Source: a virus
Strand: one strand, 5' to 3'
Virus record (IMG/VR): IMGVR_UViG_3300043399_000339
Span: 1 to 64,000 of that record
Length of the DNA stretch: 64,000 nucleotides
Shown here: positions 1 through 64,000 of the stretch, piece by piece
Layout: every line of letters begins with the position of its first letter
Position numbering within the stretch: the first letter of the stretch is position 1
Program-made: the position numbers and the translations under genes
The notes under the pieces: generated by a model
The model's database searches: none
Told to the model about the DNA's origin: nothing
The model's input: the letters and a program-made list of their open reading frames with translations, nothing else

Positions 1-248
1 GCGCCGCTCGGGACGCCGCTCGGGTCGCCGCTCGGTACGCCGCTCGGGCCGCCGCTCGGGACGCCTCCTGGGGCGCCTCCTGGGACGCCGCTCTGGACGC
101 ATGTGCTGCGCTCGTAGCATGGGATGACGCCAGTCTCCTGCTCGACATGCCTGTAGACGCAGTGCGTCTGCTCGCGGCCTCTGGCCACCACCCAGCATTT
201 CTGATGCTGCCGGCTTGCATAGCGTTGGGCGTGGATGCGCCCGAGTAA
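1..248 (+). CDS. Ala-rich tetrapeptide-repeat protein, copy 1 (5' end outside window)
   Basis: Only the 3' part is present. From position 3 it reads at least eight 4-residue repeats of the form x-A-A-[R/W/L], each encoded by a 12-bp DNA unit. The family's conserved C-terminal domain follows (DACAALVAWDDASLLLDMP, then a segment ending LPACIALGVDAPE) and the stop is TAA at 246-248. The same C-terminus occurs in the copies at 57771, 60996, 61372 and 63272, and in the copy cut by the right window end. Its repeat order differs from that right-end copy, so the two are distinct genes. Function unknown. Similar Ala/Arg/Trp tetrapeptide runs occur in bacterial proteins loosely annotated as putative immunity proteins; that link is weak. 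Confidence 0.85.
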   Translation, partial: AARDAARVAARYAARAAARDASWGASWDAALDACAALVAWDDASLLLDMPVDAVRLLAASGHHPAFLMLPACIALGVDAPE

Positions 249-361
249 GCTGTGCTCTGTTCCCTCTTGCATAGCGTTGGGCGTGGATGCGCCCGAGTAA
301 GCTGTGCTCTGTTCCCTCTTGCATAGCGTTGGGCGTGGATGCGCCCGAGTAAGCTGTGCTT
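215..361 (+). repeat. 52-bp tandem repeat, about 2.8 copies
   Basis: Units start at 215, 267 and 319. The first two are identical 52-mers and the third diverges after about 43 bp. Each unit holds the last codons and stop of the Ala-rich gene plus about 18 bp of downstream sequence, so the gene's 3' end has been duplicated in tandem. A related single unit follows the Ala-rich gene ending at 61764. Confidence 0.95.
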
Positions 362-397
362 TGCTACTTGCCTGTATTGCTATGAATGGAGGACGCG

Positions 398-976
398 ATG
401 AACGTGGAACAACTCAAGGAAGCCGACCCGCGTAGGTTTGATAAGGAGTATCAGAAATGGCTGTATAACGCGTTAGACTACGACTGGTGGGACTGTGTGT
501 ACGAGCAGTTCCAAGAGGACTGCAAAACCTATGGGTTTGACATAGACCTGAGACGTAAGTACTTCAGCCTGGGGTATTGCCAAAGTGACTACGCGTCATT
601 CGAGGCATCCATTGACTTCCCTGTCTGGATGACTAAGCACGGCTACGATCAAAAGTATCTAGCGTTGTTGTTAGATGTAAAGGAGTATGGGGGGAACTCT
701 ATATACCGCGGCCACCGAGCATGGGTGAACTTTGACTACCGCCCGGGGTACTGCAATCCTTCTGGCGTCTTTTCGGACCTGCCGGTCGAGGCATGGGACG
801 CTCTTTGCGAAGAGCAGTGGGCGGCCGAGAACTGGGAGCAGCTGCTGCTTGAGACCTGCAAAGCGTTGGAAGCCGACCTATACAGTAGGCTGCGTGATGA
901 GTATGAGCACCTTACCAGTGAAGATGCTTTCGTGGATAGTTGTATGGCTGATGAAATTGAATTCGACGAGGAGTAA
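398..976 (+). CDS. Conserved phage protein, early operon
   Basis: Acidic, Trp/Tyr-rich 192-residue protein. The start at 398 (MNVEQLKEADPRRFDKEY) is preferred over the in-frame ATG at 386 because GGAGGA lies 5-6 bp upstream of it. Central motifs such as FDYRPGYCNPSGVF and the C-terminal EYEHLTSEDAF resemble a family common in podophages and sometimes labelled 'antitoxin of a toxin-antitoxin system'. No toxin partner is visible, so that label is not adopted. It is first in a co-directional run of small genes and is followed 2 bp later by the next gene. Confidence 0.8.
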   Translation: MNVEQLKEADPRRFDKEYQKWLYNALDYDWWDCVYEQFQEDCKTYGFDIDLRRKYFSLGYCQSDYASFEASIDFPVWMTKHGYDQKYLALLLDVKEYGGNSIYRGHRAWVNFDYRPGYCNPSGVFSDLPVEAWDALCEEQWAAENWEQLLLETCKALEADLYSRLRDEYEHLTSEDAFVDSCMADEIEFDEE

Positions 977-977
977 C

Positions 978-1235
978 ATGAAATATATTGTCACGCTTGA
1001 CGGCCGTAAGATGATCTTTACGGATGCGCAGCTAACCACGCTTATTGATCTACTTGACGAGGTACCCATCCTCACGGAAGAATACATCGGTACAGGTAAA
1101 GGCGACGACGGAGGCGCGTACAAACTACATATCCGAAAGCTCAAAGTGGAGAGCGATCTAACTGTTAGAACTATGTCCGATAACCGATACCAAGCACTTC
1201 TTCTCAAAACCAAACTGTACGACGAATCCAAATGA
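978..1235 (+). CDS. Small hypothetical protein (85 aa)
   Basis: Starts at ATG 978 just after GAGGAG, which overlaps the previous stop (MKYIVTLDGRKMIFTD). A longer in-frame reading upstream would cover the previous gene and is rejected. Overlaps the next gene by 4 bp (ATGA), indicating translational coupling. No recognisable domain. A palindrome of the TCTAAC/GTTAGA class lies inside it at 1157-1169. Confidence 0.75.
   Translation: MKYIVTLDGRKMIFTDAQLTTLIDLLDEVPILTEEYIGTGKGDDGGAYKLHIRKLKVESDLTVRTMSDNRYQALLLKTKLYDESK
1157..1169. promoter_or_regulatory. TCTAAC-T-GTTAGA palindrome (left arm, intragenic)
   Basis: Half-sites identical to the right-arm palindromes, with a 1-nt spacer. It lies within the 978-1235 gene. 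Being isolated from the right-arm cluster, it may be chance. Confidence 0.35.
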
Positions 1236-2122
1236 ACACTGAACTCATCTCTGGCGTGGCACGCGCCGCAATGCTGGTCTCTTTCAACGTGTCCATGTAC
1301 TCCGGCCGCAAGCAGGACAAGCAAACGCAGGCCGAGGTGGTGCAGGCCAAGGGCAGTGGTTCCTCCCGAGCCGCGTCCGTCTACAAGTCGCTGTTTGCTG
1401 ATTGCGCTGAGCTGGACAACATTGTAAAGTTTCAGGCTCGGGCCCGGGCCCGGCACTATCAGCTGACGCTGCCGTGGAATGATGGCGGCGCGCGTCTCCT
1501 CCCAACTGCGGCTCTCATGGACTACAAAGCGGAAATGAACCGGTACTCGGACGAGTTTGACCTGCTGGTCAGCGCGTTCCTCGACAAGTACGACACCCTG
1601 GTCGCCGCGGCCGCGTTCAAGCTGGGCACGTTGTTCGACCGCGACGAATACCCGCTGCGCGACGAGGTGGCTCGCAAGTTCCGGTTCAATCTGGCATTCT
1701 CCCCCCTCCCTACGTCTGGCGACTTCCGCCTGGACATTGAGCACGAGGTGCAGCAGGAACTTGCCAGCCAGTACGAGAAGCGCATGCACCAGCAGCTGGC
1801 GCAGGCACAGCAGGACGCGTGGGACCGGATGCATACGGCACTCAGCCGGCTCAAGGACCGGCTCACGCTCAACGAGGACGGCACCCGCCGTACGTTCCAC
1901 GAGACCACGGTGACCAACGCGCAAGAGCTTTGCAGTGCGCTGACGTCGCTTAACGTCACCAACGACCCGCGTCTGGAGAGTGCCCGGCGCCAACTTGAGG
2001 AGGCCATGATCGGGGTCGACCCGAAGGAGCTGCGCAAAGAAGAGAGCGTGCGACTCCAGACCTTGCACAAGGTCAATTCCATCTTGGACGCATTTGATTG
2101 GGGCACTGCTGATGCAGACTGA
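1232..2122 (+). CDS. DUF3150-like phage protein
   Basis: 296 residues. The N-terminal pattern (VSFNVSMYSGRKQDKQTQAEV), the LPWNDGGARLLP segment and the F-x-F-x-x-x-x-x-P-x-P-x-x-GDFR segment near residue 160 resemble phage DUF3150 proteins. Members are often encoded near MoxR-type ATPases and VWA-like proteins, as here if the window ends join: the ATPase is at 59784 and the VWA protein at 61822. The second half is helical and charged. It probably serves as a partner of that ATPase system; the biochemical role is unknown. Coupled to its neighbours by 4-bp and 11-bp overlaps. Confidence 0.65.
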   Translation: MNTELISGVARAAMLVSFNVSMYSGRKQDKQTQAEVVQAKGSGSSRAASVYKSLFADCAELDNIVKFQARARARHYQLTLPWNDGGARLLPTAALMDYKAEMNRYSDEFDLLVSAFLDKYDTLVAAAAFKLGTLFDRDEYPLRDEVARKFRFNLAFSPLPTSGDFRLDIEHEVQQELASQYEKRMHQQLAQAQQDAWDRMHTALSRLKDRLTLNEDGTRRTFHETTVTNAQELCSALTSLNVTNDPRLESARRQLEEAMIGVDPKELRKEESVRLQTLHKVNSILDAFDWGTADAD

Positions 2123-2363
2123 AACTCCAACCACGCTGTGCCGGTATCAGTCGAACCACATCAAGTGGTACCTGAATACCTATGGCCCAGCAACCTATGT
2201 ACACACTGCTGACGGCAAGCTAGGCACAGAGCCTGATTGGCTGAAGACTGTGATGAACGTAGCCAGAGCCGGTGGCAACTTAGTGTGCATGCCTGACGGG
2301 AACACAATGCTTATGTGGTTCTACGTAGACAAAGACAAACAACTTGTGAGGTTCAAACTATGA
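2112..2363 (+). CDS. Small hypothetical protein (83 aa)
   Basis: Start at ATG 2112 (MQTETPTTLCRYQSNHIKWY), overlapping the previous gene by 11 bp. An upstream in-frame ATG at 2094 has no better ribosome site. Overlaps the next gene as ATGATGA. Soluble, mixed alpha/beta composition and no recognised domain. Confidence 0.7.
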   Translation: MQTETPTTLCRYQSNHIKWYLNTYGPATYVHTADGKLGTEPDWLKTVMNVARAGGNLVCMPDGNTMLMWFYVDKDKQLVRFKL

Positions 2364-2563
2364 TGAAAATTCTCAACCCATTCCGAAAGCCAAGCGCTGT
2401 GATGCTGGCACAGGCCGAGCTAGAAGAATCCGAGCGCCAGTTGCTCGGAGCGAAAGCCGCGCAGGAGTACGCCAAGAGCATGGCTACCTACCACGAGTCG
2501 AAGATCAAACGTCTCAAGGCATACATACGTGAGTGCCATGAGGATACCGAAGCAGCCGAATAA
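2360..2563 (+). CDS. Conserved small coiled-coil phage protein
   Basis: 67 residues from ATG 2360 (MMKILNPFRKPSAVML). The rest is a charged helix (AELEESERQLLGAKAAQEYA) with heptad character, typical of a small protein found in many phage early operons. Function unknown. ATG 2363 is an equally possible start. Confidence 0.7.
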   Translation: MMKILNPFRKPSAVMLAQAELEESERQLLGAKAAQEYAKSMATYHESKIKRLKAYIRECHEDTEAAE

Positions 2564-2581
2564 CCAACTGGAGTAATCAAC

Positions 2582-2914
2582 ATGAAACGCATCATCACCG
2601 CCATCGCCTTCGCCCTGTCCACTACGGTCACGTTCGCCGTTGAGCTTCCGTGTGAATCAATCGCAAGTACGGCCCGCACTGTCATGGACGCCCGCCAGAG
2701 CGGCGTGGCACTGAGCAAAGTGCTGGCTATCGTGGACCAGTATCCGGACACGAAGACGCTCATGCGCCAGATCGTTCTGGACGCCTACTCCAAGCCGCGC
2801 TACAGCAGCGAGGAGTTCCGCCTGCGTGAGACCGAGGAGTTCGGAAACACCTGGGAGATCGCCTGCCACAAGGCCAACAGCGCCCCGTCGAAGAAGGGAG
2901 CTAGCAATGTGTAA
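2582..2914 (+). CDS. Predicted exported protein (110 aa)
   Basis: The N-terminus is a classic signal peptide: MKR, a hydrophobic stretch (IITAIAFALSTTVTF), then a likely cleavage near A-V-E. The mature part is small and helical with two Cys (residues ~23 and ~98) that could form a disulfide in the periplasm. A GGAG about 9 bp upstream supports the start. Such small exported phage proteins can act at the envelope, for example in superinfection exclusion, but nothing here proves that. Confidence 0.75.
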   Translation: MKRIITAIAFALSTTVTFAVELPCESIASTARTVMDARQSGVALSKVLAIVDQYPDTKTLMRQIVLDAYSKPRYSSEEFRLRETEEFGNTWEIACHKANSAPSKKGASNV

Positions 2915-3041
2915 CCGAGAGTGCCGCCAAGGGCGCGACTGCCACTGTGGCCCGCAGTCCAAGATCGTGAACGGCCTAGCTGCCCTGATCTGGCTCGTGT
3001 GCTTCTTTGCTGTCGTCTCCATCCTGTGGGGGCTGTGGTGA
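2907..3041 (+). CDS. Small Cys-rich single-pass membrane protein (44 aa)
   Basis: MCNRECRQGRDCHCGP followed by a hydrophobic helix (LAALIWLVCFFAVVSILWGL) and the stop. AAGGGAG lies upstream of ATG 2907. Overlaps the preceding gene by 8 bp. Four Cys before the membrane segment could bind metal. Follows the exported protein, so the two may act together at the envelope. Confidence 0.6.
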   Translation: MCNRECRQGRDCHCGPQSKIVNGLAALIWLVCFFAVVSILWGLW

Positions 3042-3130
3042 CACTCTACGCCCACCCCGTTCCGGGGTGGCCATTCCCGCAATGGCTGCCCTACCCATAC
3101 ACAAAACCGTTAGAGGATGCACCATGGTGA
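3038..3130 (+). CDS. Possible 30-aa Pro/Trp-rich peptide (GTG start)
   Basis: The GTG at 3038 overlaps the previous stop (GTGA). The peptide is rich in Pro, Trp and Tyr (PVPGWPFPQWLPYPYTKP) and runs into the next gene's start. It fills an otherwise empty 80-bp gap between coupled genes, which is the only support. Confidence 0.35.
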   Translation: MTLYAHPVPGWPFPQWLPYPYTKPLEDAPW

Positions 3131-3705
3131 ACCCAATACTGACCGATGACGAGCTTATCGACGCAATTCGCAAAGCGGGGCTTCGAGTGATCGGACCTCA
3201 CAAAAGTCTTTCACGCGCAGTCGAAGCGGCTGTGCTGGCCAAGCTGGCGCGGCAGGCCGACCGCCAGCGAGTGCCGGCTGAGGACAGCCCCGCAGTCTGT
3301 GATGCCTACGAGCGTATCGACCGCTTCCTCAGAAACAACCTTGGGGATGAGGATTACGCCGACTACTCGCACGATCTTGACTTGCTCGTCGCCGCCCCCG
3401 AAGCGCCAGCGCAGGCCAGCGCAGTAGATGACGACTACAAGGGTTGGTACTGCGCCCACTGCCAGCGAGGTGTTGACGCACGGGAAGTCACGTACAGCGA
3501 GCAGCACGAGGCATGCGGTCGGTTCATTACGCACGACAGACCGCCAAAGGTCGAGGCCAGCGCAGTGGATGAGCGCGCAGCGTTTGCGGCGTGGGTGGCG
3601 GATTACGCGCTACGTCACGAGCCGAACTACAGCAAGGCCACGGAAGACGACTGTTGGGCCGCATGGCAAGCCCGCGCCGCGCTGGCGCAGAAGGGCGGCA
3701 AATGA
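3124..3705 (+). CDS. Hypothetical phage protein with CxxC motif (193 aa)
   Basis: Start at ATG 3124 (MVNPILTDDELIDAIRKAG), after AGAGGATG. Modular: an N-terminal helical part, a central WYCAHCQRGVD segment with a CxxC pair and a later Cys (zinc-ribbon-like, residues ~120-145), and a C-terminal WVADYALRHEPNY...CWAAWQARAA segment. The C-terminal W-x-x-W pattern is common in small early phage proteins. Linkers containing 'ASAVD' flank the middle module. Overlaps the next gene as ATGA. Confidence 0.7.
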   Translation: MVNPILTDDELIDAIRKAGLRVIGPHKSLSRAVEAAVLAKLARQADRQRVPAEDSPAVCDAYERIDRFLRNNLGDEDYADYSHDLDLLVAAPEAPAQASAVDDDYKGWYCAHCQRGVDAREVTYSEQHEACGRFITHDRPPKVEASAVDERAAFAAWVADYALRHEPNYSKATEDDCWAAWQARAALAQKGGK

Positions 3706-3950
3706 GCCGCGACGAGATCATCAATATGGCGCGGGAATCTGGCCTTGTCAGCGATTCCTACGTTTATGACAGTACAGACGAAGCTGACTGGAAAGACATT
3801 GAACGCTTCGCCGCCCTGGTGGCCGCAGCAGAGCGCGAGGCGTGCGCGCAGGTGCTTAATGAGAACGCCAAGCTGTGCGTGAGGAACAAACTGCTACGCG
3901 AAATCCTTGAGGCAAACGCCGACGCCATCCGTGCACGAGGTGCAGCATGA
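3702..3950 (+). CDS. Conserved small phage protein (82 aa)
   Basis: MSRDEIINMARESGL followed by FAALVAAAEREACAQV, the standard layout of a small helical protein frequent in Burkholderiales phages and prophages. Coupled to both neighbours by 4-bp overlaps. No enzymatic motif. Confidence 0.75.
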   Translation: MSRDEIINMARESGLVSDSYVYDSTDEADWKDIERFAALVAAAEREACAQVLNENAKLCVRNKLLREILEANADAIRARGAA

Positions 3951-4219
3951 GCAATCAACCTGAAGCCCTGCGGTGGGCTGATGTTTTGGTGCGCGATGTG
4001 GGCAACCAACTGGTCAACAGAAAGCAAGCCGCCGCCGAACTGCGCCGCCTGCACGCAGAAGTTGAGGCAAGCGACCGCAACCTGTGCGATCTGACCGACA
4101 ACCTGATCAAAGCCGTTGCATTGCTGCGGCAGGCCCATGAAGCCCTGGAAACCGACGACTGGCAGAAGAAGTTGCAGGCCAGCATTGACATCAAGAAGCA
4201 CTTGGAGAGTGGCACATGA
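3947..4219 (+). CDS. Small coiled-coil hypothetical protein (90 aa)
   Basis: Helical and charged (RKQAAAELRRLHAEVEASD). The AAELRRLHAE segment recurs in the 4329 gene, so the two may share a duplicated module. Start ATG 3947 overlaps the upstream stop. Confidence 0.7.
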   Translation: MSNQPEALRWADVLVRDVGNQLVNRKQAAAELRRLHAEVEASDRNLCDLTDNLIKAVALLRQAHEALETDDWQKKLQASIDIKKHLESGT

Positions 4220-4332
4220 CGGAGATTGAGAAAGTCTCATGCTGGTTGAGGATTTTGTTGTACTTGCTGCTCGCTGTTACGTGGTTTCACGTCGGGCTTT
4301 TTGTTTTTCTATTCGTTAAGGGGCAGATATGA
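4216..4332 (+). CDS. 38-aa membrane protein
   Basis: Short ORF linking two genes with 4-bp overlaps on both sides. MTEIEKVSCW is followed by a long hydrophobic stretch (LLYLLLAVTWFHVGLFVFLF) and KGQI. One or two membrane passes. Exact coupling on both sides argues that it is real. Confidence 0.6.
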   Translation: MTEIEKVSCWLRILLYLLLAVTWFHVGLFVFLFVKGQI

Positions 4333-4607
4333 CAAAAGACAACGAAGCCGAACTGCGCCGCCTGCACGCCGAGAATAAAGAACTGCGTGAAGCCAACGAA
4401 GCCTTCGGAAAACGCCAAGAGTGGTGGAACAGCAGGATGGCAAACATGGAAGCAGAGAACGAGGCCAAGGACGTCCTGCTGCGGCAGGCGTGGGCTGTCA
4501 TTAGGTGGCAGTGCTTCGGAGAGTGCAGAACGGATGGAGTCGAAGGGCTACCAACCCCAAGTGAAATCGACGCCGCTATTCGCCAACACCTAAAGGAAAC
4601 CAAATGA
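4329..4607 (+). CDS. Small coiled-coil hypothetical protein (92 aa)
   Basis: Starts MTKDNEAELRRLHAENKEL, a heptad-like helix over residues ~5-50, then a Cys/Trp-containing tail. Resembles the 3947 protein in its AELRRLHAE module. Probably oligomeric. Function unknown. Confidence 0.7.
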   Translation: MTKDNEAELRRLHAENKELREANEAFGKRQEWWNSRMANMEAENEAKDVLLRQAWAVIRWQCFGECRTDGVEGLPTPSEIDAAIRQHLKETK

Positions 4608-5086
4608 GAAAACGAAGCAAGTACAGACCCAAGCCTCAGTATGTCAACCCAGTGGCTGCCGTTGTCGAGAAGCTCACCCCTGTGACTGAGCACGATACGG
4701 AGTTCGCGAGTGGCGTACAGCTCAAGAACCACGCGGCCATGACTGCGCTCATTCAGGGGCATGCAACACGCAAGGACATGGACATCCTGATCGCGGTGTA
4801 CAACATCATGGAGGCGCTGCGGATCAACGAGGTGTGCGCCCCTCTGAAGGAAGAGGTCAAAGCCGCAGGCGTTGCGCTGGAGTCCCTGGCGCACCGCGCG
4901 GCCCGCACGGGGCGCTTCGTCCCTGCAGGGCCTGAGATCAAAGCCCTGAACCTGCTGCTGGAGCTGCACGACGAGATCATGCCCGGGGTCACTGTCCAGA
5001 TGCTGGACGACGCCTTGAGCACCGCGCGCCGCCTGGAGCCCACAGCACGCAGACTGCCTACATACAAACCGGAGGTGACCGCATGA
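4604..5086 (+). CDS. Conserved hypothetical protein (160 aa)
   Basis: Basic N-terminus (MRKRSKYRPKPQYVNPVA) then an all-helical body (MTALIQGHATRKDMDILIA). Similar proteins recur in Burkholderia phages and prophages, without assigned function. Overlaps both neighbours by 4 bp. Confidence 0.7.
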   Translation: MRKRSKYRPKPQYVNPVAAVVEKLTPVTEHDTEFASGVQLKNHAAMTALIQGHATRKDMDILIAVYNIMEALRINEVCAPLKEEVKAAGVALESLAHRAARTGRFVPAGPEIKALNLLLELHDEIMPGVTVQMLDDALSTARRLEPTARRLPTYKPEVTA

Positions 5087-5331
5087 GCGACAGAGACCCT
5101 ATCTGGGACGCAATGAAGCAGCGCAGCAAAGCCAAATTCGATTCTGATCGGCAGATGTTTCTAGCGAACGCAATTGCTGACGACGATGGCGGGTGGACTA
5201 AGCATACGGAGTGGCACTGGTCCCGCACCGTGCATGGAGAGCGGCTTGACTACTGGCCTAGCCGGAAAAAGTTTCAGTGGAGGAACAAGGTCATGCGGGG
5301 CGACGTAATGAAAATAGTGCGGGGCGAATAA
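5083..5331 (+). CDS. Conserved phage protein (82 aa)
   Basis: Contains DDDGGWTKHTEWHWSR, then LDYWPSRKKFQW and a C-terminal VMRGDV. This architecture occurs widely in small phage early proteins. No catalytic motif is known. Stop and next start overlap as TAATG. Confidence 0.75.
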   Translation: MSDRDPIWDAMKQRSKAKFDSDRQMFLANAIADDDGGWTKHTEWHWSRTVHGERLDYWPSRKKFQWRNKVMRGDVMKIVRGE

Positions 5332-5627
5332 TGAACACCATCGCCAAACTCACCATCACCCGCAGCGGGTATCTGATCGAGCTCACCGAGCTAGGCAAGC
5401 AGCTTGCGCCCGGAGAATACGAGCTTGTTCCAGTGCAGCAGGAGCCTGCGGCGTGGATTCTCAGGTCTGGAAGAGCGCGCTGGGTGGAGCTTGAAGACCC
5501 TGCCGCGGCCTCTGCCCTGCCAAAAGGGACAACGGCTATCCCGCTGTATACCCACCAAGCTACGCCCAAATTCACAAATCCCAACAAGGAGGAGGCCGAT
5601 GCGCCGACCGAGACACGCCGTGACTGA
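5331..5627 (+). CDS. Hypothetical protein (98 aa)
   Basis: MNTIAKLTITRSGYLIEL followed by a Glu/Pro-rich stretch. The PAAWIL...W...LYTH pattern is common in small phage proteins of unknown role. Its last 29 bp hold the ribosome site (AAGGAGGAGG) and the start of the next gene. Confidence 0.65.
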   Translation: MNTIAKLTITRSGYLIELTELGKQLAPGEYELVPVQQEPAAWILRSGRARWVELEDPAAASALPKGTTAIPLYTHQATPKFTNPNKEEADAPTETRRD

Positions 5628-5997
5628 CGCCCTGCTGGCTACCCTGCAGGAGTTCGGGCCCATGACTTCTTTGGAGGTCTGGGAGCACAACAAAGACATC
5701 CCCCGTGCCGACCTGCGCAAGGCGCTGGCGCGTCTGGCTGAGCCAACCAAGCAGGCCCCACAGCGAGTGCACATCAGCGGGTGGACCCGCGACGCCGAGG
5801 GGTACCGCACCTACCTGCGCCCGATCTATTCCGCGGGCCCGGGTGACAACGCAGAGCGGCCGCCGGCCATCACCCGCACCGAGATCGCACGCAACTGGCA
5901 GCGCAAGCGCAGGACCAAAATCCGAACGAACTTCGTGTTCAATCTCGGCACGCCGCTCGACGTGCTTACCATGAAGCGCCTTGGGGGTGGGGTGTGA
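5599..5997 (+). CDS. Winged-helix-type putative DNA-binding protein A
   Basis: 132 residues from ATG 5599, behind a strong AAGGAGGAGG. N-terminal ~50 residues (ALLATLQEFGPMTSLEV, then LRKALARL) fit a helix-turn-helix or winged-helix fold. Next comes a basic stretch (RKRRTKIR) and the motif NFVFNL near the C-terminus. The 6200 gene encodes a clear paralogue with the same order and the same NFVFNL ending. Likely a small early regulator; the target is unknown. Confidence 0.6.
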   Translation: MRRPRHAVTDALLATLQEFGPMTSLEVWEHNKDIPRADLRKALARLAEPTKQAPQRVHISGWTRDAEGYRTYLRPIYSAGPGDNAERPPAITRTEIARNWQRKRRTKIRTNFVFNLGTPLDVLTMKRLGGGV

Positions 5998-6110
5998 GGC
6001 TCTGCCCACTATGCTCTTGCCGCAAGCCATTCCCCGGGCCCGGCTGGGTCATTCGGCGCGTCAACAACCTGCGGACATGGGTCTGCGACGCCCACAAGTT
6101 AAGGAGCTAA
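5994..6110 (+). CDS. 38-aa CxxC zinc-ribbon-like peptide (GTG start)
   Basis: The GTG at 5994 overlaps the preceding stop (GTGA). MRLCPLCSCRKPFPGPGW has a CPLCSC cluster, and a further Cys follows in WVCDAH, giving a plausible small zinc site. Its last codons carry AAGGAG for the next gene. Confidence 0.55.
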   Translation: MRLCPLCSCRKPFPGPGWVIRRVNNLRTWVCDAHKLRS

Positions 6111-6111
6111 C

Positions 6112-6207
6112 GTGTACGAGTTTCTGTGGTTCGCCGGCGGGTTTGCATCCGGCCTTGGGTTCGTCGCCCTAGTTGTCCATTACATCCTCAAGTCGTTCCA
6201 TGACTGA
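6112..6207 (+). CDS. 31-aa single-pass membrane peptide (GTG start)
   Basis: GTG 6112 follows AAGGAGCTAAC. MYEFLWFAGGFASGLGFVAL is a hydrophobic helix, followed by a short basic tail. Overlaps the next gene by 8 bp. Function unknown. Confidence 0.5.
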   Translation: MYEFLWFAGGFASGLGFVALVVHYILKSFHD

Positions 6208-6592
6208 CAAAAAACCATACGGGTACTACCCGGCGCAGATCGAACGGTATCTGCAGGATTTCGGGCCCACCACGCCCACCGAGCTGGCGCGTGCATTCGG
6301 GACAGAAGTCCGCACCATATCTAGCATCCTGTGCCGCATGAAGACCGAGACCCCGCAGTGCCGCAAGCGGGTCTACATCGCCGACTGGGTCTATGATCTG
6401 GAAGGCGCGCGCCGGTACCCCCGGCCGCGGTTCGCGCTTGGCAACGCACCCGATGCACAGCGCCCGAAGGCCAGCCCCAGGCTGAACAAGCAGCGATGGG
6501 CTGAAAACAAACGTGCACGGCTAACACAGAACTTCGTGTTTAACCTAGCCCTGCGTCCTAACGTGTACCACAAAGCAAATCATGAGCATTGA
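6200..6592 (+). CDS. Winged-helix-type putative DNA-binding protein B
   Basis: 130 residues starting MTDKKPYGYYPAQIERYL. The segment DFGPTTPTELARAFGTEVR, followed by a second helix ending CRMK, fits a winged helix. A basic region and NFVFNL follow. Paralogue of the 5599 protein; the two are separated only by two mini-genes, suggesting a local duplication. Confidence 0.6.
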   Translation: MTDKKPYGYYPAQIERYLQDFGPTTPTELARAFGTEVRTISSILCRMKTETPQCRKRVYIADWVYDLEGARRYPRPRFALGNAPDAQRPKASPRLNKQRWAENKRARLTQNFVFNLALRPNVYHKANHEH

Positions 6593-7022
6593 CAGCATTG
6601 AACTCTGGCACAAGCGTGCGCGCCCAACCCCGACCGACCGGGATTTTCAGACTCAGTTAGGTTGCCATCTCGAAGAGTTAGTCGAGATGTTAGTATGCCT
6701 GCGCGGCACAGACGCTGCAGACACCGCTTGGCTGGACAGCCTTGCTAACAAAGCCGAGCTGGTGGCGAGTGGCCTGAAGAGCGGAAGCATCCGGGTCTCC
6801 ATCGTTGACCGCGACGGGTTCCTCGACTCGCTTGCCGATCAGATCGTGACCGCCGTCGGCACGGGTCACTGCGCTGACATGCAGACCGCCACTGCCGTTC
6901 AGCGGGTCAATGAGTCAAACTGGACAAAGTTCGACGAGAATGGACAGCCCACGTTCGACGCCAATGGCAAGATCATGAAGCCCGCTACGTACCGCGCACC
7001 AAACCTAGAAGGACTTTACTGA
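6582..7022 (+). CDS. MazG-like NTP pyrophosphohydrolase
   Basis: 146 residues. The HLEELVEML segment and the later LADQIVTAVGTG segment give the acidic E-x-x-E and D motifs of the all-alpha NTP pyrophosphatase superfamily, which bind Mg2+. The C-terminal run (AVQRVNESNWTKFDENGQP) matches phage members labelled phosphoribosyl-ATP pyrophosphohydrolase-like. Expected activity is hydrolysis of a nucleoside triphosphate to the monophosphate and pyrophosphate, tuning host nucleotide or alarmone pools. The substrate is not predictable. Confidence 0.75.
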   Translation: MSIDSIELWHKRARPTPTDRDFQTQLGCHLEELVEMLVCLRGTDAADTAWLDSLANKAELVASGLKSGSIRVSIVDRDGFLDSLADQIVTAVGTGHCADMQTATAVQRVNESNWTKFDENGQPTFDANGKIMKPATYRAPNLEGLY

Positions 7023-7023
7023 T

Positions 7024-7275
7024 ATGGCTAACCCGTTAGATGTTCAAGTGGCTGGCGGCCACTACAAAGGCAAGCGTATCCAACCCGTCGAGTACATCTC
7101 GGCTAACAACCTAAACTTCCTTGAGGGCTGCATCGTCAAGCGGATTACCCGCTGGCGTGACAAGCCTGCCGAACACCGTTTCCAAGACCTTGAGAAGATC
7201 AAGCACGAAGTCGACCTGTTGATAGAGATGGAGAAGCGGTATGGCAACGACGCCGGAAGCCAAAGTAAAAGCTAA
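7024..7275 (+). CDS. DUF3310 family protein
   Basis: 83 residues with the family signature HYKGKRIQPVEYISANNLNF and GCIVKRITRWRDK, followed by LEKIKHEVDLLIE. DUF3310 proteins are small phage proteins often called nucleotide-kinase-like, but no kinase motif is present. Sits between NTP pyrophosphatase and nuclease genes, in keeping with a nucleotide or DNA-metabolism context. Confidence 0.85.
   Translation: MANPLDVQVAGGHYKGKRIQPVEYISANNLNFLEGCIVKRITRWRDKPAEHRFQDLEKIKHEVDLLIEMEKRYGNDAGSQSKS
7027..7040. promoter_or_regulatory. GCTAACCCGTTAGA near-palindrome (left arm)
   Basis: Matches 11 of the 12 half-site positions of the right-arm palindromes with a CC spacer. Lies over the first codons of the DUF3310 gene. 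May be coincidental. Confidence 0.3.
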
Positions 7276-7615
7276 GGTGCACGCAGCCCTCAAGGCTGCT
7301 GGTGCATATAGTGTCAACTATATAGGTGGAATGTACGCCGCCAACGGTACGCCAGACATTCTGGCGTGCCTGCACGGCAGGTTCGTTGCCATCGAGGCCA
7401 AGGCCGGCAAGAATAAGCCCACCGCCCTGCAGATTCAGGCGCTTCGGAAAATCGACGCCGCGGGCGGGCTTGCGCTGGTCATCAACGAGACCGGCTTGGA
7501 CTACCTGACGGAGTGCCTCAATGACATCCAAAACGCCCGATCCAATTACCACCTTCATTGCACAGCATCAACGAAAGCCCTCCTCGGAGGAGCTGGAGAG
7601 AGCGAAGACTCTTGA
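7241..7615 (+). CDS. VRR-NUC domain nuclease
   Basis: 124 residues. The motif NGTPDILACLHGRFVAIEAKAG supplies the D...E-x-K residues of the PD-(D/E)XK fold. The preceding GAYSVNYIGGMYA and following LQIQALRKIDAAGGLALVI are typical of phage VRR-NUC proteins, which are structure-specific, Holliday-junction-resolvase-like nucleases. Likely acts in replication or recombination intermediate processing or host DNA breakdown. The C-terminal ~30 residues overlap the next gene out of frame and may be an extension. Confidence 0.85.
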   Translation: MATTPEAKVKAKVHAALKAAGAYSVNYIGGMYAANGTPDILACLHGRFVAIEAKAGKNKPTALQIQALRKIDAAGGLALVINETGLDYLTECLNDIQNARSNYHLHCTASTKALLGGAGESEDS

Positions 7616-7739
7616 GCGCCGACGCAAGCGCTACGCCAAAAAGACCAACCTCAACTGGAGAGATGTAGATGACGACCGAGACCGAGATTTCCGCATTCAC
7701 GACCCTGCTGATTACACGTCTCCAAACAACCTTCGATGA
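7521..7739 (+). CDS. Small basic hypothetical protein (72 aa)
   Basis: MTSKTPDPITTFIAQHQRKP then ELERAKTLERRRKRYAKKTN, a plausible basic helix and a DNA- or RNA-binding-like composition. Overlaps the VRR-NUC gene by 95 bp and the next gene by 71 bp in other frames, which is unusual even for this compact region. One of the three may have a shorter true extent. Confidence 0.5.
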   Translation: MTSKTPDPITTFIAQHQRKPSSEELERAKTLERRRKRYAKKTNLNWRDVDDDRDRDFRIHDPADYTSPNNLR

Positions 7740-8073
7740 TTTCGTGGCGCCTAAAGGAAAGCTGGGCCCGCTGCTGCGCGGGCTAGAGGCCGTGCGCAAC
7801 GGAAACCCCCCTCCCGCCCCGTTTTCCCTGCTTCCGAAGCACGAGCTAGAGGCGATCAAAGCCGCGTACAACAAGGCACTGCTGGCCCAGTTCGAGGTGC
7901 AACTCGTGCGGGTACTGGCTGGGGACCTGCCACAGTGGAAAGACCCAGTATCACCGGATACGGCCAACTTGCTTAGCCGCTACGAGGAGGTTGACTATGT
8001 AGGGCTGATGCGGGCAAAACAGATGATGACCGACTACGCTAGGCAAGCTGGCCTTATGGGAAAGCAGTTCTGA
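7669..8073 (+). CDS. Hypothetical protein (134 aa)
   Basis: MTTETEISAFTTLLITRLQ then an all-helical protein containing KHELEAIKAAYNKALLAQ. GGAGAGATG precedes the start. No known domain. Ends 34 bp before the HNH gene. Confidence 0.65.
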   Translation: MTTETEISAFTTLLITRLQTTFDDFVAPKGKLGPLLRGLEAVRNGNPPPAPFSLLPKHELEAIKAAYNKALLAQFEVQLVRVLAGDLPQWKDPVSPDTANLLSRYEEVDYVGLMRAKQMMTDYARQAGLMGKQF

Positions 8074-8107
8074 TGCCGGGTATTACTATTCTTATAGAAC
8101 CCTAACT

Positions 8108-8614
8108 ATGAGTGCTAAAAATACCGAAGCAACTTTTTGGGCTCGTGTCAACCGTGGCGCCCCATACGATTGCTGGGAGTGGGAAGGCGCGATAACTAGC
8201 AGCGGATATGGGAATACCTCTTGGCATGGAGCTAGGGTGCAAGCGCACCGACTAGCCTACTTTTTGGCTGTCGGGGGTATCGAGTTGAAGACTGGATTTA
8301 GGGACGCCGGGGTCGCAAAGGAGTATCAGAAATTTGTGCTGCACAGATGCGATAACCGACGGTGCTGCAATCCGGCACATTTGTTCCTCGGGTCTATGCG
8401 GGATAACCAAATAGACGCTTACTCTAAGGGTAGGAGGGAGCAGCCTAAGAGCATGCACGTAAACGCCAAAATACCAGCTGCAGAAGTGTCCCGCATTAGG
8501 AGTAGGTACAAGGAGGGCGGTATAACGCAGAAGGCGCTAGCCTCTGAATACTCAGTGTCGCAGGTATCCATCAGTTTGATACTCCGCAGAAAAACCTACA
8601 AGGACGTAGAGTAA
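8108..8614 (+). CDS. HNH homing-type endonuclease with C-terminal HTH
   Basis: 168 residues. N-terminal CWEWEGAITSSGYG and RVQAHRLAY, then LHRCDNRRCCNPAHLFLG, are the HNH_3-type nuclease motifs with zinc-binding Cys/His. The C-terminal ALASEYSVSQVSISLILRR is a helix-turn-helix for DNA recognition. Freestanding genes of this kind are usually selfish homing elements. It stops on the first base of the DNA polymerase start (TAATG), the gene that also contains an intein. Codon use is less GC-biased than in its neighbours, consistent with recent arrival. Confidence 0.85.
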   Translation: MSAKNTEATFWARVNRGAPYDCWEWEGAITSSGYGNTSWHGARVQAHRLAYFLAVGGIELKTGFRDAGVAKEYQKFVLHRCDNRRCCNPAHLFLGSMRDNQIDAYSKGRREQPKSMHVNAKIPAAEVSRIRSRYKEGGITQKALASEYSVSQVSISLILRRKTYKDVE

Positions 8615-11343
8615 TGCCAGAATTAGTTACAGTAGATGCGGAAACGTTTTACTCACGAGATTTCAGTCTAACCAAGCTGACTACCGAGGCATACGTACGC
8701 GACAGCAGGTTCGAGGTCATCGGCGTGGCTATCAAGATCGGAGATGGGCGTACTACGTGGTACCCAAAGCCAGAAGTAGCCGGAGCCATCGAGAGTATCG
8801 ACTGGTCGGACAAGCTGGTGCTGGCGCAGAACTGCGCCTTCGACGCGGCCATCCTGGCGTGGCGCTACGGCGTCAAACCGTTGGCTTGGCTGGACACGCT
8901 TGGCATGTCGCGCGCGCTGTTTCCGCACGAGAAGTCGCACAGTTTGGACGCGCAGGCCAAACGCATGGGGGTGGGTACCAAGGGCACTGAGGTGCACAAC
9001 GCGCTTGGCATGCGGTATGAGGACTTCACCCCGGCGACGCTGGCTCCGTATGGCGCCTACTGCAAGAACGACGTTGAGCTGACCTACGGCCTATTCCAGC
9101 GCTACATGGCCATGGGCTTCCCCAAGCAGGAGCTCAAACTGATCGACATGACGTTGCGCATGTTCGTGGAGCCCGTGCTGAAGCTAGACGCAGACCTGCT
9201 GACCAAGCATTTGGTGGAGGTACGGTCACGCAAGCGAGAACTGCTGGAGCGGGTGCGCGACAACATGCTGGCCAACGCCGACCCGGACTACATAGCCACG
9301 GTGTTCTCCGAAGGCACGGAGGGTATCAAGAAGCTGCTGATGAGCAACGAGAAGTTTGCCGCTGCCCTGCAGTCCCTCGGCGTCGACCCACCGCGCAAAG
9401 TAAGCGCCACCACGGGCAAGGAGACCTGGGCGTTTGCCAAGACCGACGAGGCATTCAAAGCTCTGGAGGAGCACCCGAGCGAGGAGGTGCAAGCACTGGT
9501 GGCTGCGCGGTTGGGCAACAAGACGACGCTAGAGGAGACCCGCACGGAGCGGTTCATTGATATGGCGCGCCGCGGCGCGTTCCCGGTGCCCCTGCGGTAC
9601 TACGGAGCACACTCCGGTCGTTGGTCTGGCCAGGACGCCGTGAACATGCAGAACCTTCCCTCCCGCGGTCCCAACGCCGGCGCCATCAAGAAAGCCATAT
9701 TGCCCCCGGATGGGCACGTGATGATCGACTGCGACTCCGCGCAGATCGAAGCGCGAACCCTGGCGTGGCTGGCTGGGCAGGACGATCTGGTGCAAGCGTT
9801 CCGCGACAAGCAGGACGTTTACAAACTCATGGCGTCGAAGATTTACGGCGTGCCAGTGGAGGAAGTCACCCCATTGCAGCGGCAAGTCGGAAAGACCGTG
9901 GTGCTTGGGGCCGGCTACGGCGTCGGGCACGTAAAACTACAAGGGTTCCTGAAGGTTCAGGCCAAGGTCGAAGTTAGTCTGTCGGAGGCCAAGCGCATCA
10001 TTGACACATACCGCGCGGCGGCCCCAAGGATCACGGAACTGTGGGCGCGCTCCGGCGACGCGCTGCGCGCGCTGATGATGGGTCAGGAGATGCCGATTGA
10101 TGTACCCGGGCTGGTTCGTGTTGTACCCGGGCAGGGCCTGACGCTGCCAAGCGGGCTGTGCATTCAGTACCCAGAGCTGCGCGCGGTGACCGGCAAGGAT
10201 GGCAAACGCGAGCTGGTGTACACGTCGAAGGGGCTGCCCGTCCGGATCTACGGCGGGAAGTGCTTAGGGGCAGACACAGAAGTTCTGACTCCTAGGGGCT
10301 GGGTGCCGATCGTATCCGTAGCAACCGACGACAAAGTCTGGGACGGTGTGGAATGGGTAAATCATTCCGGGTTGACGTTCCAAGGTTATAAGCCTACCAT
10401 CGTACTGAACGGGGTCCGTATGACCGAGGACCACGAAGTTCTTACTAACTACGGGTGGCGAGATGCATCATCGTGCGAAGGACTATACGGGGCAGACTTT
10501 TGGATGCCTGACGGCAGTGAGGTACGCGGGGGCCGAACGGCGTTCCATCTGGGAGTTCCAGTGCCGATGCGGGGCGCGCGTAACCCGGACGGCGATAGAC
10601 GTGGAGAAATATGCGAAGCGTGGTGGAAATTCGTCTTGCGGCTGCGCAGTCGGGGAAAAAAGTGCTACGCACGCGATGTCGAACCACCCAGCGTATTGGG
10701 TTTGGAGGTCAATGCGAGACCGCTGCAAGCTACCTTCGCATCAGGCGTGGCACAACTATGGAGCGCGTGGGATAACGGTATGCGCAGAGTGGGAGAAGTC
10801 GTTCGAGCGGTTTTGGCAGGACATGGGCTCTACATATCAGCCTGGGCTCACGCTGGATCGGAAAGACAACAACCTGGGATACAGCCCAGAAAACTGCCGC
10901 TGGGTGTCTATGGCCGTGCAAGCCGGGAACCGAAGGAACTCGCTCCCAGTGGACATCCGCAAGGCGCACGAGTTGACGGGGGTGCCGAGGTCTACACTGG
11001 AATTCCGATGGAAACGCGGCCTGTCTATGACCTCCTCAACGCCGGACCCAGATCGCGGTTCGTGGTCCGAGGTTCTTCGGGCCCGTTCGTAGTCCACAAC
11101 TGCGTCGAGAACTTCACGCAGGCCATCGCGCGGTGCATCGTGGCTGAGCAGATGCTGCGCATATCCAAGCGGTACCCAGTGGTGCTGACGGTGCACGACG
11201 CTGCAGCAATCGTGGCGCCGGAGGCAAAGGCCGACGAGGCACGGGCCTACGTGGAGGAGTGCATGAGCTGGAACCCTGCCTGGGCGCAAGGGCTGCCACT
11301 GGCCTGCGAGTCTGGGGTTGGAGCGAGCTACGGCGACTGCTAA
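8614..11343 (+). CDS. Family A DNA polymerase with in-frame intein
   Basis: 909-residue precursor. The N-terminal 3'-5' exonuclease shows DAETF (ExoI, residue ~6), NCAFDAA (ExoII) and YCKNDVEL (ExoIII). The polymerase domain shows motif A DCDSAQIEAR (~residue 372), motif B RQVGKTVVLGAGYG (~425) and motif C TVHDA (~859-863). In motif C the usual Glu of HDE is Ala; the catalytic Asp is kept. The 280-residue intein (residues 550-829) interrupts the conserved ...YGGK/CVENFTQAIAR segment between motifs B and C. Mature polymerase would be ~629 residues, a normal size for phage enzymes of this class. Main replicative polymerase of the phage. Start ATG overlaps the HNH stop. Confidence 0.95.
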   Translation: MPELVTVDAETFYSRDFSLTKLTTEAYVRDSRFEVIGVAIKIGDGRTTWYPKPEVAGAIESIDWSDKLVLAQNCAFDAAILAWRYGVKPLAWLDTLGMSRALFPHEKSHSLDAQAKRMGVGTKGTEVHNALGMRYEDFTPATLAPYGAYCKNDVELTYGLFQRYMAMGFPKQELKLIDMTLRMFVEPVLKLDADLLTKHLVEVRSRKRELLERVRDNMLANADPDYIATVFSEGTEGIKKLLMSNEKFAAALQSLGVDPPRKVSATTGKETWAFAKTDEAFKALEEHPSEEVQALVAARLGNKTTLEETRTERFIDMARRGAFPVPLRYYGAHSGRWSGQDAVNMQNLPSRGPNAGAIKKAILPPDGHVMIDCDSAQIEARTLAWLAGQDDLVQAFRDKQDVYKLMASKIYGVPVEEVTPLQRQVGKTVVLGAGYGVGHVKLQGFLKVQAKVEVSLSEAKRIIDTYRAAAPRITELWARSGDALRALMMGQEMPIDVPGLVRVVPGQGLTLPSGLCIQYPELRAVTGKDGKRELVYTSKGLPVRIYGGKCLGADTEVLTPRGWVPIVSVATDDKVWDGVEWVNHSGLTFQGYKPTIVLNGVRMTEDHEVLTNYGWRDASSCEGLYGADFWMPDGSEVRGGRTAFHLGVPVPMRGARNPDGDRRGEICEAWWKFVLRLRSRGKKCYARDVEPPSVLGLEVNARPLQATFASGVAQLWSAWDNGMRRVGEVVRAVLAGHGLYISAWAHAGSERQQPGIQPRKLPLGVYGRASREPKELAPSGHPQGARVDGGAEVYTGIPMETRPVYDLLNAGPRSRFVVRGSSGPFVVHNCVENFTQAIARCIVAEQMLRISKRYPVVLTVHDAAAIVAPEAKADEARAYVEECMSWNPAWAQGLPLACESGVGASYGDC
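10261..11100 (+). mobile_element. Intein in DNA polymerase
   Basis: Begins at Cys 550 of the precursor with block A (CLGADTEVLTPRGWVPI). Block B is MTEDHEVLT, with the TxxH histidine at residue ~607. Block F is RPVYDLLNAGPRSRFVV and block G is GPFVVHN followed by Cys, the +1 extein residue. All residues needed for Cys1-type protein splicing are visible. No LAGLIDADG motif occurs in frame; roughly 180 residues between B and F have no recognisable domain because that DNA encodes an HNH endonuclease in another frame (10463-11092). Confidence 0.93.
10463..11092 (+). CDS. HNH/AP2-type homing endonuclease nested out of frame in the intein
   Basis: 209 residues, read in the +1 frame relative to the polymerase and lying entirely inside the intein. 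Full-length layout for this family: N-terminal DYTGQTFGCLTAVRYAG; zinc-type CRCG and SCGC pairs (residues ~35-62); HPAYWVWRSMRDRC; NYGARGITVCAEW; LTLDRKDNNLGYSPENCRW (the HNH core); and a C-terminal HTH-like LTGVPRSTLEFRWKRGLS. Start ATG 10463 has only a weak GGTGGCG upstream. Its C-terminal codons overlap intein block F in the other frame, so both frames are constrained there. The likely role is homing of the intein. Confidence 0.88.
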   Translation: MHHRAKDYTGQTFGCLTAVRYAGAERRSIWEFQCRCGARVTRTAIDVEKYAKRGGNSSCGCAVGEKSATHAMSNHPAYWVWRSMRDRCKLPSHQAWHNYGARGITVCAEWEKSFERFWQDMGSTYQPGLTLDRKDNNLGYSPENCRWVSMAVQAGNRRNSLPVDIRKAHELTGVPRSTLEFRWKRGLSMTSSTPDPDRGSWSEVLRARS

Positions 11344-11371
11344 ACTGCACGGGCACTTTAAAAGGAACTTC

Positions 11372-12031
11372 ATGAAACTAGCCCATTCGTACTCATCAAT
11401 CAAGCAGTTTGACACGTGTCCTAGACAGTACAACGAAGTACGCATACTCAAGAAATTCAAGTCCAGTGAAACCGATGCAACTCGGTATGGTACGGAGGTA
11501 CACAAATCGTTGGAGCTCAACTTGATGGAAGGCCAACCCATTCCAGACAAGTTCAAGCAGTTCGAGCGGTTTGTGGCGCCCCTGCGCGGCTTGACCGGCA
11601 CCATGCTGTGCGAGCAGAAGATGGGTATCCGCGCGGACTTCTCGCCGTGCGACTTCTTCGACCCCGAGGTGTGGTTCCGCGGCGTGCCGGACGTGCTGGT
11701 AGTGAACGGAGAGACGGCGCGGGTCGGGGATTGGAAGACCGGCAAGTCCAGCCGGTATGCTGACACGGCCCAGCTTGAGCTGATGGCTGGCATGGTGTTC
11801 GCGCACTATCCGGACGTGCAGCGCGTCAAGGGCGCCCTGATCTTCTTGGTGGCTAACGACGTGGTGAAGGCCGACTATACGCGCGACCAGTTTGCTGAGA
11901 TCATGTCGAAGTGGGCAGGCAAAGCCTCGCAGATCGAGGCCGCCGTGGAGTCTGGTGTGTGGAACCCGCGCAAAGGGCCCCTGTGCAAGTTCTGCCCGGT
12001 GTCTGCAGACGTCTGCGAATTTAAGGAGTGA
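11372..12031 (+). CDS. Cas4/RecB-like PD-(D/E)XK exonuclease
   Basis: 219 residues from ATG 11372, after AAAAGGAAC; an upstream in-frame ATG at 11318 lies in the polymerase gene and is rejected. N-terminal YSSIKQFDTCPRQY contributes one Cys. RGVPDVLVV and ARVGDWKTGK are the D...D-x-K nuclease motifs. The C-terminal CKFCPVSADVC supplies three more Cys, the pattern of the Cas4/AddB-type Fe-S cluster. Expected to degrade DNA ends in recombination or host DNA turnover. No CRISPR context exists here. Confidence 0.85.
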   Translation: MKLAHSYSSIKQFDTCPRQYNEVRILKKFKSSETDATRYGTEVHKSLELNLMEGQPIPDKFKQFERFVAPLRGLTGTMLCEQKMGIRADFSPCDFFDPEVWFRGVPDVLVVNGETARVGDWKTGKSSRYADTAQLELMAGMVFAHYPDVQRVKGALIFLVANDVVKADYTRDQFAEIMSKWAGKASQIEAAVESGVWNPRKGPLCKFCPVSADVCEFKE

Positions 12032-12050
12032 GCCATGGAAGGAAGTGGAT

Positions 12051-12305
12051 ATGCCTAGGAACCCCCGCGACTACCAGAAGGAGCGGGCCTACGACGGCAA
12101 GCCCGAAGTCAAAGCCAAGCGCGCGGAGCGCAACCGCGCCCGCCGAATGTACGAGAAAGAGCACGGCGACCTGCCGAGCTCCGTAGACGTAGACCACAAA
12201 AAGCCTTTGGCCAAGGGTGGCACGACCAAACTCGGCAACCTACGTGCTGTGCCGGCGGCCAAAAACCGCTCGTTTGCTCGCACCAAAACCGCTCGGATGA
12301 AGTAA
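12051..12305 (+). CDS. Small HNH endonuclease (84 aa)
   Basis: Start ATG 12051 (MPRNPRDYQKERAYDG), with AAGGAAG upstream. The core is VDVDHKKPLAKGGTTKLGNL then AVPAAKNRS, the HNH fold of a widespread small phage protein. The N-terminal half is very basic. Such proteins sit in replication modules and may nick DNA for recombination or packaging rather than homing. Followed by a terminator. Confidence 0.8.
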   Translation: MPRNPRDYQKERAYDGKPEVKAKRAERNRARRMYEKEHGDLPSSVDVDHKKPLAKGGTTKLGNLRAVPAAKNRSFARTKTARMK

Positions 12306-12367
12306 ACTGACCCTGCCGGCGGCTTCTCGCAGTTGCCGTTGGTATCTCCTTTGGGTTGAGACTTTTT

Positions 12368-12399
12368 GGCTCGGTAGTTTTACTACCGAGCCTCTTTTC
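12368..12399 (+). terminator. Rho-independent terminator
   Basis: Perfect 11-bp stem (GGCTCGGTAGT / ACTACCGAGCC) with a TTT loop at 12368-12392, followed by TCTTTTC. Separates the polymerase/exonuclease/HNH group from the helicase gene. Confidence 0.9.
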
Positions 12400-12411
12400 C
12401 GTACGCGTACT

Positions 12412-13992
12412 ATGCAAATCATTGAAAACCGTGCACTCCAATTCGTCACACGCAAAGCTGACCAGATCACTGCCCTCATACCAAAATCTAAAATACTCGA
12501 CAGAAAAGACGACAAGGCAAAGGTCCTAGTGGACTGGAGCCACGAGGCATGGCAGCTGCTGCGCAACCTGGGCATCAAGAACGTGCCGCACCCGATCACG
12601 GGCCGGTACAAGTGGCCGGGCATCTACTCGCCGTTCAAGCACCAGATCGAGACCGCTGAGTTTCTTGTAGCTAACCCTAGGTGTTACTGTTTCAACGAGG
12701 CCGGAACCGGAAAGACTAACGCAGCCGCATGGGCATCTGACTTCTTGCTTAGCAAAGGGTTGGTTAAGCGGGTGCTGATAGTGTGCCCGGTATCGATCAT
12801 GGACACCGCGTGGCGCGCGGACCTCTTCAGAACGCTGATGCACCGCAGTGTGGGTATAGCGTCGGGCACGCGTCCGCAGCGAGAGGCCGTCATTCGCAGC
12901 AACTACGAGTTCGTCATCATCAACTTCGATGGTGTGAAAGTGGTGCTAGACGCTCTGCTGGAGGGTGGCTTCGATCTGGTAATCATTGACGAGGCGACAG
13001 CAGTCAAGAACGCGCAGACCGAGCGGTGGAAGGCGCTTAGTGCAGTGTGTAAGCCCGGGGTACGTGTTTGGGCTATGACCGGCACGCCGGCCGCGCAGTC
13101 TCCGCTCGACGCCTACGGGCTGGCAAAGCTCGTTCGGCCCGAGTCCGTGCCGAGGTCGTTTACGTTCTGGCGCACTTTGGTGATGAACAAGATCACGCAG
13201 TTCAAATGGGTGCCGCGGCCAGAAGCCAAGCAGATCGTGCATGAGGCGCTGCAGCCGGCCTTGCGATTCACCAAGGAAGAGTGCCTGGACTTGCCGGACC
13301 TGCTGTTCACCTCGCGCGAGGTACAGCTGACGCCTCAGCAAACCAAATACTACGACACGATCAAGCAAAATATGGTGGCCCTAGCTGCGGGCGAAGAGAT
13401 CACTGCGGCTAACGCAGCGGCGCTAATCAATAAGCTCCTTCAAATTTCTCTAGGCGCGGCGTACACGGACACTAAAGATATTATTGAGTTTGACATAAGC
13501 AACCGCGTAGACGAGCTCATGGACATCATCGCTAGCACTAAAAACAAAGTGCTAGTATTTGTACCATACCGGCACGTCACGACAAAACTGGAGGCCGAGC
13601 TCAACGCCCGCATCGTCAAGCTGATCGGCGACCAGCCGGAGTCGTATCAAGTAGCTCATATCCATGGGGGTACGCCTGCGGGCCAGCGCGCGGAGATCAT
13701 CAAGAACTTCCAGACCGAGGACACCGTGAAAGTTCTATTGCTGGCCCCGGCAGCCGCCGGGCACGGCATCACTCTCACCCGGGCGGATCAGATCGTCTGG
13801 TGGGGGCCTACGACGTCGGCCGAGCTGTATCTGCAGTGCAACGCCCGAGCGCACCGCGCGGGGCAGCGCAATTGCGTAACCGTCACGCACCTGCAGGGCA
13901 GCCCCGTGGAGAAGCGCATGTACGCCGCCTTGCAAAACAAGGTCAGCGACCATGTCGACTTGGTCGAGCTCTACAAACAGGAGATCGCTTGA
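12412..13992 (+). CDS. SNF2-type DEAD-like helicase
   Basis: 526 residues. Motif I is NEAGTGKTNAAAW (~97), motif II IIDEATAVKN (~191), motif III MTGTPAAQ (~221), then a second RecA domain with motif VI ARAHRAGQ (~479), the SNF2/Rad54-like signature. Phage members act as ATP-dependent translocases or helicases in replication or recombination. No obvious RBS within 10 bp of ATG 12412; the terminator hairpin lies directly upstream, so expression may depend on partial read-through. Confidence 0.9.
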   Translation: MQIIENRALQFVTRKADQITALIPKSKILDRKDDKAKVLVDWSHEAWQLLRNLGIKNVPHPITGRYKWPGIYSPFKHQIETAEFLVANPRCYCFNEAGTGKTNAAAWASDFLLSKGLVKRVLIVCPVSIMDTAWRADLFRTLMHRSVGIASGTRPQREAVIRSNYEFVIINFDGVKVVLDALLEGGFDLVIIDEATAVKNAQTERWKALSAVCKPGVRVWAMTGTPAAQSPLDAYGLAKLVRPESVPRSFTFWRTLVMNKITQFKWVPRPEAKQIVHEALQPALRFTKEECLDLPDLLFTSREVQLTPQQTKYYDTIKQNMVALAAGEEITAANAAALINKLLQISLGAAYTDTKDIIEFDISNRVDELMDIIASTKNKVLVFVPYRHVTTKLEAELNARIVKLIGDQPESYQVAHIHGGTPAGQRAEIIKNFQTEDTVKVLLLAPAAAGHGITLTRADQIVWWGPTTSAELYLQCNARAHRAGQRNCVTVTHLQGSPVEKRMYAALQNKVSDHVDLVELYKQEIA

Positions 13993-14018
13993 CCGTTTGA
14001 AACTTCACAATGTATAAT
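13989..14018 (+). promoter_or_regulatory. Sigma70-type promoter
   Basis: TTGACC at 13989-13994, an 18-bp spacer, then a perfect TATAAT at 14013-14018, about 28 bp before the 14046 gene. Would start a transcript for the SSB/primase group. Confidence 0.7.
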
Positions 14019-14045
14019 TAGACCCACTAACCCAAAGGAACAAAA

Positions 14046-14444
14046 ATGGACGCTGACAAGCTCGTCAAGGCCTACATCAAGATTCGCACCGCGAAGGAAG
14101 AACTGGTCAAGAAGCACGAAGAAGAGCTGGCCAAGCTGCAGGAGCAGATGGCCGTTATCGAAGCCGAGCTGCTGGAGCTCTGCAAAGAGACCGGCCAAGA
14201 CGGGGGCAAGACCCAGTTCGGCACCTTCACCCGCACCGTCAAGACGCGCTACTGGACAAATGACTGGGGCAGCATGTACCAGTTCATCTCCGAAAACAAC
14301 GCGCTCGACCTGCTGGAACAGCGTTTGCATCAAACCAACCTCAAGCAGTTTTTGAAGGACAATCCTGATAAGATGCCCGCTGGTTTGAATGCTGACTCCA
14401 AGTATTCAATCCTCGTAAGGAGAGCAAAACCCCAAGTGCCTTGA
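14046..14444 (+). CDS. Conserved phage protein with N-terminal coiled coil (132 aa)
   Basis: Residues ~5-50 form a charged coiled coil (AKEELVKKHEEELAKLQEQM). A conserved C-terminal domain follows: TRYWTNDWGSMYQFI, RLHQTNLKQFL, and GLNADSKYSILVRR. This protein type is frequent in replication modules of freshwater and marine phages; function unassigned. AAAGGAAC upstream supports the start. Confidence 0.8.
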   Translation: MDADKLVKAYIKIRTAKEELVKKHEEELAKLQEQMAVIEAELLELCKETGQDGGKTQFGTFTRTVKTRYWTNDWGSMYQFISENNALDLLEQRLHQTNLKQFLKDNPDKMPAGLNADSKYSILVRRAKPQVP

Positions 14445-14488
14445 ATCTCAACCCAACCCACAACCCAAACCAACTGCAGCTTACAAAC

Positions 14489-14734
14489 ATGTTCACCATC
14501 GAAACCAACATCCCCGTCCCCGCTCGTGCCTCTGGCGGCAAAATCCTGTACCCCTTCGCTTCGATGCAAGTGGGCGACAGCTTCCTGGCCACCTCCGAGC
14601 TGCCCATCACCCCCGAGCACCGCCGTCGTATCTCTGCAGCCACCGCTGCCTATGCGCGTCGCAACCCGAGCCTGGGCGTGAAGTTCTCTGTTCGTTCCAC
14701 CGAGCAGGGCCTGCGCGTCTGGCGCGTGGCTTAA
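14489..14734 (+). CDS. Small conserved phage protein (81 aa), paralogue of 19082
   Basis: MFTIETNIPVPARASGGK, then YPFASMQVGDSFLA and the ending GLRVWRVA. The ATG at 14489 is the first in frame and lacks a strong RBS. The MQVGDSF...RVWRV layout recurs in the protein at 19082-19315, which ends GVRVWRVR. Function unknown. Confidence 0.75.
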   Translation: MFTIETNIPVPARASGGKILYPFASMQVGDSFLATSELPITPEHRRRISAATAAYARRNPSLGVKFSVRSTEQGLRVWRVA

Positions 14735-14744
14735 GGGGTATAAC

Positions 14745-14984
14745 ATGAGCGAAGCCCAACGCCCCCTTACGTTCGGTGAAAAAGCCGTAGGTCTCACGTT
14801 CAACCCCAGCAACGATCCTACTGTGCAAGCCATCAAACAAAAGTTTGCCGATGTGATCGACGAAATTCACGAGCTCCGCACCAATCAACCCAACGCTGAA
14901 ATCGCGCGCATGGCGAGCATCGCTATCACTGAAGCGCAAACCGCGCAGATGTGGGCGGTAAAAGCCGCCACGTGGTCCAACTAA
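14745..14984 (+). CDS. Acb2/Tad1-like hairpin protein (candidate cyclic-nucleotide sponge)
   Basis: 79 residues. LTFGEKAVGLTFNPSNDPTV near the N-terminus and ITEAQTAQMWAVKAATW at the C-terminus are the two conserved stretches of the Acb2/Tad1 helical-hairpin family. Characterised members bind cyclic oligonucleotides or related signals and so block CBASS or Thoeris immunity. By homology this one should bind such a signal; the specificity cannot be read from sequence. Lies between two replication-module genes, with GGGGTATAAC upstream of the start. Confidence 0.72.
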   Translation: MSEAQRPLTFGEKAVGLTFNPSNDPTVQAIKQKFADVIDEIHELRTNQPNAEIARMASIAITEAQTAQMWAVKAATWSN

Positions 14985-15005
14985 CCTATCCAATCCTGTC
15001 AAATC

Positions 15006-15905
15006 ATGAGCAACATCACTCTTTTCAAGCAAGGCGGCTCCGTCGTTCCCGATTACCTGCGTGAGGTCGACGAGACCACGAAGCTGCTGGCTGGCAACAG
15101 CGGCGGCAAGCAGATTTCCATCAAGGGCGGCGTGTGGCGAATGATCGTCGGCGGTGAAGAGGTGGCCAAGAACGAGGACCGTGCGATGAATTTCGTCGTC
15201 CTTGCCGCGGCCCCCAAGGTGCACCGCACGTTCTTCATGGAGAAGTACGAGGACGGCAAGACCATTGACCCAGCCTGCTGGTCCGCTGATGGCGTGGCGC
15301 CCAACGAAGAAGTGCCGGCGACTACCCGTCAGAGCAGTGCTTGCGCCACCTGCAAGCAGAACATCGCGGGGTCTGGTGAAGGCAACAGCCGCGCGTGCCG
15401 GTATAGCCGCCGCCTTGCAGTGGCGCTGGAGAACGACATCTCGGGCAACGTCTACCGCCTGCAGCTGCCGGCCAAGTCGATCTTCGGCAAACCCGAAGGC
15501 GAGAAGATGCCCCTGGATGCTTACGCCAAGTTCTTGGCTGGCCACGGCGTGCCGATCACCGGCGTGGTCACCGAGGCTCGCTTCGACACCAGCGAAGCTG
15601 TGCCAGTCCTGAAGTTCCGCGCCGTGCGCTCTCTCAGCCGCGAGGAGTGGGAAGAGGCTAAGGCCGCAGCCAAGACCGACGACGCCCAGCGCGCCATCGA
15701 GTTCAAGATGGTCGTGAAGCCCAAGGACGGCAATGGCATGGCAGCCCATGCTCCGGCAGCAGCACCTCGCGCAGCAGCCCCCGCAGCTTCTGACGACATT
15801 CCTGAGCCGACCAAGCGTTCCACCCGTAAGGAGACGGCAGCTACGCCGGCGCCTGCCGAGGATCGCGCAAAGGCGGTGCTGGACGAGTGGGCTACGGATG
15901 ACTAA
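15006..15905 (+). CDS. ssDNA-binding-like phage protein
   Basis: 299 residues. The core includes IKGGVWRMIVGGEEV, a CATCKQN...CRYSRR zinc-type cluster (~112-135) and DISGNVYRLQLPAKS. The last third is Ala/Pro-rich and disordered and ends in an acidic tail (DEWATDD). Basic core, linker and acidic tip match the organisation of phage SSBs, and it sits directly before the primase. Overlaps the HTH gene by 8 bp. Confidence 0.7.
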   Translation: MSNITLFKQGGSVVPDYLREVDETTKLLAGNSGGKQISIKGGVWRMIVGGEEVAKNEDRAMNFVVLAAAPKVHRTFFMEKYEDGKTIDPACWSADGVAPNEEVPATTRQSSACATCKQNIAGSGEGNSRACRYSRRLAVALENDISGNVYRLQLPAKSIFGKPEGEKMPLDAYAKFLAGHGVPITGVVTEARFDTSEAVPVLKFRAVRSLSREEWEEAKAAAKTDDAQRAIEFKMVVKPKDGNGMAAHAPAAAPRAAAPAASDDIPEPTKRSTRKETAATPAPAEDRAKAVLDEWATDD

Positions 15906-16152
15906 GGTCAGTCAACGGGGCTACGACACAAACGTAGCAAAGAAGGTGCTGGGGGTCTCCCCCAGCTCCGCAGTGATCCGACTCGGACACTTCTGCGTGG
16001 TCAACAACATTTCTGCTGCCCACGTGGCCTCGCGGCTGGGAGTTTCCAGAACTACGGTGTATTCGTGGTTCACCGGTACCCACACCGCGAGGCCGAAAGC
16101 AGAAGCGTTGGCTGCAAAGCTGCTTGCCGAGTTACAAGCTCAACTGCAATAA
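15898..16152 (+). CDS. HTH transcriptional regulator-like protein (84 aa)
   Basis: Start ATG 15898 within the end of the SSB-like gene. Residues ~33-60 (NNISAAHVASRLGVSRTTVY) form a canonical helix-turn-helix, followed by a SWFTGTH-type turn as in Cro/CI-like proteins. The only obvious Cro/CI-type HTH protein in the window, so it is the best candidate to bind the TCTAAC/GTTAGA palindromes, although that is a guess. Confidence 0.75.
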   Translation: MTKVSQRGYDTNVAKKVLGVSPSSAVIRLGHFCVVNNISAAHVASRLGVSRTTVYSWFTGTHTARPKAEALAAKLLAELQAQLQ

Positions 16153-16160
16153 TCCTTCGC

Positions 16161-16229
16161 TCTGGGGGATAGGCCCGGCTGATCCCCGGGTGACAAGGCG
16201 GGACACGGGACCGCTTCCCCCAGATTTTT
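16161..16229 (+). terminator. Terminator-like structured element before the primase
   Basis: TCTGGGGG (16161-16168) pairs with CCCCCAGA (16217-16224), followed by TTTTT. The 48 nt between contain a second hairpin (CCCGG / CCGGG). Longer than a simple terminator loop. It could be a terminator or attenuator controlling primase expression. Confidence 0.55.
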
Positions 16230-16257
16230 ACCCGCTCCTCGACCCCCGTGAGGTACC

Positions 16258-19104
16258 GTGATCGACTTCTTTCAGTCCGTACTGCCTTCGTCCGGCTCCT
16301 ACTGCATAGTAGGAATCAATCAGGGACGACTCAGGCACAGCTTCTACAACTCGCTGGAAGCCGCAGAAGACCGGGCAACCGCGCTTGACGCCGCCGGCGT
16401 AGACGCCTACTTTGCCCTCGCTACCTTTGACCAAGAAAGCCGTAAGGCGGAGCATTCTGTAGCCCTGCGTTGCTTCTTCGCCGACATTGACTGCGGCCCC
16501 AACAAACCATACCCGGATCAAGCAGCTGCCGCTGTCGCGCTGCGTGCGTTCCTTACGGCGTCTGGGCTGCCCGAGCCGACCGTTGTGAACTCTGGTGGTG
16601 GCTTGCATGTGTACTGGCCGCTCACCGAAGACCTGCCCACCGCCACGTGGAAGCCAGCCGCCGAGGCGTTCAAGCGCCTGTGCGTGCAACACAAGCTGGC
16701 TATCGACCTCTCCTGCAGCGCCGACGCTGCCCGCATCCTGCGCGTTCCTGGCACCAACAACTACAAGCAAGCCACGCCGCGCCCCGTTCAGATCATCTCA
16801 GCTGGCAAGCCGACCGCATTCTCGGAGCTCCGCAAGCTCCTGCCGGCCGTGGCCGACCTTGCCATCGCCAGCTCGTTCGGAGTCGACGAGACCACTAAGG
16901 CCATCGCCACAGGCGAACTGCCGCCCAGCAGCTTCGCCAAGATTGTGCGCCGCAGCATAAAAGGCAGCGGGTGCGCGCAGATCGCGCAGGCTGTGACCGA
17001 GGCAGCCACCCTTGAGGAGCCGCTATGGCGCGCGGCGCTGTCTATTGCCTGGAACTGCGAGGACGGCAGTCGTGCGGTGCACAAGCTGTCGCAACCCCAC
17101 CCGGAGTACAACCCTGAAGACACAGTGGCCAAGGCCGAGCGCCTGACTGGAAAGCCGTACACCTGCGAGTGGTACCGCCTGAACAACCCCTCCAAGTGCG
17201 AAGGCTGCACCCACAAGGTGACCAGCCCGATCGTGCTGGGCACGTTCATCCCCGAGGCCAAGACCGACGATGACGGCGCTGTGCCTGTGCAGGCACCGGT
17301 CGAAGCGCTCCATGACGGCCAAGTGCAGTTCGTGGACGTCAAGATTCCTCCCCTGCCAAAAGGCTTCTTCCGCGGCGAGAACGGTGGCATCTACATCCGC
17401 AAGCTCGGCGACGACGGCGAAGAGGAGCACATCGAGGTGTATGCCCACGACCTCTACGTGACTGAGCGTTATTACGACTCGGACGAGAGCGGCGACGGCG
17501 ACGGTGAGCTGGTGTCTATCAACCTGCACTTGCCGCAAGATGGCTTGCGCCGGTTCTCTGCCCCGCTCACAAGCCTGTTCTCCACGGACAAGCTGCGGGA
17601 CACCCTTGTCAAGCACGGCGTCGTTATTTACGGTAAGCAAGTAGGATTAGTCATGGCATATCTAGCGGCATCAGTTAGCAAACTGCAATCTAGTGTGCGG
17701 TCTAGCCGCACTCGCAATCAAATGGGGTGGACCACCGAAAACACGTTTGTGGTCGGTGAGTTGGAATACACGCCGTCCGGCGTCACGCTCGCGCCACCCG
17801 CAAGCGGCATCCGGCAACTCGCCCCCAAGTTCCACCAAAAGGGCACGCTGGAAGAGTGGAAGACCGTGATCGACTTCTACAACCGCCCGGGCATGGAGCT
17901 GCACGCCTTTGCCTTCTTCGTCGGCGCCGGCTCTCCGCTTCTGCAGCTGCTGAACAACCAGCAGGTTCGCGGCGCCGTGGTCAACTTGGTCTCCAACGGG
18001 TCGGGCACTGGCAAGACCACAGCCCAGATGGCCATCAACTCGCTTTACGGGCACCCCAGCGAGCTCTTGATGACGCAGAACGATACGTTCAACGCGAAGC
18101 TGCACAACCTCGGCATGCTCAACAGCCTGTGCATGACGGTGGACGAAATCACCAGTGAGACACCTGAGCGGCTGTCGGCGCTCGTCTACGGCGCAACTAG
18201 CGGCCGCGCAGCGCACCGCATGGAAGCCCAGTCGAACAAGCTGCGCAACAACAAGACCACGTGGTGCACCATCATGGTCACGTCGAGCAACGCCGTGCTG
18301 TCAGAGGCGATTCTGGTGCACAAAGCCGCGGCCGACGGTGAGCTCAAGCGGATCATTGACCTGCACATGCCGACCCCGTCGGACGTTACGAAGCAAGAGT
18401 CGGACCTCGTGTTCCGCAAGCTGGGCTACAACTACGGGGTCGCCGGCCCGATCTTCATTCAGCACGTCGTTGCCAACCGCGACGAGGTGTGCCGGCAGCT
18501 GGAGTCCCTGCAGGTCAAGCTGGATCAGGCGATGGGCCTGGAGCGCAGTGACCGGTTCTACTCGGCGACGTTCACCGTGGCGATGATGGCGGCGCGCATC
18601 ATGGAGCGCCTGGGCCTGCACTCGATCGACATCAAGCGGGTGTTCACCGCCGCTATGGCCGCAGTGGCTGCCAACAAAGAGAGCTCATCCAAGGCCGTCG
18701 GGCAACCGCAGGCGCTGGCGCTGGAGACCCTGTCTCAGTTCATCACGCAGAACGTCGGCAACACCCTGGTCATCAACAGCGAGGCCAGCAATACCGCTAC
18801 GGTGGACATGCCGCGCGGCCCGCTGCGCATCCGGTACGAGCCCGACACGCAAGAGATGGTCATCGTGGCCTCCGACCTGCGTAGCTTCTTCGTGGACCGC
18901 CGCGTGGACTTCCGCAGCAGCATCCAGCAGTTCATCAACATGGGCGCGCTCAAAGTCAGCAAGGAAGGCTCCCCAACCATGACGCGTAGGCCAGCCGCCG
19001 GCGCCCACGGTTCGCTGAAGGGCGCTCCGACCCGGTGCTACGTGTTCAATGCAGAAGTTCTCGGCGTGCAGAAGCTGCTCGATGACGAATCCGAAGCTGA
19101 ATGA
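16258..19104 (+). CDS. RepB-type primase fused to DUF927-like helicase
   Basis: 948 residues, GTG start after GTGAGG. The N-terminal primase has CFFADIDCGPNKPYP (metal-binding D-x-D, ~75-80), VVNSGGGLHVYWPL and DAARILRVPGTNNYK, the RepB/archaeo-eukaryotic-primase signatures. A Cys cluster (CEWYRLNNPSKCEGC, ~303) may bind zinc. The C-terminal ATPase has Walker A NGSGTGKTT (~580-588) and Walker B-like MTVDEIT, as in DUF927 helicases. Synthesises primers and unwinds DNA at the fork, working with the polymerase at 8614. Overlaps the next gene by 23 bp. Confidence 0.9.
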   Translation: MIDFFQSVLPSSGSYCIVGINQGRLRHSFYNSLEAAEDRATALDAAGVDAYFALATFDQESRKAEHSVALRCFFADIDCGPNKPYPDQAAAAVALRAFLTASGLPEPTVVNSGGGLHVYWPLTEDLPTATWKPAAEAFKRLCVQHKLAIDLSCSADAARILRVPGTNNYKQATPRPVQIISAGKPTAFSELRKLLPAVADLAIASSFGVDETTKAIATGELPPSSFAKIVRRSIKGSGCAQIAQAVTEAATLEEPLWRAALSIAWNCEDGSRAVHKLSQPHPEYNPEDTVAKAERLTGKPYTCEWYRLNNPSKCEGCTHKVTSPIVLGTFIPEAKTDDDGAVPVQAPVEALHDGQVQFVDVKIPPLPKGFFRGENGGIYIRKLGDDGEEEHIEVYAHDLYVTERYYDSDESGDGDGELVSINLHLPQDGLRRFSAPLTSLFSTDKLRDTLVKHGVVIYGKQVGLVMAYLAASVSKLQSSVRSSRTRNQMGWTTENTFVVGELEYTPSGVTLAPPASGIRQLAPKFHQKGTLEEWKTVIDFYNRPGMELHAFAFFVGAGSPLLQLLNNQQVRGAVVNLVSNGSGTGKTTAQMAINSLYGHPSELLMTQNDTFNAKLHNLGMLNSLCMTVDEITSETPERLSALVYGATSGRAAHRMEAQSNKLRNNKTTWCTIMVTSSNAVLSEAILVHKAAADGELKRIIDLHMPTPSDVTKQESDLVFRKLGYNYGVAGPIFIQHVVANRDEVCRQLESLQVKLDQAMGLERSDRFYSATFTVAMMAARIMERLGLHSIDIKRVFTAAMAAVAANKESSSKAVGQPQALALETLSQFITQNVGNTLVINSEASNTATVDMPRGPLRIRYEPDTQEMVIVASDLRSFFVDRRVDFRSSIQQFINMGALKVSKEGSPTMTRRPAAGAHGSLKGAPTRCYVFNAEVLGVQKLLDDESEAE

Positions 19105-19315
19105 CCTGCAGGTGCTCAACATCTTCGGGGCGGATTACTTCATAGACTGGCCCCGACTGCAGCGGGGCATGTCGTTCTTCCTCCCTACAACAGCTACGGC
19201 TAGGCAAGTGCAAACCGCGCTGCGGCCGGTGGCTACTGCGTTCAACTACGAGTTTGCGACCCGACCCCGGTGCGAGTATGGGCGCTACGGGGTCAGGGTC
19301 TGGCGCGTTCGTTAG
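19082..19315 (+). CDS. Small protein (77 aa), paralogue of 14489
   Basis: MTNPKLNDLQVLNIFGADYF, then GMSFFLPTTATARQVQTAL and the ending GVRVWRVR. Shares the GDSF/GMSF...RVWRV layout of the 14489 gene. Last gene of the left + strand block; its TAG overlaps the stop of the converging 2019-residue gene (19312-19315). Confidence 0.7.
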   Translation: MTNPKLNDLQVLNIFGADYFIDWPRLQRGMSFFLPTTATARQVQTALRPVATAFNYEFATRPRCEYGRYGVRVWRVR

Positions 19316-22300
19316 AGCTGTGCGGCGGCCCGCAGCTCGCGCAGCGGGAAGTCCTTGAGCAGCTCGGTCTCGGCAGCCTCCAGCTCCTGCAGCAGCTCCA
19401 TCTTCTGCGCCCCAGTCAGCTCAGTCGCCGGCGCGGCGTTCACCGCGCGCTTCTCGCGCCGAATCTCAGCCAGGGTGCGGGCGGCGTCCTCGACGGTCTC
19501 GACCACTGCCAGACGGGCAGCAACCTTCTCATCCTGGGTGTAGCCTTCCAGCAGCTGCGGAGCGCGGCGCTCCAGGGCGTCGGACGTCACCTTGACCTTA
19601 CGCACAGCGTCGCGGAGCTCGAAGAAGTCGGCCTCCAGGCCGGACTCGTTGCTCTTGGTGACCACCGCGCCGAGACCTGGGAACGACGCCACCGCGTCGC
19701 GGAAGGTCATGTCCGCGCGCTCGACTTGCCCCACTGGGCCCAGCAGGAAGTTGGTGGCGTACAGCGCGAGCCCGCCGACAGAGCCGAAGTACCCGCGGAT
19801 GACATGGTCCAGCGCGATCGGCGAGACGTTGTCCCGGCCGAACATGGGCGCCAGCGCCTTGGACAGCTCCGACGTGCTGTCGTTGTACTGCATGAACTTT
19901 TCCTGCTGCGCCTCGTAAGGGCCGATCAGCGCGCGCTTCGTGAAGAAGTTGTAGTTGGTCGCGACTTCAGCAGTCGGCTTGAGCACTTGCGGCACCGCGG
20001 TCGGGCTGAGCACCGTATCCAGCAGGGCGTCACGCATGGCCTTCTTGAACTTGGCCGGGTCAGTCGTGCCGTTGTCCACCAGCGTGTTCCACAGGTACTC
20101 GCCAGTGATTTTGGGCATCAGGAACACGTCAGGGCGCAGCGGGATGCCGACGCCGAGACCCGGCACGAGCAGCATCCGGTCCCGCTTGTAGGCAGGGATT
20201 TCCTCGTACTCGTCGTCGCCGCTCACCAGCGCCGCGTAGACAAACGACATGGCCATCGTGGCTGCCGTCATCTGGGCCAAGGTCTTGAAATGGTCCGCAC
20301 GCTGCGTCGGCGACAGGCCCTCTCCAGTAGCCGTTTTGGCAACCACGTGGGTGGCGGCCAGATACGCGTTGAAGAACGGGATTAGCTGCGCGGCAACCGT
20401 CAAGGTGCCGCTGCGGCCGCGGTAGCGGAAGTTGATGATGTCCGCCGCCTTCTTCATGGCCTCTGCGCGGCTCAGGCCCTGCTCCAGCGAAGCCTCGTAG
20501 ACCGCTTGCCGCACCGCGTTGTCCGACGCCATGGAGATATGGTGCAGTGCACCAAGCACTCGCTGTTTGAACCCAGGTGATCCCTTCACGCCGGCCGCCA
20601 CCTCGAAGTCATTACGCCGAGTCGCCGCAGAGGCGTCTTTCTGGCCGGCGATACCGTAGCGGCGCAGCGCCTCGTGGGTCTGGCTGGTTCCTCGCAGGGT
20701 CTTGACGAACTCCTTGACCGCCCGTGCCGGAATGGTCATCGCGTAGCGCGGCTTCAACCCCGACGTGAACATCGCAGCGAACGAGTCTTGCGGCACCTGA
20801 AGCACCGGGAACAGGGGGAACAGCACCACGCTTTGGCGCAGCACGTTCGCAGTCTTGGTGGCCCAGTTCAGCGCTGGAATGGCTACACCCTCCATGCCTT
20901 GGAAGGCTTCCAGCACACCCGGGGTCTTGACGTCAAAGTAGTGCACGCGGCCGTCCCGGTACACGCGCGCCACGTTCATGCCGCGCTGCGGGGCTTCCAC
21001 CTTCTCGGCTAGCCCGGTTTCCTGCAGAGCATCCAGCATGTCCGACGCCTTGCGGTTGCGCACGCCGCGCTCCACAGCGTATCGGGTCCAGCGGATCGTG
21101 TTGTCAAAGATGTCAGCCACAGGGCGGGTGGAGCCCTTCATGCGCTTGTCTGCCTGCACCATGAAGCTGGACATGAACTCCTTGGGCCCCTTGCCGGCTT
21201 CGGCTTGCTCGTCGCGGTAGAACGGCACGTAGGCTGCGCGGTCCAGCAGAGCGTCGGCTTCTTCGCGGGAGTACATCCCGCTCTCAACCATCAGGTCCAG
21301 CGTATTGCCACGGATGCCGTCCCAAATCTTCGTGGCTTCGCGCAGCTCAGGGATCGTGTTGTAGAGCTCCAAGCCGCGGCGGACTTCGTCCGGAGTGCGC
21401 TGCAGCAGTTTGACTCGCTCTCGCGTGGCTTTGGCAGCCGCCTTGTTTCCGGCAGCCTCTTGGCGCGCCGCGATGTTCTCCAGGCGGTTGTTCTCGTCGT
21501 TCAGGGCCTGCGTGCGCGCCGCCTCGGTGGCAAAGTGCCACATGCGCTCCACCTCAGCGGTATCGAGCCCGTACTTTTGCGCGATTCCAGCGAATTTGGC
21601 CGACAGGTTGTTGAAGTTGTACTGCGACTTGACCGTCTTCCAGTTGTGCGTCTCGGCGTCATAGCGCGCGGCTCCGTCAGACATGTACTGGTCGGCGAAG
21701 TTATCGCTGTGCACAGCAGCGTGCGTAGACACGCGCAGCAGCATGTCAGTGACCTGCGGGGAGGTCATGTTGGCAGCGATCGCAGCGCGGCGAACTTCGC
21801 TCTGCAGCGTAGCGTCCGTGGACCACACGAGGTTACTGAACCGGTTGTAGATGTTGCGGGCCGACTCCCGCAGCGAGCGGGTGGCCTGTTGCGGGTTCTG
21901 CAGCGTGCTGGTGATCGCCTCGCGCGCCTTTTGCGTCAAGGTCGGGTCCGGCTCTTGGGGCTTGCCGAGCGAGTCCGCCAGCTCACGTGCGCGCTGTGCG
22001 GGGGCAGCAAGCGACTGGCTCGCCGGCGCGCCGCCCACCTGCGGGGTATCGAACCATGCGTCAGCCGCGCCAGGGCCCATGGCGTCGAGGAACTTTGCCA
22101 CCGACTCCGCAGGTACGTATTTCTTGCCTTGCACGGCTGCCGCCAGCTTGCGCAGCTGAACCGCCAGCGCCGAGAAGAATCGCTCCACCAGACCGACCGG
22201 CTTTTCCGACGTGGTTGCCCAACGGGACGTGTTGTCTGCAAACCATTCCGCAAAGCTCTTCCAGTACGACGACAGATCATCAGCTTGGAGAACCTGCGGG

Positions 22301-25300
22301 GTCTTGGCGATAGTTTCTGCCGCAGACTCGCGGTTACGCAGGCTGTCGATCAAATCTCGGGCCGACTTGCCTTTGGTACTACGGAGCCACTGCTCAAACT
22401 CTTTCTTGACCGCCGCTTTGGTGGCCGCAGGGGCGTTGTTGTACGCGACCTTCTCAATCAGGTGCCCAAGCTCGTGCGTCAGCACTTCAATAGTGCGCGC
22501 TTCCGACATACCGGGCTTGACCGAAATGTAAAAGTCTTTTTTGTCCCGCCCAAACTGGCGAACCGATCCGTTCTCATTGGCATCTAGCCCAGCCGACATT
22601 GCAGAGTAGTACGGGCCGTACAAGTTGTAGGCAGCTTGGCCTTGGCGCGCGGCGTCAGGATGCAGCAAAAAGACCCGTACGCGGCCTAGCCCCATGGCCT
22701 GCATAAGGTCAGCCAAGTACGCGGTGTACCTCGGGTCTACGTCTGCGGTCGCCGCCACATTACTAACGGCTCCAGTAAATGGGCCGTCGGGAGCTGCCGC
22801 CGCCGCGTCCGCCTGAGCCTGCACGTCAGAAGCCTTAGCCTTCAGCAGCTCTGCGCGCTCGTTAGCCGAGAACAGGTCGCCCGTGTACGACTCAATGTCC
22901 ATGCGCGTGCGCAACCCGCCGTCGCGTTTGACGCCTACATAAACAGCACCGCCGGTAAACGCGCTGTACCCGCGCACGAGGGCAACCGCTTCGGATACAG
23001 GAATGACTACACCGCCGAGGTCTTTGGCGTGCCCAGCAACCCAGGAGGAATCAATCGGTGCAGGAGCGGGGGGCTCGACGGGCGCAGGGGGCTCGACGGG
23101 CGCAGGGGGCTCGACCGGAGCGCGGGCTGGGGTAGGCTCCGAGGTGGGTGCCGGAGCAGCCTTAGCGCGCGGCTTGCGCGGAGCCCGCAGGTCCAAGGCC
23201 TCCTGTGCCGACTTGGCGCGCGCGACGTCTGGCACCTGCCTCCAGGCGTCGGCCAGCTGTGCTTGGCGTTCTTGCTCCGCACGCTGCGCTGCGGCGCGCT
23301 CCATGTCGGCTTGATACCCAACGGGCTCGGGGAATAGCGGCAGCTGGCCGCCAACCGGCACGGGCGCCGGCAGCTCGAAGTCTTCTGCCGCACTGGCTTC
23401 CGCCGGCTGGGCCTCGGGCTCCGCCCGACGGGCCGCACGGGCCCGTGCTTCCGCGGCTCGCAGCGCCCGCTCGAACTCCGCCACCGGCATCATCTTGGCC
23501 ACAAAGTCGCCGACAGCTTCGTTGTCCGGGTCGCTTGGCGTCTGCTGTACACGCACCAGCTCGTCCATGGCCGCGTCGAACTCAGCCTGAGTAGTGGCCG
23601 TCTGCAGCGCGCTTAGTGGAGCGGGAGTACCTCCCGCCACTGCATTGTCTGCACCAGCAGGTTGCTCACCAGCTCCCACTCCGGCCCCGTCAAGTGGCTC
23701 AGCTCCGGCGGCACCGGCAGCTCCGGGTCCTCCATCGCTAGGTACGCCCACGCCAAACTCAGCTGTTGGTCGTTGATCCTCTGGCTCAGGTCGAAGTGCA
23801 CTTCCAGCGGGCGCTGGAGCGGGTTCTGGGTAGATCGTGTCAAAGATATCTCCACGGACAAGTTGGCGTTTGCCGACAAACTCGTCGCGCCGTGCGCGAG
23901 CCTCCGCCGGGTCGAGGTTCAGGATGCCAGACAAGAATTCCTGGCCGCGTTTGGTCTTGGCCCAGTTCAACGTGCTGGGGGGCAGGACGTCTTCGGTCAA
24001 GCTCGGGTGCGTTAGCAGCTCCGGCTTCTTGCGCTTGGTAGGCTCCGGGATGTTGTCTGGTTGCGGTGCAGCAGAAGGCCCCCCGAGGTCCATAGGCTCG
24101 GCCGTAGTCGGCATGCCAGCAGGAGTGCGGCGCAGCGGCAGCCGCATTTGGCCAGCGGTTTCGAGGTCTGCCGCAGTCGGCGCCGTCGGCTCGGGCTCTG
24201 GCTGCACAGGCAAAGTGCCCGGCATACCCATACCGCCGAACTCCATCTGCTGGGGCTCGGTCGCGGCAAACGCGCTGGTGCGCGCCATCTCGGCATCCAT
24301 GGCCTCTTGCGCAGCGCGGGCGCGTTCGGTTTCCACCGCCGACTTGACCTGCTCACCTTGCAGCTTACGGATGGCTTCGATTTCGGCGCGCTGCGCGGGC
24401 CCGACCGGCTGCGCGAGAATGGCCTGCTTGCGCTTTTCCAGTTCTTCGTACGTGAGAGCGGCGAGATCAGCTTCAGGCACCGGTTCGGGTTCTGCAGTGC
24501 GCGCTGCCTGCTCCGCAGCCCGGGCGGCTTCTCGCTCCCGTTGCGCTACGTCCTCGGCAGTTTCCGCCGGAGCAGCGGGGGCTGCGCCGCGCGCGCGGCG
24601 GCCAAGAGCCAAGTCCAGCACGCCTTGTGCGATCGCACCGACGGCGCCGCCGTAGGCAGCCTGCTCGCCAAGCCCCTCGATCAGCTGCTGCTCAGGCTTG
24701 TAAACGCCTTTGGCAATCAGGTTCTGTGCGAAGCCCGACGCGGCTTCCTGCGCGGCTTCTTCTCCGCCGGCCAGCAGTGCGCGCTTGACCAGCTGGACGC
24801 CAGTGGCCGTGACATCGGGCGGCAGGCGGCCGACGATGCGGAACGGCGCGAACACTTCCAAGGCGCCAGGAATGATGCCGAGGCCGGTTGCGGCCGCGCG
24901 CTCTTCTGCCGTGGCACCCGCTTGCTCTGCGCGCGTGCGGGCCTCTCCGGCACCAGCCCCGATACCAAGGGACGCTGCAGCGGCCATGCCCGGCAGACCG
25001 AACGGTGCCGCCGCCAGGATAGGGATCAGGGAGCCGCCGGCTTCGCCGAGCTTGCGGCCGATCGTTTGCTCGTACCCAGGAGCGGCAGCGAAGGGCGCCT
25101 TAGCAGCGCCGGCCACATCGGCAATGCCTTTGCGGACCGCGGGTTCGTACTCATCAGGCAGTAGGGCAGACGCGCCGATCGCGGCTTGCTCAACCAGACC
25201 CACCGCGCCGGGCACGAGGCCCTTGAACGCCTCTTTGACTTGACCTCCGACGGTTGGCTGCGGCGCGGATGCCGCCAGCATCCGCTTTACCGCTGCCTGA

Positions 25301-25371
25301 ATGACGCTGGGTGGCGTGCCATCAGGGAATTCAAGGATTCGTCCATCTGGCAGCTGCGCCTCAATCGTCAT
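19312..25371 (-). CDS. 2019-aa virion ejection-type polyvalent protein with zincin motif
   Basis: Begins MTIEAQLPDGRILEFPDGTP, a start shared by phage internal or ejected proteins. Then come Ala/Gly-rich helical segments, long Pro/Ala/Glu-rich linkers (including three 6-residue APVEPP units encoded by an 18-bp repeat near 23068-23121), and a zincin-like domain with HELGH at residues 966-970 and a downstream SFAEWFADN segment. The C-terminal ~900 residues are helical and resemble large polyvalent protein domains (LPD38-like; PFFNAYLAATHV). Likely stored in the capsid and delivered with DNA. The HELGH domain could cleave peptidoglycan cross-links or host proteins. Last gene of the late block. 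Confidence 0.75.
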   Translation of the reverse strand: MTIEAQLPDGRILEFPDGTPPSVIQAAVKRMLAASAPQPTVGGQVKEAFKGLVPGAVGLVEQAAIGASALLPDEYEPAVRKGIADVAGAAKAPFAAAPGYEQTIGRKLGEAGGSLIPILAAAPFGLPGMAAAASLGIGAGAGEARTRAEQAGATAEERAAATGLGIIPGALEVFAPFRIVGRLPPDVTATGVQLVKRALLAGGEEAAQEAASGFAQNLIAKGVYKPEQQLIEGLGEQAAYGGAVGAIAQGVLDLALGRRARGAAPAAPAETAEDVAQREREAARAAEQAARTAEPEPVPEADLAALTYEELEKRKQAILAQPVGPAQRAEIEAIRKLQGEQVKSAVETERARAAQEAMDAEMARTSAFAATEPQQMEFGGMGMPGTLPVQPEPEPTAPTAADLETAGQMRLPLRRTPAGMPTTAEPMDLGGPSAAPQPDNIPEPTKRKKPELLTHPSLTEDVLPPSTLNWAKTKRGQEFLSGILNLDPAEARARRDEFVGKRQLVRGDIFDTIYPEPAPAPAGSALRPEPEDQRPTAEFGVGVPSDGGPGAAGAAGAEPLDGAGVGAGEQPAGADNAVAGGTPAPLSALQTATTQAEFDAAMDELVRVQQTPSDPDNEAVGDFVAKMMPVAEFERALRAAEARARAARRAEPEAQPAEASAAEDFELPAPVPVGGQLPLFPEPVGYQADMERAAAQRAEQERQAQLADAWRQVPDVARAKSAQEALDLRAPRKPRAKAAPAPTSEPTPARAPVEPPAPVEPPAPVEPPAPAPIDSSWVAGHAKDLGGVVIPVSEAVALVRGYSAFTGGAVYVGVKRDGGLRTRMDIESYTGDLFSANERAELLKAKASDVQAQADAAAAAPDGPFTGAVSNVAATADVDPRYTAYLADLMQAMGLGRVRVFLLHPDAARQGQAAYNLYGPYYSAMSAGLDANENGSVRQFGRDKKDFYISVKPGMSEARTIEVLTHELGHLIEKVAYNNAPAATKAAVKKEFEQWLRSTKGKSARDLIDSLRNRESAAETIAKTPQVLQADDLSSYWKSFAEWFADNTSRWATTSEKPVGLVERFFSALAVQLRKLAAAVQGKKYVPAESVAKFLDAMGPGAADAWFDTPQVGGAPASQSLAAPAQRARELADSLGKPQEPDPTLTQKAREAITSTLQNPQQATRSLRESARNIYNRFSNLVWSTDATLQSEVRRAAIAANMTSPQVTDMLLRVSTHAAVHSDNFADQYMSDGAARYDAETHNWKTVKSQYNFNNLSAKFAGIAQKYGLDTAEVERMWHFATEAARTQALNDENNRLENIAARQEAAGNKAAAKATRERVKLLQRTPDEVRRGLELYNTIPELREATKIWDGIRGNTLDLMVESGMYSREEADALLDRAAYVPFYRDEQAEAGKGPKEFMSSFMVQADKRMKGSTRPVADIFDNTIRWTRYAVERGVRNRKASDMLDALQETGLAEKVEAPQRGMNVARVYRDGRVHYFDVKTPGVLEAFQGMEGVAIPALNWATKTANVLRQSVVLFPLFPVLQVPQDSFAAMFTSGLKPRYAMTIPARAVKEFVKTLRGTSQTHEALRRYGIAGQKDASAATRRNDFEVAAGVKGSPGFKQRVLGALHHISMASDNAVRQAVYEASLEQGLSRAEAMKKAADIINFRYRGRSGTLTVAAQLIPFFNAYLAATHVVAKTATGEGLSPTQRADHFKTLAQMTAATMAMSFVYAALVSGDDEYEEIPAYKRDRMLLVPGLGVGIPLRPDVFLMPKITGEYLWNTLVDNGTTDPAKFKKAMRDALLDTVLSPTAVPQVLKPTAEVATNYNFFTKRALIGPYEAQQEKFMQYNDSTSELSKALAPMFGRDNVSPIALDHVIRGYFGSVGGLALYATNFLLGPVGQVERADMTFRDAVASFPGLGAVVTKSNESGLEADFFELRDAVRKVKVTSDALERRAPQLLEGYTQDEKVAARLAVVETVEDAARTLAEIRREKRAVNAAPATELTGAQKMELLQELEAAETELLKDFPLRELRAAAQL

Positions 25372-25378
25372 AAAACCC

Positions 25379-27928
25379 TCACTGGATCATGTTGCCTTGC
25401 GCGTCGAACTTGATACGCGTAGTAGATTGCGAGTTTACTGCAGAGGCTGGCGTTTCGGCACCCTCTGGGCCCAGCGCAGCCAGCTGAGACCGCAGTCGGG
25501 CTTGCTCCGCCTGCAGCTCGGCCTTCTTAGCTTTGTCCTCGGGACGGAACACGTTTTTGTACTGGCCCAATTGACGGTCGACCGACGCGAGCTGCGCGCT
25601 GATGCGCAGCCGCGCTTCTTTGGTGCCGGCAAGGGCGGCGGTGCCGGATGCTCCGCGGCCCGACGTGTAGATACCAGCGACGCGCTCGGCGCTGGCCTGC
25701 GCCTGTTTTGCCAGACGCTCTTTGACTTGCGTCTCGTACAGCGTCTTGTTGTCTTCGCGAGTGGCGGTGTACCCGAGGTCTTTGGCCAGCGTAGCGGTCT
25801 CCCGCAGGGCGGCAGCTTCCAGTTTGCGCTCTTGCGACTTGAGCTCGCGGCGCTCTTTGCCGGTCGCCATGTCTTCCTGGCGGCGCAGGTCTGCAATCTT
25901 GTCCAGCGTGTCGTTGAGTGCGTCGCGGCGCTCGGCGATCTTCTCCATCTGCTTGGTGTAGGCCACGCGGCCCTGCATGGCCCCCTTGCCGATGTTTGCA
26001 ATCGCGTTCGGAGACTCTCCGCTCAAGATGGCGAAGCCAGCTTCGATCCATGCGCTGCGTTCCGCTTCCTTCTCCTTCCCGCCAAGGGCTCCTAGCTCCT
26101 CTTTGGCACGGGCTTCGCGCTCGCCGCCGAGCGGCTTGCGGGCAGCTACTTCAGCTTCAAAGTCTTCGCGGGCGGCACGCGCGGCGTCTTGCTCGGCTTT
26201 CTGCGCTGCAGCCGTGCCCTCTTCGACCTTCTTGCGCTCTTCAGCGACGCCTCGGTTGAGAAGCTCGCGGTCGGACATGGCCTGCGCGGCCGGAGCCAGC
26301 CCGGCAATACCGGCAGTGCGCGGAGCGCCAGACGCTGCCACGGGGGCGGCAGTGGCCTTGGGTACCGAGGCCGCGTCAGTGATACCGGCAACAGACGGGC
26401 CGCGCTGGAGTTTGGCCATCTCGGCGTCGACTTCCGGTTGAGCTTCGGGCGGAAGCGCCGTGGTAATACCACTCATTGCAGGGCCGCGCGCCAGCCGCGC
26501 ATCTTCGGCAGGGCTCACGCCACGCTTGGCTTGCTCAGCCTTGATGGCTGCGTCGATACCCGACGTATCAGACCCGGCGGCCACATACCGCTGGCGGGCG
26601 GCCAGCAGGCTCTCCAACGTATCGCCGCTAAACAGCGACTTCACAGCGTCAAGCAAACCGCCGCTGTTTTCGTACGGGCTGCGGGTTTCGCGGTACATCC
26701 ACGGCACATACCCACCGTCTTGGAACGCCACCACACCGCCGTCGGCGAACATCTCTTCCGGCACGTCCAGCGCCATCAGGCCGGCCATGACCTCATCGGC
26801 AACCGTGCGCTCTTCCTGCGGGGGCTGCACTTGGCGCGCGGCGGCTTGGCGCAGCTGCTGGCGGTCCATCATCTCTTTTTCAGCAGCGAGGCGTGCCAGC
26901 GTCGAGATGGTAGGCGCCTGCGCGCGCTCGGCCAGTTGCTCGTCACCAAGCAGACCGGTGATGCCGCCCTCCGCGTAGCCGGTAATCTCCCCGCCCTCGG
27001 CCTTCGACAAACCGTAAGCGAGCGTGCCCAGGCCGGCAACCGTCTGCAGTGGAGATGTAGGAGCGCCGTAAACCGACTGAGTCACCGAAGAAGTGAGCGG
27101 CGCCGTGCCGCGGATCGCGTCGAGCAGCAGGGCTTGCTGCTGGTACGGATACTGCTGCTGGGCTTGGAAGTCGGCGTAACGTTGGCTGAGGATGTCCTGC
27201 ATGGCCTGACGCTGCTGGGCCCCCAACTGCTGTTGCTGGGTGGTGATGTCCATCTGCTGGCCGAACTGCTGACCACCAAGCGTGCCCAGAACACCGGCAC
27301 CTTGCAGAGCGGTCTGCAGACCCTGCAGCCCCAGGCCGGCGCCGAACTGGCGAGACTGCTCAAGGCGCTGCTGCTCATCGGAGAACATCTTGGCCGCTTG
27401 GTCGTACGCAGACTGCAGGCCGCGGGCCTGAATGTCGCCCTTCTGCAGGGCCAGATTTCGCGCAGCTTCCGCGTCCATGATGGCTTGTCGGCTGCCGCCG
27501 AACGCGCCGGCGCGCACCGCCTGCGCACCACGCTCAGTACCGGCGATCTGGGCCTGCCGCTCCGCTTCGCGCTGCTGGATGTCAACCACACCCTGCATGT
27601 ACGGCGACATGTAGGCGCCCATCTGCGAACCGAACTGACCGGTCTGGTATGGAGAGAACTCAGTGCCGAGCCCGCCTAGCGCCGCCAGCCCGGCAACGCC
27701 GGACGCTTGGCCAATCTGAGGGGCCACCGTTTGTTGGCCGGCAGCCTGGAACGCCTGCTGCTGCAGGGGGCTGAACTGAGCAATTCGCTCGCCCGTGTAC
27801 GGCTGGTACGGCTGCTGGGTCAGAGCTTCCAGCTTGCCGAACGACTCCAGCATTGGCTGCTTGAGCCAATCCGGAATGGTTTTCTGCTCGACCGTTTGCG
27901 TAGTAGGCCCGCTGCTACCGCTATCCAT
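25379..27928 (-). CDS. Internal virion/ejection protein (849 aa)
   Basis: Gln/Ala-rich and helical (IPDWLKQPMLESFGKLEALT; FGGSRQAIMDAEAARNLALQ), with Gly-rich patches (YAEGGITGLL) and a long coiled-coil half (residues ~520-720). This composition and the position between two other large late proteins fit internal head proteins that form the DNA-ejection conduit of short-tailed phages. AAGGAG precedes the ATG. Confidence 0.7.
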   Translation of the reverse strand: MDSGSSGPTTQTVEQKTIPDWLKQPMLESFGKLEALTQQPYQPYTGERIAQFSPLQQQAFQAAGQQTVAPQIGQASGVAGLAALGGLGTEFSPYQTGQFGSQMGAYMSPYMQGVVDIQQREAERQAQIAGTERGAQAVRAGAFGGSRQAIMDAEAARNLALQKGDIQARGLQSAYDQAAKMFSDEQQRLEQSRQFGAGLGLQGLQTALQGAGVLGTLGGQQFGQQMDITTQQQQLGAQQRQAMQDILSQRYADFQAQQQYPYQQQALLLDAIRGTAPLTSSVTQSVYGAPTSPLQTVAGLGTLAYGLSKAEGGEITGYAEGGITGLLGDEQLAERAQAPTISTLARLAAEKEMMDRQQLRQAAARQVQPPQEERTVADEVMAGLMALDVPEEMFADGGVVAFQDGGYVPWMYRETRSPYENSGGLLDAVKSLFSGDTLESLLAARQRYVAAGSDTSGIDAAIKAEQAKRGVSPAEDARLARGPAMSGITTALPPEAQPEVDAEMAKLQRGPSVAGITDAASVPKATAAPVAASGAPRTAGIAGLAPAAQAMSDRELLNRGVAEERKKVEEGTAAAQKAEQDAARAAREDFEAEVAARKPLGGEREARAKEELGALGGKEKEAERSAWIEAGFAILSGESPNAIANIGKGAMQGRVAYTKQMEKIAERRDALNDTLDKIADLRRQEDMATGKERRELKSQERKLEAAALRETATLAKDLGYTATREDNKTLYETQVKERLAKQAQASAERVAGIYTSGRGASGTAALAGTKEARLRISAQLASVDRQLGQYKNVFRPEDKAKKAELQAEQARLRSQLAALGPEGAETPASAVNSQSTTRIKFDAQGNMIQ

Positions 27929-28370
27929 TTAGGTGCTCCTTACGGTACTCATCGTACCGTTCGTAAAAAACTGCTTTCCACATTTTAGGGATGACGGTTT
28001 TGGCTTGCTCCGCCCCTACGCATACGTGGATAGCGTACGCAATGATGTTTCCAACTGCATACCGCAGGCCGTGCGCGATCTCTATGCCGTGCGGGTCTTT
28101 CTCCCGTTCAAACTGGTTGGCAGCCTCGTACGAAGAGACCACCACTAGCCACATCGGCAAGATCGCATCCTGAACCCGGCGGTAGAACGGATTGGCAGGC
28201 AAGTACACGAGCGTGGTTAGAAACGCGTGATTGATCTTATCTTCGCAGACATCTTTGTCTTTGTCGACCAGATCGTCCCAGATATGGCCGAGGTTGACCA
28301 GCAGCCGGTACATGTTGAGGGCGTCTTGGTTGCCCCCAAACCATTCGATGTCGCCGGCTTGCCAGTTCAT
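27921..28370 (-). CDS. Conserved late protein (149 aa)
   Basis: MNWQAGDIEWFGGNQDALNM, mostly helical (HIWDDLVDKDKDV, LPMWLVVVSSYEAANQFE). Small proteins of this type sit between ejection-protein genes in related phages; no function known. Start at 28370 overlaps the upstream stop (TGATG); its stop overlaps the next start region. Confidence 0.7.
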   Translation of the reverse strand: MNWQAGDIEWFGGNQDALNMYRLLVNLGHIWDDLVDKDKDVCEDKINHAFLTTLVYLPANPFYRRVQDAILPMWLVVVSSYEAANQFEREKDPHGIEIAHGLRYAVGNIIAYAIHVCVGAEQAKTVIPKMWKAVFYERYDEYRKEHLNG

Positions 28371-29893
28371 CAAACCACCGCTTTCGGGTTAACCGGGCGC
28401 TGCTGCGTCGATTTGCCGTGCGCAGCCCGACGGACTTTCTCCATCATCGCGTACAGCTTCTTGGCACCGCCGATGCGCTTCACGGTCTCGGGCGGCACAT
28501 ACGCTTCACCGTCGGCCACGCGCGCAGGCTGCTTACCCTCGATTGAAGTGGGGATCGAATCCGACAGGCCATCGCCAGGGCCCTTGATTGGCTTCACGTC
28601 GCCAAGGCGCTGCGCCAGCGCGCGGAGGCCGGCATCGGTGCTTCCGTTGCCCAAGGCGCTAACCACGTCTGCGGGGATCACAAAGCCGCCTTTGGCCATG
28701 CCGCCCTCTGCAAGCTGCACGTAGCGGCCAGACGACTGCTCGTAGCGATACCGAGGGCGCTCGTCTGCCTTCGGCGCCAGCAGGCCGGTTATTCCGGCCA
28801 TTTGCCCTGCGTCGTCAACGGCGCCAGCGGGCTGCTGGGAGCCGCCGTACATCTTGAAGTTCCGCGACCGAAGCGGGTCAAAACGGCTTTGCGTGGTGAC
28901 CGCAGGGGTGGCAGGGGCCGCGGCCGGCGCGGGAGCCGCGGGAGCAGCGATAGCTGCTGCGCGGTCGACTGCTGCAGTGGTGACCGGAGACGTGGCGCTA
29001 CGCCCCATCAGATACTCATACGCTTCGCGCGACGCGCCGCTCAGCTTGTCGTCGGTGCTGCCACCGTCGGCCATCCGGACAAACTCAGGACGGAAGTAGG
29101 TGCGCTCAGACGTCATGGCGCTGCCAGGGTCCTGCAGGCCACCGGTGTAGCCCGGACGGTATTCATACCGCATACGCTCGGTGTCGTCTTCCTGCGGAGC
29201 CGGCGTGGTCGGCTGCATGCCAGCCAGGACTGGCGCAGCGATACCATAGCCAGCTTTCATAAGTCCGCTGGTGCCGCCGATGTTTTGCATGAACGCCCCG
29301 CGGCCAGCCTCCGTGCCGAGCCCAGCGATGCCAGCTTTAAGTTGGTCAGTCGGAGCCATGCCCATGAAGCCCTTAGTGGCGTCGATCGCGGCCAGCGACT
29401 GCGCGTTCGCAGCGCCGCCGAGCATACTCTCATTGACCATCTGGCTTGCAACCGGGTCGAACGCCGGGAGGCCGGTAGCCGCGGAGCCCGCGGCGGCTTG
29501 CGCCCCTTGAGCCGCAAAGTCTTGCGCCGCTGCGGCACCAGACCCGGCAAGGCCAGCACCCAAACCAGCACCGCCGTAGGCGCCGAGGCCCGCCATGATG
29601 CCCTTGCTGAGATCGCCGGACGCCAGTGCGGTGCCACCACCGACAATGCCCGCAGCGGCGAGCGGGCCGACGCCCGGGACAAAGCTCAGGCCAACGCCGA
29701 GCAAAGTCGGCAGCAGGTTGTCGAGAAACCCGGCTTCAGGAAGGCCCGTTTTAGGGTTCACGGTGAGCGAGCCACCGCCGGCCTTGGCGAGCGCCTGCAG
29801 CCCATTGACCTCGCGCGGGGTCATGTGGATAAGGACCGTGTCGTCGCCACGGCCTTCAGACTGTACGACTTTGGCTAGTTCCTGCAGGCTCAT
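28370..29893 (-). CDS. Internal virion protein (507 aa)
   Basis: Start MSLQELAKVVQSEGRGDD at 29893, after AAGGAT; an in-frame upstream ATG is weaker. Contains IHMTPREVNGLQALA, then a strongly hydrophobic Gly/Ala stretch (residues ~60-140) that could insert in a membrane, a disordered Pro/Ala middle, and a C-terminal KGGFVIPADVVSALGNGS...GEAYVPPETVKRIGG segment. Typical of phage ejection proteins that span the inner membrane. Confidence 0.7.
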   Translation of the reverse strand: MSLQELAKVVQSEGRGDDTVLIHMTPREVNGLQALAKAGGGSLTVNPKTGLPEAGFLDNLLPTLLGVGLSFVPGVGPLAAAGIVGGGTALASGDLSKGIMAGLGAYGGAGLGAGLAGSGAAAAQDFAAQGAQAAAGSAATGLPAFDPVASQMVNESMLGGAANAQSLAAIDATKGFMGMAPTDQLKAGIAGLGTEAGRGAFMQNIGGTSGLMKAGYGIAAPVLAGMQPTTPAPQEDDTERMRYEYRPGYTGGLQDPGSAMTSERTYFRPEFVRMADGGSTDDKLSGASREAYEYLMGRSATSPVTTAAVDRAAAIAAPAAPAPAAAPATPAVTTQSRFDPLRSRNFKMYGGSQQPAGAVDDAGQMAGITGLLAPKADERPRYRYEQSSGRYVQLAEGGMAKGGFVIPADVVSALGNGSTDAGLRALAQRLGDVKPIKGPGDGLSDSIPTSIEGKQPARVADGEAYVPPETVKRIGGAKKLYAMMEKVRRAAHGKSTQQRPVNPKAVV

Positions 29894-29925
29894 GGCGGGA
29901 TTATCCTTCAATCAAGTTGGTTCGG

Positions 29926-31068
29926 CTACTGCTGTGCTTGGGTTACGTTGAGAACGATCGCGGGTGCGGCCGGGGCGAACGCCGTTGACGCTACGCTGCT
30001 GACCGACACAGCCGTGCTGTCCGATGCGAATGCCAGCTCTACGTACTGGTTGGCCCCAAGCGAAATCGTTTCTTGCAGTGTCAGCGGCAGGTATCCGCTG
30101 TTAATGTCCGTGGTCAGGATGCGCGCGGAGTTCGGTACCGCGGTACCGTTTTTCTTGAACCACACCCAAACCGCTTTCTGCGAGGAACTACTGCTGGTCA
30201 ACTGTAAGTTGGCATCGAAGCGGTATAGCCCAGACTGCGGCACTACGATACGCGACGCCGGACTGCCGATCACCACGCCATTGCTGATCTGGGTATTGGT
30301 GAACGTCAGCAGGTACTCGGTGTTAATAGCCACGGGAGACTGACTGTCCGTCTTGGCAAACGTCCCGTAATACTGCATCTGCTGCACCGTGGGGCGCACA
30401 AAAATTTCACCGACCGTGGCGCTAACCGCTACCACGGCGGCCACAGGCACGACGTTGTTCGGCGCCGTCGGCTTGATGTTCGTAAACCCACCAGCCACCG
30501 TTGGGCTAGCGTACAGAATGTCTCCGACGCTCCAAGTCTCCCCGTACGGCGCACCAGTCGTGTTCAGGTCTCGGACGTTCCCCCAGACTGTGCAGTACCC
30601 CTTCTGGCCAGAATCCGGCAGCTCGTGGGTCATTACGCCAAGCACGTACAGAGACGGCGACGCGCCGTCAGCCAAGTAAGGGGCGACCTGCAGCGTGCTC
30701 AGAGCGCCGGCGCCAGCAAAGCCTACCAAGGAGCCGTTAGGGATAGTCGACCCAGTACTATTCTCTACCCGCGCGTATGTCTCTTGACCAACTTGCTGGA
30801 TGACGCCGTAGTCCATCCCGATCTGCAGGGTCTGGTCGGCCGAACTCCAGCCAACCCGAGCTAGCTGAGCTGGGTAAGTAGCCGTCTCGTTGAAGTCTAC
30901 GTAATCAAACGGTCCGCGCACCGGTCCCAGCGCCACGTCAAGCGCGTCGTCAAGCTGGTTGAAGTACAGCCGCAGAATGTTGTTGAGCTGGTCGTGGTAC
31001 CGACGCTCGAACGCGATCGGAGCCACCGGCAGCGCCGGTGCTTGGGGGCCATTGACTCGTGTGACCAT
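29926..31068 (-). CDS. Tail structural protein with C1q-like C-terminal domain
   Basis: 380 residues; start ATG 31068, 2 bp after the upstream stop. Residues ~30-60 (RRYHDQLNNILRLYFNQLDD) are a helical attachment segment. A beta-rich middle follows, and the last ~130 residues (VPQSGLYRFDANLQLTSSSS...VWVWFKKNGTAV...QYVELAFASD) look like a C1q/TNF-type jelly roll, a trimeric fold used in phage receptor-binding tips. Likely tail appendage. Confidence 0.65.
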   Translation of the reverse strand: MVTRVNGPQAPALPVAPIAFERRYHDQLNNILRLYFNQLDDALDVALGPVRGPFDYVDFNETATYPAQLARVGWSSADQTLQIGMDYGVIQQVGQETYARVENSTGSTIPNGSLVGFAGAGALSTLQVAPYLADGASPSLYVLGVMTHELPDSGQKGYCTVWGNVRDLNTTGAPYGETWSVGDILYASPTVAGGFTNIKPTAPNNVVPVAAVVAVSATVGEIFVRPTVQQMQYYGTFAKTDSQSPVAINTEYLLTFTNTQISNGVVIGSPASRIVVPQSGLYRFDANLQLTSSSSSQKAVWVWFKKNGTAVPNSARILTTDINSGYLPLTLQETISLGANQYVELAFASDSTAVSVSSVASTAFAPAAPAIVLNVTQAQQ

Positions 31069-31070
31069 AT

Positions 31071-32996
31071 TCAACGCCTGCCACTAGGCCGCACATCAAT
31101 TGACGGCACACCAAGTTGCCACTGCGTGCCAAGCGTGTCAGAACTGACCCGCAAAGACATCTGCCGGCCGCGAACTCGGACGTACACGATTTCGGTGAAC
31201 TGCTGGACCGTGTAGCTCTTCTCGAAGTTGTAGTTGTTCACGCTGGTGACCGCCGGGTCCTCTGATGGGCCGTAGTCAGCGCCAGGATTCTTACGCGGGC
31301 GAACAGTGAAGTCTGCAGACGGCGTGCCGGCAGTCGAGCCGTCGAACGTCAGGTCAGGAACAATACGCCACACGAATCCGTACCGATGCCCGTCGTCGAT
31401 ATTGAAGTCCGCAGACTGCACGTAGCAGCTGATCGGAGTGGGCGGGTTAGTGGTGCCGTCGTCCGTGCCGACTTCGTGGTTGATGAGCTGCCCGTTGTAG
31501 CCCGTAGCCACAGGGGTGTTGCGCAGCGCGGAGTCAAGCCATGCAGTGCGGGCCAAGCTGCCATACGCCCAGGTGTTCTCGACGTAGTTGAAGATGACGT
31601 ACTTGTCGACCGTGGTCGAGCCGGACGAGCAGTAATACCACCAGACTTCGTTGAAGCCCTCGTTGGTACCGGCGTGCACTTGATACGCTTGGTCCCGGTC
31701 TAGGTCATCGAACACATATGACCAGACGGAGCACGGCAGCGTTTCCACCCGACCGGTGTACACGTAGAACTTGTCTACGCCCATCCAAAACACGTTGCCG
31801 GCCGTCTGGATTGCCGCGCGCGGGCTCATGATCGACACGTTGTCGGCAAGGAGCTGGAACCCCCACACGTATGGAGGGCCGAGGTATTGGCCAGAGTACA
31901 GCGCCGCATCGGTCCACACCAAGAATTCCTGCCGGGTCTGCACCTCGGCCACGATCTGCGACCCGCGGCTCAGCCGGTACCCGCCAGCTTGGTTCGTGAT
32001 CGCCGGCGTCCATACGGCGTAGTTTTCTTGGTCTGACCACCGGATCAGCAGCGGGTCTTGCGTAGCGGAACCCAGGTCGTTGCAGCCAAACGCCATCACG
32101 AACCGCGAAGTGTCCGACACGTCCACTATGTTGGCGACCGTCGGGCAGTCTGCATCCGTCTGGTACAGCCCACTGCTGGTGGGCGAGAGGCGCTGCGCGC
32201 GGTCAAACACCGACGGGTTTGCGTTCGGCACCCACATGTAGAGAGCCCCGCCGCGCGGGTTAAGCATCAGGTACTCGCCATAGTTTGCCTGCGACCACAG
32301 CCGCAGCTGCTGTGATACCCCAACGCCAGACATAGACGGCAAACCCCAACCAACAACGCCCCAACCTCCGGCACCCCACCCAGTACCTACGGTGTACACG
32401 TCCCCACCGGTAGTGATCTGATACGTGAAGGTAGCGGCGCCCGTCGTGCCGCTGGATGTGGCCGCAGTGGGTACCGTGATGGTGTACGTGGCGCTGTCAA
32501 TGACAGTGACCTGATGCTCCGCGTTTAGCTGCGCAGCAGGAACACCGTTGACGGGGCCGGCAACGCCAGAAATCGTCACAAAGTCGTTGGTCTGCGCCCC
32601 GTGCCCGGCGTCGGTCACCTGCACCACTGCGGAGCCCGATACCGTCGTGAACGCGTTGCTAGCCACCGTAGCCGTTCGGCGCAGGGGAGTCACATCATGT
32701 AGCAGGCCGCCAGCCGAGTTCTGTACGTAGTATTTGAGGTTGGTGCCGATAGCCAGCAGGTTTTGAGCGCCTAGCGACTGCCAAGACCACATAGCGCGGG
32801 CTACGCCCCAAAACGCGCCTGCAGGAGGCTGCAGAGTCGCAGCAGCCGTAGCGCCGTCAAGCGCCCACCCTCCGATTTTTTCGGGCGTACCCGATCGGAA
32901 ACGAATCTTGTCGCAGTCGAACCAAGACCCCTCCGCGGCCAGCGTAGTCGATCCGCGCTGGATTCCGGGCTTCAGGGCTAGTTTTTTCAGCGGCAT
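31071..32996 (-). CDS. Tail nozzle/hub-like structural protein (641 aa)
   Basis: All-beta protein with repeated W/Y-rich blades (ENYAVWTPAITNQAGGYRLS; WMGVDKFYVYTGRVETLPC; ENTWAYGSLARTAWLDSAL), fitting the beta-propeller tail nozzle of P22-like short tails (gp10 type). N-terminus GSWFDCDKIRFRSGTPEKIG is conserved in such proteins. Probably extends the portal/adaptor channel. Confidence 0.65.
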   Translation of the reverse strand: MPLKKLALKPGIQRGSTTLAAEGSWFDCDKIRFRSGTPEKIGGWALDGATAAATLQPPAGAFWGVARAMWSWQSLGAQNLLAIGTNLKYYVQNSAGGLLHDVTPLRRTATVASNAFTTVSGSAVVQVTDAGHGAQTNDFVTISGVAGPVNGVPAAQLNAEHQVTVIDSATYTITVPTAATSSGTTGAATFTYQITTGGDVYTVGTGWGAGGWGVVGWGLPSMSGVGVSQQLRLWSQANYGEYLMLNPRGGALYMWVPNANPSVFDRAQRLSPTSSGLYQTDADCPTVANIVDVSDTSRFVMAFGCNDLGSATQDPLLIRWSDQENYAVWTPAITNQAGGYRLSRGSQIVAEVQTRQEFLVWTDAALYSGQYLGPPYVWGFQLLADNVSIMSPRAAIQTAGNVFWMGVDKFYVYTGRVETLPCSVWSYVFDDLDRDQAYQVHAGTNEGFNEVWWYYCSSGSTTVDKYVIFNYVENTWAYGSLARTAWLDSALRNTPVATGYNGQLINHEVGTDDGTTNPPTPISCYVQSADFNIDDGHRYGFVWRIVPDLTFDGSTAGTPSADFTVRPRKNPGADYGPSEDPAVTSVNNYNFEKSYTVQQFTEIVYVRVRGRQMSLRVSSDTLGTQWQLGVPSIDVRPSGRR

Positions 32997-33005
32997 AGTG
33001 TGTCC

Positions 33006-33701
33006 TCACGCGAACGCGGCGAGTGCTTCGTTATACAGGTCTGCGCGCGCCGATAGCCCAATGGTACCGCCATTGATGCGTATCGTCATAGCTTTCACAT
33101 CGCCGGTGTCGGCAAGCTCGTTTAGCTTGTTGACTGACCAGAACCAGCCAGCGGATAGCGCTGCGTTGACCGGCAGGAGCAGGCGGTCGGGTTCGGTCAC
33201 AAAGTCCTCACCCAGCGCGCGGCCGCACGCGGTGTAGTTGTTTCGACCGGTTAGCTGCTTGAGCCCGCGGCCGCGAAATTTCCACCCATCCCCAGACTCT
33301 TCCGTGCCGTTGCCCATGCGGTTGGAGTACACCTTGTTGGCGATCATCTCCGGCCGGCGCTGGATCAGTTTAGCCATGTCATTGGGTAAGTTACGCCCGC
33401 GCGAGTCTTTCAGGTAGTTACCGGCCATGTCGCGCTGCGCAAAGCGCGTCGGCCACGTGGATGCAAGACCCACTGCCGAGTAGTTCAGGTTCTCTTCGAG
33501 GCGCACGAGCCCGGCCGACTCATGGCCAATCTGGCTCAAGAACGCCGCAATCCGCCGCGGACTGGTGATGTCGTAGGCCTTGCAGGTACCTTGCAGGAAC
33601 GGCAAAAAGATGGCCGCTTGGGAAAGCGGCGCACCGGTGGCCAGAGCCACTTGTTCAGCAGTCAGCGGGATCACTTGGGTCGTTTGTCGTAGATCGACCA
33701 T
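33006..33701 (-). CDS. GH19-family endolysin
   Basis: 231 residues of the chitinase-like glycoside hydrolase 19 fold: FLSQIGHESAGLVRLEENLNY contains the catalytic-Glu HE-x-x motif, followed by WKFRGRGLKQLTGRNNY, AALSAGWFWSVNKLNELAD and MTIRINGG. Cleaves peptidoglycan glycan strands at lysis. No signal peptide, so a holin is needed for release. Overlaps the small holin-like gene by 31 bp. Confidence 0.9.
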   Translation of the reverse strand: MVDLRQTTQVIPLTAEQVALATGAPLSQAAIFLPFLQGTCKAYDITSPRRIAAFLSQIGHESAGLVRLEENLNYSAVGLASTWPTRFAQRDMAGNYLKDSRGRNLPNDMAKLIQRRPEMIANKVYSNRMGNGTEESGDGWKFRGRGLKQLTGRNNYTACGRALGEDFVTEPDRLLLPVNAALSAGWFWSVNKLNELADTGDVKAMTIRINGGTIGLSARADLYNEALAAFA

Positions 33702-33838
33702 GCCACGCCTGCGGCTGCAGCAGCACCGCCCACGATGGCGTCAACGTCGGCGCCGTCAATACCGTATTTCATGGCTGCCGCGCCAGCGATGGCGGTCAGA
33801 ATGTGGCGAACAAGCGCTGCAATGATAGTTGCGTTCAT
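33671..33838 (-). CDS. Small holin-like protein (Pam3-gp28-type), 55 aa
   Basis: MNATIIAALVRHILTAIAGA then DVDAIVGGAAAAAGVAWSIY and a basic end (DKRPK). Matches the layout of the Pam3-gp28 putative holin family: an N-terminal RHxLTA helix and a C-terminal AWSI helix. AGGAGTAATT upstream gives a strong ribosome site. Overlaps the endolysin gene out of frame, the usual holin-endolysin pairing. Confidence 0.7.
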   Translation of the reverse strand: MNATIIAALVRHILTAIAGAAAMKYGIDGADVDAIVGGAAAAAGVAWSIYDKRPK

Positions 33839-33850
33839 AATTACTCCTAG

Positions 33851-34678
33851 TTACGTGATTGAGCCTAGCCGGGTTCCAGTAGCTAGCCAAGTGATATTGG
33901 CGTTGCCAACAACCGCGGCGCCGGCTGCGCCGCCTGCATACGGTCCGACGGTGGTAACCGTGTTAACCCCGATACCCTTGGCGGCGTTGTTCCCTGCAGT
34001 GCCGGCCTGCCCCCAGCTACCACCAGCGCCGCCAGACCCGCCCGTTACGTTAGGAAAATAGCCGTTGTACCCGGATGCGCCCGCGCCCGCAGAGCTAGAG
34101 GTACCGGCTACGCCGGTCCCACCGCCAAAGTACCCACCGCCACCACCGGACGAATTAGCTGCCGCCCCGGTTTGCCCCCCGCCGCCGCCACCGGCGCCAA
34201 CGGATGTGTAAGTGATTTCGCCATCCGGGCTTCGGAATTCTCCGCCCTGCCCTCCGCCGCCACCGCCGCCACCACCACCAATCGTGCCGGTATTTGTCAC
34301 GCTGATAGCAGTTTGTGCGCGCATCGCTGGTCCGCCAGCAGCTCCAGCAGCGCCGGTATCCGGGGTGCCGTTGGCGTTAACCCCACCGCCCTTGCCTCCG
34401 GCACCGCCCATACCCACGATGAAGCCATTGTTGGTTAGGGAAAGAGACGACCCAGTTGGGAAGCTAGTGCCTGTGTCAAAGGCGTACACCCCAGTGCTGT
34501 TGGCACTAACGTACACCCCGGAGTTGATAGTCACGACAGCCCGCAGCGGGGTAAGCTGGTTCCACCCTGCAGCAACAGCAGCGTCTCGGAGGTTGTAGTT
34601 GGTGGTGTTCGAGGAGATCGTTTGGTTAAAAACGAACGGCGCCCCGCTACCAGCCAGCACTGCGTGGATACCAGCCAT
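33851..34678 (-). CDS. Glycine-rich putative tail adhesin (275 aa)
   Basis: After a ~90-residue beta domain (NYNLRDAAVAAGWNQLTPLR) come dense Gly runs (GTIGGGGGGGGGGQGGEFRS; GGGGGYFGGGTGV) totalling about 40% Gly over residues ~90-240. Phage T-even gp38-type adhesins use packed polyglycine-II helices with receptor-contacting loops; this protein could fold similarly. Probably binds the host receptor. Start overlaps the upstream stop (TAATG). Confidence 0.65.
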   Translation of the reverse strand: MAGIHAVLAGSGAPFVFNQTISSNTTNYNLRDAAVAAGWNQLTPLRAVVTINSGVYVSANSTGVYAFDTGTSFPTGSSLSLTNNGFIVGMGGAGGKGGGVNANGTPDTGAAGAAGGPAMRAQTAISVTNTGTIGGGGGGGGGGQGGEFRSPDGEITYTSVGAGGGGGGQTGAAANSSGGGGGYFGGGTGVAGTSSSAGAGASGYNGYFPNVTGGSGGAGGSWGQAGTAGNNAAKGIGVNTVTTVGPYAGGAAGAAVVGNANITWLATGTRLGSIT

Positions 34679-35685
34679 TACGACAGACCTCCGCCAGAGA
34701 TAACTGCCACTGTAGCACTGACAAACACCACAGTAGCCAGCCCACGCTGGGCAAGCGTACGCGATCCGGTAGTCGCCGTCCCGACTAAATACATAGTCAA
34801 CCCCGCGCCTTGCGCGATCGAGATCGAACTGGCAGAGTTGTTGACAATTGTCACGACATCGCCGGCAGCGAAAATGCTCGCCGGCACAGTAACCGTGCCA
34901 GTTGCTACCACCAACGCGCCGCGGTCCCCGACCACCAAAGTGCCGCTGGTGCCCGTAGTCGGAGTAGACAGGCCGCGCAGGCGGTCCACGAACGCCGTGG
35001 TGGCAATCGTCGTGTTGCTGGTTTTCTCAGCCTGCGTGGTAGCGTTCGTCGCGTTGGTCGCGTTCGTCGCGTTCGTCGCGTTCGTCGCGTTGGTCGCGTT
35101 CTGCACCGCCGTAGCGCCGATAGCAGCAACGATGTCTGCTGCGCTGGCTACCGAGAGGGCCGAGGTGCCGTTGCCTCGCAGGATGCCGCCATTGGTGAAC
35201 GTGGACGCTCCCGTGCCACCGTCGGCCACAGCGAGGTCAGTTCCGAGCGTAAGCGCCGGCAGATGCGAGGTCTGAGCGGTGAAGTTCACGCCGTCCGAGA
35301 CAACTGCAATCGTCTTGCCGGCAGGGATGGCCACCCCGGTGCCCGCTGCAGTGGTGTTGCCGATGACGGTCGAGTTGTAGACCGTGGCCGTGTAGGCACT
35401 GGCGTTCTGGATGACGTACAGCTTGCTGGCCGGCGGCGCGTATACGGCAAAGTCCGCCGTAGTGGTCGTGGTCAGAGAGATGATAGCTTTGCGGGCTTGG
35501 TCGTCCACCCCGTCCAGCGCAGTGAACGCTTGGGCCGCGCTCGTAACCGAGACGGCGCTGCGGCCGGCGATAGAGCCTTCCAGCAAGGTGCCGAGGTTGC
35601 GGTTGGTCGTGGTGCCCCACGTGCCGGCCTGCTCGCCAGCACCGATCAGCTCGACGCGAAGATTGGGGGAAAACGTACTCGGCAT
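34678..35685 (-). CDS. Tail fibre protein with NAT repeats (335 aa)
   Basis: N-terminal LRVELIGAGEQAGTWGTTTN is a conserved phage fibre attachment motif. LAVADGGTGASTFTNGGILR is the fibre-shaft signature. About seven consecutive N-A-T tripeptides, encoded by 9-bp repeats at 35041-35100, form a flexible or coiled stalk, followed by NTTIATTAFVDRL. Beta-rich C-terminus. Likely trimeric fibre acting with the Gly-rich adhesin encoded next. Confidence 0.8.
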   Translation of the reverse strand: MPSTFSPNLRVELIGAGEQAGTWGTTTNRNLGTLLEGSIAGRSAVSVTSAAQAFTALDGVDDQARKAIISLTTTTTADFAVYAPPASKLYVIQNASAYTATVYNSTVIGNTTAAGTGVAIPAGKTIAVVSDGVNFTAQTSHLPALTLGTDLAVADGGTGASTFTNGGILRGNGTSALSVASAADIVAAIGATAVQNATNATNATNATNATNATNATTQAEKTSNTTIATTAFVDRLRGLSTPTTGTSGTLVVGDRGALVVATGTVTVPASIFAAGDVVTIVNNSASSISIAQGAGLTMYLVGTATTGSRTLAQRGLATVVFVSATVAVISGGGLS

Positions 35686-35694
35686 CGCCTGTCC

Positions 35695-36324
35695 TTAGAT
35701 TACTTGCACACGGGTTTGCGGCGTCCGGTAGGTATCCATCCGCAGTTTGCCGTCGCCCAGCTGCTTGATGAGGCCAACCGACTCGTTGAACATCTTGTCG
35801 TACAGCGCCACGACGTCCTGCTCTTCCTTCATGAACCGCGCGGCCTCGACCAGCATACCGTTAAGCAGCACCGAATCGAAGTTGTCGCCCAGCCACGTGG
35901 TGCCGGCGGTCACGATGGACTCTGGGTAGTGGCCGTAGTTGATCTCGACCGACAGCGCAGCCGCGGGCGTGGGCCCGACAATCACCGAACTATCGTCCTG
36001 CAGCGCGTAGTATTTTGGAGTGCCAGAAAAGAGTGGCGTAGGGTACGCCGACCGGATGAAGCCCGGGTCTTTGTCGATCAGATACTGGTACGCACCCGAC
36101 GCCTCGATCACGGCTAGCGTGAACATGTACAGGAAGTCGTTAGGCAACGCCAGCACCGGGTTGCCGATGGTGAGCGTCAGCGAGCTGGTCTTGCGCAGCA
36201 CAGGCAGCTGCACGAGGTTGTAGACCTTCTGCTCGGTCAACCTCGCAAACCGCTCGTAGTCATCCGCGGTGAACTCGTTTTCGGTCGTGGTGGCGACCGC
36301 TGCGCACAGCTCGGAGTAGTTCAT
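35695..36324 (-). CDS. SU10-type head-tail adaptor
   Basis: 209 residues: MNYSELCAAVATTTENEFT, then FARLTEQKVYNLVQLPVLRK, and the helical C-terminus EAARFMKEEQDVVALYDKMF. This is the arrangement of the phage adaptor protein family typified by phage SU10, which joins portal to tail. Supports short-tailed morphology. Confidence 0.75.
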   Translation of the reverse strand: MNYSELCAAVATTTENEFTADDYERFARLTEQKVYNLVQLPVLRKTSSLTLTIGNPVLALPNDFLYMFTLAVIEASGAYQYLIDKDPGFIRSAYPTPLFSGTPKYYALQDDSSVIVGPTPAAALSVEINYGHYPESIVTAGTTWLGDNFDSVLLNGMLVEAARFMKEEQDVVALYDKMFNESVGLIKQLGDGKLRMDTYRTPQTRVQVI

Positions 36325-36326
36325 TT

Positions 36327-36551
36327 TCAGCCGTTACGGACGAACTTCAGGCCCTTCTTGGCGGCACCGCCGCCTCGGGAGACCATACCACCGCCGGCCA
36401 TCTTGTGCATGCGCTTCTCGTGGTCCTTGACCTCAAGTTTGGCGATTTGCTTGGCGGCGCCGGCGTGCTGAGCCTCTTCGCGCTTGTTCTCGGCCATCTT
36501 GGCTCGCTCGTAGCTTTTGCTCTTGGCGGGCTCGAACATGATCTTAGCCAT
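36327..36551 (-). CDS. Small basic late protein (74 aa)
   Basis: MAKIMFEPAKSKSYERAKMA, a charged helix, and a Gly-rich basic end (GGGMVSRGGGAAKKGLKFVR). Such lysine-rich mini-proteins recur among structural genes here. Possibly capsid- or DNA-associated. AAAGGAG supports the start. Confidence 0.65.
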   Translation of the reverse strand: MAKIMFEPAKSKSYERAKMAENKREEAQHAGAAKQIAKLEVKDHEKRMHKMAGGGMVSRGGGAAKKGLKFVRNG

Positions 36552-36608
36552 TCTGAGGCTCCTTTCAGTAGGTAATTGTCAAGGTTTCAACGCCGCATTG
36601 CAAGGCAG

Positions 36609-36902
36609 TCACGGCACGGGCGGCGTATAGATGTCTTCCAGCGTTTGCCCAGTGTCAGGAATCTCTCTCGACTCTTGCAGCGACGGGTCTGGGCGAGGAT
36701 CGCGGATAGCCTGGGGGTCGTTCACCGGCACCATGCCTTGGAAGTTCTGCGGGTGGTCGGCACTCCAGCACTCAGGGCACACCAGCAAGTTGGTCACCTT
36801 GCCGCGGATCGACTCCGGCTTGAGTAGCCCCAGCTTGTACCGAAAGTTACAACGCGCACAGAAGCCTATCGCGTTAGTTCGGTTAGCATATTTTGTTGCC
36901 AT
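36609..36902 (-). CDS. Zinc-ribbon late protein (97 aa)
   Basis: FCARCNFRYKLGLL and VCPECWSADHP supply a CxxC-CxxC zinc ribbon, followed by a disordered Pro/Asp-rich tail. Conserved between adaptor genes in related phages; role unknown. Start overlaps the upstream stop (TAATG). Confidence 0.75.
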   Translation of the reverse strand: MATKYANRTNAIGFCARCNFRYKLGLLKPESIRGKVTNLLVCPECWSADHPQNFQGMVPVNDPQAIRDPRPDPSLQESREIPDTGQTLEDIYTPPVP

Positions 36903-37585
36903 TACAGCCTCCCGCCGCGCGGAACGAATCGCACAGAAGCCCGGTCTCGGTCCTCGGCCATGGCGTCCGCCAGCGCCTCGTCGTACTGGGCTTTCAGCAT
37001 CGGCAGCCGAGCCATGCCTTCTGGGGTCTTCATGGCCATGTGGTACGCCGTGCCGGCGATCAGGGCCGGCAGGAACCGGAACGGCACATCTTGCTCAGTC
37101 GGGCCGGTACCCGCATCTTGGAGGCGCCGCAGGCGCCAGTACACCAGCGTGTACGGCTGAGAGTTGTCGGGCACGGGCCACAGGGTGATGGTGGGCGTCG
37201 GGGACTGGCGGTTGATGTAGCACTGCACCGGGCGGCCGGTGTTGGTCTTGGCAGGGATCGTTGCGTAGGTAGAGACACTGATGCGCGAGACGCTCAGGTC
37301 AGACTGCGAGGTGCCGGTGCCAGTGCGGATCACGTGCTCAATCAAGTCGACCGTGTCATTCGGCAGGTCGTAAGTCGCCGTGCCGGCCACCAGCGGGATC
37401 GTGCCCTCGGAGACAGTCCAGAGGTTAATACCCTTGTTGGCGAAATCCAAAAGCAATAATGATAAGGACCTACGCGCCGTCTTGTACTGGTAGCCAGTAC
37501 GGAGCTCCAACCCGCACCGCTCCGCGGCCTCTTCGAGTATTTCTACGAGGTCTAGGTTGAACGTAGTGGTTCCAGACAGGCTCAT
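36902..37585 (-). CDS. Head-tail connector / tail accessory protein (227 aa)
   Basis: DLVEILEEAAERCGLELRTG, then ARRSLSLLLLDFANKGINLW, LVAGTATYDLPNDTVDLIEH and ITLWPVPDNSQPYTLVYWRL. This pattern is typical of podophage tail accessory or connector proteins (P22 gp4-like). Likely packs against the portal ring with the SU10-type adaptor. Confidence 0.7.
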   Translation of the reverse strand: MSLSGTTTFNLDLVEILEEAAERCGLELRTGYQYKTARRSLSLLLLDFANKGINLWTVSEGTIPLVAGTATYDLPNDTVDLIEHVIRTGTGTSQSDLSVSRISVSTYATIPAKTNTGRPVQCYINRQSPTPTITLWPVPDNSQPYTLVYWRLRRLQDAGTGPTEQDVPFRFLPALIAGTAYHMAMKTPEGMARLPMLKAQYDEALADAMAEDRDRASVRFVPRGGRL

Positions 37586-37977
37586 ACTCGGTACCTAGCG
37601 GTTTTCTTGGCGATCTTCGCCGGCTGCTTGACGAACTGCTTGCCCTCTCGGGTGCCTTCGCGTTTGGCCTTGGTGGTGGCGGCGTACTCAGCAGGGGTCA
37701 GGGCCTCCCGAGCCTTTTTAGGCAGATACCGCTCACCGGTCGCGTCGGCTCCGACCGTGGATGGCTTGCCGGACTTCGTGCCCCAGTCCTCTTTGGTCCA
37801 CTTCGCGAGTTTGTTCTCGCTGGACTTGGCGCCAGAGTAGCCGCCCCCGCGTTCCTTGTAGAGGCGAGTGGCTTCCTGCATCGCGCGGGCGCTATGCTTT
37901 CCGCCCATCTTGGCCTTTGCATCGGCCTTGGCGCGCTCCCATTTGGCGGGGTCGGTCTTCTTGGCGACTTCGGCCAT
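37582..37977 (-). CDS. DUF5872 protein
   Basis: 131 residues; ATG at 37977 (overlapping the upstream stop as TGATG) is preferred to the preceding in-frame GTG. Signature: WTKEDWGTKSGKPSTVGADA, then RYLPKKAREALTPAEYAAT. Very basic. DUF5872 proteins are widespread and uncharacterised; basic charge in a virion operon suggests DNA contact. Confidence 0.8.
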   Translation of the reverse strand: MAEVAKKTDPAKWERAKADAKAKMGGKHSARAMQEATRLYKERGGGYSGAKSSENKLAKWTKEDWGTKSGKPSTVGADATGERYLPKKAREALTPAEYAATTKAKREGTREGKQFVKQPAKIAKKTARYRV

Positions 37978-38135
37978 CACTTAGCCTTCGGCTTGGGCTT
38001 CACGCGGCCGAGTCTCTTGTCCTCAGCCACGAACTCCTTGGCAACCTTGACCGGCACGCCGACCTTCTTGGCGAAGGCTTTATTGTGCGCCGCGGCGAGC
38101 ATGAGCTTGCGCTGCTTGGGACTGGTGGTGGGCAT
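37977..38135 (-). CDS. 52-aa basic late protein
   Basis: MPTTSPKQRKLMLAAAHNKA, then FAKKVGVPVKVAKEFVAEDK and a KPKPKAK end. Helical, very basic, and coupled to its downstream neighbour by TGATG. The FAKKVGVPVKVAKEF stretch is a recurring phage mini-protein motif. Confidence 0.7.
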   Translation of the reverse strand: MPTTSPKQRKLMLAAAHNKAFAKKVGVPVKVAKEFVAEDKRLGRVKPKPKAK

Positions 38136-38137
38136 AG

Positions 38138-38326
38138 TTACACCATGCGGCCTTTGGTCTTGCCACGCTGGGCGCAGCCGTCGCCGCGCACCATGCCGCC
38201 CTTGGCGTACTTCTTGGGCATGGCTTTGTCATAAGCCTTGGTGGCTTTGGCGCGATCCTTGGCGTCTTTGACGTCCTGCGGGGAGACGTCGGACATGTCT
38301 TGATCGGCGGGGAATTGGGGCTTCAT
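38138..38326 (-). CDS. 62-aa basic late protein
   Basis: Acidic N-terminal half (PADQDMSDVSPQDVKDAKDR) and a basic C-terminus with YAKGGMVRGDGCAQRGKTKG. The latter motif is common among small phage structural-operon proteins. ATGA overlap with the holin-like gene upstream. Confidence 0.7.
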   Translation of the reverse strand: MKPQFPADQDMSDVSPQDVKDAKDRAKATKAYDKAMPKKYAKGGMVRGDGCAQRGKTKGRMV

Positions 38327-38568
38327 TTGGGGTCCTCGTAGTCGCGCATGCGCCGCTCATGCTCAACCTGTTCACGGCGATCCTGCTTGTGGCGATAGTA
38401 CCAGTTCACAATGAAACCGGCTACACCAAGTATCAAACCAACTAGCACGGCAAACTCACTGGACAGCACCCAGCCGCCAATCGTCATTCCTGCGCCGGTA
38501 TAGGTAGCCTTGCTGGCTGCCGTGGCTATGGTGGCGTCGACCGCCGCTTGAGTAGCTTCGTCTCTCAT
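38323..38568 (-). CDS. HP1-type holin-like membrane protein (81 aa)
   Basis: Start ATG 38568 (upstream in-frame GTGs possible). An amphipathic N-terminus (QAAVDATIATAASKATYTGA) precedes one hydrophobic helix (EFAVLVGLILGVAGFIVNWY) and a charged cytoplasmic tail (RHKQDRREQVEHERR). GxxxNWYY plus a basic tail is typical of HP1-family holins. Lies ~4.5 kb from the endolysin; a second holin-like gene overlaps the endolysin itself. Confidence 0.7.
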   Translation of the reverse strand: MRDEATQAAVDATIATAASKATYTGAGMTIGGWVLSSEFAVLVGLILGVAGFIVNWYYRHKQDRREQVEHERRMRDYEDPK

Positions 38569-38570
38569 TG

Positions 38571-38849
38571 TCACCACTTCACCTTATCCGCCCAAAAAGC
38601 TGCGGACGTTTTACCTTTGATAATATTGGCCTTGTGGCGCGCTTTGAAGCTGGCACGTTTCTTGGTCATGGTTTCGGACTCACCGGCCTTCGGCTTGCCA
38701 GCCGTCTTGGCGCCCTGCTCACCGAACCGGATGATCTTCTCTTTGCCGTCAGTACAAGCCTTGACGACGTGCGACTTTTTGGGGTGGTCCGGCGTGCGCT
38801 TTGGGGTGTTACACGGCATTTCGGACTTCTTCGCGGGCTTAGTCGCCAT
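38571..38849 (-). CDS. Conserved basic late protein (92 aa)
   Basis: MPCNTPKRTPDHPKKSHVVK, then KIIRFGEQGAKTAGKPKAGE and FKARHKANIIKGKTSAAFWA. A highly conserved lysine-rich phage protein type with CNxPxxT near the N-terminus. Function unknown; DNA or virion association is plausible. Confidence 0.8.
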   Translation of the reverse strand: MATKPAKKSEMPCNTPKRTPDHPKKSHVVKACTDGKEKIIRFGEQGAKTAGKPKAGESETMTKKRASFKARHKANIIKGKTSAAFWADKVKW

Positions 38850-39213
38850 TCTGCACCTCCGGTTGCACCATCATCAGGCCCAGACGAGCCATTGCTTCGT
38901 GCGATTCTTCCTCAGTGATGTCTGAGTCGTCAAACAGGATTTGCACCTGCTCGGCGTTAGTCTCCATACCGTTGGCCGTGGCCAGTTCAGCGACCAGCGC
39001 GGCGTTGCCGGGGTTGTCTCCAAACGGCAGCAGGTTGGCAAAGTCCTCGCCAATAAGACCCGCACTGATCCAGTGCGTTACGGGCTCGGCGCCCGTTGGC
39101 GAGAGCGGCGTAGTCCACATGCCAGCACCAGCAGGGCCGGCGACGGTGGCCGACAGATCGCGGGCGAAGGCGACCTGGGCGTCGGGGACGATCAGACAGC
39201 GGTAGGTCCACAT
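38839..39213 (-). CDS. Late protein following tail protein (124 aa)
   Basis: ATG 39213 (MWTYRCLIVPDAQVAFARDL) overlaps the upstream stop as TGATG; a longer in-frame reading inside the upstream gene is rejected. Contains WTTPLSPTGAEPVTHWISAG and a C-terminal acidic helix (DDSDITEEESHEAMARLGL). Similar small proteins follow tail or receptor-binding genes in related phages and may be chaperones or accessory tail proteins. Confidence 0.7.
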   Translation of the reverse strand: MWTYRCLIVPDAQVAFARDLSATVAGPAGAGMWTTPLSPTGAEPVTHWISAGLIGEDFANLLPFGDNPGNAALVAELATANGMETNAEQVQILFDDSDITEEESHEAMARLGLMMVQPEVQNGD

Positions 39214-40892
39214 CAGAAAGCCCCCGTGCGTTGGTTCAGCCATGCCTCGGTTTGCTGAATCTGCGACGTTGTGCTGGCGGCTCCGCGGATCACTAAACCA
39301 TAAATCCGACCGTTGAAGGGCAGCGTGGTGCCTCCACGGCGCCCGATGTACAGCGGGTAGTTGCCGTAGTTGCCGGTGCCTTGGTCTGCTGTCGAGGACG
39401 CAGCTTGGGTTCCATTGACGCGCAGGATCACTGAATCGCCGGAAATGTCGGCAGTTCCAGTGACGACATTGGTGATGGGTGCTGCGAACGACGTAGCAGT
39501 TGCCCCAACCGTAACCGAGCCTCGACTCTGGAATGAAAAATTTGATGCTGCTCCTGCCGGAGCGAACAAACCAAAAGAGCCGTTGGTTGTGGATGAAGTG
39601 GTACTAAGCTCTGCTACAACACCAGTTGCAGCATCCGACAACTTCCGCACCCCAGCAAACACCGTCATCTTGTCGGTGGAGGTGAAGTCAATGCTGTTGG
39701 TCTGCAGCCAGTCGTCGGTGCCGTCGAACCGCAGATACGGTTTGAACCCGGTGGTGTCGTAGTCCGTGGCAGTGTTCACGCGCTGGTAGGCTGGCTGGCC
39801 TGCTGCGTCGTTGGAGACTCGGAGGTCGGCGCCCCAAACTTCAATATCAGCACTGTTACTGTGCGCCGGTGACTGGCCGCCTCTGAGTTGAAACCATACT
39901 GTTCCTGAACCACTTACTGCTGCCGCAGTAAATGAAAAACGCTGCCATGCTGAAGTAACGGTTATCGGCTGATTGCCTACGATGCCGTCGGCTCCAATAC
40001 CCATTGATACGGAAGAACCCCGCGACCGGAACCAAATCGAAAATGTGTATGTTGCGCCGCTGGTATACGTAACAGACTGGTTAACAAGTGCTCGGTCCGT
40101 TGCCGTTGTTCCACCATTAAGGGACAATTGAACACGGTCTGCGGTCGTTGTTCCATCCGGTGCAGTCGCAGCATTTGCGGTTACGGACGGAGCGCTTGCG
40201 GTTCCTGATAGTGTTTTGTTCCAAGCCGCATCATCAAACTGCTCAGTCTTCGTCAGCAGGTTATACCGCGCAGACAGCACCGGGCGGCTGGTGGACGTGG
40301 CTTGGAAGGCGTGGTTGCCGGGGAGTTCGCGGACGGAGATGTTGTCAATTACGGCAGTGCTACTGAGCGCCGCTGGCCAAAATCTAAGGGTCGTCCCTGT
40401 GGCTTGGAATATGTATGTCTTTTCGCCTGCACCGCTTGCTGTGGCACCTGAAAAAGCAAGACCAAAAGCCACATTGGCCCCTGACACTAGCGTGAATTTC
40501 ACGCTGTACCATGCCCCAACTGTCAAAGACATGTCTTGCTGAAAACCAGCATTCCCACCAGTTCCGCGAGTTATTGATACGCCCGATGCCGTCCATGTTG
40601 CGATGACCTGCGCTGCGTCTGTCCCAAGCGTCCACCCGGTAAGGTTGGTGTCAAACGTGCCATTGGTAACGCGCTCACCCCCCAGTACCAGCCCCTTGCT
40701 CTTGTCCAGCATCAGGCCCACCGGCTGCTCCACAGCAGTCACCGGCGTGGTGCCTGCACTGTCTTGGAACAGCGTGGCGGTGTCGCTCGGGTCGTACCAG
40801 ACACCTTGTTCGCCCGCGGTAAACAGCGACGATGGCGAGAACGTCAGGAACCCGGCACGGGTGAGGGCAAGGGACAGTGAGGTCAGCTGCAT
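39213..40892 (-). CDS. Carbohydrate-binding-like tail/receptor protein (559 aa)
   Basis: N-terminal FSPSSLFTAGEQGVWYDPSD is a conserved virion-anchoring segment. Two carbohydrate-binding-module-like beta sandwiches follow (NGTFDTNLTGWTLGTDAAQV, and the segment near residues 230-330). The C-terminal domain (YLRFDGTDDWLQTNSIDF...YIGRRGGTTLPFNGRIYGLV) is concanavalin/LamG-like. Probably binds cell-surface glycans. Preceded by a terminator separating it from the capsid-proximal genes. Confidence 0.75.
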   Translation of the reverse strand: MQLTSLSLALTRAGFLTFSPSSLFTAGEQGVWYDPSDTATLFQDSAGTTPVTAVEQPVGLMLDKSKGLVLGGERVTNGTFDTNLTGWTLGTDAAQVIATWTASGVSITRGTGGNAGFQQDMSLTVGAWYSVKFTLVSGANVAFGLAFSGATASGAGEKTYIFQATGTTLRFWPAALSSTAVIDNISVRELPGNHAFQATSTSRPVLSARYNLLTKTEQFDDAAWNKTLSGTASAPSVTANAATAPDGTTTADRVQLSLNGGTTATDRALVNQSVTYTSGATYTFSIWFRSRGSSVSMGIGADGIVGNQPITVTSAWQRFSFTAAAVSGSGTVWFQLRGGQSPAHSNSADIEVWGADLRVSNDAAGQPAYQRVNTATDYDTTGFKPYLRFDGTDDWLQTNSIDFTSTDKMTVFAGVRKLSDAATGVVAELSTTSSTTNGSFGLFAPAGAASNFSFQSRGSVTVGATATSFAAPITNVVTGTADISGDSVILRVNGTQAASSTADQGTGNYGNYPLYIGRRGGTTLPFNGRIYGLVIRGAASTTSQIQQTEAWLNQRTGAF

Positions 40893-40895
40893 ATC

Positions 40896-40914
40896 AAAAA
40901 GGGCCCGAAGGCCC
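40896..40914 (-). terminator. Rho-independent terminator with TTCG tetraloop
   Basis: On the - strand: GGGCC, TTCG loop, GGCCC, then TTTTT. Lies between the spike-base gene's stop and the start of the 559-aa tail gene. Confidence 0.8.
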
Positions 40915-40915
40915 C

Positions 40916-41173
40916 TCAGTACAGCGCGATAACGCTGCTTGCGGTGGTGTTCGTGGCCCAGACTCGGACCACCTGTACGGGCAAGATCGACCCGGTTGGC
41001 ACGTTGGCGAACACAACGTCAGCGCCGTATGCCGTGGTCACACGCAGGTTCCCACCCACGCCGACATACAAAGCACGAGTGGGGGCCAGAGCGCCGGAGT
41101 CGCTAGGCGTCACAGCCGCTGCGTCAAACGCAGAGACCGTCGCATCCGCGGTGCGGTATGCAGGTGCAACCAT
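40916..41173 (-). CDS. Spike base protein-like (RCAP_Rcc01079 type), 85 aa
   Basis: AAAVTPSDSGALAPTRALYV, then GNLRVTTAYGADVVFANVPT and PVQVVRVWATNTTASSVIAL. This beta-rich pattern matches the RCAP_Rcc01079 family first noted in gene transfer agents as a capsid spike base. Here it lies near capsid genes, so a capsid decoration or spike-base role is likely. Confidence 0.75.
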   Translation of the reverse strand: MVAPAYRTADATVSAFDAAAVTPSDSGALAPTRALYVGVGGNLRVTTAYGADVVFANVPTGSILPVQVVRVWATNTTASSVIALY

Positions 41174-41176
41174 GGC

Positions 41177-41254
41177 TTACTCCTTAGGGGCTTTGGGGGT
41201 CTTTTTGGCCGGGGCCGGAGCCGGCTCCGGCGGAGTGTACTTAGCGCCCTTCAT
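41177..41254 (-). CDS. 25-aa Lys/Pro/Ala mini-protein
   Basis: MKGAKYTPPEPAPAPAKKTP ending KAPKE, between two structural genes with correct spacing (stop 3 bp before the next ATG, and AAGGAG inside the stop region). Low complexity, so it may be a translated linker with little function. Confidence 0.5.
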   Translation of the reverse strand: MKGAKYTPPEPAPAPAKKTPKAPKE

Positions 41255-41255
41255 G

Positions 41256-41693
41256 TTACTTCTGGACGTAGGTAACGGTGACGACAGCGCGGCCAGCGGT
41301 CAGCGTGCCAGTACCCACCACGTTGCGGACCCACACGGCCTGATCGGTCGTGCCAATCTGCCAAGCCAGCTGCGTAGCAGCGGTAGCGGTGCCACGGAAG
41401 CGGCCACCAGCCGAGCTGTCCACAGCGGCCATCAGCTGAGCGCCACCCGAGGCGGTGCCCACGGAGAAGGTGGTGGTGCCGGTGCCGGCAGCAACCACTT
41501 GGTCAACCGTGATGTCGACGATCTGAGCGCCAGCCGGCAGGGTGCCCAGCTGCACGTCGTAGTTGCCGGTGGCCAGACCGGTCATGTTGCCCGAGTCATA
41601 GGACTGGGACAGGACCATGTAGCCAAGGTTGACGCCAGTGTTTTCTTTGACGGTGCCCGCGCGAACCGGGCCGGAGAAGGTAGTCGTAGCCAT
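41256..41693 (-). CDS. Putative capsid-associated structural protein (145 aa)
   Basis: Beta-rich, Gly/Thr-rich (GPVRAGTVKENTGVNLGYMV; GTLPAGAQIVDITVDQVVAA; VGTGTLTAGRAVVTVTYVQK). The composition and position near the capsid gene fit a decoration or minor capsid protein. AAGGAAG precedes the ATG. Confidence 0.6.
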   Translation of the reverse strand: MATTTFSGPVRAGTVKENTGVNLGYMVLSQSYDSGNMTGLATGNYDVQLGTLPAGAQIVDITVDQVVAAGTGTTTFSVGTASGGAQLMAAVDSSAGGRFRGTATAATQLAWQIGTTDQAVWVRNVVGTGTLTAGRAVVTVTYVQK

Positions 41694-41801
41694 TGCAGCT
41701 TCCTTACAAGCAAGTAGCCCAGCAGTCTGCTTGTCGTCCGCCGGGCCGGTCTGGTGGGCTTAAATGAGTCCCGGAATTGGTATCTTTATACCACCTCACA
41801 C

Positions 41802-43574
41802 CTACGCTGTCCACACCCAACGCTTCTTACCACAGTCGTACAGCCTACGTGCGCCCATCAGATAGGTCATCTCAGCTTCAGTACGCGGGTCCGTTGCGGG
41901 GTCGAAGGGCTCGGTTAGGCCGTGCTCCTCCAGCCGTTTTGGCAGCAGCCGGCGCTGGTAGTGCGGCTTCGGGCGGATGCCGATCTTCGGGCTCCATACA
42001 ACGTAGTCTTCTGGCACCTCTTCCTCCAGCACAAAACCTAGTTGGGCGTACATACCGCCATCGAAGAATCGGTTATCAGAAAACGACTTGACCTCTGGCG
42101 GGTTGAACTCCGTCACGAACGCCTTGAACAACCTGGAAGCCGCACCAGCCACTGTGATACGGGTAGCGTATCTGCCAAGCGTCCAAGTCCGGTTCCCAGC
42201 CCCTGCTCCACGGTCATTGGCCCCTAGCACAAAGCGCATGCAGGCCACCATCTTGCCCTTCCAGAACAGCGCATAGTGCTCCCCAGACCCTGCCCCGCCT
42301 TGTGGGTGGTAGCGATCGTAAAACGAGCGTGCCTCTGCAGCGGTAGCCTTGCGCAGCTCGCACTTGCGAGCCATCAGCTTGCCCTTGGACTTGCCCACAG
42401 CATTGCGCAGTAGCCTGCGGATGGCGTAGTTGCGCTCTTTCCATTCGGACTCCCAAAGCGTAATGAGCCGCACGCCCTGGTCCCTGCAGGCAAGGTACTT
42501 TTCGATGTGCTTTTTGCGGGCCTTGCGCTCTTCCTCCTTGGACCCCGAGGAGTGCCAGTATTCGCCGCAATACTCCACTGCCAGCTTCCGCTCAGGCAGG
42601 TAGATGTCCAGCTCCTTGGGCTGGAGGACGGTGCGGTCTCTCCGCACAGTACTAGCCAAATTAGACAAAAAACTAAAGAGACTGTCTTCGCCTTTAGACA
42701 AATGTCTGGTACATATGCCGCAAGGATTGTGCCTGACGTACCCTTCAGCCGCCTGCCGCCACTCTACGTTATGCACCGTACACCGCCCGAATACCATAGC
42801 GCCTTTTTCTGAATGTTCTACGCTGTGGTACTCAAACAGACCTCCATACACAGACTGCCCACGCAATTCGACTTCCTCTAATGTAAGCCTGCGCTCCAGC
42901 ATGTGGGCCTGTAGTTTCAGCTCTCCGCACCCCCGGCACCCGGAATTTTTGAGTAGGTTGTTCGGCCATGCGAAAAATTCGCCATGCGTATGGCATACGC
43001 ATCGTATAGGTTTACCCATACCCGAAAACGTGCTCAGGTCATACTCCCAGTCGCGGTTCGCTTTTTGCAGCCGCGCCAGCAGCCCCTCTTTAACTAGCCC
43101 GCTCACGAGTGCATTGCGGGCGCGCTTACCATCGTTTGCGCATTCCGGGCAGCCACGGCCCAACAGGTGCCCATTTGGTTTCTGCCAAAACGCCCCGTGC
43201 GTATGGCAAATGATCTGGACTTTGCTTTTGTTGCCTACATATTCCTGCTCTGGGTACTCGTATAGGTCCCCATGCAGCGCCGTCGCCTTATGCACAAACC
43301 CACTCCACCCGAGTTTCTTGCTTGCCGCGGCAGCCAGCACCTTTTCCTTGCCACATGCAGGGCACCCATTGCCATTGACTAGGTACGTTGGCTTTGTGCT
43401 GAAGTCCCCATGTTTTTTGCAGGTGACAGTGGTCTTGGCCGTGGACCCCAAGTACTCAAACTTGGAGTAGTCGTAGGCATCGCCCCACAGGTCAGCTACT
43501 ACCCGCCAAAAATTTTCTTCCGCGGTTTTTCTACGAGAGGCAGCGGAGGCCGCCCAAGAGTTGTGGTTTGCCAT
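41802..43574 (-). CDS. Freestanding homing-type endonuclease, zinc-ribbon repeats + PD-(D/E)XK + GNAT-like domain (copy 1)
   Basis: 590 residues. At least three DUF723-like modules in the N-terminal half, each with a Y-x-Y-x-x-x-Y...V-x-I-x-C-x-x-HG start and a CPxC-type zinc pair (GNGCPACGKEK; GRGCPECAND; SGCRGCGELK). A Vsr-like nuclease follows: ELDIYLPERKLAVEYCGEYW, then LITLWESEW. The C-terminal ~200 residues (HPQGGAGSGEHYALFWKGKM...ASRLFKAFVTEF) look like a GNAT-type fold. The copy at 50263 has the same architecture. Sits just past the terminator of the capsid gene, where insertion would be harmless. Likely a selfish element. Confidence 0.8.
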   Translation of the reverse strand: MANHNSWAASAASRRKTAEENFWRVVADLWGDAYDYSKFEYLGSTAKTTVTCKKHGDFSTKPTYLVNGNGCPACGKEKVLAAAASKKLGWSGFVHKATALHGDLYEYPEQEYVGNKSKVQIICHTHGAFWQKPNGHLLGRGCPECANDGKRARNALVSGLVKEGLLARLQKANRDWEYDLSTFSGMGKPIRCVCHTHGEFFAWPNNLLKNSGCRGCGELKLQAHMLERRLTLEEVELRGQSVYGGLFEYHSVEHSEKGAMVFGRCTVHNVEWRQAAEGYVRHNPCGICTRHLSKGEDSLFSFLSNLASTVRRDRTVLQPKELDIYLPERKLAVEYCGEYWHSSGSKEEERKARKKHIEKYLACRDQGVRLITLWESEWKERNYAIRRLLRNAVGKSKGKLMARKCELRKATAAEARSFYDRYHPQGGAGSGEHYALFWKGKMVACMRFVLGANDRGAGAGNRTWTLGRYATRITVAGAASRLFKAFVTEFNPPEVKSFSDNRFFDGGMYAQLGFVLEEEVPEDYVVWSPKIGIRPKPHYQRRLLPKRLEEHGLTEPFDPATDPRTEAEMTYLMGARRLYDCGKKRWVWTA

Positions 43575-43636
43575 CTAAGACTCCTTGGTTGCGAGTCCGA
43601 AGTGTAGAACAAGTACGCGACCGGGTCAATCCCCCC

Positions 43637-43664
43637 AAAAGAAAAGGGCCCCCGAAGGGGCCCT
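43637..43664 (-). terminator. Rho-independent terminator after capsid gene
   Basis: On the - strand: AGGGCCCC, TTCG tetraloop, GGGGCCCT, then TTTCTTTT. Perfect 8-bp stem about 30 bp beyond the capsid stop. Would end most capsid-operon transcripts before the endonuclease gene. Confidence 0.9.
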
Positions 43665-43693
43665 CTTGGCCTAGATAGTAAACCTAACTAGAT

Positions 43694-44602
43694 TTACGCG
43701 CCCGGGCTGCCCCATACGCCCAAAGGATCACTGACTCCGAAAACATATCGCTCACGAGCTTTGAAGCGAGCGTTGCCAGTGTCGAAGTCATTGTCCATGC
43801 CGGTTTGCATGGGGCTACGAACAAAATGCTTCAGACCGTTCGGAATATCCGTCAGGATGAAGAACGCGTTGCTGTCCGTCAGGAAGTTATTGACGGTGTA
43901 GCCGCCAGGGATAGCACCCATGCTGACGATCGCGTTGATGTCGTTGTCAGACGTCGAGACGCGCAGCTGGGTCTTCATCAGACGCTCGGCCACGAACTGC
44001 AGGGCGGGCGGGATCACCAGCTTTTTGGGCTTGGCGGCGATCAAAAGCCCTCGTTCGTCCTTCCACTGTTGGATTTGGACAATAGCGGCTTCCAGCGAGG
44101 TTTCGTTCAGGTCCACACCCGAAGACGGACGGTTGCTGTTGGTGCCACCACCGACCAGGGGATGGTCGGTCGCGAAGAGCGACTTGCCGTCACCGTAGGT
44201 CACGCCGGCAGCGAAGCCGTTGTTCAGCACGGAGGCACCCTTCACCTGCTTAGTGTAGGCCATGGCGCGGGCCAGGGCCTTGGTGTAGCGGGCCGACAGA
44301 CTGTCGTACAGGTTATCTTCGATCGCCTCTTGGGTAATCGAGAACCCCATCGCGATGGTCTCGTGGGTGTAGCGAGCGGTCCAGGCTTCCTGGGCGTCGT
44401 CGTAGCGCATTGCGGCGCCTTCCGACTTCACCGGGGCCGCACCGAAGCCAGACAGCTTGGTTTCTTCTTCAAACGAGCGCTCAGAGCTCTCGATTTCGTA
44501 GATTTCCTTGTGCTGCTCGCCGTAACGGGCGTACTCCAGACCGAACAGGGCGTTCAGGCCGGGCAAGAGCTCCTTAAGGAGCTGGGAACGAGAAATTGCC
44601 AT
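43694..44602 (-). CDS. Major capsid protein
   Basis: 302 residues, resembling the Mu gpT-like major head family: ISRSQLLKELLPGLNALFGL, EEETKLSGFGAAPVKSEGAA, ETIAMGFSITQEAIEDNLYD, then DGKSLFATDHPLVGGGTNSN and an ending with ERYVFGVSDPLGVWGSPGA. HK97-fold shell protein. Downstream of scaffold, as in many phages. GGAGTAAACC upstream gives a strong ribosome site. Confidence 0.9.
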   Translation of the reverse strand: MAISRSQLLKELLPGLNALFGLEYARYGEQHKEIYEIESSERSFEEETKLSGFGAAPVKSEGAAMRYDDAQEAWTARYTHETIAMGFSITQEAIEDNLYDSLSARYTKALARAMAYTKQVKGASVLNNGFAAGVTYGDGKSLFATDHPLVGGGTNSNRPSSGVDLNETSLEAAIVQIQQWKDERGLLIAAKPKKLVIPPALQFVAERLMKTQLRVSTSDNDINAIVSMGAIPGGYTVNNFLTDSNAFFILTDIPNGLKHFVRSPMQTGMDNDFDTGNARFKARERYVFGVSDPLGVWGSPGA

Positions 44603-44612
44603 GGTTTACTCC

Positions 44613-45236
44613 TTAGACGCCGGTGGCGAAGTAGTACGAGTGGGCGCCTTGGTTGAACTTCACCAGGATTTCCGGGTAAGTATCCGAAGCGGTTTCAGCC
44701 ACCACACCGACGATTCGCATCGCCAGGGTAGCGGTGTTGGCCAGCGAGCCGCCGTTGGCGCCAACCACGAGGTTCACACCCGAGTTGCCGGTAGCGGTGC
44801 TGCCAGCGCTGAAGTTGCCCAGCGCAGCGTTCTTGCCGATAGCGCCATCAGCGCCGTTGGTCAGGGTGCCGAAAGCGGCAGAGCCTTGGACTTGGAACAC
44901 AGCGTCCGGATCGTCCACCACGCGGATGTACACGTCGGTATAGCCGCCGGTGATGGCGTTAGCCGGCAGGTACTGGGCCCAGTTGGACTGCTTGGTGGCC
45001 GGGTTCACATAGCGAACACCGACGCACACACCGATCACGCCGGCGGTGGTGCCGGTGGTGATGGTAGCCGTCAGGGCTTGGGGGTTACCGGCCGAGGTCA
45101 GTTGGATGACGTCGCCGGCGAAGATGGCTGCCGAGTTGTTGGTCGACAGCTTGATTTCGCGGGTTGCGCCCGCGTAAGGCTGGCCACCGATCAAATTGAC
45201 CGGCTTGAGCCCGTAAGGGGAAGCTACAGAAGCCAT
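44613..45236 (-). CDS. Capsid-proximal structural protein (207 aa)
   Basis: SPYGLKPVNLIGGQPYAGAT, then FAGDVIQLTSAGNPQALTAT, GVIGVCVGVRYVNPATKQSN and DPDAVFQVQGSAAFGTLTNG. A conserved beta-rich protein always next to the capsid gene in related phages; probable head decoration or minor capsid protein. AGGAGAAACA precedes the ATG. Confidence 0.75.
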   Translation of the reverse strand: MASVASPYGLKPVNLIGGQPYAGATREIKLSTNNSAAIFAGDVIQLTSAGNPQALTATITTGTTAGVIGVCVGVRYVNPATKQSNWAQYLPANAITGGYTDVYIRVVDDPDAVFQVQGSAAFGTLTNGADGAIGKNAALGNFSAGSTATGNSGVNLVVGANGGSLANTATLAMRIVGVVAETASDTYPEILVKFNQGAHSYYFATGV

Positions 45237-45251
45237 TTGTTTCTCCTAGTA

Positions 45252-45707
45252 TCAGGAACCGTTGCCGAAAGTCACCTTGGAGCGCTTCTCAGAGAAGAGC
45301 GGCATCCGAGGGTCGTTTTCACGAAGGAAGTTATTGTCCACCGACTCCGACTGAGACCGGTTCACGTTGGAGTAATACTCTTCACGCTGGCGGACAAAGT
45401 CTTCAGGAATGCGGCAGAGAAGCAGGCCGCCAATCTCGATAGAGCCGGCGAAACGACCTTCGGTCGACGCGGCCACCATCAGCTCCGGATAGTCAGCCGC
45501 TTTGCAGGGCTCGTATCCTTCGCGCAGTTTGGCGGAAATATTGCTCGGGTCGGCAGTGCCAAGCGTACTGATGCGGACGTAACGATGGACCCAGCCCGGG
45601 CGGGGGTCAGGCATCGGGAGGGTTTCAGGCGGGCGCCATGCCGTGGGGCGTAGGGCGCGCTCGCGACTCTCCATCTCGCGGGGGGTACGGGTTTGTGCTT
45701 CAGCCAT
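45252..45707 (-). CDS. Conserved head-operon protein (151 aa)
   Basis: ATG 45707 (MAEAQTRTPREMESRERALR), after GGAGCTC. A disordered N-terminus is followed by PGWVHRYVRISTLGTADPSN, KLREGYEPCKAADYPELMVA and LLLCRIPEDFVRQREEYYSN. Conserved between scaffold and capsid genes in related phages; function unknown. Confidence 0.75.
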   Translation of the reverse strand: MAEAQTRTPREMESRERALRPTAWRPPETLPMPDPRPGWVHRYVRISTLGTADPSNISAKLREGYEPCKAADYPELMVAASTEGRFAGSIEIGGLLLCRIPEDFVRQREEYYSNVNRSQSESVDNNFLRENDPRMPLFSEKRSKVTFGNGS

Positions 45708-46641
45708 TTTGAGCTCCATTCTTCAGTTCAGCAACCTTCTTCGCATACAACTCCAGCGGGACACCAAGGCGCTTGGCGATGGCGACTTCCGAGGCAGTCA
45801 GACGAATGCGATTGGGCGGGGTGCTACGCGCAGCAGGAGCCACGACATTAGCGGGTTTCGCACGGGGCGCCGGGGTCGGCTCCTCCGGAGTTTCTTCGCT
45901 CCCGAAATGCTCGGGGAATTTGGCCCGCATGGTGCGGTCAATCTCTTGGTAGTACCGCTCAGACGACGGACTGATGCCGCGCTCTTCAGTGAGCTCGGTG
46001 TGCAGTCCAACGGCGAATGCAGTCATGAGTCGGTTCTTTCCAAACCACTCGTTGTTTTGTTTCCAGGCTTCAGCGCGAGGATCAACTGTGGTCTTAGGTA
46101 CAGATTGTGCCTCTTTTTCAACAACTTGCAAGGGTTTCATCGAAACTGCCTTATCCAGCTTCAATGTAGCCTTCGCAATGGCTTCCTGCGCAGTAGCCAG
46201 TTTGTCCGGATCGCCTTCTTCGTAGGCATCGCGGTAGGCCCGCTTGGCAGCGGTCAGCTCAGCTTCGGCAGCCTGCTTAGACTGCTCGATGTACACCTGA
46301 CTGCCGGACGCCAGCTGCTCCTGCAGCTTGCGGTTCTCGTCCACCAGTTGCTTGGCCAGCTGCTCGGCCGCTTCACGCTCGCGCAGGGCTTGCTCTTTCG
46401 CACGACGCTCGTCGTGGTAGCCGCGGGTGAACTTCTTGATGCGCTTCTGCACCTTCTCGTCGTAGGCAGCCAGCTCGTCGTCGCTGACCTCCTCCGGGGG
46501 TTCGGCCGGCGTGCGGCCGCGGTCGGGCTCGGGGGTGTCATCCACCACCTCGATCTCAAACTGCTCCTCGGAGGTAGTACCGGCACCTTCAGCGCCTTGT
46601 TCGTCCGGGAACTTGAATTCTTCGCCTTGGAATCTAGACAT
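45700..46641 (-). CDS. Scaffolding protein
   Basis: ATG 46641 (MSRFQGEEFKFPDEQGAEGA), after GAAGGAGAC. Strongly acidic N-terminus, a long coiled coil (residues ~75-170: REREAAEQLAKQLVDENRKL), and a short basic C-terminus typical of capsid scaffolds. Directly upstream of the head genes. The HNH gene upstream separates it from the GroES-like gene. Confidence 0.8.
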   Translation of the reverse strand: MSRFQGEEFKFPDEQGAEGAGTTSEEQFEIEVVDDTPEPDRGRTPAEPPEEVSDDELAAYDEKVQKRIKKFTRGYHDERRAKEQALREREAAEQLAKQLVDENRKLQEQLASGSQVYIEQSKQAAEAELTAAKRAYRDAYEEGDPDKLATAQEAIAKATLKLDKAVSMKPLQVVEKEAQSVPKTTVDPRAEAWKQNNEWFGKNRLMTAFAVGLHTELTEERGISPSSERYYQEIDRTMRAKFPEHFGSEETPEEPTPAPRAKPANVVAPAARSTPPNRIRLTASEVAIAKRLGVPLELYAKKVAELKNGAQNG

Positions 46642-46652
46642 GGTTGTCTCCT

Positions 46653-47168
46653 TCAAGCACCAAAAAATCTATCCGAGTGTTTGTTAGACTTCTTTCGATT
46701 CCACAAACCCGGCACGACTTGAATATTACTGGCTTCGCTAGTACCTCCTAAGCTAATAGGAACTACATGATCTACATGCCACTCTCCGCCGAGCGCATTT
46801 GCGCGTAGCTTGCACAAATGTACAGCTTCAGCTAAAACAAACTTATCAAACACTGACATAGCTGAGTCTGCAGCACGTTTTTTCAGCTGGTAAGTTAGCC
46901 TAGCAACCTTTCTAGCCGTGCTTAATGGCTTAGCTGCTCGTTTAGCCTCTGTTTTAGCGCGGCCTCCAGAAGCAATATAAGCCAAGTCCTCTTTTCGCTT
47001 TTGGGCTTTGCCCTTAGAAGAAGCGTAATACTTGACTTTGATCTCTCTAGCTCGCTCTGGGTCCGCAGCTCTTCGTGCGGCCGCCGCGGCTACTAGCCGG
47101 TCTCGGTTAGCCTCGTAGTACCGAGCCCATCGCTCGGCAGCTTTGGCTTTCTTTTCTTCCGGGGTCAT
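46653..47168 (-). CDS. HNH endonuclease inserted in the head operon
   Basis: 171 residues. Basic helical N-terminus, a Cys (HLCKLRANALGG), then the HNH core WHVDHVVPISLGGTSEASN and LWNRKKSNKHSD. Overlaps the GroES-like stop by 4 bp, and its own last bases carry the scaffold's ribosome site. Its DNA is noticeably more AT-rich than its flanks, consistent with recent acquisition. Probably a homing element. Confidence 0.85.
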   Translation of the reverse strand: MTPEEKKAKAAERWARYYEANRDRLVAAAAARRAADPERAREIKVKYYASSKGKAQKRKEDLAYIASGGRAKTEAKRAAKPLSTARKVARLTYQLKKRAADSAMSVFDKFVLAEAVHLCKLRANALGGEWHVDHVVPISLGGTSEASNIQVVPGLWNRKKSNKHSDRFFGA

Positions 47169-47566
47169 GCGCGCTGCACCCCTCTCGGGTCCTCGACCAC
47201 TGCCTCGACGCTGTCATCGTTGATGATGCGCCATTCGGTGCCGTGAATCTTCAGGCGGGTGCCCGAGTTTGGACGGACGATGACGAAGTCACCTTCCTTG
47301 CACGACGGGCCCGAGGGGAAGCGCTTTTTGTCCTTGAATGCGTCTGGGCCGAGCTTGACCACAAACAGCACAGGGGTCAGGAGCTCTTCGTACTCGGCAG
47401 TCTTGTCGGCCTTGATGAGGCCGCTGTCGAACGTCTCTTCAGCCTTGGGCACCATGCACAGTAGGTGGTACGTTTTCGGCTCTGGCAGTTGCTTGGCTTT
47501 CTCTTGCTGCGACGCAGTGACCAATTTCGATAGGTCGACGGCGAGCGCCGGGTTGATGTCAGTCAT
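47165..47566 (-). CDS. GroES-like co-chaperonin (putative)
   Basis: 133 residues. After a helical N-terminus, TYHLLCMVPKAEETFDSGLI (start beta-strand and mobile-loop-like stretch), VLFVVKLGPDAFKDKKRFPS, CKEGDFVIVRPNSGTRLKIH and EWRIINDDSVEAVVEDPRGV follow the Cpn10 strand order: V-x-x-VGPGA-like turn, GD-x-V, then a late DD-x-x-A. Phage co-chaperonins such as T4 gp31 help the host GroEL fold the capsid protein; the position beside portal and capsid genes fits that role. Confidence 0.65.
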   Translation of the reverse strand: MTDINPALAVDLSKLVTASQQEKAKQLPEPKTYHLLCMVPKAEETFDSGLIKADKTAEYEELLTPVLFVVKLGPDAFKDKKRFPSGPSCKEGDFVIVRPNSGTRLKIHGTEWRIINDDSVEAVVEDPRGVQRA

Positions 47567-47750
47567 CCGAATTCTCCAGTTTTTGCACGAGGTCTTTGGT
47601 AATAGACTCAGCTAGCGTTAGACCCCGGATAACGCCAGTCAAGTGTTTATATTCTTCGTAGCCAGCGACTTTCCCCGCTAGGACAGCCTGTTCGTACGAG
47701 GCTTTGCTCTCACGCAGTTCTTTCAATACGATGTCTAGCGGGGTTTTCAT
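47559..47750 (-). CDS. Small helical late protein (63 aa)
   Basis: MKTPLDIVLKELRESKASYE, then EEYKHLTGVIRGLTLAESIT. A conserved small protein between portal and GroES-like genes. AAGGAG overlaps the portal stop; ATGA-type overlap with the GroES-like start. Function unknown. Confidence 0.75.
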   Translation of the reverse strand: MKTPLDIVLKELRESKASYEQAVLAGKVAGYEEYKHLTGVIRGLTLAESITKDLVQKLENSDD

Positions 47751-47753
47751 AGT

Positions 47754-50213
47754 TTACTCCTTGGTGGGAGTCTGTTTCTGTTGTTGGCGCGCCTGGGCCA
47801 CCTGCACACCGATCTGGGCGCCGGCAATCTGCTCTTTCGAGGCGCGATTGGCCTTGTCGGATGCGATCTTGGCGCCGACCTGCAGCCCGCTCACGCGTGC
47901 TTGCACTGCGATGCGGTCGCGCTCGATGCCAATCTTGTCAGCCGTGGCGGCCGCGTCGATCTGCAGTTTCTTCTCTTTGAGCGCCATCTCGCGCTCTTTG
48001 AGCTGCATCTCGCGCATCTGGAGCTGCATCACCGGGTCCTGCATCTGCTGCTGAGCTGCCGCTTGCGCTACTTCGGCCTGATTCTTCTGGGTCGCGCGCT
48101 GCGCCGCTTGGGCTGCCATCTGCGCTACCTTGGCCGCCGTCGCCGGGTCCATGTTCTCGGTCTCTTCCTCGGTCGGCAGAGGCATACCAAGCTGCGCCTC
48201 GACTTGCTTGCGGTACTCAAACGCCACGTGCTCGTTGATGTGCGCCATCATGGCCGCCTGCATCTGCTGCGCCATCGGGCTCTGGCCGATAACCTGCACC
48301 AGCTTGGGGTCCTGCATGGCCGACATGTGCACCGCGAGGTGCGCCGCGTGGTCCTGCTCGATGAACGCCTTGACGGGCTTGCCGTTGATGATGTTCATGT
48401 TCTCCTGCACCGGGTCGATCGGCTTCTGGTCGTCCTCGATTGGCACCAGTTTGGCGGCATTCTTCACGCCCAGCGTCTCGATCATCTGGCGGTGCAGCAG
48501 CGGCAGGTTGTACAGCTGCGGGGCGCCCTGCGCCAGTTGCAGCACTGCTTGGTACTGCACAATCTTCTGCGCCATGGTGGCGGCGTTCGGGTCGCTGACC
48601 GGGATCACCTCGACGGCGTCGTAGTCACTGCGGCGAGCCTTGCGCGAGCCCTCTTCAGGGTCGTATGCGTATTCTTCGTCAGTGTTGTCTGCGATGATGC
48701 CCTTGAGCAGGCGGAACTCCTGCCGCATGGCGTAGTGCAGTCGGGCTTGCACCGCGGTCATGACCTTGAGCATGCGCTCCAGCAGCGCCAGCGTGGTGCC
48801 CACAGGAGCTTGGCTGGACATGTCGCTGACGTTGAGGTCGCCCGCCGATGCGAACGCTCGACCTTCCTGCACGATGTTCTGGAACAGCGTGTACAGCACC
48901 TGAGACGGCTCTTTGTACGGCAGCGGCAGGATGTTGTCGCGGATCGAGCCAGAGGCCAAGTCCACGTCGCGGAACTCGCCCGGGGCAATCGGCGTGTCGT
49001 CACCCTTGATACGGAGCCCGCGGGCCTTGAGGCCGCCAGGGAGGTTGGCCAGAGTACCAGCATCAACCAGCTGGCGCACCAGCAAAGTAGCGGACTTGAC
49101 ATACCCGCCGATCAGGTGGATCAGGCCATAGCCGTAAAAGCCGAACCCTGGCACGTACTGATAGTGCACGAAGTGCTGGCGCTTCATCTTGAGCTCGTCG
49201 TCTTCGTACCAGTTGCGGCGGATGGCCAAGACTTTGCCAGAGGTTTTCTCGATAGTCACCACGTACGGCAGCGCGATGCCGGTGGGCTCACCGTTCTCGT
49301 CCTTGTCCTCATAGCCCGGCAGGTCGAGCTCGACGTGCATCTCCAGCACGCGGAACCGGTCGTCGCTGATGGCAGACATGCCCTGCTCTTCGGCTTTCTG
49401 ACGCTCGATGTCGTCCAGCACGGAGGTGGGCTCGCCCAGCTCGATGTCGCGGTAGAACCCCTTGTTCTGCAGTCGGACCAGCTCATTCTTGGTCTTGCGC
49501 ATGATGTGCGTGACCCGCGGAGCAGACTCCAGACTGGAGGCGCCGTACGGCACCACAATGTCCTCGGCCGGGATGAACATGGCCATCTGGCGGCCCCGGC
49601 TGGGGTCGTAGTACACCTTCTTGAACGCGCTGCCGGCCAGCGGCAAGTTCCACAGCAGCTTCTCGTGCTCCGGGCGGTACTCCTGCATCACCTCGGTGAG
49701 CTGATAGTTCATGTCATCGCGCACGCGCACGCTGGCGTCCATCTTCTCGGTCGTCTCTTTTCCGACGATCTGAGTCTTGACTGGGCCTGCCGCGGGGAAG
49801 GTTTCGGTGATGGCCTCGCTTTGGAACCGGACCACCGCCTCAGTCAGCATCGGGTGGAACACGCCGCAGGCGCCGTCCCATGGCTCCGTGCGCTCCTCGT
49901 ACTTCAGGCCGAGCAGCTTTAGGCCCTCGACATACGTCTGGGCCCACTCCTTCCGGTCAGAGCAGTCCTTGTCGAAGTCCTCGATCAAGTCGGAGGCCAG
50001 CACGGAAAGTGCCGTCTCAGGCATGAACTCGGCTAGGTTGGCGTCAAACTCCGATGCACCTTCCGCCTCGTCGCTTGGGCTGATCTCCACCTCCAGGCCA
50101 TCAAGCTGCAGCTCTACCTCATCGGGAGCAATCTCGATCTCCAGAGGGCTATCCCCCTGCGCAGCGACCATGATGCCTTCCGGGGCGCTGTACAAACTTT
50201 TTTCGATGGCCAT
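47754..50213 (-). CDS. Portal protein
   Basis: 819 residues from ATG 50213 (MAIEKSLYSAPEGIMVAAQG), after AAGGAACC; a 33-residue upstream extension is unlikely. Typical large podophage portal: PWDGACGVFHPMLTEAVVRF, TEVMQEYRPEHEKLLWNLPL, SAFKKVYYDPSRGRQMAMFI, GFYGYGLIHLIGGYVKSATL. A long C-terminal coiled coil (residues ~690-819, Gln/Ala/Lys rich) forms the barrel-like extension. Forms the DNA gateway with TerL. Confidence 0.92.
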   Translation of the reverse strand: MAIEKSLYSAPEGIMVAAQGDSPLEIEIAPDEVELQLDGLEVEISPSDEAEGASEFDANLAEFMPETALSVLASDLIEDFDKDCSDRKEWAQTYVEGLKLLGLKYEERTEPWDGACGVFHPMLTEAVVRFQSEAITETFPAAGPVKTQIVGKETTEKMDASVRVRDDMNYQLTEVMQEYRPEHEKLLWNLPLAGSAFKKVYYDPSRGRQMAMFIPAEDIVVPYGASSLESAPRVTHIMRKTKNELVRLQNKGFYRDIELGEPTSVLDDIERQKAEEQGMSAISDDRFRVLEMHVELDLPGYEDKDENGEPTGIALPYVVTIEKTSGKVLAIRRNWYEDDELKMKRQHFVHYQYVPGFGFYGYGLIHLIGGYVKSATLLVRQLVDAGTLANLPGGLKARGLRIKGDDTPIAPGEFRDVDLASGSIRDNILPLPYKEPSQVLYTLFQNIVQEGRAFASAGDLNVSDMSSQAPVGTTLALLERMLKVMTAVQARLHYAMRQEFRLLKGIIADNTDEEYAYDPEEGSRKARRSDYDAVEVIPVSDPNAATMAQKIVQYQAVLQLAQGAPQLYNLPLLHRQMIETLGVKNAAKLVPIEDDQKPIDPVQENMNIINGKPVKAFIEQDHAAHLAVHMSAMQDPKLVQVIGQSPMAQQMQAAMMAHINEHVAFEYRKQVEAQLGMPLPTEEETENMDPATAAKVAQMAAQAAQRATQKNQAEVAQAAAQQQMQDPVMQLQMREMQLKEREMALKEKKLQIDAAATADKIGIERDRIAVQARVSGLQVGAKIASDKANRASKEQIAGAQIGVQVAQARQQQKQTPTKE

Positions 50214-50262
50214 AGCCGGTTCCTTGTGGTAAACTGTCCCCGCGTCATCAACGGAGCGCTTT

Positions 50263-51906
50263 GTGCCAAAAAAACTGAACACCCTTGATTTCATAGCCGC
50301 TGCCAGGGCCAAGCACGGCGGCAGGTACGACTATACGCGCGTCGCGTACGAAAACCGCCAGACACCAGTCACGATTGTATGCTCGAAGCACGGCGCGTTT
50401 ACACAAATGCCTGCCGATCATATTCATTCTGGCGCCGGCTGCCCGACATGCTCGGGCAATACCAAGCTCACGCTGGAGCGGTTTGTGTCGGAGTGCACGG
50501 AGCTCCATGCCGGTCGGTACGACTACTCTAAGGTTGTTGTGGTCAACAACACAACCGAAGTGGAAATTGTCTGCAGCGTCCACGGCTCGTTCTGGCAGCA
50601 GCCGAAACTGCATAGAAAAGGTCGCGGGTGCCCGAAATGCGCGGGGGTTGCAAAAAAAGATACCGCTGAGTTCATCCGAATAGCTACGCTCGCCCATGGA
50701 AACCGGTACGACTACTCCAAAACTAACTACGTGGGCGCCCGCGATAAAGTTACTATCATATGCCGGGTTCATGGCGCGTTTGAACAAATAGCCAGCGTTC
50801 ACTACAAAGGGGGTAACTGCCCAGTTTGCAGTAAGTCGGTGGCCCCTAGAAAAGCTGCGGCTGAGCGATTTGAGCGCGCCCAGGCTGGAATCTTGGCTCG
50901 CGGACTTCCGTACGCCTATGAGTTCCCGAGCGACGCAAACGAGCATAGCTACATAGCGATCGTATGTGACAAGGGGCACAAGTTTACGCAGCGCGCAGAC
51001 GGCGCTAAACGATATGGCTGCCCCACCTGCGCCGGCCGAAACTCCGCCGGTGAGGCTGAAGTCCGCGCGTTTGTGGAAAGCCTGGGCGTAACTACGGTGC
51101 GAACGCGCAAAGTCATACCCCCCACGGAGCTTGACATCTGGTGCCCCGAACAAAAAGTTGGGTTCGAGTACAACGGGTTGTACTGGCACTCTGACGCCCG
51201 TAGCCCGGACCGCAACCGCCACAAGGACAAGTCGGACGCTGTGCGCGCCGCCGGCGGCGAGCTTGTGCATATCTGGTCTGACGACTGGGCCCTGCGCCGC
51301 ACAGCTGTGGAGCACATGATCCGAGCCAAACTCGGCAGGCTCCCTTCGGTTGGCGCCCGAACGTGCGAAGTGCGACCAGTGCCCGCGGATACGGCTCGGT
51401 CCTTTCTGGAGACCTACCACCTGCAGGGTTGGGCCAGTGCTGACTACATCGGGCTGTGGCGTGGGGGAGAACTCTTGGCCTGCATGGGGTTCGCGGTAGC
51501 CCGCAGCATTCGAGGGAACACCGACCCGTCTGTGTTTGAGCTTGTGCGGTACGCTGCGAAGGTGCGCGTAGCCGGCGGTGGCAGCCGCTTGTTGGCTGCG
51601 TGGAAAGCAAAGGGGCTGGACTGGACCAGACTTGTTACCTACTGCGATCTGGCGCAGTTCACTGGCGGTCTGTACGTCGGCATGGGGTTCAAAGAGACCG
51701 CTCGGTACGGCGCTGACTACAAGATTCTCCGGGCCGGCTACGACCGGCGCCTGCACAAGTCGGCGGTGCAAAAAACCAAACTCAAGACACTCCTCGGAGA
51801 CAAGTTCGACCCTAGCAAGACTGAAGCCCAGCTGTGCGCGGAGAACCATATCTTCCGTGTCTGGGACTGCGGCCGGGTGCGGTACGAGCTGGCTCATACT
51901 GTATAG
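50263..51906 (+). CDS. Freestanding homing-type endonuclease (copy 2), opposite strand to its neighbours
   Basis: 547 residues; GTG start at 50263 behind ACGGAG. Three DUF723-like repeats (GGRYDYTRVAYENRQTPVTI; AGRYDYSKVVVVNNTTEVEI; GNRYDYSKTNYVGARDKVTI), each ending in a CPxC zinc pair. Then ELDIWCPEQKVGFEYNGLYW and LVHIWSDDW (Vsr/PD-(D/E)XK-like), then a GNAT-like region (IGLWRGGELLACMGFAVARS). Shares its whole layout with the gene at 41802. Inserted between TerL and portal on the opposite strand, overlapping the TerL stop by 13 bp. Confidence 0.82.
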   Translation: MPKKLNTLDFIAAARAKHGGRYDYTRVAYENRQTPVTIVCSKHGAFTQMPADHIHSGAGCPTCSGNTKLTLERFVSECTELHAGRYDYSKVVVVNNTTEVEIVCSVHGSFWQQPKLHRKGRGCPKCAGVAKKDTAEFIRIATLAHGNRYDYSKTNYVGARDKVTIICRVHGAFEQIASVHYKGGNCPVCSKSVAPRKAAAERFERAQAGILARGLPYAYEFPSDANEHSYIAIVCDKGHKFTQRADGAKRYGCPTCAGRNSAGEAEVRAFVESLGVTTVRTRKVIPPTELDIWCPEQKVGFEYNGLYWHSDARSPDRNRHKDKSDAVRAAGGELVHIWSDDWALRRTAVEHMIRAKLGRLPSVGARTCEVRPVPADTARSFLETYHLQGWASADYIGLWRGGELLACMGFAVARSIRGNTDPSVFELVRYAAKVRVAGGGSRLLAAWKAKGLDWTRLVTYCDLAQFTGGLYVGMGFKETARYGADYKILRAGYDRRLHKSAVQKTKLKTLLGDKFDPSKTEAQLCAENHIFRVWDCGRVRYELAHTV

Positions 51907-53408
51907 GCTCCCTTGCGCGGCATCCGCGGCGAGTCCTCTTCGATGTGGTCCGTGTGCAGGCGCAGCAGGCCACCCATCCGAGCGCGGCGCAGCGCGAGCG
52001 TCAACGCGTCAACTTGGTCGTCGTGCTCCGAAGATGGGAAGGCCAGCAGCTCCTCAACCACGTCGTTGGCCCATGGCGTCTCCGGGAACCACACGTGCCC
52101 GGCCGAGAACAAGTCAGCCACCGCGTTAAGCCGTGCGATCTTGTCGTTGCCTTTGCCCGGGCTGAAGTCTTGCACGAAGATACCCGAGCGCCGCATCTCG
52201 TCGATCAGCGGCTGCCCGCTGGCTTTGGCCTCCACGATCACGCTGTCGGGCGACCACTCTGCATACTGGTGGTGTGCCTCGGCCTTGAGGTCCGGGAACT
52301 CCCACTTGCCCTTGGCGCTGTTGAGCAGTATCAGGTTGGTCGAGCCGTCGTCCTCGCTCGTCCAGACACCCCATGTCTGGCACACAGACCAGTCCGAGCG
52401 CTGCTTGGTCGTCAGGGCCGTATCCCAGGACTGGATGATGAACTCCACTGCCGGAGGTGTGCGGTGCGGCCACCACCTGATCCACTCACGCTTGACGATT
52501 GCCGACTCGGCAGCCGTCGGATTCTGCTGGTACTGCGCGTTCCACTGCCACAACGGCATGGACGCCTTGGTCCGCAGGAGCGACTCCAGAGACCACTGCT
52601 CCGGCCACAGTGACTTCTGATCGTCGGAGTTTTCGTTGAGGATGGCAGGGAACTCAAACACCTCGTACTGGTCAGCGTCGGGTGCCAGTGCGGCGTCCTT
52701 GACCAAGCGCCCGATCAGGTCCCGCTGGTGCCAGCGAGTATGGAGGATACAGATTTTGCCTCCGGGCATTAGACGAGTACGCAAGCCCGATCGGAACCAT
52801 TCGTACGTGACGTCCAGGGAGTCAGTATTACCAGCCTTGATGTCCTGTTCAGATAAGGGGTCGTCGACGATGATTAGGTGGCCACCGCGGCCGGCAAGCG
52901 CACCGCCGGTACCTACAGCGTAGTATTCGCCGCCCTGGTTGGTGTTCCACTTGCCTGCAGCCTTCGCGTCGCCGGCAATCCGCACCCCAGGAAAAATCTT
53001 CTGGTACTCCTCGGTCTGCATCAGGTTTCTCACCTTGCGGGCCATGTCGATAGCCAAATCTGCAGTGTGCGAGGCCACAATGACCTTGTGGTCGGGGTTC
53101 CTACCCAGGTACCAAGCCGGGTAGTAGATGGAAATCATCTGCGATTTGCCGAACCGGGGCGCCATACTGACCGCGATGCGGTCTTTTTTGCCCGATTCCA
53201 CCTCGATCAGCAGCCGTCCGAGGCGTTTTAGGTGCGATCCGAACTTGTAGGTGCGGTCAATCAGGGCCACGAATGCCAAAAAGTCCGCTTGAGCTGCAGC
53301 GACACGCTTCCTCGACTCCAACTCGTCGATCATCGCGATCATGTCGGCCATTTCCTTGGGGCTCAACCCCCGCAGAATGGCGTCAAGACTGGGTTTTACC
53401 AGTTCCAT
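51894..53408 (-). CDS. Terminase large subunit
   Basis: 504 residues. Walker A-like APRFGKSQMISI (~81-90), Walker B GGHLIIVDDPLS (~180), then the nuclease domain with IIQSWDTALTTKQRSDWSVC, SVIVEAKASGQPLIDEMRRS and DDQVDALTLAL, the metal-binding acidic residues. Packages DNA through the portal. Its start lies inside the terminase small-subunit gene. Late-block position 2. Confidence 0.95.
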   Translation of the reverse strand: MELVKPSLDAILRGLSPKEMADMIAMIDELESRKRVAAAQADFLAFVALIDRTYKFGSHLKRLGRLLIEVESGKKDRIAVSMAPRFGKSQMISIYYPAWYLGRNPDHKVIVASHTADLAIDMARKVRNLMQTEEYQKIFPGVRIAGDAKAAGKWNTNQGGEYYAVGTGGALAGRGGHLIIVDDPLSEQDIKAGNTDSLDVTYEWFRSGLRTRLMPGGKICILHTRWHQRDLIGRLVKDAALAPDADQYEVFEFPAILNENSDDQKSLWPEQWSLESLLRTKASMPLWQWNAQYQQNPTAAESAIVKREWIRWWPHRTPPAVEFIIQSWDTALTTKQRSDWSVCQTWGVWTSEDDGSTNLILLNSAKGKWEFPDLKAEAHHQYAEWSPDSVIVEAKASGQPLIDEMRRSGIFVQDFSPGKGNDKIARLNAVADLFSAGHVWFPETPWANDVVEELLAFPSSEHDDQVDALTLALRRARMGGLLRLHTDHIEEDSPRMPRKGAYTV

Positions 53409-53955
53409 CGCTGAAAAGGTCGTCGGTAGACAGGTCCAAGGGCTGTGCTGGGTCCTCGGAAGGTGGCACGACGTAGGTTTCCGCCGTAATCACCTTGGTC
53501 AACCGCTCCCGCAGCAGCTGCTCCAGCTCCTCGGTCGGCCTATGGCGCATGGTGATCTCGGTTTTCTCCGTGAACAGCCCGACGTCGCTGATTTTGCCCA
53601 GCAGTTCGAGCGCCTTGATGCGGATACGCGGGTCAGGAGACTCGGTTTCGAGCAGCAGCCGGTTAGTCACGAAGGTGCGAATCTGGGATGCAGACTCCAC
53701 CACCGCCTTGTCGTACTCCGACAAGAGCGCCTTGAGATGCACGACAGTGCCTGGGCTGGACAAAAGGACTTCCGAGGGTTTGGTGGCGCCGGTGGCGACC
53801 GCTTGGGCCGCTTCTATGTCTGCGTCAGACACGGCAACGTCGCAGTTTAGCTCCGCAATGGACGCAAATGCAGCATCCACCCGCGACTGCAGGTCTGCAA
53901 ACGTAGGCGGGGTATCCACCAACGGGATGTCAGTCTCGAACACAGGTGTGTGCAT
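53383..53955 (-). CDS. Terminase small subunit (putative)
   Basis: 190 residues from ATG 53955 (MHTPVFETDIPLVDTPPTFA). The open frame continues upstream through 27-bp repeats, but that extension is low-complexity and rejected. Helical body (LKALLSEYDKAVVESASQIR; RIKALELLGKISDVGLFTEK). Position immediately before TerL is the main evidence for function. No strong RBS is visible. Confidence 0.7.
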   Translation of the reverse strand: MHTPVFETDIPLVDTPPTFADLQSRVDAAFASIAELNCDVAVSDADIEAAQAVATGATKPSEVLLSSPGTVVHLKALLSEYDKAVVESASQIRTFVTNRLLLETESPDPRIRIKALELLGKISDVGLFTEKTEITMRHRPTEELEQLLRERLTKVITAETYVVPPSEDPAQPLDLSTDDLFSDGTGKTQS

Positions 53956-54103
53956 AGGCAACCAGTAACGGTGAGTTTGCAGTGTAGCAAATTTTTTGAC
54001 AGGGGCTTGTTTTTTTGCAAGGGGGTGGGTTCCCCAGGAGCCGGCCGGAGAGATGGTGGGCGGAAATCGCAGGGGGTGGGGGGTGTTTTTGGCTTGTAGT
54101 TGG

Positions 54104-54187
54104 CTTTGTTCAGTTATGGCTTGCGGCCGTTTACTTTGTTCAGTTATGTCTTGTCGTGGACTTTGTCTAGTTATGTCTTGTCGTGGA
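54104..54187. repeat. Tandem ~27-bp repeats in divergent control region
   Basis: Units at 54104 (30 bp, diverged), 54134 and 54161 (27 bp, near identical), each containing AGTTATG[T/G]CTTG. They sit in the ~440-bp gap between the leftward terminase genes and the rightward 54396 gene, where both promoters should lie. Possible regulator-binding array. Confidence 0.85.
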
Positions 54188-54298
54188 CTTCGGGGGTACA
54201 AAACTCAGTGTATGTGCAGGTGGGGGGACCCATTTAAAAATCCGCCCTCCCCCATACCCCTACCCTCCGCCCAGTTAGCGTTGTAAGCCCCCACCCTA

Positions 54299-54327
54299 TT
54301 GACATTAGTTAGCCTTTCGGTTACATT
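54299..54327 (+). promoter_or_regulatory. Sigma70-type promoter for the 54396 gene
   Basis: TTGACA (54299-54304), a 17-bp spacer, TACATT (54322-54327). The palindrome at 54360-54371 lies just downstream of the expected start site, so it could block this promoter. Confidence 0.7.
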
Positions 54328-54359
54328 ACATATGCGCCATGCGTTATGGTGCAACTTGA

Positions 54360-54371
54360 TCTAACGTTAGA
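54360..54371. promoter_or_regulatory. Palindromic operator-like site TCTAACGTTAGA
   Basis: Perfect 12-bp palindrome (14 bp with flanking A/T), between promoter and gene. Shortest-spacer member of the dispersed palindrome set. Confidence 0.7.
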
Positions 54372-54395
54372 TCGTTCAACCCAACGGAGTCTTAT

Positions 54396-54974
54396 ATGTC
54401 TATCCCCTCTTTTGAATCCGCCGCCGTCGTCATCGTTGAGTCGTTCGCTCATCTGGATGAAGCGGCCAGCCGGCATGCCGACACTGAGCGCGCCGCTGTT
54501 CAAACCTATCTTGACGCGTGCCGCGCGGCGGGTGTGCCCGCCGATCAAGCGAACGTGGTCGCCATCGGCGAGGAGATTCGCGGAAGCCAAGCATTTGTTG
54601 ACGCGATCGCTGAAGGCTTGCTTGAAGCCAAAACCGTAACGGAATATGCGCAAAGCGCGATGCGCGCCTACTTTCACAATGTCCCGTTCACGAAGCGACT
54701 CAAGAACGTGTCCGAAATGGCTTTGCCTTGGAGCAAGAAGAAGGCAAGTGCCGCACCCGCGAAGAAGGCAAAGAGCGCCGCACCTGCTGCCGATCTGCCG
54801 GCCGCGCCCGATATGACCCCACACGACGAAGCCGACGGGCGCGCTTATGTGCTGGCACAGTCCAAGGCCCTTACCGCATGGGCTAACGCGAACATGAAAA
54901 CGCTGGACCTGCAAACCCGCGAAGTGGTGGAACATTTCGCACGCGCGGCCGCGTATCTTGCGAAGAAGGATTGA
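54396..54974 (+). CDS. Conserved early protein (192 aa), own transcription unit
   Basis: MSIPSFESAAVVIVESFAHL; helical throughout, with a Lys/Ala-rich low-complexity hinge (KKKASAAPAKKAKSAAPAAD) and a C-terminal helix ending HFARAAAYLAKKD. It has its own promoter, a palindrome on each side and a double terminator, so it is expressed separately from neighbouring operons. The flanking palindromes suggest regulation, possibly autoregulation. No HTH recognised; similar to phasin-like helical proteins in composition only. Confidence 0.75.
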   Translation: MSIPSFESAAVVIVESFAHLDEAASRHADTERAAVQTYLDACRAAGVPADQANVVAIGEEIRGSQAFVDAIAEGLLEAKTVTEYAQSAMRAYFHNVPFTKRLKNVSEMALPWSKKKASAAPAKKAKSAAPAADLPAAPDMTPHDEADGRAYVLAQSKALTAWANANMKTLDLQTREVVEHFARAAAYLAKKD

Positions 54975-54988
54975 TCTAACGGGTTAGA
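54975..54988. promoter_or_regulatory. Palindrome TCTAACGGGTTAGA
   Basis: Perfect half-sites with a GG spacer, immediately after the stop of the 54396 gene and before its terminators. Confidence 0.6.
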
Positions 54989-55017
54989 AGCCCATGTAAC
55001 AAAGTTACAAAGCCATT

Positions 55018-55040
55018 AGCCGCCCTAGGGCGGCTTTTTT
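55018..55040 (+). terminator. Rho-independent terminator 1 of a tandem pair
   Basis: AGCCGCCC / GGGCGGCT 8-bp stem with a TA loop, followed by TTTTTT. Ends the 54396 transcript. Confidence 0.92.
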
Positions 55041-55042
55041 GC

Positions 55043-55076
55043 GCCCGCTGGGGGCTACCCCTAGGCGGGCTTTTTT
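55043..55076 (+). terminator. Rho-independent terminator 2 of a tandem pair
   Basis: GCCCGC / GCGGGC outer stem with an inner GGGG/CCCC pairing, followed by TTTTTT. Backup terminator insulating the origin-like region. Confidence 0.88.
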
Positions 55077-55150
55077 GCGCGCTCCTGGGGGCTCCTGGCG
55101 CGCCCGGTGACCGTACCCGAGAGTTAGCGAGCGGGTGACCGTACCCGCGA

Positions 55151-55185
55151 GAGCGTGGGCGGGCGTGGGCGGGCGTGGGCGGGCG
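55151..55185. repeat. GC-only tandem 10-bp repeats
   Basis: Three-plus copies of GCGTGGGCGG at the left edge of the iteron region. No gene overlaps. Confidence 0.85.
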
Positions 55186-55199
55186 GCTAACGCGTTAGA
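55186..55199. promoter_or_regulatory. Palindrome GCTAACGCGTTAGA
   Basis: One-mismatch copy of the consensus TCTAACGCGTTAGA, adjoining the GC repeats. Confidence 0.6.
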
Positions 55200-55232
55200 T
55201 GGGAGATACTGGGTTTATGGACAGTGCTTATC

Positions 55233-55890
55233 TGTTACGCGTAATGGAGAGAGGCCGGGAGGGGGCTCGGGAGCGGCAGGGGGCGCTTACGCGAAACTAA
55301 CGCCAAATACGCTATGCGAGCACGTACACAGGCACAACCATAGATTTCAGGCAGGGGCCCGGCCCGCGTAACAGAAATTTTTTCCTGTTACGCTCCTGTT
55401 ACGCGTTCTGTTACGCGGCAGTGGCGCTCGCAAGTCGTTGATTTATATAGATTTTTTTGATTTTCTTAAAGTAGTAGATGAACGCGTAACCGGCGTAACA
55501 GGAAAAAACAACGCCCGGGGAAAAATGGCTTTTTTCCGCAGATTTCCTGCTCCTAAAAACGGAGCACTTTTGCGGAAATTTTTTGGGGTTTCCGGTTTTT
55601 GGCCTTTTCCCCTGTTACGCCTGTTACGCGCCCATTTTCGCTCCTAACCCATTGATTTCAAACGACTTTTCCGTAACTGACTTTCTGTTACGCGGCCGTT
55701 ACGCCTGTTACGCCGTTAGAACTATTGATTAAACATCGCCTCATTTTTCGGCCCTCCCTGTAGTACTTTCGCGATTGATTTGCGCCATCTTTAAAAAAAT
55801 TCGTTTTGGTAACTCGCCGAAAAATCTTTTAAAAAATTGGTTTTTTGAAAGATAAGACCCTACTCGCAAAGTGGGTAACGCCTGTTACGC
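55233..55890. other. Candidate replication origin: TGTTACGC iterons plus AT-rich DNA
   Basis: At least ten copies of the octamer TGTTACGC or one-mismatch variants, on both strands: starts at 55233, 55366(-), 55386, 55397, 55409, 55484(-, one mismatch), 55493(-), 55613, 55622, 55686, 55697 (one mismatch), 55706, 55883. Several neighbours are 9-12 bp apart, about one helical turn. The otherwise GC-rich genome becomes strongly AT-rich here (55435-55475 and 55780-55860). Iterons beside an AT-rich unwinding element are the hallmark of replicon origins. The short ORF at 55438-55647 is not convincing. Confidence 0.65.
55533..55578. other. Extended hairpin in origin-like region
   Basis: Outer stem TTTCCGCA (55533-55540) / TGCGGAAA (55571-55578) and inner stem TGCTCC / GGAGCA (55548-55566) with a 7-nt A-rich loop. 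Could act as a single-strand origin or protein-loading structure. Confidence 0.7.
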
Positions 55891-55925
55891 GCCCTGCCTG
55901 CCTACGCCGAACACAACCCAAACAC

Positions 55926-55954
55926 TTGACAAAACACAACCTTTCTGTTACAAT
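55926..55954 (+). promoter_or_regulatory. Consensus sigma70 promoter of the right early operon
   Basis: TTGACA (55926-55931), a 17-bp spacer, TACAAT (55949-55954): near-perfect. Reads rightward into the long leader and the 56609-64000 genes. Confidence 0.85.
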
Positions 55955-55973
55955 GGAAGTTCAGTAGGTCCTC

Positions 55974-55988
55974 GTTCTTTAAAAATTT
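55974..55988 (+). promoter_or_regulatory. boxA-like antitermination element
   Basis: GTTCTTTAAAAATTT, about 10-15 nt after the expected transcription start, resembles rRNA-leader boxA (TGCTCTTTAACA). Would bind NusB/NusE and let polymerase cross the structured leader and long operon. Confidence 0.5.
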
Positions 55989-56036
55989 GCTCGGCGGAGC
56001 CCCTGCCTTTTCGGTGCCCTTCACGCTTCTATCGCT

Positions 56037-56050
56037 TCTAACGCGTTAGA
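56037..56050. promoter_or_regulatory. Palindrome TCTAACGCGTTAGA
   Basis: Perfect 14-bp consensus copy, about 75 nt into the leader transcript of the right early operon. Confidence 0.75.
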
Positions 56051-56099
56051 CGCCGCACCTTCTAGGCTGCTCCAGCAAGCCCCCGCTGCACACATGCAG

Positions 56100-56450
56100 A
56101 AGCCAGTCAGGCTTGGCGCCTCACCCGTTAGCTCGGTCCCGTGCTAGCACTCTCGTGCAGTGCACGCCCGATCGCCAGCGGCCTGCGGTGTCCAACCTTC
56201 CACGGCGAGAAGGGGTCCGGTACCCAGTCCGGTCGTCGCGTGGCGACCCAGTAGTGCACCTGCGGGTGCCGAACAGTCAGCGCGGCGGAATGTTGCTGTC
56301 CGTCTGTGCGGGGGACTACCCCTGCCAGACCTCGTGCCTAAATGCCGCGGCCCATGCCCTCCGAAGGGGCCAAGCTGCTACCCGGAGTATTTGCGGACCC
56401 CCGCAAATGACAACCGCTGACGACGGAGCCGGCCCATGCCGGGAGATGCC
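56100..56450 (+). ncRNA. Candidate structured leader RNA
   Basis: A ~650-nt stretch between promoter and first gene with no convincing ORF but many stable hairpins: GTCGC/GCGAC (~56229), GCACC/GGTGC (~56255), GCGGGGG/CCCCTGC around 56310, ATTTGCGG/CCGCAAAT with ACCC loop (56389-56408), and CCGGC/GCCGG (~56432). It is transcribed from the consensus promoter. Could be a regulatory 5' UTR or an ornate phage ncRNA. I recognise no known family. Confidence 0.45.
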
Positions 56451-56529
56451 GTTGTGACAAGAGCTATCGCACGCCAAGCCATAGACCGAAAGGACTATGT
56501 AGCTGTGAGCCTGTCGGCTGCTGCCTGTA

Positions 56530-56543
56530 TCTAACAGGTTAGA
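56530..56543. promoter_or_regulatory. Palindrome TCTAACAGGTTAGA
   Basis: Perfect half-sites with an AG spacer, 66 bp upstream of the first gene of the right early operon. Confidence 0.65.
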
Positions 56544-56608
56544 CGCCGTGCGGGTTCACGGATGCACTGTCCGCATCAAGGCAATCAAACCAACCGAAAG
56601 GAGTCCCC

Positions 56609-56872
56609 ATGCCATCCGTTACCTATTCCAATTTCCGTGTGATCGACGACAAAGCGACGGCGACCGTAGCCACCGTGGACATGACCGAGCACCGGCGGTC
56701 CCTCTTCTGGCGCTCCCGTGCTGAGACCAAGACTGTCAAGGCATTCCGCCTCAAATACTCCGCGCTCTGGCGCCACCTAGAGACTGGCCTGCCCATGCCA
56801 GACCACAACAAGTTGGATGCGTTCGAGGCTGCCCACGAAGCCCTCCAATCCCTGAACAACGCAAAGGAGTAA
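56609..56872 (+). CDS. Hypothetical early protein (87 aa)
   Basis: MPSVTYSNFRVIDDKATATV: beta-strands followed by helices; a Trp/Arg-rich middle (RSLFWRSRAETKTVKAFRLK). AAAGGAG lies just upstream of the ATG. First gene after the structured leader, so probably strongly expressed early. No known domain. Confidence 0.7.
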   Translation: MPSVTYSNFRVIDDKATATVATVDMTEHRRSLFWRSRAETKTVKAFRLKYSALWRHLETGLPMPDHNKLDAFEAAHEALQSLNNAKE

Positions 56873-56874
56873 TC

Positions 56875-57198
56875 ATGGACCTCAACGAACTGCAAGCCCA
56901 TATCAAGAGCGGCCCCACCATCAGCCCACCCGGCCTGTACGCTATCCGCCGGCCGGCGCCCCGCATCGTCTGTGCCGACGGGTTCAATCTGTCCGTGCAG
57001 GCCAGCGAGACGCACTACTGCACGCCGCGCGACAACAAGGGTCCCTACACGCATGTGGAGATTGGCTTTCCCTCGGACGTCGAGCCCGAGCTTATGCCGT
57101 ATGTGGAGGACGCGGAGCGCCCGACGGACACGGTGTATGCACAAGTGCCGATCGAGGTGGCGCTGGCTGTTATCAACAAGCACGGAGGTCGGGGATGA
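56875..57198 (+). CDS. Hypothetical early protein (107 aa)
   Basis: LNELQAHIKSGPTISPPGLY, then PYTHVEIGFPSDVEPELMPY and TVYAQVPIEVALAVINKHGG. Resembles small conserved early phage proteins in layout only. ATGA overlap with the next gene. Confidence 0.7.
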   Translation: MDLNELQAHIKSGPTISPPGLYAIRRPAPRIVCADGFNLSVQASETHYCTPRDNKGPYTHVEIGFPSDVEPELMPYVEDAERPTDTVYAQVPIEVALAVINKHGGRG

Positions 57199-57407
57199 CC
57201 CGCTACGTGATCGAGTTCACCGAGGCGGAGCTTGCCCACGTGCATGAGTCTCTGACTCTGCGGCTCTACCACCTCAGCCGCAATCGCACGCTGACCGACC
57301 GGACACTAGATGAAGTGGCTGTGCTTGCCGATGAGATCGGCGCCATGCTGTACCCACCGACCACCACCGACCCAACAGAGAAGGAGACGGACCATGAAGA
57401 CCAGTGA
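57195..57407 (+). CDS. Hypothetical early protein (70 aa)
   Basis: MTRYVIEFTEAELAHVHESL, two helices and a disordered Asp/Glu/Thr tail containing the next gene's AAGGAG. Function unknown. Confidence 0.65.
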   Translation: MTRYVIEFTEAELAHVHESLTLRLYHLSRNRTLTDRTLDEVAVLADEIGAMLYPPTTTDPTEKETDHEDQ

Positions 57408-57729
57408 GATGTGCCGCCGCGCGGCGGAGGTTGTGCGTAAGCAGCCACAGACGCCGGCGTGCTTCGCGTTGGGGTCCGCAGCGGGTGCCCACCTGCGCGC
57501 CGAAAGGCCCGAGAACCTCCAGCAGCTGCTCGACCGCATCGACCTCTCACTCGACCCGCATGGGTACGTCACGCAGTGGCTGCACGCCAAGCACAATGTG
57601 CCTAAAAAGCAGCTGTCCACAAAACCTGGCTCCCCTAACTGGCACTACTTCCCCACCCCGGAAGTGCAGGACTACCGACGTCGCTGGCTGCTGGCGCTTG
57701 CAGCAGAGTACGAGGCCCGCGGTGACTGA
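57394..57729 (+). CDS. Hypothetical early protein (111 aa)
   Basis: ATG 57394 (MKTSEMCRRAAEVVRKQPQT), with AAGGAGACGGACC upstream; a longer in-frame reading inside the previous gene is rejected. Helical: LQQLLDRIDLSLDPHGYVTQ then DYRRRWLLALAAEYEARGD. Function unknown. Confidence 0.7.
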   Translation: MKTSEMCRRAAEVVRKQPQTPACFALGSAAGAHLRAERPENLQQLLDRIDLSLDPHGYVTQWLHAKHNVPKKQLSTKPGSPNWHYFPTPEVQDYRRRWLLALAAEYEARGD

Positions 57730-57733
57730 GGCC

Positions 57734-57753
57734 GTGTCTAACGCGTTAGACAC
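57734..57753. promoter_or_regulatory. Extended 20-bp palindrome GTGTCTAACGCGTTAGACAC
   Basis: The longest perfect member of the set, in the 41-bp gap between the 57394 gene and the Ala-rich repeat gene at 57771. Intergenic position and perfect 20-bp symmetry make it the best binding-site candidate. Confidence 0.8.
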
Positions 57754-57770
57754 GCTGAACGGAGACTCGC

Positions 57771-58178
57771 ATGACTAACGCCTGGGGCCACCTGCCGAAC
57801 GCCAAGCGGATCGACCGTGTGCTGGCTGACCTCCGGGCCCGCCCGCAGGTGTGGGTCGCCGCTCGGGACGCCGCTCGGGACGCCGCCTGGGGCGCCGCTC
57901 GGGGCGCCGCCTGGGGCGCCGCCTGGGGCGCCGCCTGGGCCGCCGCTCGGGTCGCCGCCTGGGCCGCCGCTCGGGTCGCCGCTTGGGACGCCGCTCGGGG
58001 CGCCGCCTGGGGCGCCGCTCGGGACGCCGCTCGGGACGCATGTGCTGCGCTCATAGCATGGGATGACGCCAGTCTCCTGCTCGATATGCCTGTGGACGCT
58101 GTGCGTCTGCTCGCGGCCTCTGGCCACCACCCGGCAGTGTTGCTAGTGCCGGCTTGCATCGCTCTCAGCGATGATTGA
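57771..58178 (+). CDS. Ala-rich tetrapeptide-repeat protein, copy 2
   Basis: 135 residues. Conserved N-cap MTNAWGHLPNAKRIDRVL, then about 15 tetrapeptides (VAAR, DAAR, DAAW, GAAR, GAAW...), then the conserved C-terminal domain (ALIAWDDASLLLDMP...LLVPACIALSDD). The repeat positions hold Ala-Ala plus alternating Arg or Trp, with D, G, V or A as the fourth residue. A helix with that spacing would display slowly winding stripes of Arg/Trp on an Ala core. Function unknown; a bacterial 'putative immunity protein' type is the closest resemblance I know. GGAGACTCGC precedes the start, as in the other copies. Confidence 0.85.
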   Translation: MTNAWGHLPNAKRIDRVLADLRARPQVWVAARDAARDAAWGAARGAAWGAAWGAAWAAARVAAWAAARVAAWDAARGAAWGAARDAARDACAALIAWDDASLLLDMPVDAVRLLAASGHHPAVLLVPACIALSDD

Positions 58179-58207
58179 CAAGACCATTATATGTAAAGGA
58201 GATGCTC

Positions 58208-58885
58208 ATGAACGCATACACTCGACTCAAGTTCCACGTAGACCGGTACAAATACACCAAGGGCTCGTTCACCGGCGACGCCCCGCTCGACAAGAATCGA
58301 CGCAGCCGTTCGCACGCCCGGGTGCAGATCATCAGCCCCACCAGAGCCGGTGTCATCTTTCACAACACGCGCATCCTCACGGCCGACTCCGTGCGCGGTA
58401 CGGTCACGCTGGACAGCGGTGGCTGGGAAGAATCGCCAACGACGCGTGAAGCTCTGCGCGGCGCCATCCGTGTAGCCACTGAATACAACGTATGGGTCAG
58501 CACGCACGCCTCCAACGGATACAAACAGACAACCATCACCACGCCACATGGTGCGTATGTGTTCTATGACGGCATGGAGTTTGACGATGGCATGCGGCTC
58601 ACCAGCCCGGCCAAGCCGTTCATGACCTACCGCGCAGATATTGAGGCGCGCAAAGCCGTTGCCGCGCGCTATGCCGAGTTCCGGTCGGTGCTGCCTGTGT
58701 TGGTGGCAGGCATTCAGCGCAGGACTCACTGGCTCCCCGGCTGGCAACAGCTTTCTAACGTGTTAGATGACCCTGGCCGGTGGCCAGACGTCGTGGCGTA
58801 CTACTACGCCCCAGACCCGAAGGTGGTGTGGCGTCGCGTATACAACGTGCTGACAGAGCATATGCGTGTGGTGGTGCCCGAATGA
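58208..58885 (+). CDS. Hypothetical early protein (225 aa)
   Basis: ATG 58208 (MNAYTRLKFHVDRYKYTKGS), with AAAGGAG 6 bp upstream. Beta-rich N-terminal half (ARVQIISPTRAGVIFHNTRI; YNVWVSTHASNGYKQTTITT), helical C-terminal half. No domain recognised. A palindrome of the operator class lies inside the coding region at 58754, preserving the frame. Confidence 0.7.
   Translation: MNAYTRLKFHVDRYKYTKGSFTGDAPLDKNRRSRSHARVQIISPTRAGVIFHNTRILTADSVRGTVTLDSGGWEESPTTREALRGAIRVATEYNVWVSTHASNGYKQTTITTPHGAYVFYDGMEFDDGMRLTSPAKPFMTYRADIEARKAVAARYAEFRSVLPVLVAGIQRRTHWLPGWQQLSNVLDDPGRWPDVVAYYYAPDPKVVWRRVYNVLTEHMRVVVPE
58754..58767. promoter_or_regulatory. Intragenic palindrome TCTAACGTGTTAGA
   Basis: Perfect half-sites with a GT spacer, inside the 58208 coding region (encodes SNVLD). 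Its persistence in coding DNA suggests selection for binding or looping. Confidence 0.6.
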
Positions 58886-59070
58886 TGTGCGTCGACTGCG
58901 GCGATGACGTTAACCCCAGACGAGCCGCGCTGGGCTACAAAGTATGTATCTCATGCGGTGAGATACGTGCGAGGAAGGTGAAGCACTGCTCGGTAAATTT
59001 GAACAAGTCAAATTATTACTACGTGTCTGACCGCGAGACACTCAAGCAAACCAACCCAAAGAGGACGTGA
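58882..59070 (+). CDS. Zinc-finger protein (62 aa)
   Basis: MMCVDCGDDVNPRRAALGYK then VCISCGEIRARKVKHCSVNL: a CxxC...CxxC ribbon of a type frequent in phages (DksA/TraR-like in spacing). Coupled to neighbours on both sides by overlaps. Could modulate RNA polymerase or bind nucleic acid; unproven. Confidence 0.75.
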   Translation: MMCVDCGDDVNPRRAALGYKVCISCGEIRARKVKHCSVNLNKSNYYYVSDRETLKQTNPKRT

Positions 59071-59291
59071 TGACCTTCTCTGAACTCGAAGGGCTGCTAC
59101 TGCTGGCCGTGGGCGTGCTGCTCTGGCGCATCGAGGTGCTGCGGAGATAGCGTGACGAGCAGTGCGAGCGCGCCAACCACTACGCCCGGCGCATGCAAGA
59201 CGTGTACCACAAGCGAGGCGTCATCAAGCTCGACCCAGAACGTGGGTACTACTACGAAGAAACCTGCAACCCAACCAAGAAGGAGAAATGA
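59070..59291 (+). pseudogene. Small membrane-anchored protein split by an in-frame amber codon
   Basis: From ATG 59070: MTFSELEGLLLLAVGVLLWR, a membrane helix, then IEVLRR and TAG at 59148-59150. The same frame continues without another stop to TGA 59289-59291 as RDEQCERANHYARRMQDVYH...YYYEETCNPTKKEK, which reads like the natural second half of such a protein (short anchor plus charged helix). A sense-to-amber change explains it. Read-through in a suppressing host, or expression of only the 26-residue anchor, are alternatives. Confidence 0.6.
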
Positions 59292-59292
59292 A

Positions 59293-59499
59293 ATGTCTGC
59301 CAAGAAAATAACTGCGCCGGTCAAGTACAAGGCATGTGTCATCACGCCGGCACCCAAGGGCTATGACGTGTTCGATGGCAATGGGCATTGGTTTAATGCA
59401 CCCACTCAGCGGCAAGCAAAATGGTGGAGTGCGGTCTACTCTAACGCGTTAGATAAGTTCCAATCCAATCCCGTGCGAGACACACCTGCGGTGTCGTAA
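59293..59499 (+). CDS. Hypothetical early protein (68 aa)
   Basis: ATG 59293 (MSAKKITAPVKYKACVITPA), with AAGGAGAAATGA upstream. GYDVFDGNGHWFNAPTQRQA suggests a small mixed alpha/beta domain. Contains an operator-like palindrome at 59440. Overlaps the next gene by 1 bp. Confidence 0.65.
   Translation: MSAKKITAPVKYKACVITPAPKGYDVFDGNGHWFNAPTQRQAKWWSAVYSNALDKFQSNPVRDTPAVS
59440..59453. promoter_or_regulatory. Intragenic palindrome TCTAACGCGTTAGA
   Basis: Perfect consensus copy inside the 59293 gene (encodes SNALD), about 340 bp upstream of the AAA+ ATPase. Confidence 0.65.
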
Positions 59500-59768
59500 T
59501 GAAGTTCGAGTCCATCACATACCGCATCGGCGAGCAATTCCTGCCCGCCCTGGTGAATGGCGACTGGTCCGGCCTCAGTGATGAAGAGGCCGAACAATTT
59601 GAAGCGTGGTTCGAGGCAGCCTCTGCCGAGTGGGCCGACTTCAAAGGCAACAAGTGGGTGTACTCCCACGAGTCCGTGTCCGACAACCGAGAGGAGTTCG
59701 CAAAGTGCGAAGTCACCGGCCTGATGGGCAATGTGTGTGATGTTGAGTTTCTTTTCCGTTCTATCTAA
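59499..59768 (+). CDS. DUF6926-like protein (89 aa)
   Basis: MKFESITYRIGEQFLPALVN, then GDWSGLSDEEAEQFEAWFEA and KCEVTGLMGNVCDVEFLF. The LPALxNGDxSGLxDEE start and CEVTGL end match a widespread small phage/plasmid family. Function unknown. Confidence 0.7.
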   Translation: MKFESITYRIGEQFLPALVNGDWSGLSDEEAEQFEAWFEAASAEWADFKGNKWVYSHESVSDNREEFAKCEVTGLMGNVCDVEFLFRSI

Positions 59769-59783
59769 CCCAAGGAGTTTTTC

Positions 59784-60848
59784 ATGTCCAACCTGGCCAT
59801 CAACCTGTCCCAAGCCGCTACCCTCATCAAGACCTGCGGTCACACCAACACCCTGCTGCTGCGTGGCGCACCGGGCATCGGCAAATCCTCCATCCTCAAA
59901 ACTCTCGCAGACCAACTCCCGGACTACCACGTGGCGTACGTAGACTGCGCCAACCTCGACCTCGGCGACATTGGCATGCCTGTGATTGACCGAGAGCAGA
60001 TGGTGACTACCTATGCCCCTAACTCGCGCTTCGGTGTTGGCCGTGGCCAGAACAAGCCCGTGCTGCTGATGCTCGACGAGCTGGGCAAGACGAGCAAACC
60101 CGTGCTGAACATGCTGCTGCCTGTGATCCTCGAACATCGCCTGGGCGACGTCGCCCTGCCCGAGGGGTCCATTGTGTTCGGCACGACCAACCTCGACAGC
60201 GACGGCGTTGGCGACAACATCCCGGCCCATGCCCAGAACCGCATGACGGTGGTGCGTGTGTCGAACCCCACGGTGGACGAGTGGCTGGCCTGGGCGTCTG
60301 CCAACGATGTCTCCCCCGAGGTGATGGCGTTTGCCAAGCAGTTCCCGCAGGTATTCGACTGCTACGCGGACCTGGAAGATACCGACAACAACCCGTACAT
60401 CTTCAACCCACGCAAGGGCCAGACCAAAGCGTTCTGCTCGCCCCGCTCGCTTGAGAAGTCCAGCCGGCTGATCGCCAGCCGTTCGGTGCTTGGTGACGCG
60501 CTGCTGCCTGCGTTGGCCGGCACCGTGGGTGAGTCTGCCGCCCGTGACATGGAGGCGCTGGTGCACCTCGCTGACCAGATTCCGTCATTCGAGGCAGTGT
60601 GCAAGGCACCCGGCACGACCAAGATTCCGGACGGCGTAGGCGCTTACTTCCTGATGGCGTTCCAGCTGGCCGGCCGCTGCAAGGAGGACAACCTCGATGC
60701 GGTCATGGAGTACGTCAACCGCTGGGAGAACTTCGAGGCAGTGACTCTGTTCGTCACCACCCTGGCAAGCAACGCGCAGAAGGTCAGCATGGCGTGTAGG
60801 AATAAAGCATTCACGCAGAAATGCGCCATCCTTGGTCGCTACTTCTAA
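59784..60848 (+). CDS. MoxR-type AAA+ ATPase
   Basis: 354 residues. Walker A RGAPGIGKSS (~30-38), Walker B LLMLDELGK (~94-102), sensor 1 FGTTNLDSDG (~133), and an arginine-finger region IPAHAQNRM. AGTGAx-type MoxR family members remodel partner proteins together with VWA-domain proteins that carry a MIDAS site. Here a VWA/metallopeptidase-like protein follows at 61822 and a DUF3150-like protein lies across the window junction, so the three probably form one complex. AAGGAG upstream. Confidence 0.88.
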   Translation: MSNLAINLSQAATLIKTCGHTNTLLLRGAPGIGKSSILKTLADQLPDYHVAYVDCANLDLGDIGMPVIDREQMVTTYAPNSRFGVGRGQNKPVLLMLDELGKTSKPVLNMLLPVILEHRLGDVALPEGSIVFGTTNLDSDGVGDNIPAHAQNRMTVVRVSNPTVDEWLAWASANDVSPEVMAFAKQFPQVFDCYADLEDTDNNPYIFNPRKGQTKAFCSPRSLEKSSRLIASRSVLGDALLPALAGTVGESAARDMEALVHLADQIPSFEAVCKAPGTTKIPDGVGAYFLMAFQLAGRCKEDNLDAVMEYVNRWENFEAVTLFVTTLASNAQKVSMACRNKAFTQKCAILGRYF

Positions 60849-60857
60849 CGGGTTAGA
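60844..60857. promoter_or_regulatory. Palindrome TCTAACGGGTTAGA
   Basis: Spans the ATPase stop codon, 2 bp before the 60860 start. Confidence 0.65.
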
Positions 60858-60859
60858 TC

Positions 60860-61003
60860 ATGTCAGACTTCATGTTGTTTCTCAAACACTGCTCCGATGA
60901 GCAAGTAATCGGTGTGTATGAACGTGAGCGCGCCGCCAAGCGGTACTACTACGCACGACTGGCCAGGGAGGAGGCCAAGCTGCGAGGACTGTGGCATGGC
61001 TAA
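60860..61003 (+). CDS. 47-aa charged helical protein
   Basis: MSDFMLFLKHCSDEQVIGVY then ERERAAKRYYYARLAREEAK. Its end overlaps the next Ala-rich gene by 8 bp (ATGGCTAA), the same junction form used between adjacent Ala-rich copies, which supports it as a true gene. Confidence 0.6.
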   Translation: MSDFMLFLKHCSDEQVIGVYERERAAKRYYYARLAREEAKLRGLWHG

Positions 61004-61379
61004 CGCCTGGGACCACCTGCCGAACGCCAAGCTGGTCGACCGTGTGCTGGCTGACCTCCGGGCCCGCCCGCAGGTGTGGGCCGCCGCCTGGGACGCCTCC
61101 CCCTGGGACGCCGCTCGGGGCGCCGCTCGGGTCGCCGCCTGGGGCGCCTCTCGGGACGCCACCTGGGCCGCCGCCTGGGACGCCACCTGGGCCGCCACCT
61201 GGGCCGTTGCCTGGGACGCCGCTCGGGACGCATGTGCTGCGCTCGTAGCATGGGATGACGCCAGTCTCCTGCTCGACATGCCTGTAGACGCAGTGCGTCT
61301 GCTCGCGGCCTCTGGCCACCACCCGGCAGTTCTGATGCTGCCGGCTTGCATAGCTCTGAATGGAGACTCGCATGACTAA
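60996..61379 (+). CDS. Ala-rich tetrapeptide-repeat protein, copy 3
   Basis: 127 residues from ATG 60996 (MANAWDHLPNAKLVDRVL). About 12 repeats, with more Thr/Ser/Val than other copies (DATW, AATW, AVAW). One unit is expanded to five residues (DASPW) by a CCC codon, keeping the frame. Standard C-terminal domain ending LPACIALNGDSHD, whose stop overlaps the next copy's start (ATGACTAA). Confidence 0.85.
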   Translation: MANAWDHLPNAKLVDRVLADLRARPQVWAAAWDASPWDAARGAARVAAWGASRDATWAAAWDATWAATWAVAWDAARDACAALVAWDDASLLLDMPVDAVRLLAASGHHPAVLMLPACIALNGDSHD

Positions 61380-61764
61380 CGCCTGGGACCACCTGCCGAA
61401 CGCCAAGCTGATCGACCGTGTGCTGGCTGACCTCCGGGCCCGCCCGCAGGTGTGGGACGCCGCTCGGGACGCCGCTCTGGACGCCGCTCTGGACGCCGCT
61501 TGGGACGCCGCTCGGGGCGCCGCTCGGGGCGCCGCCTGGGGCGCCGCTCGGGGCGCCGCTCGGGGCGCCGCCTGGGGCGCCGCTCGGGTCGCCGCTTGGA
61601 CCGCCGCTTGGGGCGCATGTGCTGCGCTCGTAGCATGGGATGACTCGGCACTCATGCTCGACATGCCTGTAGACGCAGTGCGTCTGCTCGCGGCCTCTGG
61701 CCACCACCCGGCAGTGCTCATGCTGCCGGCTTGCATAGCGTTGGGCTCGAACGCGCCCAAGTAA
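61372..61764 (+). CDS. Ala-rich tetrapeptide-repeat protein, copy 4
   Basis: 130 residues from ATG 61372 (MTNAWDHLPNAKLIDRVL); the in-frame ATG at 61360 is inside the upstream copy's tail. About 13 repeats (DAAR, DAAL, DAAL, DAAW, GAAR...). The C-terminal domain has DDSALMLDMP in place of DDASLLLDMP. Ends GSNAPK, and the following DNA resembles the 52-bp unit at 215-361. Tandem to copy 3, separated by overlap only. Confidence 0.85.
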   Translation: MTNAWDHLPNAKLIDRVLADLRARPQVWDAARDAALDAALDAAWDAARGAARGAAWGAARGAARGAAWGAARVAAWTAAWGACAALVAWDDSALMLDMPVDAVRLLAASGHHPAVLMLPACIALGSNAPK

Positions 61765-61804
61765 GCTGTGCTTTGGTTCCTCTTGCATAGCACTCTCAAC
61801 TCAA

Positions 61805-61817
61805 TCTAACGGTTAGA
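61805..61817. promoter_or_regulatory. Palindrome TCTAAC-G-GTTAGA
   Basis: Half-sites with a 1-nt spacer, ending 4 bp before the VWA-protein start, so it covers its ribosome-binding region. Confidence 0.65.
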
Positions 61818-61821
61818 TACC

Positions 61822-62988
61822 ATGACTCCACTCGATAGAATCAAGAAGGCCAAGGTCAGCATCATGCGCCACCCGCGCTTCTGCGCCTTCTCCGGCGTTA
61901 TGTCGTGCGGCACCACCACGGTGGACGCCAGCATCAACCCGCCCACTGCCCGCACCAACGGCCTGGACTACGTCTACCACCCAGACTTCGTTGCCTCACT
62001 GTCCGACCAGCAGCTGCGGCTGCTTATCCTGCACGAAACTCTGCATGTGGCTGGCAAGCACCTGCACATGTGGAAGGGACTGTGGAAACGCAACCCTAAA
62101 CTCGCCAACATCGCGGCTGACTATTTTGTCAACCTCGCACTCATGGACATGGACAAGGGCGAGAACTTCCTGGCCATGCCGGAGATCGGTATCCAACCGG
62201 AGCCTAAGTACCGAGGCTGGAACATCGAGCAAATCTTCAACGACTTGCTGCAGAACCCTCCTCCCAAGCGCGGCAAGGGTGGCGGAGATGATGACGGGGA
62301 GGGCGACGCTGGTCTGGACGGCCACGACTGGGAGAACTCCGAGGTCACCGAGGAGCAAGCCCGTGAGATCGACCGTGCACTGCGGCAAGGCGAGATGCTG
62401 GCGCGCAAGCGCGGCAACGGTGCGGGTAACTCTGACGGCGTGATCGGCGATCTGCTGGCTCCCAAGGTTGACTGGCGCGATCAGCTGCGTGAGTTCGTGC
62501 AGGAGCAGTGCCAGGGTCGTGATGAGTCCACGTGGCGCAAGCCCAACCGACGCTACCTCAGCAGCGACGTCTACATGCCGTCATCCATCAGCGAAACAAT
62601 GGGCCCGCTGGTCATCGGCCTGGACACATCCGGCTCGTGCTTCTCGGGAGATACGGTCACGCGGTTCGTGAGCGAGCTCAAGGCCGTCGTCGACTCGGTT
62701 CAGCCTGAGAGCGTTCGCGTGATCTGCTGGGATTGGGAAGTACGCACCGACCAGTCTTTCGACAGCGGCGCATTCGACGTGCCGTCGCTCAAGATTCGCG
62801 GCGGTGGCGGCACCCGCGGTGGCGTGCTGTTCGACCACATCGCCAAGACCCCGGGCACCAAGCCCAGCGCGATCATCCAGTTCACCGACGGAGAATTTTC
62901 TTGGCCGCAAGACTGCGGCATCCCGACCCTCTGGGTCCTCACCGAAAAACGCAACAAGGCCCCGTGGGGCAGGAGTATCTACCTGTGA
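61822..62988 (+). CDS. VWA-like metallopeptidase-domain protein (DUF2201 type)
   Basis: 388 residues. The N-terminal domain has HETLHVAGKH (~73-82), a zincin H-E-x-x-H, in the DUF2201 'putative metallopeptidase' setting (LRLLILHETLHVAG; NIAADYFVNLAL). An acidic linker (~150-185) follows. The C-terminal VWA-like domain has the MIDAS motif GLDTSGS (~270) and IQFTDGE (~353). Expected to bind a divalent metal and be remodelled by the MoxR ATPase at 59784. Target unknown. Its TGA overlaps the GTG of the next gene. Confidence 0.88.
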   Translation: MTPLDRIKKAKVSIMRHPRFCAFSGVMSCGTTTVDASINPPTARTNGLDYVYHPDFVASLSDQQLRLLILHETLHVAGKHLHMWKGLWKRNPKLANIAADYFVNLALMDMDKGENFLAMPEIGIQPEPKYRGWNIEQIFNDLLQNPPPKRGKGGGDDDGEGDAGLDGHDWENSEVTEEQAREIDRALRQGEMLARKRGNGAGNSDGVIGDLLAPKVDWRDQLREFVQEQCQGRDESTWRKPNRRYLSSDVYMPSSISETMGPLVIGLDTSGSCFSGDTVTRFVSELKAVVDSVQPESVRVICWDWEVRTDQSFDSGAFDVPSLKIRGGGGTRGGVLFDHIAKTPGTKPSAIIQFTDGEFSWPQDCGIPTLWVLTEKRNKAPWGRSIYL

Positions 62989-63275
62989 GCTTCATCAACA
63001 AAATCCGTAGCCTTTTCACCAACCCGGCGCCCACCGAGCAACGGGACTATGCGCTTGCCAAATCCGTGTCCAGCTCGGTAAACCGACTTGACGTCGAGAA
63101 CAACACCATGCTGCGAATAGACATCATCACGGCGCTTAACGGTCGGATACTGCAAATCGGCAAGTTCAAGCCCAACCCGCATGGCCCGGACTGGACGTTC
63201 GAGCTGTACCTCGTGCCTGACGACCAGTCACTGGCAGACGCAATCTCTGCTGTTCTGGTGATGAGGGGGTTATGA
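62985..63275 (+). CDS. Hypothetical protein (96 aa, GTG start)
   Basis: GTG 62985 overlaps the VWA stop. MSFINKIRSLFTNPAPTEQR, then NTMLRIDIITALNGRILQIG and a C-terminal YLVPDDQSLADAISAVLVMR. Overlaps the next Ala-rich copy as ATGA. Related to small phage proteins of unknown role. Confidence 0.7.
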   Translation: MSFINKIRSLFTNPAPTEQRDYALAKSVSSSVNRLDVENNTMLRIDIITALNGRILQIGKFKPNPHGPDWTFELYLVPDDQSLADAISAVLVMRGL

Positions 63276-63676
63276 CTAACGCCTGGGACCACCTGCCGAA
63301 CGCCAAGCTGATCGACCGTGTGCTGGCTGACCTCCAGGCCCGCCCGCGGGTTTGGGACGCCGCCTGGGCCGCCGCTCGGGTCGCCGCCTGGGCCGCCGCT
63401 CGGGACGCCGCCTGGGGCGCCGCTCGGGACGCCGCCTGGGGCGCCGCTCGGGGCGCCGCTCGGGACGCCGCTCTGGTCGCCGCTCTGGACGCCGCTCTGG
63501 GCGCCGCTCGGGACGCCGCCTGGGACGCATGTGCTGCGCTCGTAGCATGGGATGACGCCAGTCTCCTGCTCGACATGCCTGTAGACGCAGTGCGTCTGCT
63601 CGCGGCCTCTGGCCACCACCCGGCAGTTCTGATGCTGCCGGCTTGCATAGCTCTGAACGGAGACTCGCATGGCTAA
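63272..63676 (+). CDS. Ala-rich tetrapeptide-repeat protein, copy 5
   Basis: 134 residues: N-cap MTNAWDHLPNAKLIDRVL with a Q for R change (LADLQARPRVW), about 14 repeats (DAAW, AAAR, VAAW, AAAR, DAAW...) including a DAAL-VAAL-DAAL run, then the C-terminal domain ending ALNGDSHG. Stop overlaps copy 6 as ATGGCTAA. Confidence 0.85.
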   Translation: MTNAWDHLPNAKLIDRVLADLQARPRVWDAAWAAARVAAWAAARDAAWGAARDAAWGAARGAARDAALVAALDAALGAARDAAWDACAALVAWDDASLLLDMPVDAVRLLAASGHHPAVLMLPACIALNGDSHG

Positions 63677-64000
63677 CGCCTGGGACCACCTGCCGAACGC
63701 CAAGCTGGTCGACCGTGTGCTGGCTGACCTCCGGGCCCGCCCGCAGGTGTGGGACGCCGCTCGGGGAGCCGCTCGGGTCGCCGCTCGGGGCGCCGCTTGG
63801 GACGCCGCTCGGGACGCCGCTCGGGACGCCGCTCGGGGCACCACTTGGTACGCCGCTCGGGACGCCGCCTGGGGCGCCGCTCGGGGCGCCGCCTGGGACG
63901 CCTCCTGGGACGCCGCTCTGGACGCATGTGCTGCGCTCGTAGCATGGGATGACGCCAGTCTCCTGCTCGACATGCCTGTAGACGCAGTGCGTCTGCTCGC
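63669..64000 (+). CDS. Ala-rich tetrapeptide-repeat protein, copy 6 (3' end outside window)
   Basis: MANAWDHLPNAKLVDRVL, about 14 repeats with one odd unit (GTTW) and one YAAR, then the start of the C-terminal domain, cut at the window end. Its repeat order differs from the partial copy at position 1, so at least one gene boundary lies between the two window ends. Confidence 0.85.
   Translation, partial: MANAWDHLPNAKLVDRVLADLRARPQVWDAARGAARVAARGAAWDAARDAARDAARGTTWYAARDAAWGAARGAAWDASWDAALDACAALVAWDDASLLLDMPVDAVRLL

What the first reader, a model, noticed from the sequence alone, without database searches (positions are those of the whole stretch)
10261..11100. Complete HNH homing endonuclease encoded out of frame inside the DNA polymerase intein
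Seen: the polymerase frame has intein blocks A, B, F and G with all splicing residues, but no endonuclease motif. The +1 frame inside the same 840 bp encodes a full-length 209-residue HNH/AP2-type protein with zinc pairs, HNH core and C-terminal HTH. Both frames stay open for 630 bp. The endonuclease's C-terminal codons overlap the codons of intein block F, so one stretch of DNA carries two constrained proteins. Known: inteins normally carry their nuclease as an in-frame domain. Inferred: a freestanding gene invaded a mini-intein and is kept in an alternative frame compatible with splicing.
Basis: partly seen in the sequence, partly recalled or inferred. Interest (0 to 1): 0.92.

Follow-up and report, generated by a model that had tools for sequence, protein, structure and literature searches.

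The report
Intein hiding an out-of-frame endonuclease gene
A self-splicing insert in this phage's DNA polymerase gene carries a separate DNA-cutting enzyme written in a different reading frame of the same DNA, and the same double arrangement is kept in well over a hundred related phage and prophage genes, so it looks like a real and previously overlooked design of a mobile genetic element.

Summary
The polymerase ORF (8614-11343) carries an 840-bp intein (10261-11100), and a complete 209-residue HNH endonuclease ORF (10463-11092) lies inside it in the +1 frame. It is not chance and not unique. 128 distinct inteins of this family have an HNH ORF in the +1 frame and 12 in the +2 frame, including APSE-1, Caulobacter phage RW, Streptococcus prophages and Salmonella Jerseyvirus. 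None has the HNH in frame. The polymerase frame has 0 stops across the HNH genes, where shuffling synonymous HNH codons predicts 754 (+1) and 39 (+2). All 23 non-intein relatives of the nuclease have stops in the matching frame. Constraint is divided: the HNH body is selected only in its own frame (omega 0.16; polymerase frame about 1.1, but stop-free), the end is constrained in both. AlphaFold gives a confident splicing fold interrupted by a disordered read-through. Alleles with and without the intein occur side by side. Best reading: HNH homing genes were captured by small inteins, probably more than once, and are translated from their own start codons. Single cases have been annotated before, and out-of-frame HNH insertions without an intein were published in 2025. 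I found no description of the conserved intein class. Translation, splicing and cleavage are untested.

The parts
8614..10260 (+). N-extein of family A DNA polymerase
   Evidence: Pfam DNA_pol_A E=1.5e-35; phrog_17
10261..10536 (+). Intein N-terminal splicing part (Cys1, blocks A and B), residues 1-92
   Evidence: AlphaFold pLDDT 79-96, intein fold; similar to Mtu RecA intein block B
10463..10465 (+). ATG start codon of the nested HNH ORF, at the end of block B
   Evidence: NTG kept at this place in 72 of 97 loci against 22 expected from synonymous resampling of the intein frame
10463..11092 (+). Out-of-frame (+1) HNH homing endonuclease ORF, 209 aa, including stop TAG 11090-11092
   Evidence: phrog_374 E=1.6e-59; I-HmuI profile match E=1.2e-4; pLDDT 87.5; purifying selection
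10537..10998 (+). Read-through segment of the intein (residues 93-246): polymerase-frame translation of the HNH gene, predicted disordered, near-neutral but free of stops
10999..11100 (+). Intein C-terminal splicing part (blocks F and G, ending His-Asn), overlapping the HNH C terminus
   Evidence: constraint in both frames in the overlap
11101..11343 (+). C-extein of DNA polymerase (starts Cys+1, CVENFTQA motif)
   Evidence: 76 intein-less homologues are continuous across this point

Best explanation
This is a mobile intein in a phage family A DNA polymerase whose homing endonuclease is encoded in the +1 frame rather than as an in-frame domain. The polymerase frame is translated through the whole element. 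The splicing domain (residues about 1-92 and 247-280) folds around a disordered loop, which is the HNH gene read in the wrong frame, and excises itself. The HNH protein is made by separate internal initiation at the NTG codon at the end of block B. It cuts intein-less polymerase alleles at the conserved GGK/VENxxQA site, and repair copies in the whole element, so intein and nuclease gene travel together. Selection keeps the HNH residues, keeps the splicing residues, and removes stop codons from the intein frame. The arrangement arose when free-standing HNH homing genes landed in mini-inteins, probably more than once and in two frames. Shown here: anatomy, conservation, divided selection, stop avoidance, alleles with and without the element. 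Inferred: HNH translation, splicing, cleavage of the empty site, direction of the invasion.
For: Of 161 distinct inteins fetched, 133 have an HNH ORF in +1 and 13 in +2, and none has it in frame; 128 and 12 pass the stricter filter. No polymerase-frame stops against 754 (+1) and 39 (+2) expected, and 445.9 expected for 82 lineage representatives. All 23 non-intein HNH relatives have 3-39 stops in the matching frame. HNH body: HNH-frame omega 0.16 (0.04-0.26), polymerase-frame omega about 1.1 with stop-making changes depressed. NTG at the conserved start in 72 of 97 loci against 22 expected. 76 intein-less alleles at the window's site. Jerseyvirus polymerases 95% identical in DNA with and without the +2-type intein, exact empty site. 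HNH 81% identical against extein 68% between Jerseyvirus Ent1 and Sodalis phage SO-1. Folds. HNH tree with free-standing relatives between the nested groups.
Against: There is no expression, splicing or cleavage evidence. No ribosome-binding site could be shown: SD-like motifs occur in 66 of 97 loci against 63.8 expected, and the window has no clear one. The usual catalytic histidine of HNH is an invariant Arg here, so catalysis would need another general base, as tyrosine does in PacI (PMC4081073). The HNH has no significant Foldseek match in the PDB. The count of independent captures rests on a quick tree.
Confidence: 0.85

Rival explanations
1. The HNH part is reached by programmed ribosomal frameshifting from the polymerase frame, giving an extein-intein-HNH fusion, rather than by separate initiation.
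For: The HNH frame always has the same offset within each clade, and no Shine-Dalgarno enrichment was found.
Against: In most of 66 loci a stop lies 0-24 nt upstream of the conserved start in the HNH frame (two of them directly before it), while the residues right after the start (HHRAKD) are conserved, so a shift would have to fall in a very short stretch. NTG is kept beyond expectation. Two different offsets exist.
Confidence: 0.07
2. The HNH ORF is a recent or decaying insertion and the polymerase-frame openness is luck from high GC content.
For: The window is 59% GC, and its own P(0 stops) is only 0.004.
Against: The same layout holds in AT-richer genomes (42-48% GC; 7-15 stops expected and none found) and in distant phages at 43-46% HNH identity; the HNH frame is under purifying selection.
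Confidence: 0.02
3. The element no longer homes: the HNH protein is kept for another role (regulation, exclusion of competing phages), and the intein is inherited mostly vertically.
For: The canonical catalytic His is missing, and the element is old in several clades.
Against: Presence/absence polymorphism among 95% identical Jerseyvirus alleles; HNH more similar than exteins in 300 of 312 pairs, although those pairs were chosen for high HNH identity.
Confidence: 0.1
4. The insert is an RNA intron with an ORF, not an intein.
For: Sodalis phage SO-1 annotators labelled its homologue a type I self-splicing intron.
Against: No Rfam intron hit anywhere in the window; the polymerase frame is open; Cys1, blocks A/B/F/G and His-Asn-Cys are conserved and fold as an intein.
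Confidence: 0.01

Closest known systems
Canonical large (mobile) inteins with an in-frame homing endonuclease domain
   Same: Splicing domain at a conserved polymerase site, nuclease placed between blocks B and F, empty alleles exist
   Different: Here the nuclease is in another reading frame with its own start, and the intein frame across it is unconstrained filler
[quoted passage not shown]
   Same: An HNH endonuclease hidden out of frame inside a stop-free insertion in a phage gene; disjunct distribution
   Different: The authors found no intein or intron features; here a complete intein surrounds the HNH gene
[quoted passage not shown]
   Same: Same idea stated for one phage group
   Different: Different host gene; intein features not shown in the text read, and the record was not in the collection, so it was not compared
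APSE-1 P45/P46 and Sodalis SO-1 gp38/gp39 (GenBank annotations)
   Same: Homologues of this element with the nested ORF annotated
   Different: Annotated as separate or overlapping genes or as an intron; Salmonella phage Ent1 annotates the intein but misses the nested HNH ORF
Fractured genes with split inteins and an intervening homing endonuclease (Dassa et al. 2009, recalled, not read)
   Same: Nuclease ORF between intein halves
   Different: There the host gene is broken into two ORFs; here it stays continuous. A split form does occur at another site in L011, L166, L168 and L300

Membership tests
Intein | Splicing residues and blocks A, B, F, G, and HINT fold | tested here: met
   Alignment; AlphaFold and Foldseek to gp41-1, DnaX and RecA inteins
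Intein | Inserted precisely at a conserved host-protein site; empty alleles exist | tested here: met
   76 empty alleles continuous at the window's site; exact empty site in Jerseyvirus S101 for the +2 relative
Intein | Protein splicing activity | not testable with these tools
   needs a splicing assay
Canonical mobile intein | Homing endonuclease as an in-frame domain | tested here: not met
   HNH is in +1 or +2 in every nested member
HNH homing endonuclease (phrog_374 type) | Sequence family membership | tested here: met
   phrog_374 E=1.6e-59; I-HmuI profile match E=1.2e-4
HNH homing endonuclease (phrog_374 type) | Canonical catalytic His of the HNH motif | tested here: not met
   Invariant Arg133 at that place in 43 of 43
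HNH homing endonuclease (phrog_374 type) | DNA cleavage at the empty site | not testable with these tools
   needs a cleavage assay
ShiLan-type out-of-frame HNH insertion | Out-of-frame HNH in a stop-free insert | tested here: met
ShiLan-type out-of-frame HNH insertion | No intein splicing motifs in the host frame | tested here: not met
   Intein blocks are present
Group I/II intron with ORF | Intron RNA structure | tested here: not met
   No Rfam hit at gathering threshold in the window
Split-intein fractured gene | Host gene broken into two ORFs | tested here: not met
   The window's polymerase ORF is continuous; met at another site in L011, L166, L168, L300

The most novel reading that the evidence does not exclude
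A distinct architecture of mobile intein: splicing element and homing endonuclease share the same DNA in different frames. It arose repeatedly by capture of free-standing HNH genes into mini-inteins (two frames, several polymerase sites and at least one helicase), is maintained by stop avoidance in the intein frame, and may be the stage from which split inteins with intervening nuclease genes arise when the host frame finally breaks.
Probability: 0.55. Interest if true: 0.88.

Novelty: new variant of a known kind. Interest (0 to 1): 0.8.

Why it matters
Inteins are taught as in-frame protein introns whose nuclease, when present, is a domain of the same polypeptide. Here a whole intein family instead encodes its nuclease as a separate, overlapping gene. 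This separates splicing from homing, suggests a simple route from free-standing homing gene to mobile intein, points to a possible origin of split inteins, and explains 'mini-inteins with a long linker' in common phages (145 Salmonella phage records match the family's N-terminal part). Standard annotation misses the nuclease because it calls one frame. It also gives a clean natural case of overlapping genes with divided selection.

Tried and rejected
Intron reading: no Rfam hit. Chance opening of the polymerase frame: rejected by codon shuffles and by free-standing relatives. Constraint of both frames throughout: rejected for the HNH body, kept for the 3' overlap. A Shine-Dalgarno site as proof of expression: not supported beyond what the intein codons give anyway. 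AP2 domain: no support. Foldseek of the HNH model against PDB: no significant match, PacI second at E=1.1. The intein tree is too short to resolve. Brucellaphage records were not in the collection, and the actinobacteriophage intein preprint cited by PMC11855218 is not held, so prior description there cannot be excluded.

Full report
1. Observation. The polymerase ORF 8614-11343 and the 209-aa ORF 10463-11092 are exactly as described. The intein runs from Cys1 (10261) to His-Asn (11098-11100 is the Asn codon), followed by Cys+1. The nested ORF is in +1, starts at the end of block B and stops inside block G. The window is a 64.5-kb IMG/VR virus record.

2. Anatomy. Read in the polymerase frame, AlphaFold gives two confident pieces, residues 1-92 and 247-281, with 93-246 at pLDDT about 30. 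Foldseek matches are inteins (gp41-1, DnaX, DnaB, Mtu RecA), and the profile matches the Mtu RecA intein. Read in +1, the product belongs to HNH family phrog_374 (E=1.6e-59), matches I-HmuI by profile (E=1.2e-4) and folds with mean pLDDT 87.5. Cys34, Cys36, Cys59, Cys61 and the core N144 are invariant in 43 of 43, but the position of the I-HmuI general-base histidine is an invariant Arg133. PacI, an HNH enzyme, uses tyrosine as general base (PMC4081073), and Tyr140 and Tyr99 are invariant here, so activity is not excluded.

3. It is a family. Searches of phages, IMG/VR and GTDB genomes gave 161 distinct inteins. 133 have an HNH ORF in +1, 13 in +2 with a second HNH type, and a handful lack HNH (372-534-nt mini-inteins in Succinimonas, Ruminococcus and Acidithiobacillus loci and others). 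None has HNH in frame. A stricter filter keeps 128 and 12. Named +1 carriers: APSE-1 and APSE-2, Shewanella SFCi1, Caulobacter RW, Streptococcus Javan255, and loci in Alicyclobacillus, Paenibacillus and Gardnerella genomes. Named +2 carriers: Salmonella Ent1 (Jerseyvirus), Kagunavirus fEg-Eco19, Dhillonvirus SO-1 and EP23, Pseudomonas MR14, Vibrio 97.13. Sites include GGK^VENxxQA, GGKxxEN^xQA, GKx^ELxxGYxG and KxxELA^GYGG. In L185 and L186 one polymerase gene carries two inteins, one with HNH in +2 and one in +1. The virus behind L186 has a third, in a helicase gene, again +1.

4. Selection. (a) Permuting synonymous codons inside each HNH gene, which keeps its protein and codon usage, gives 754 expected polymerase-frame stops over 128 +1 genes and 39 over 12 +2 genes; 0 are observed, while the third frame has 1340 and 145. 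For 82 lineage representatives 446 are expected. Having N and C parts in one ORF was part of the definition, but inteins with the parts in different ORFs were only five and belong to a separate split type. (b) The 23 non-intein relatives of the same HNH family all have stops in the matching frame (3-39). (c) Classifying substitutions in independent pairs by their effect in both frames: in the HNH body, HNH omega is 0.16 (0.04-0.26) and polymerase-frame omega 1.16 (0.49-4.22) for close pairs, 0.31 and 1.07 for wider pairs, with stop-making changes reduced. In the 3' overlap, both frames are constrained (HNH 0.52, intein 0.33-0.44); in the 5' overlap, HNH 0.34 and intein 0.27-0.63. (d) The NTG start is kept in 72 of 97 loci against 22 expected from the intein codons. 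An SD motif is not enriched (66 against 63.8).

5. Mobility. 76 intein-less polymerases at 61-71% identity to the window are continuous at its site. Salmonella Jerseyvirus polymerases with and without the intein are 95% identical in DNA (104 differences in 2202), with an exact empty site. Between Ent1 and Sodalis SO-1 the HNH is 81% and the extein 68% identical. The HNH tree separates three nested groups (main +1, Firmicutes-type +1, +2), with free-standing relatives between the main +1 group and the other two. This is a quick tree, so I claim at least two captures as likely, not proven.

6. A related state. At the site TGRWxG^SDxxNLQ in L011, L166, L168 and L300, intein N and C halves lie in different ORFs with an HNH ORF between them. 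This suggests that when the host frame breaks across the nested gene, a split intein with an intervening nuclease can result. L231 is also split at that site, but a nuclease between the halves was not shown.

7. Prior knowledge. Out-of-frame HNH insertions without intein features were published in 2025 (PMC11855218). One brucellaphage paper speaks of an intein-encoded HNH gene out of frame in terminase (PMC4422536). APSE-1 P46 and SO-1 gp39 are annotated nested ORFs, and Ent1 has the intein annotated but not the HNH. Ten literature searches in open PMC found no description of this conserved intein class. A preprint on actinobacteriophage inteins with 'non-canonical architecture' could not be read.

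8. Verdict. Translation of HNH, splicing and cleavage remain inferred.

Noticed in passing
L011:1287-2272, L166:1823-2820, L168:136-1142, L300:16-950; also L231:4001-4604: Second, upstream polymerase intein whose N and C halves are in separate ORFs; an HNH ORF lies between them in the first four loci, resembling split-intein fractured genes. L231 is also split but the HNH there was not shown.
   Followed up: partly
L185, L186 (polymerase ORFs 1066-4815 and 1132-4818): One polymerase gene with two inteins carrying HNH genes in different frames (+2 and +1).
   Followed up: yes
L312 reverse strand 543-2837: Intein of the same family in a helicase gene, with an HNH ORF in +1 (1852-2508), in the same virus as L186.
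   Followed up: partly
window 8108-8614: Another HNH (Pfam HNH_3) ORF ending at the polymerase start codon.
   Followed up: no
window 12051-12305: Small ORF (phrog_4590) with an HNH-like DVDHKKPLAKGG...NL motif, just downstream of the exonuclease gene.
   Followed up: no
window 61822-62988: ORF matching HNH endonuclease family phrog_1314 (E=1.1e-77).
   Followed up: no
NC_019539.1 (L115) intein 3001-3897: Annotated only as an intein with splicing domains; contains an unannotated HNH ORF in +2. 145 Salmonella phage records match the N-terminal part of this intein family.
   Followed up: partly
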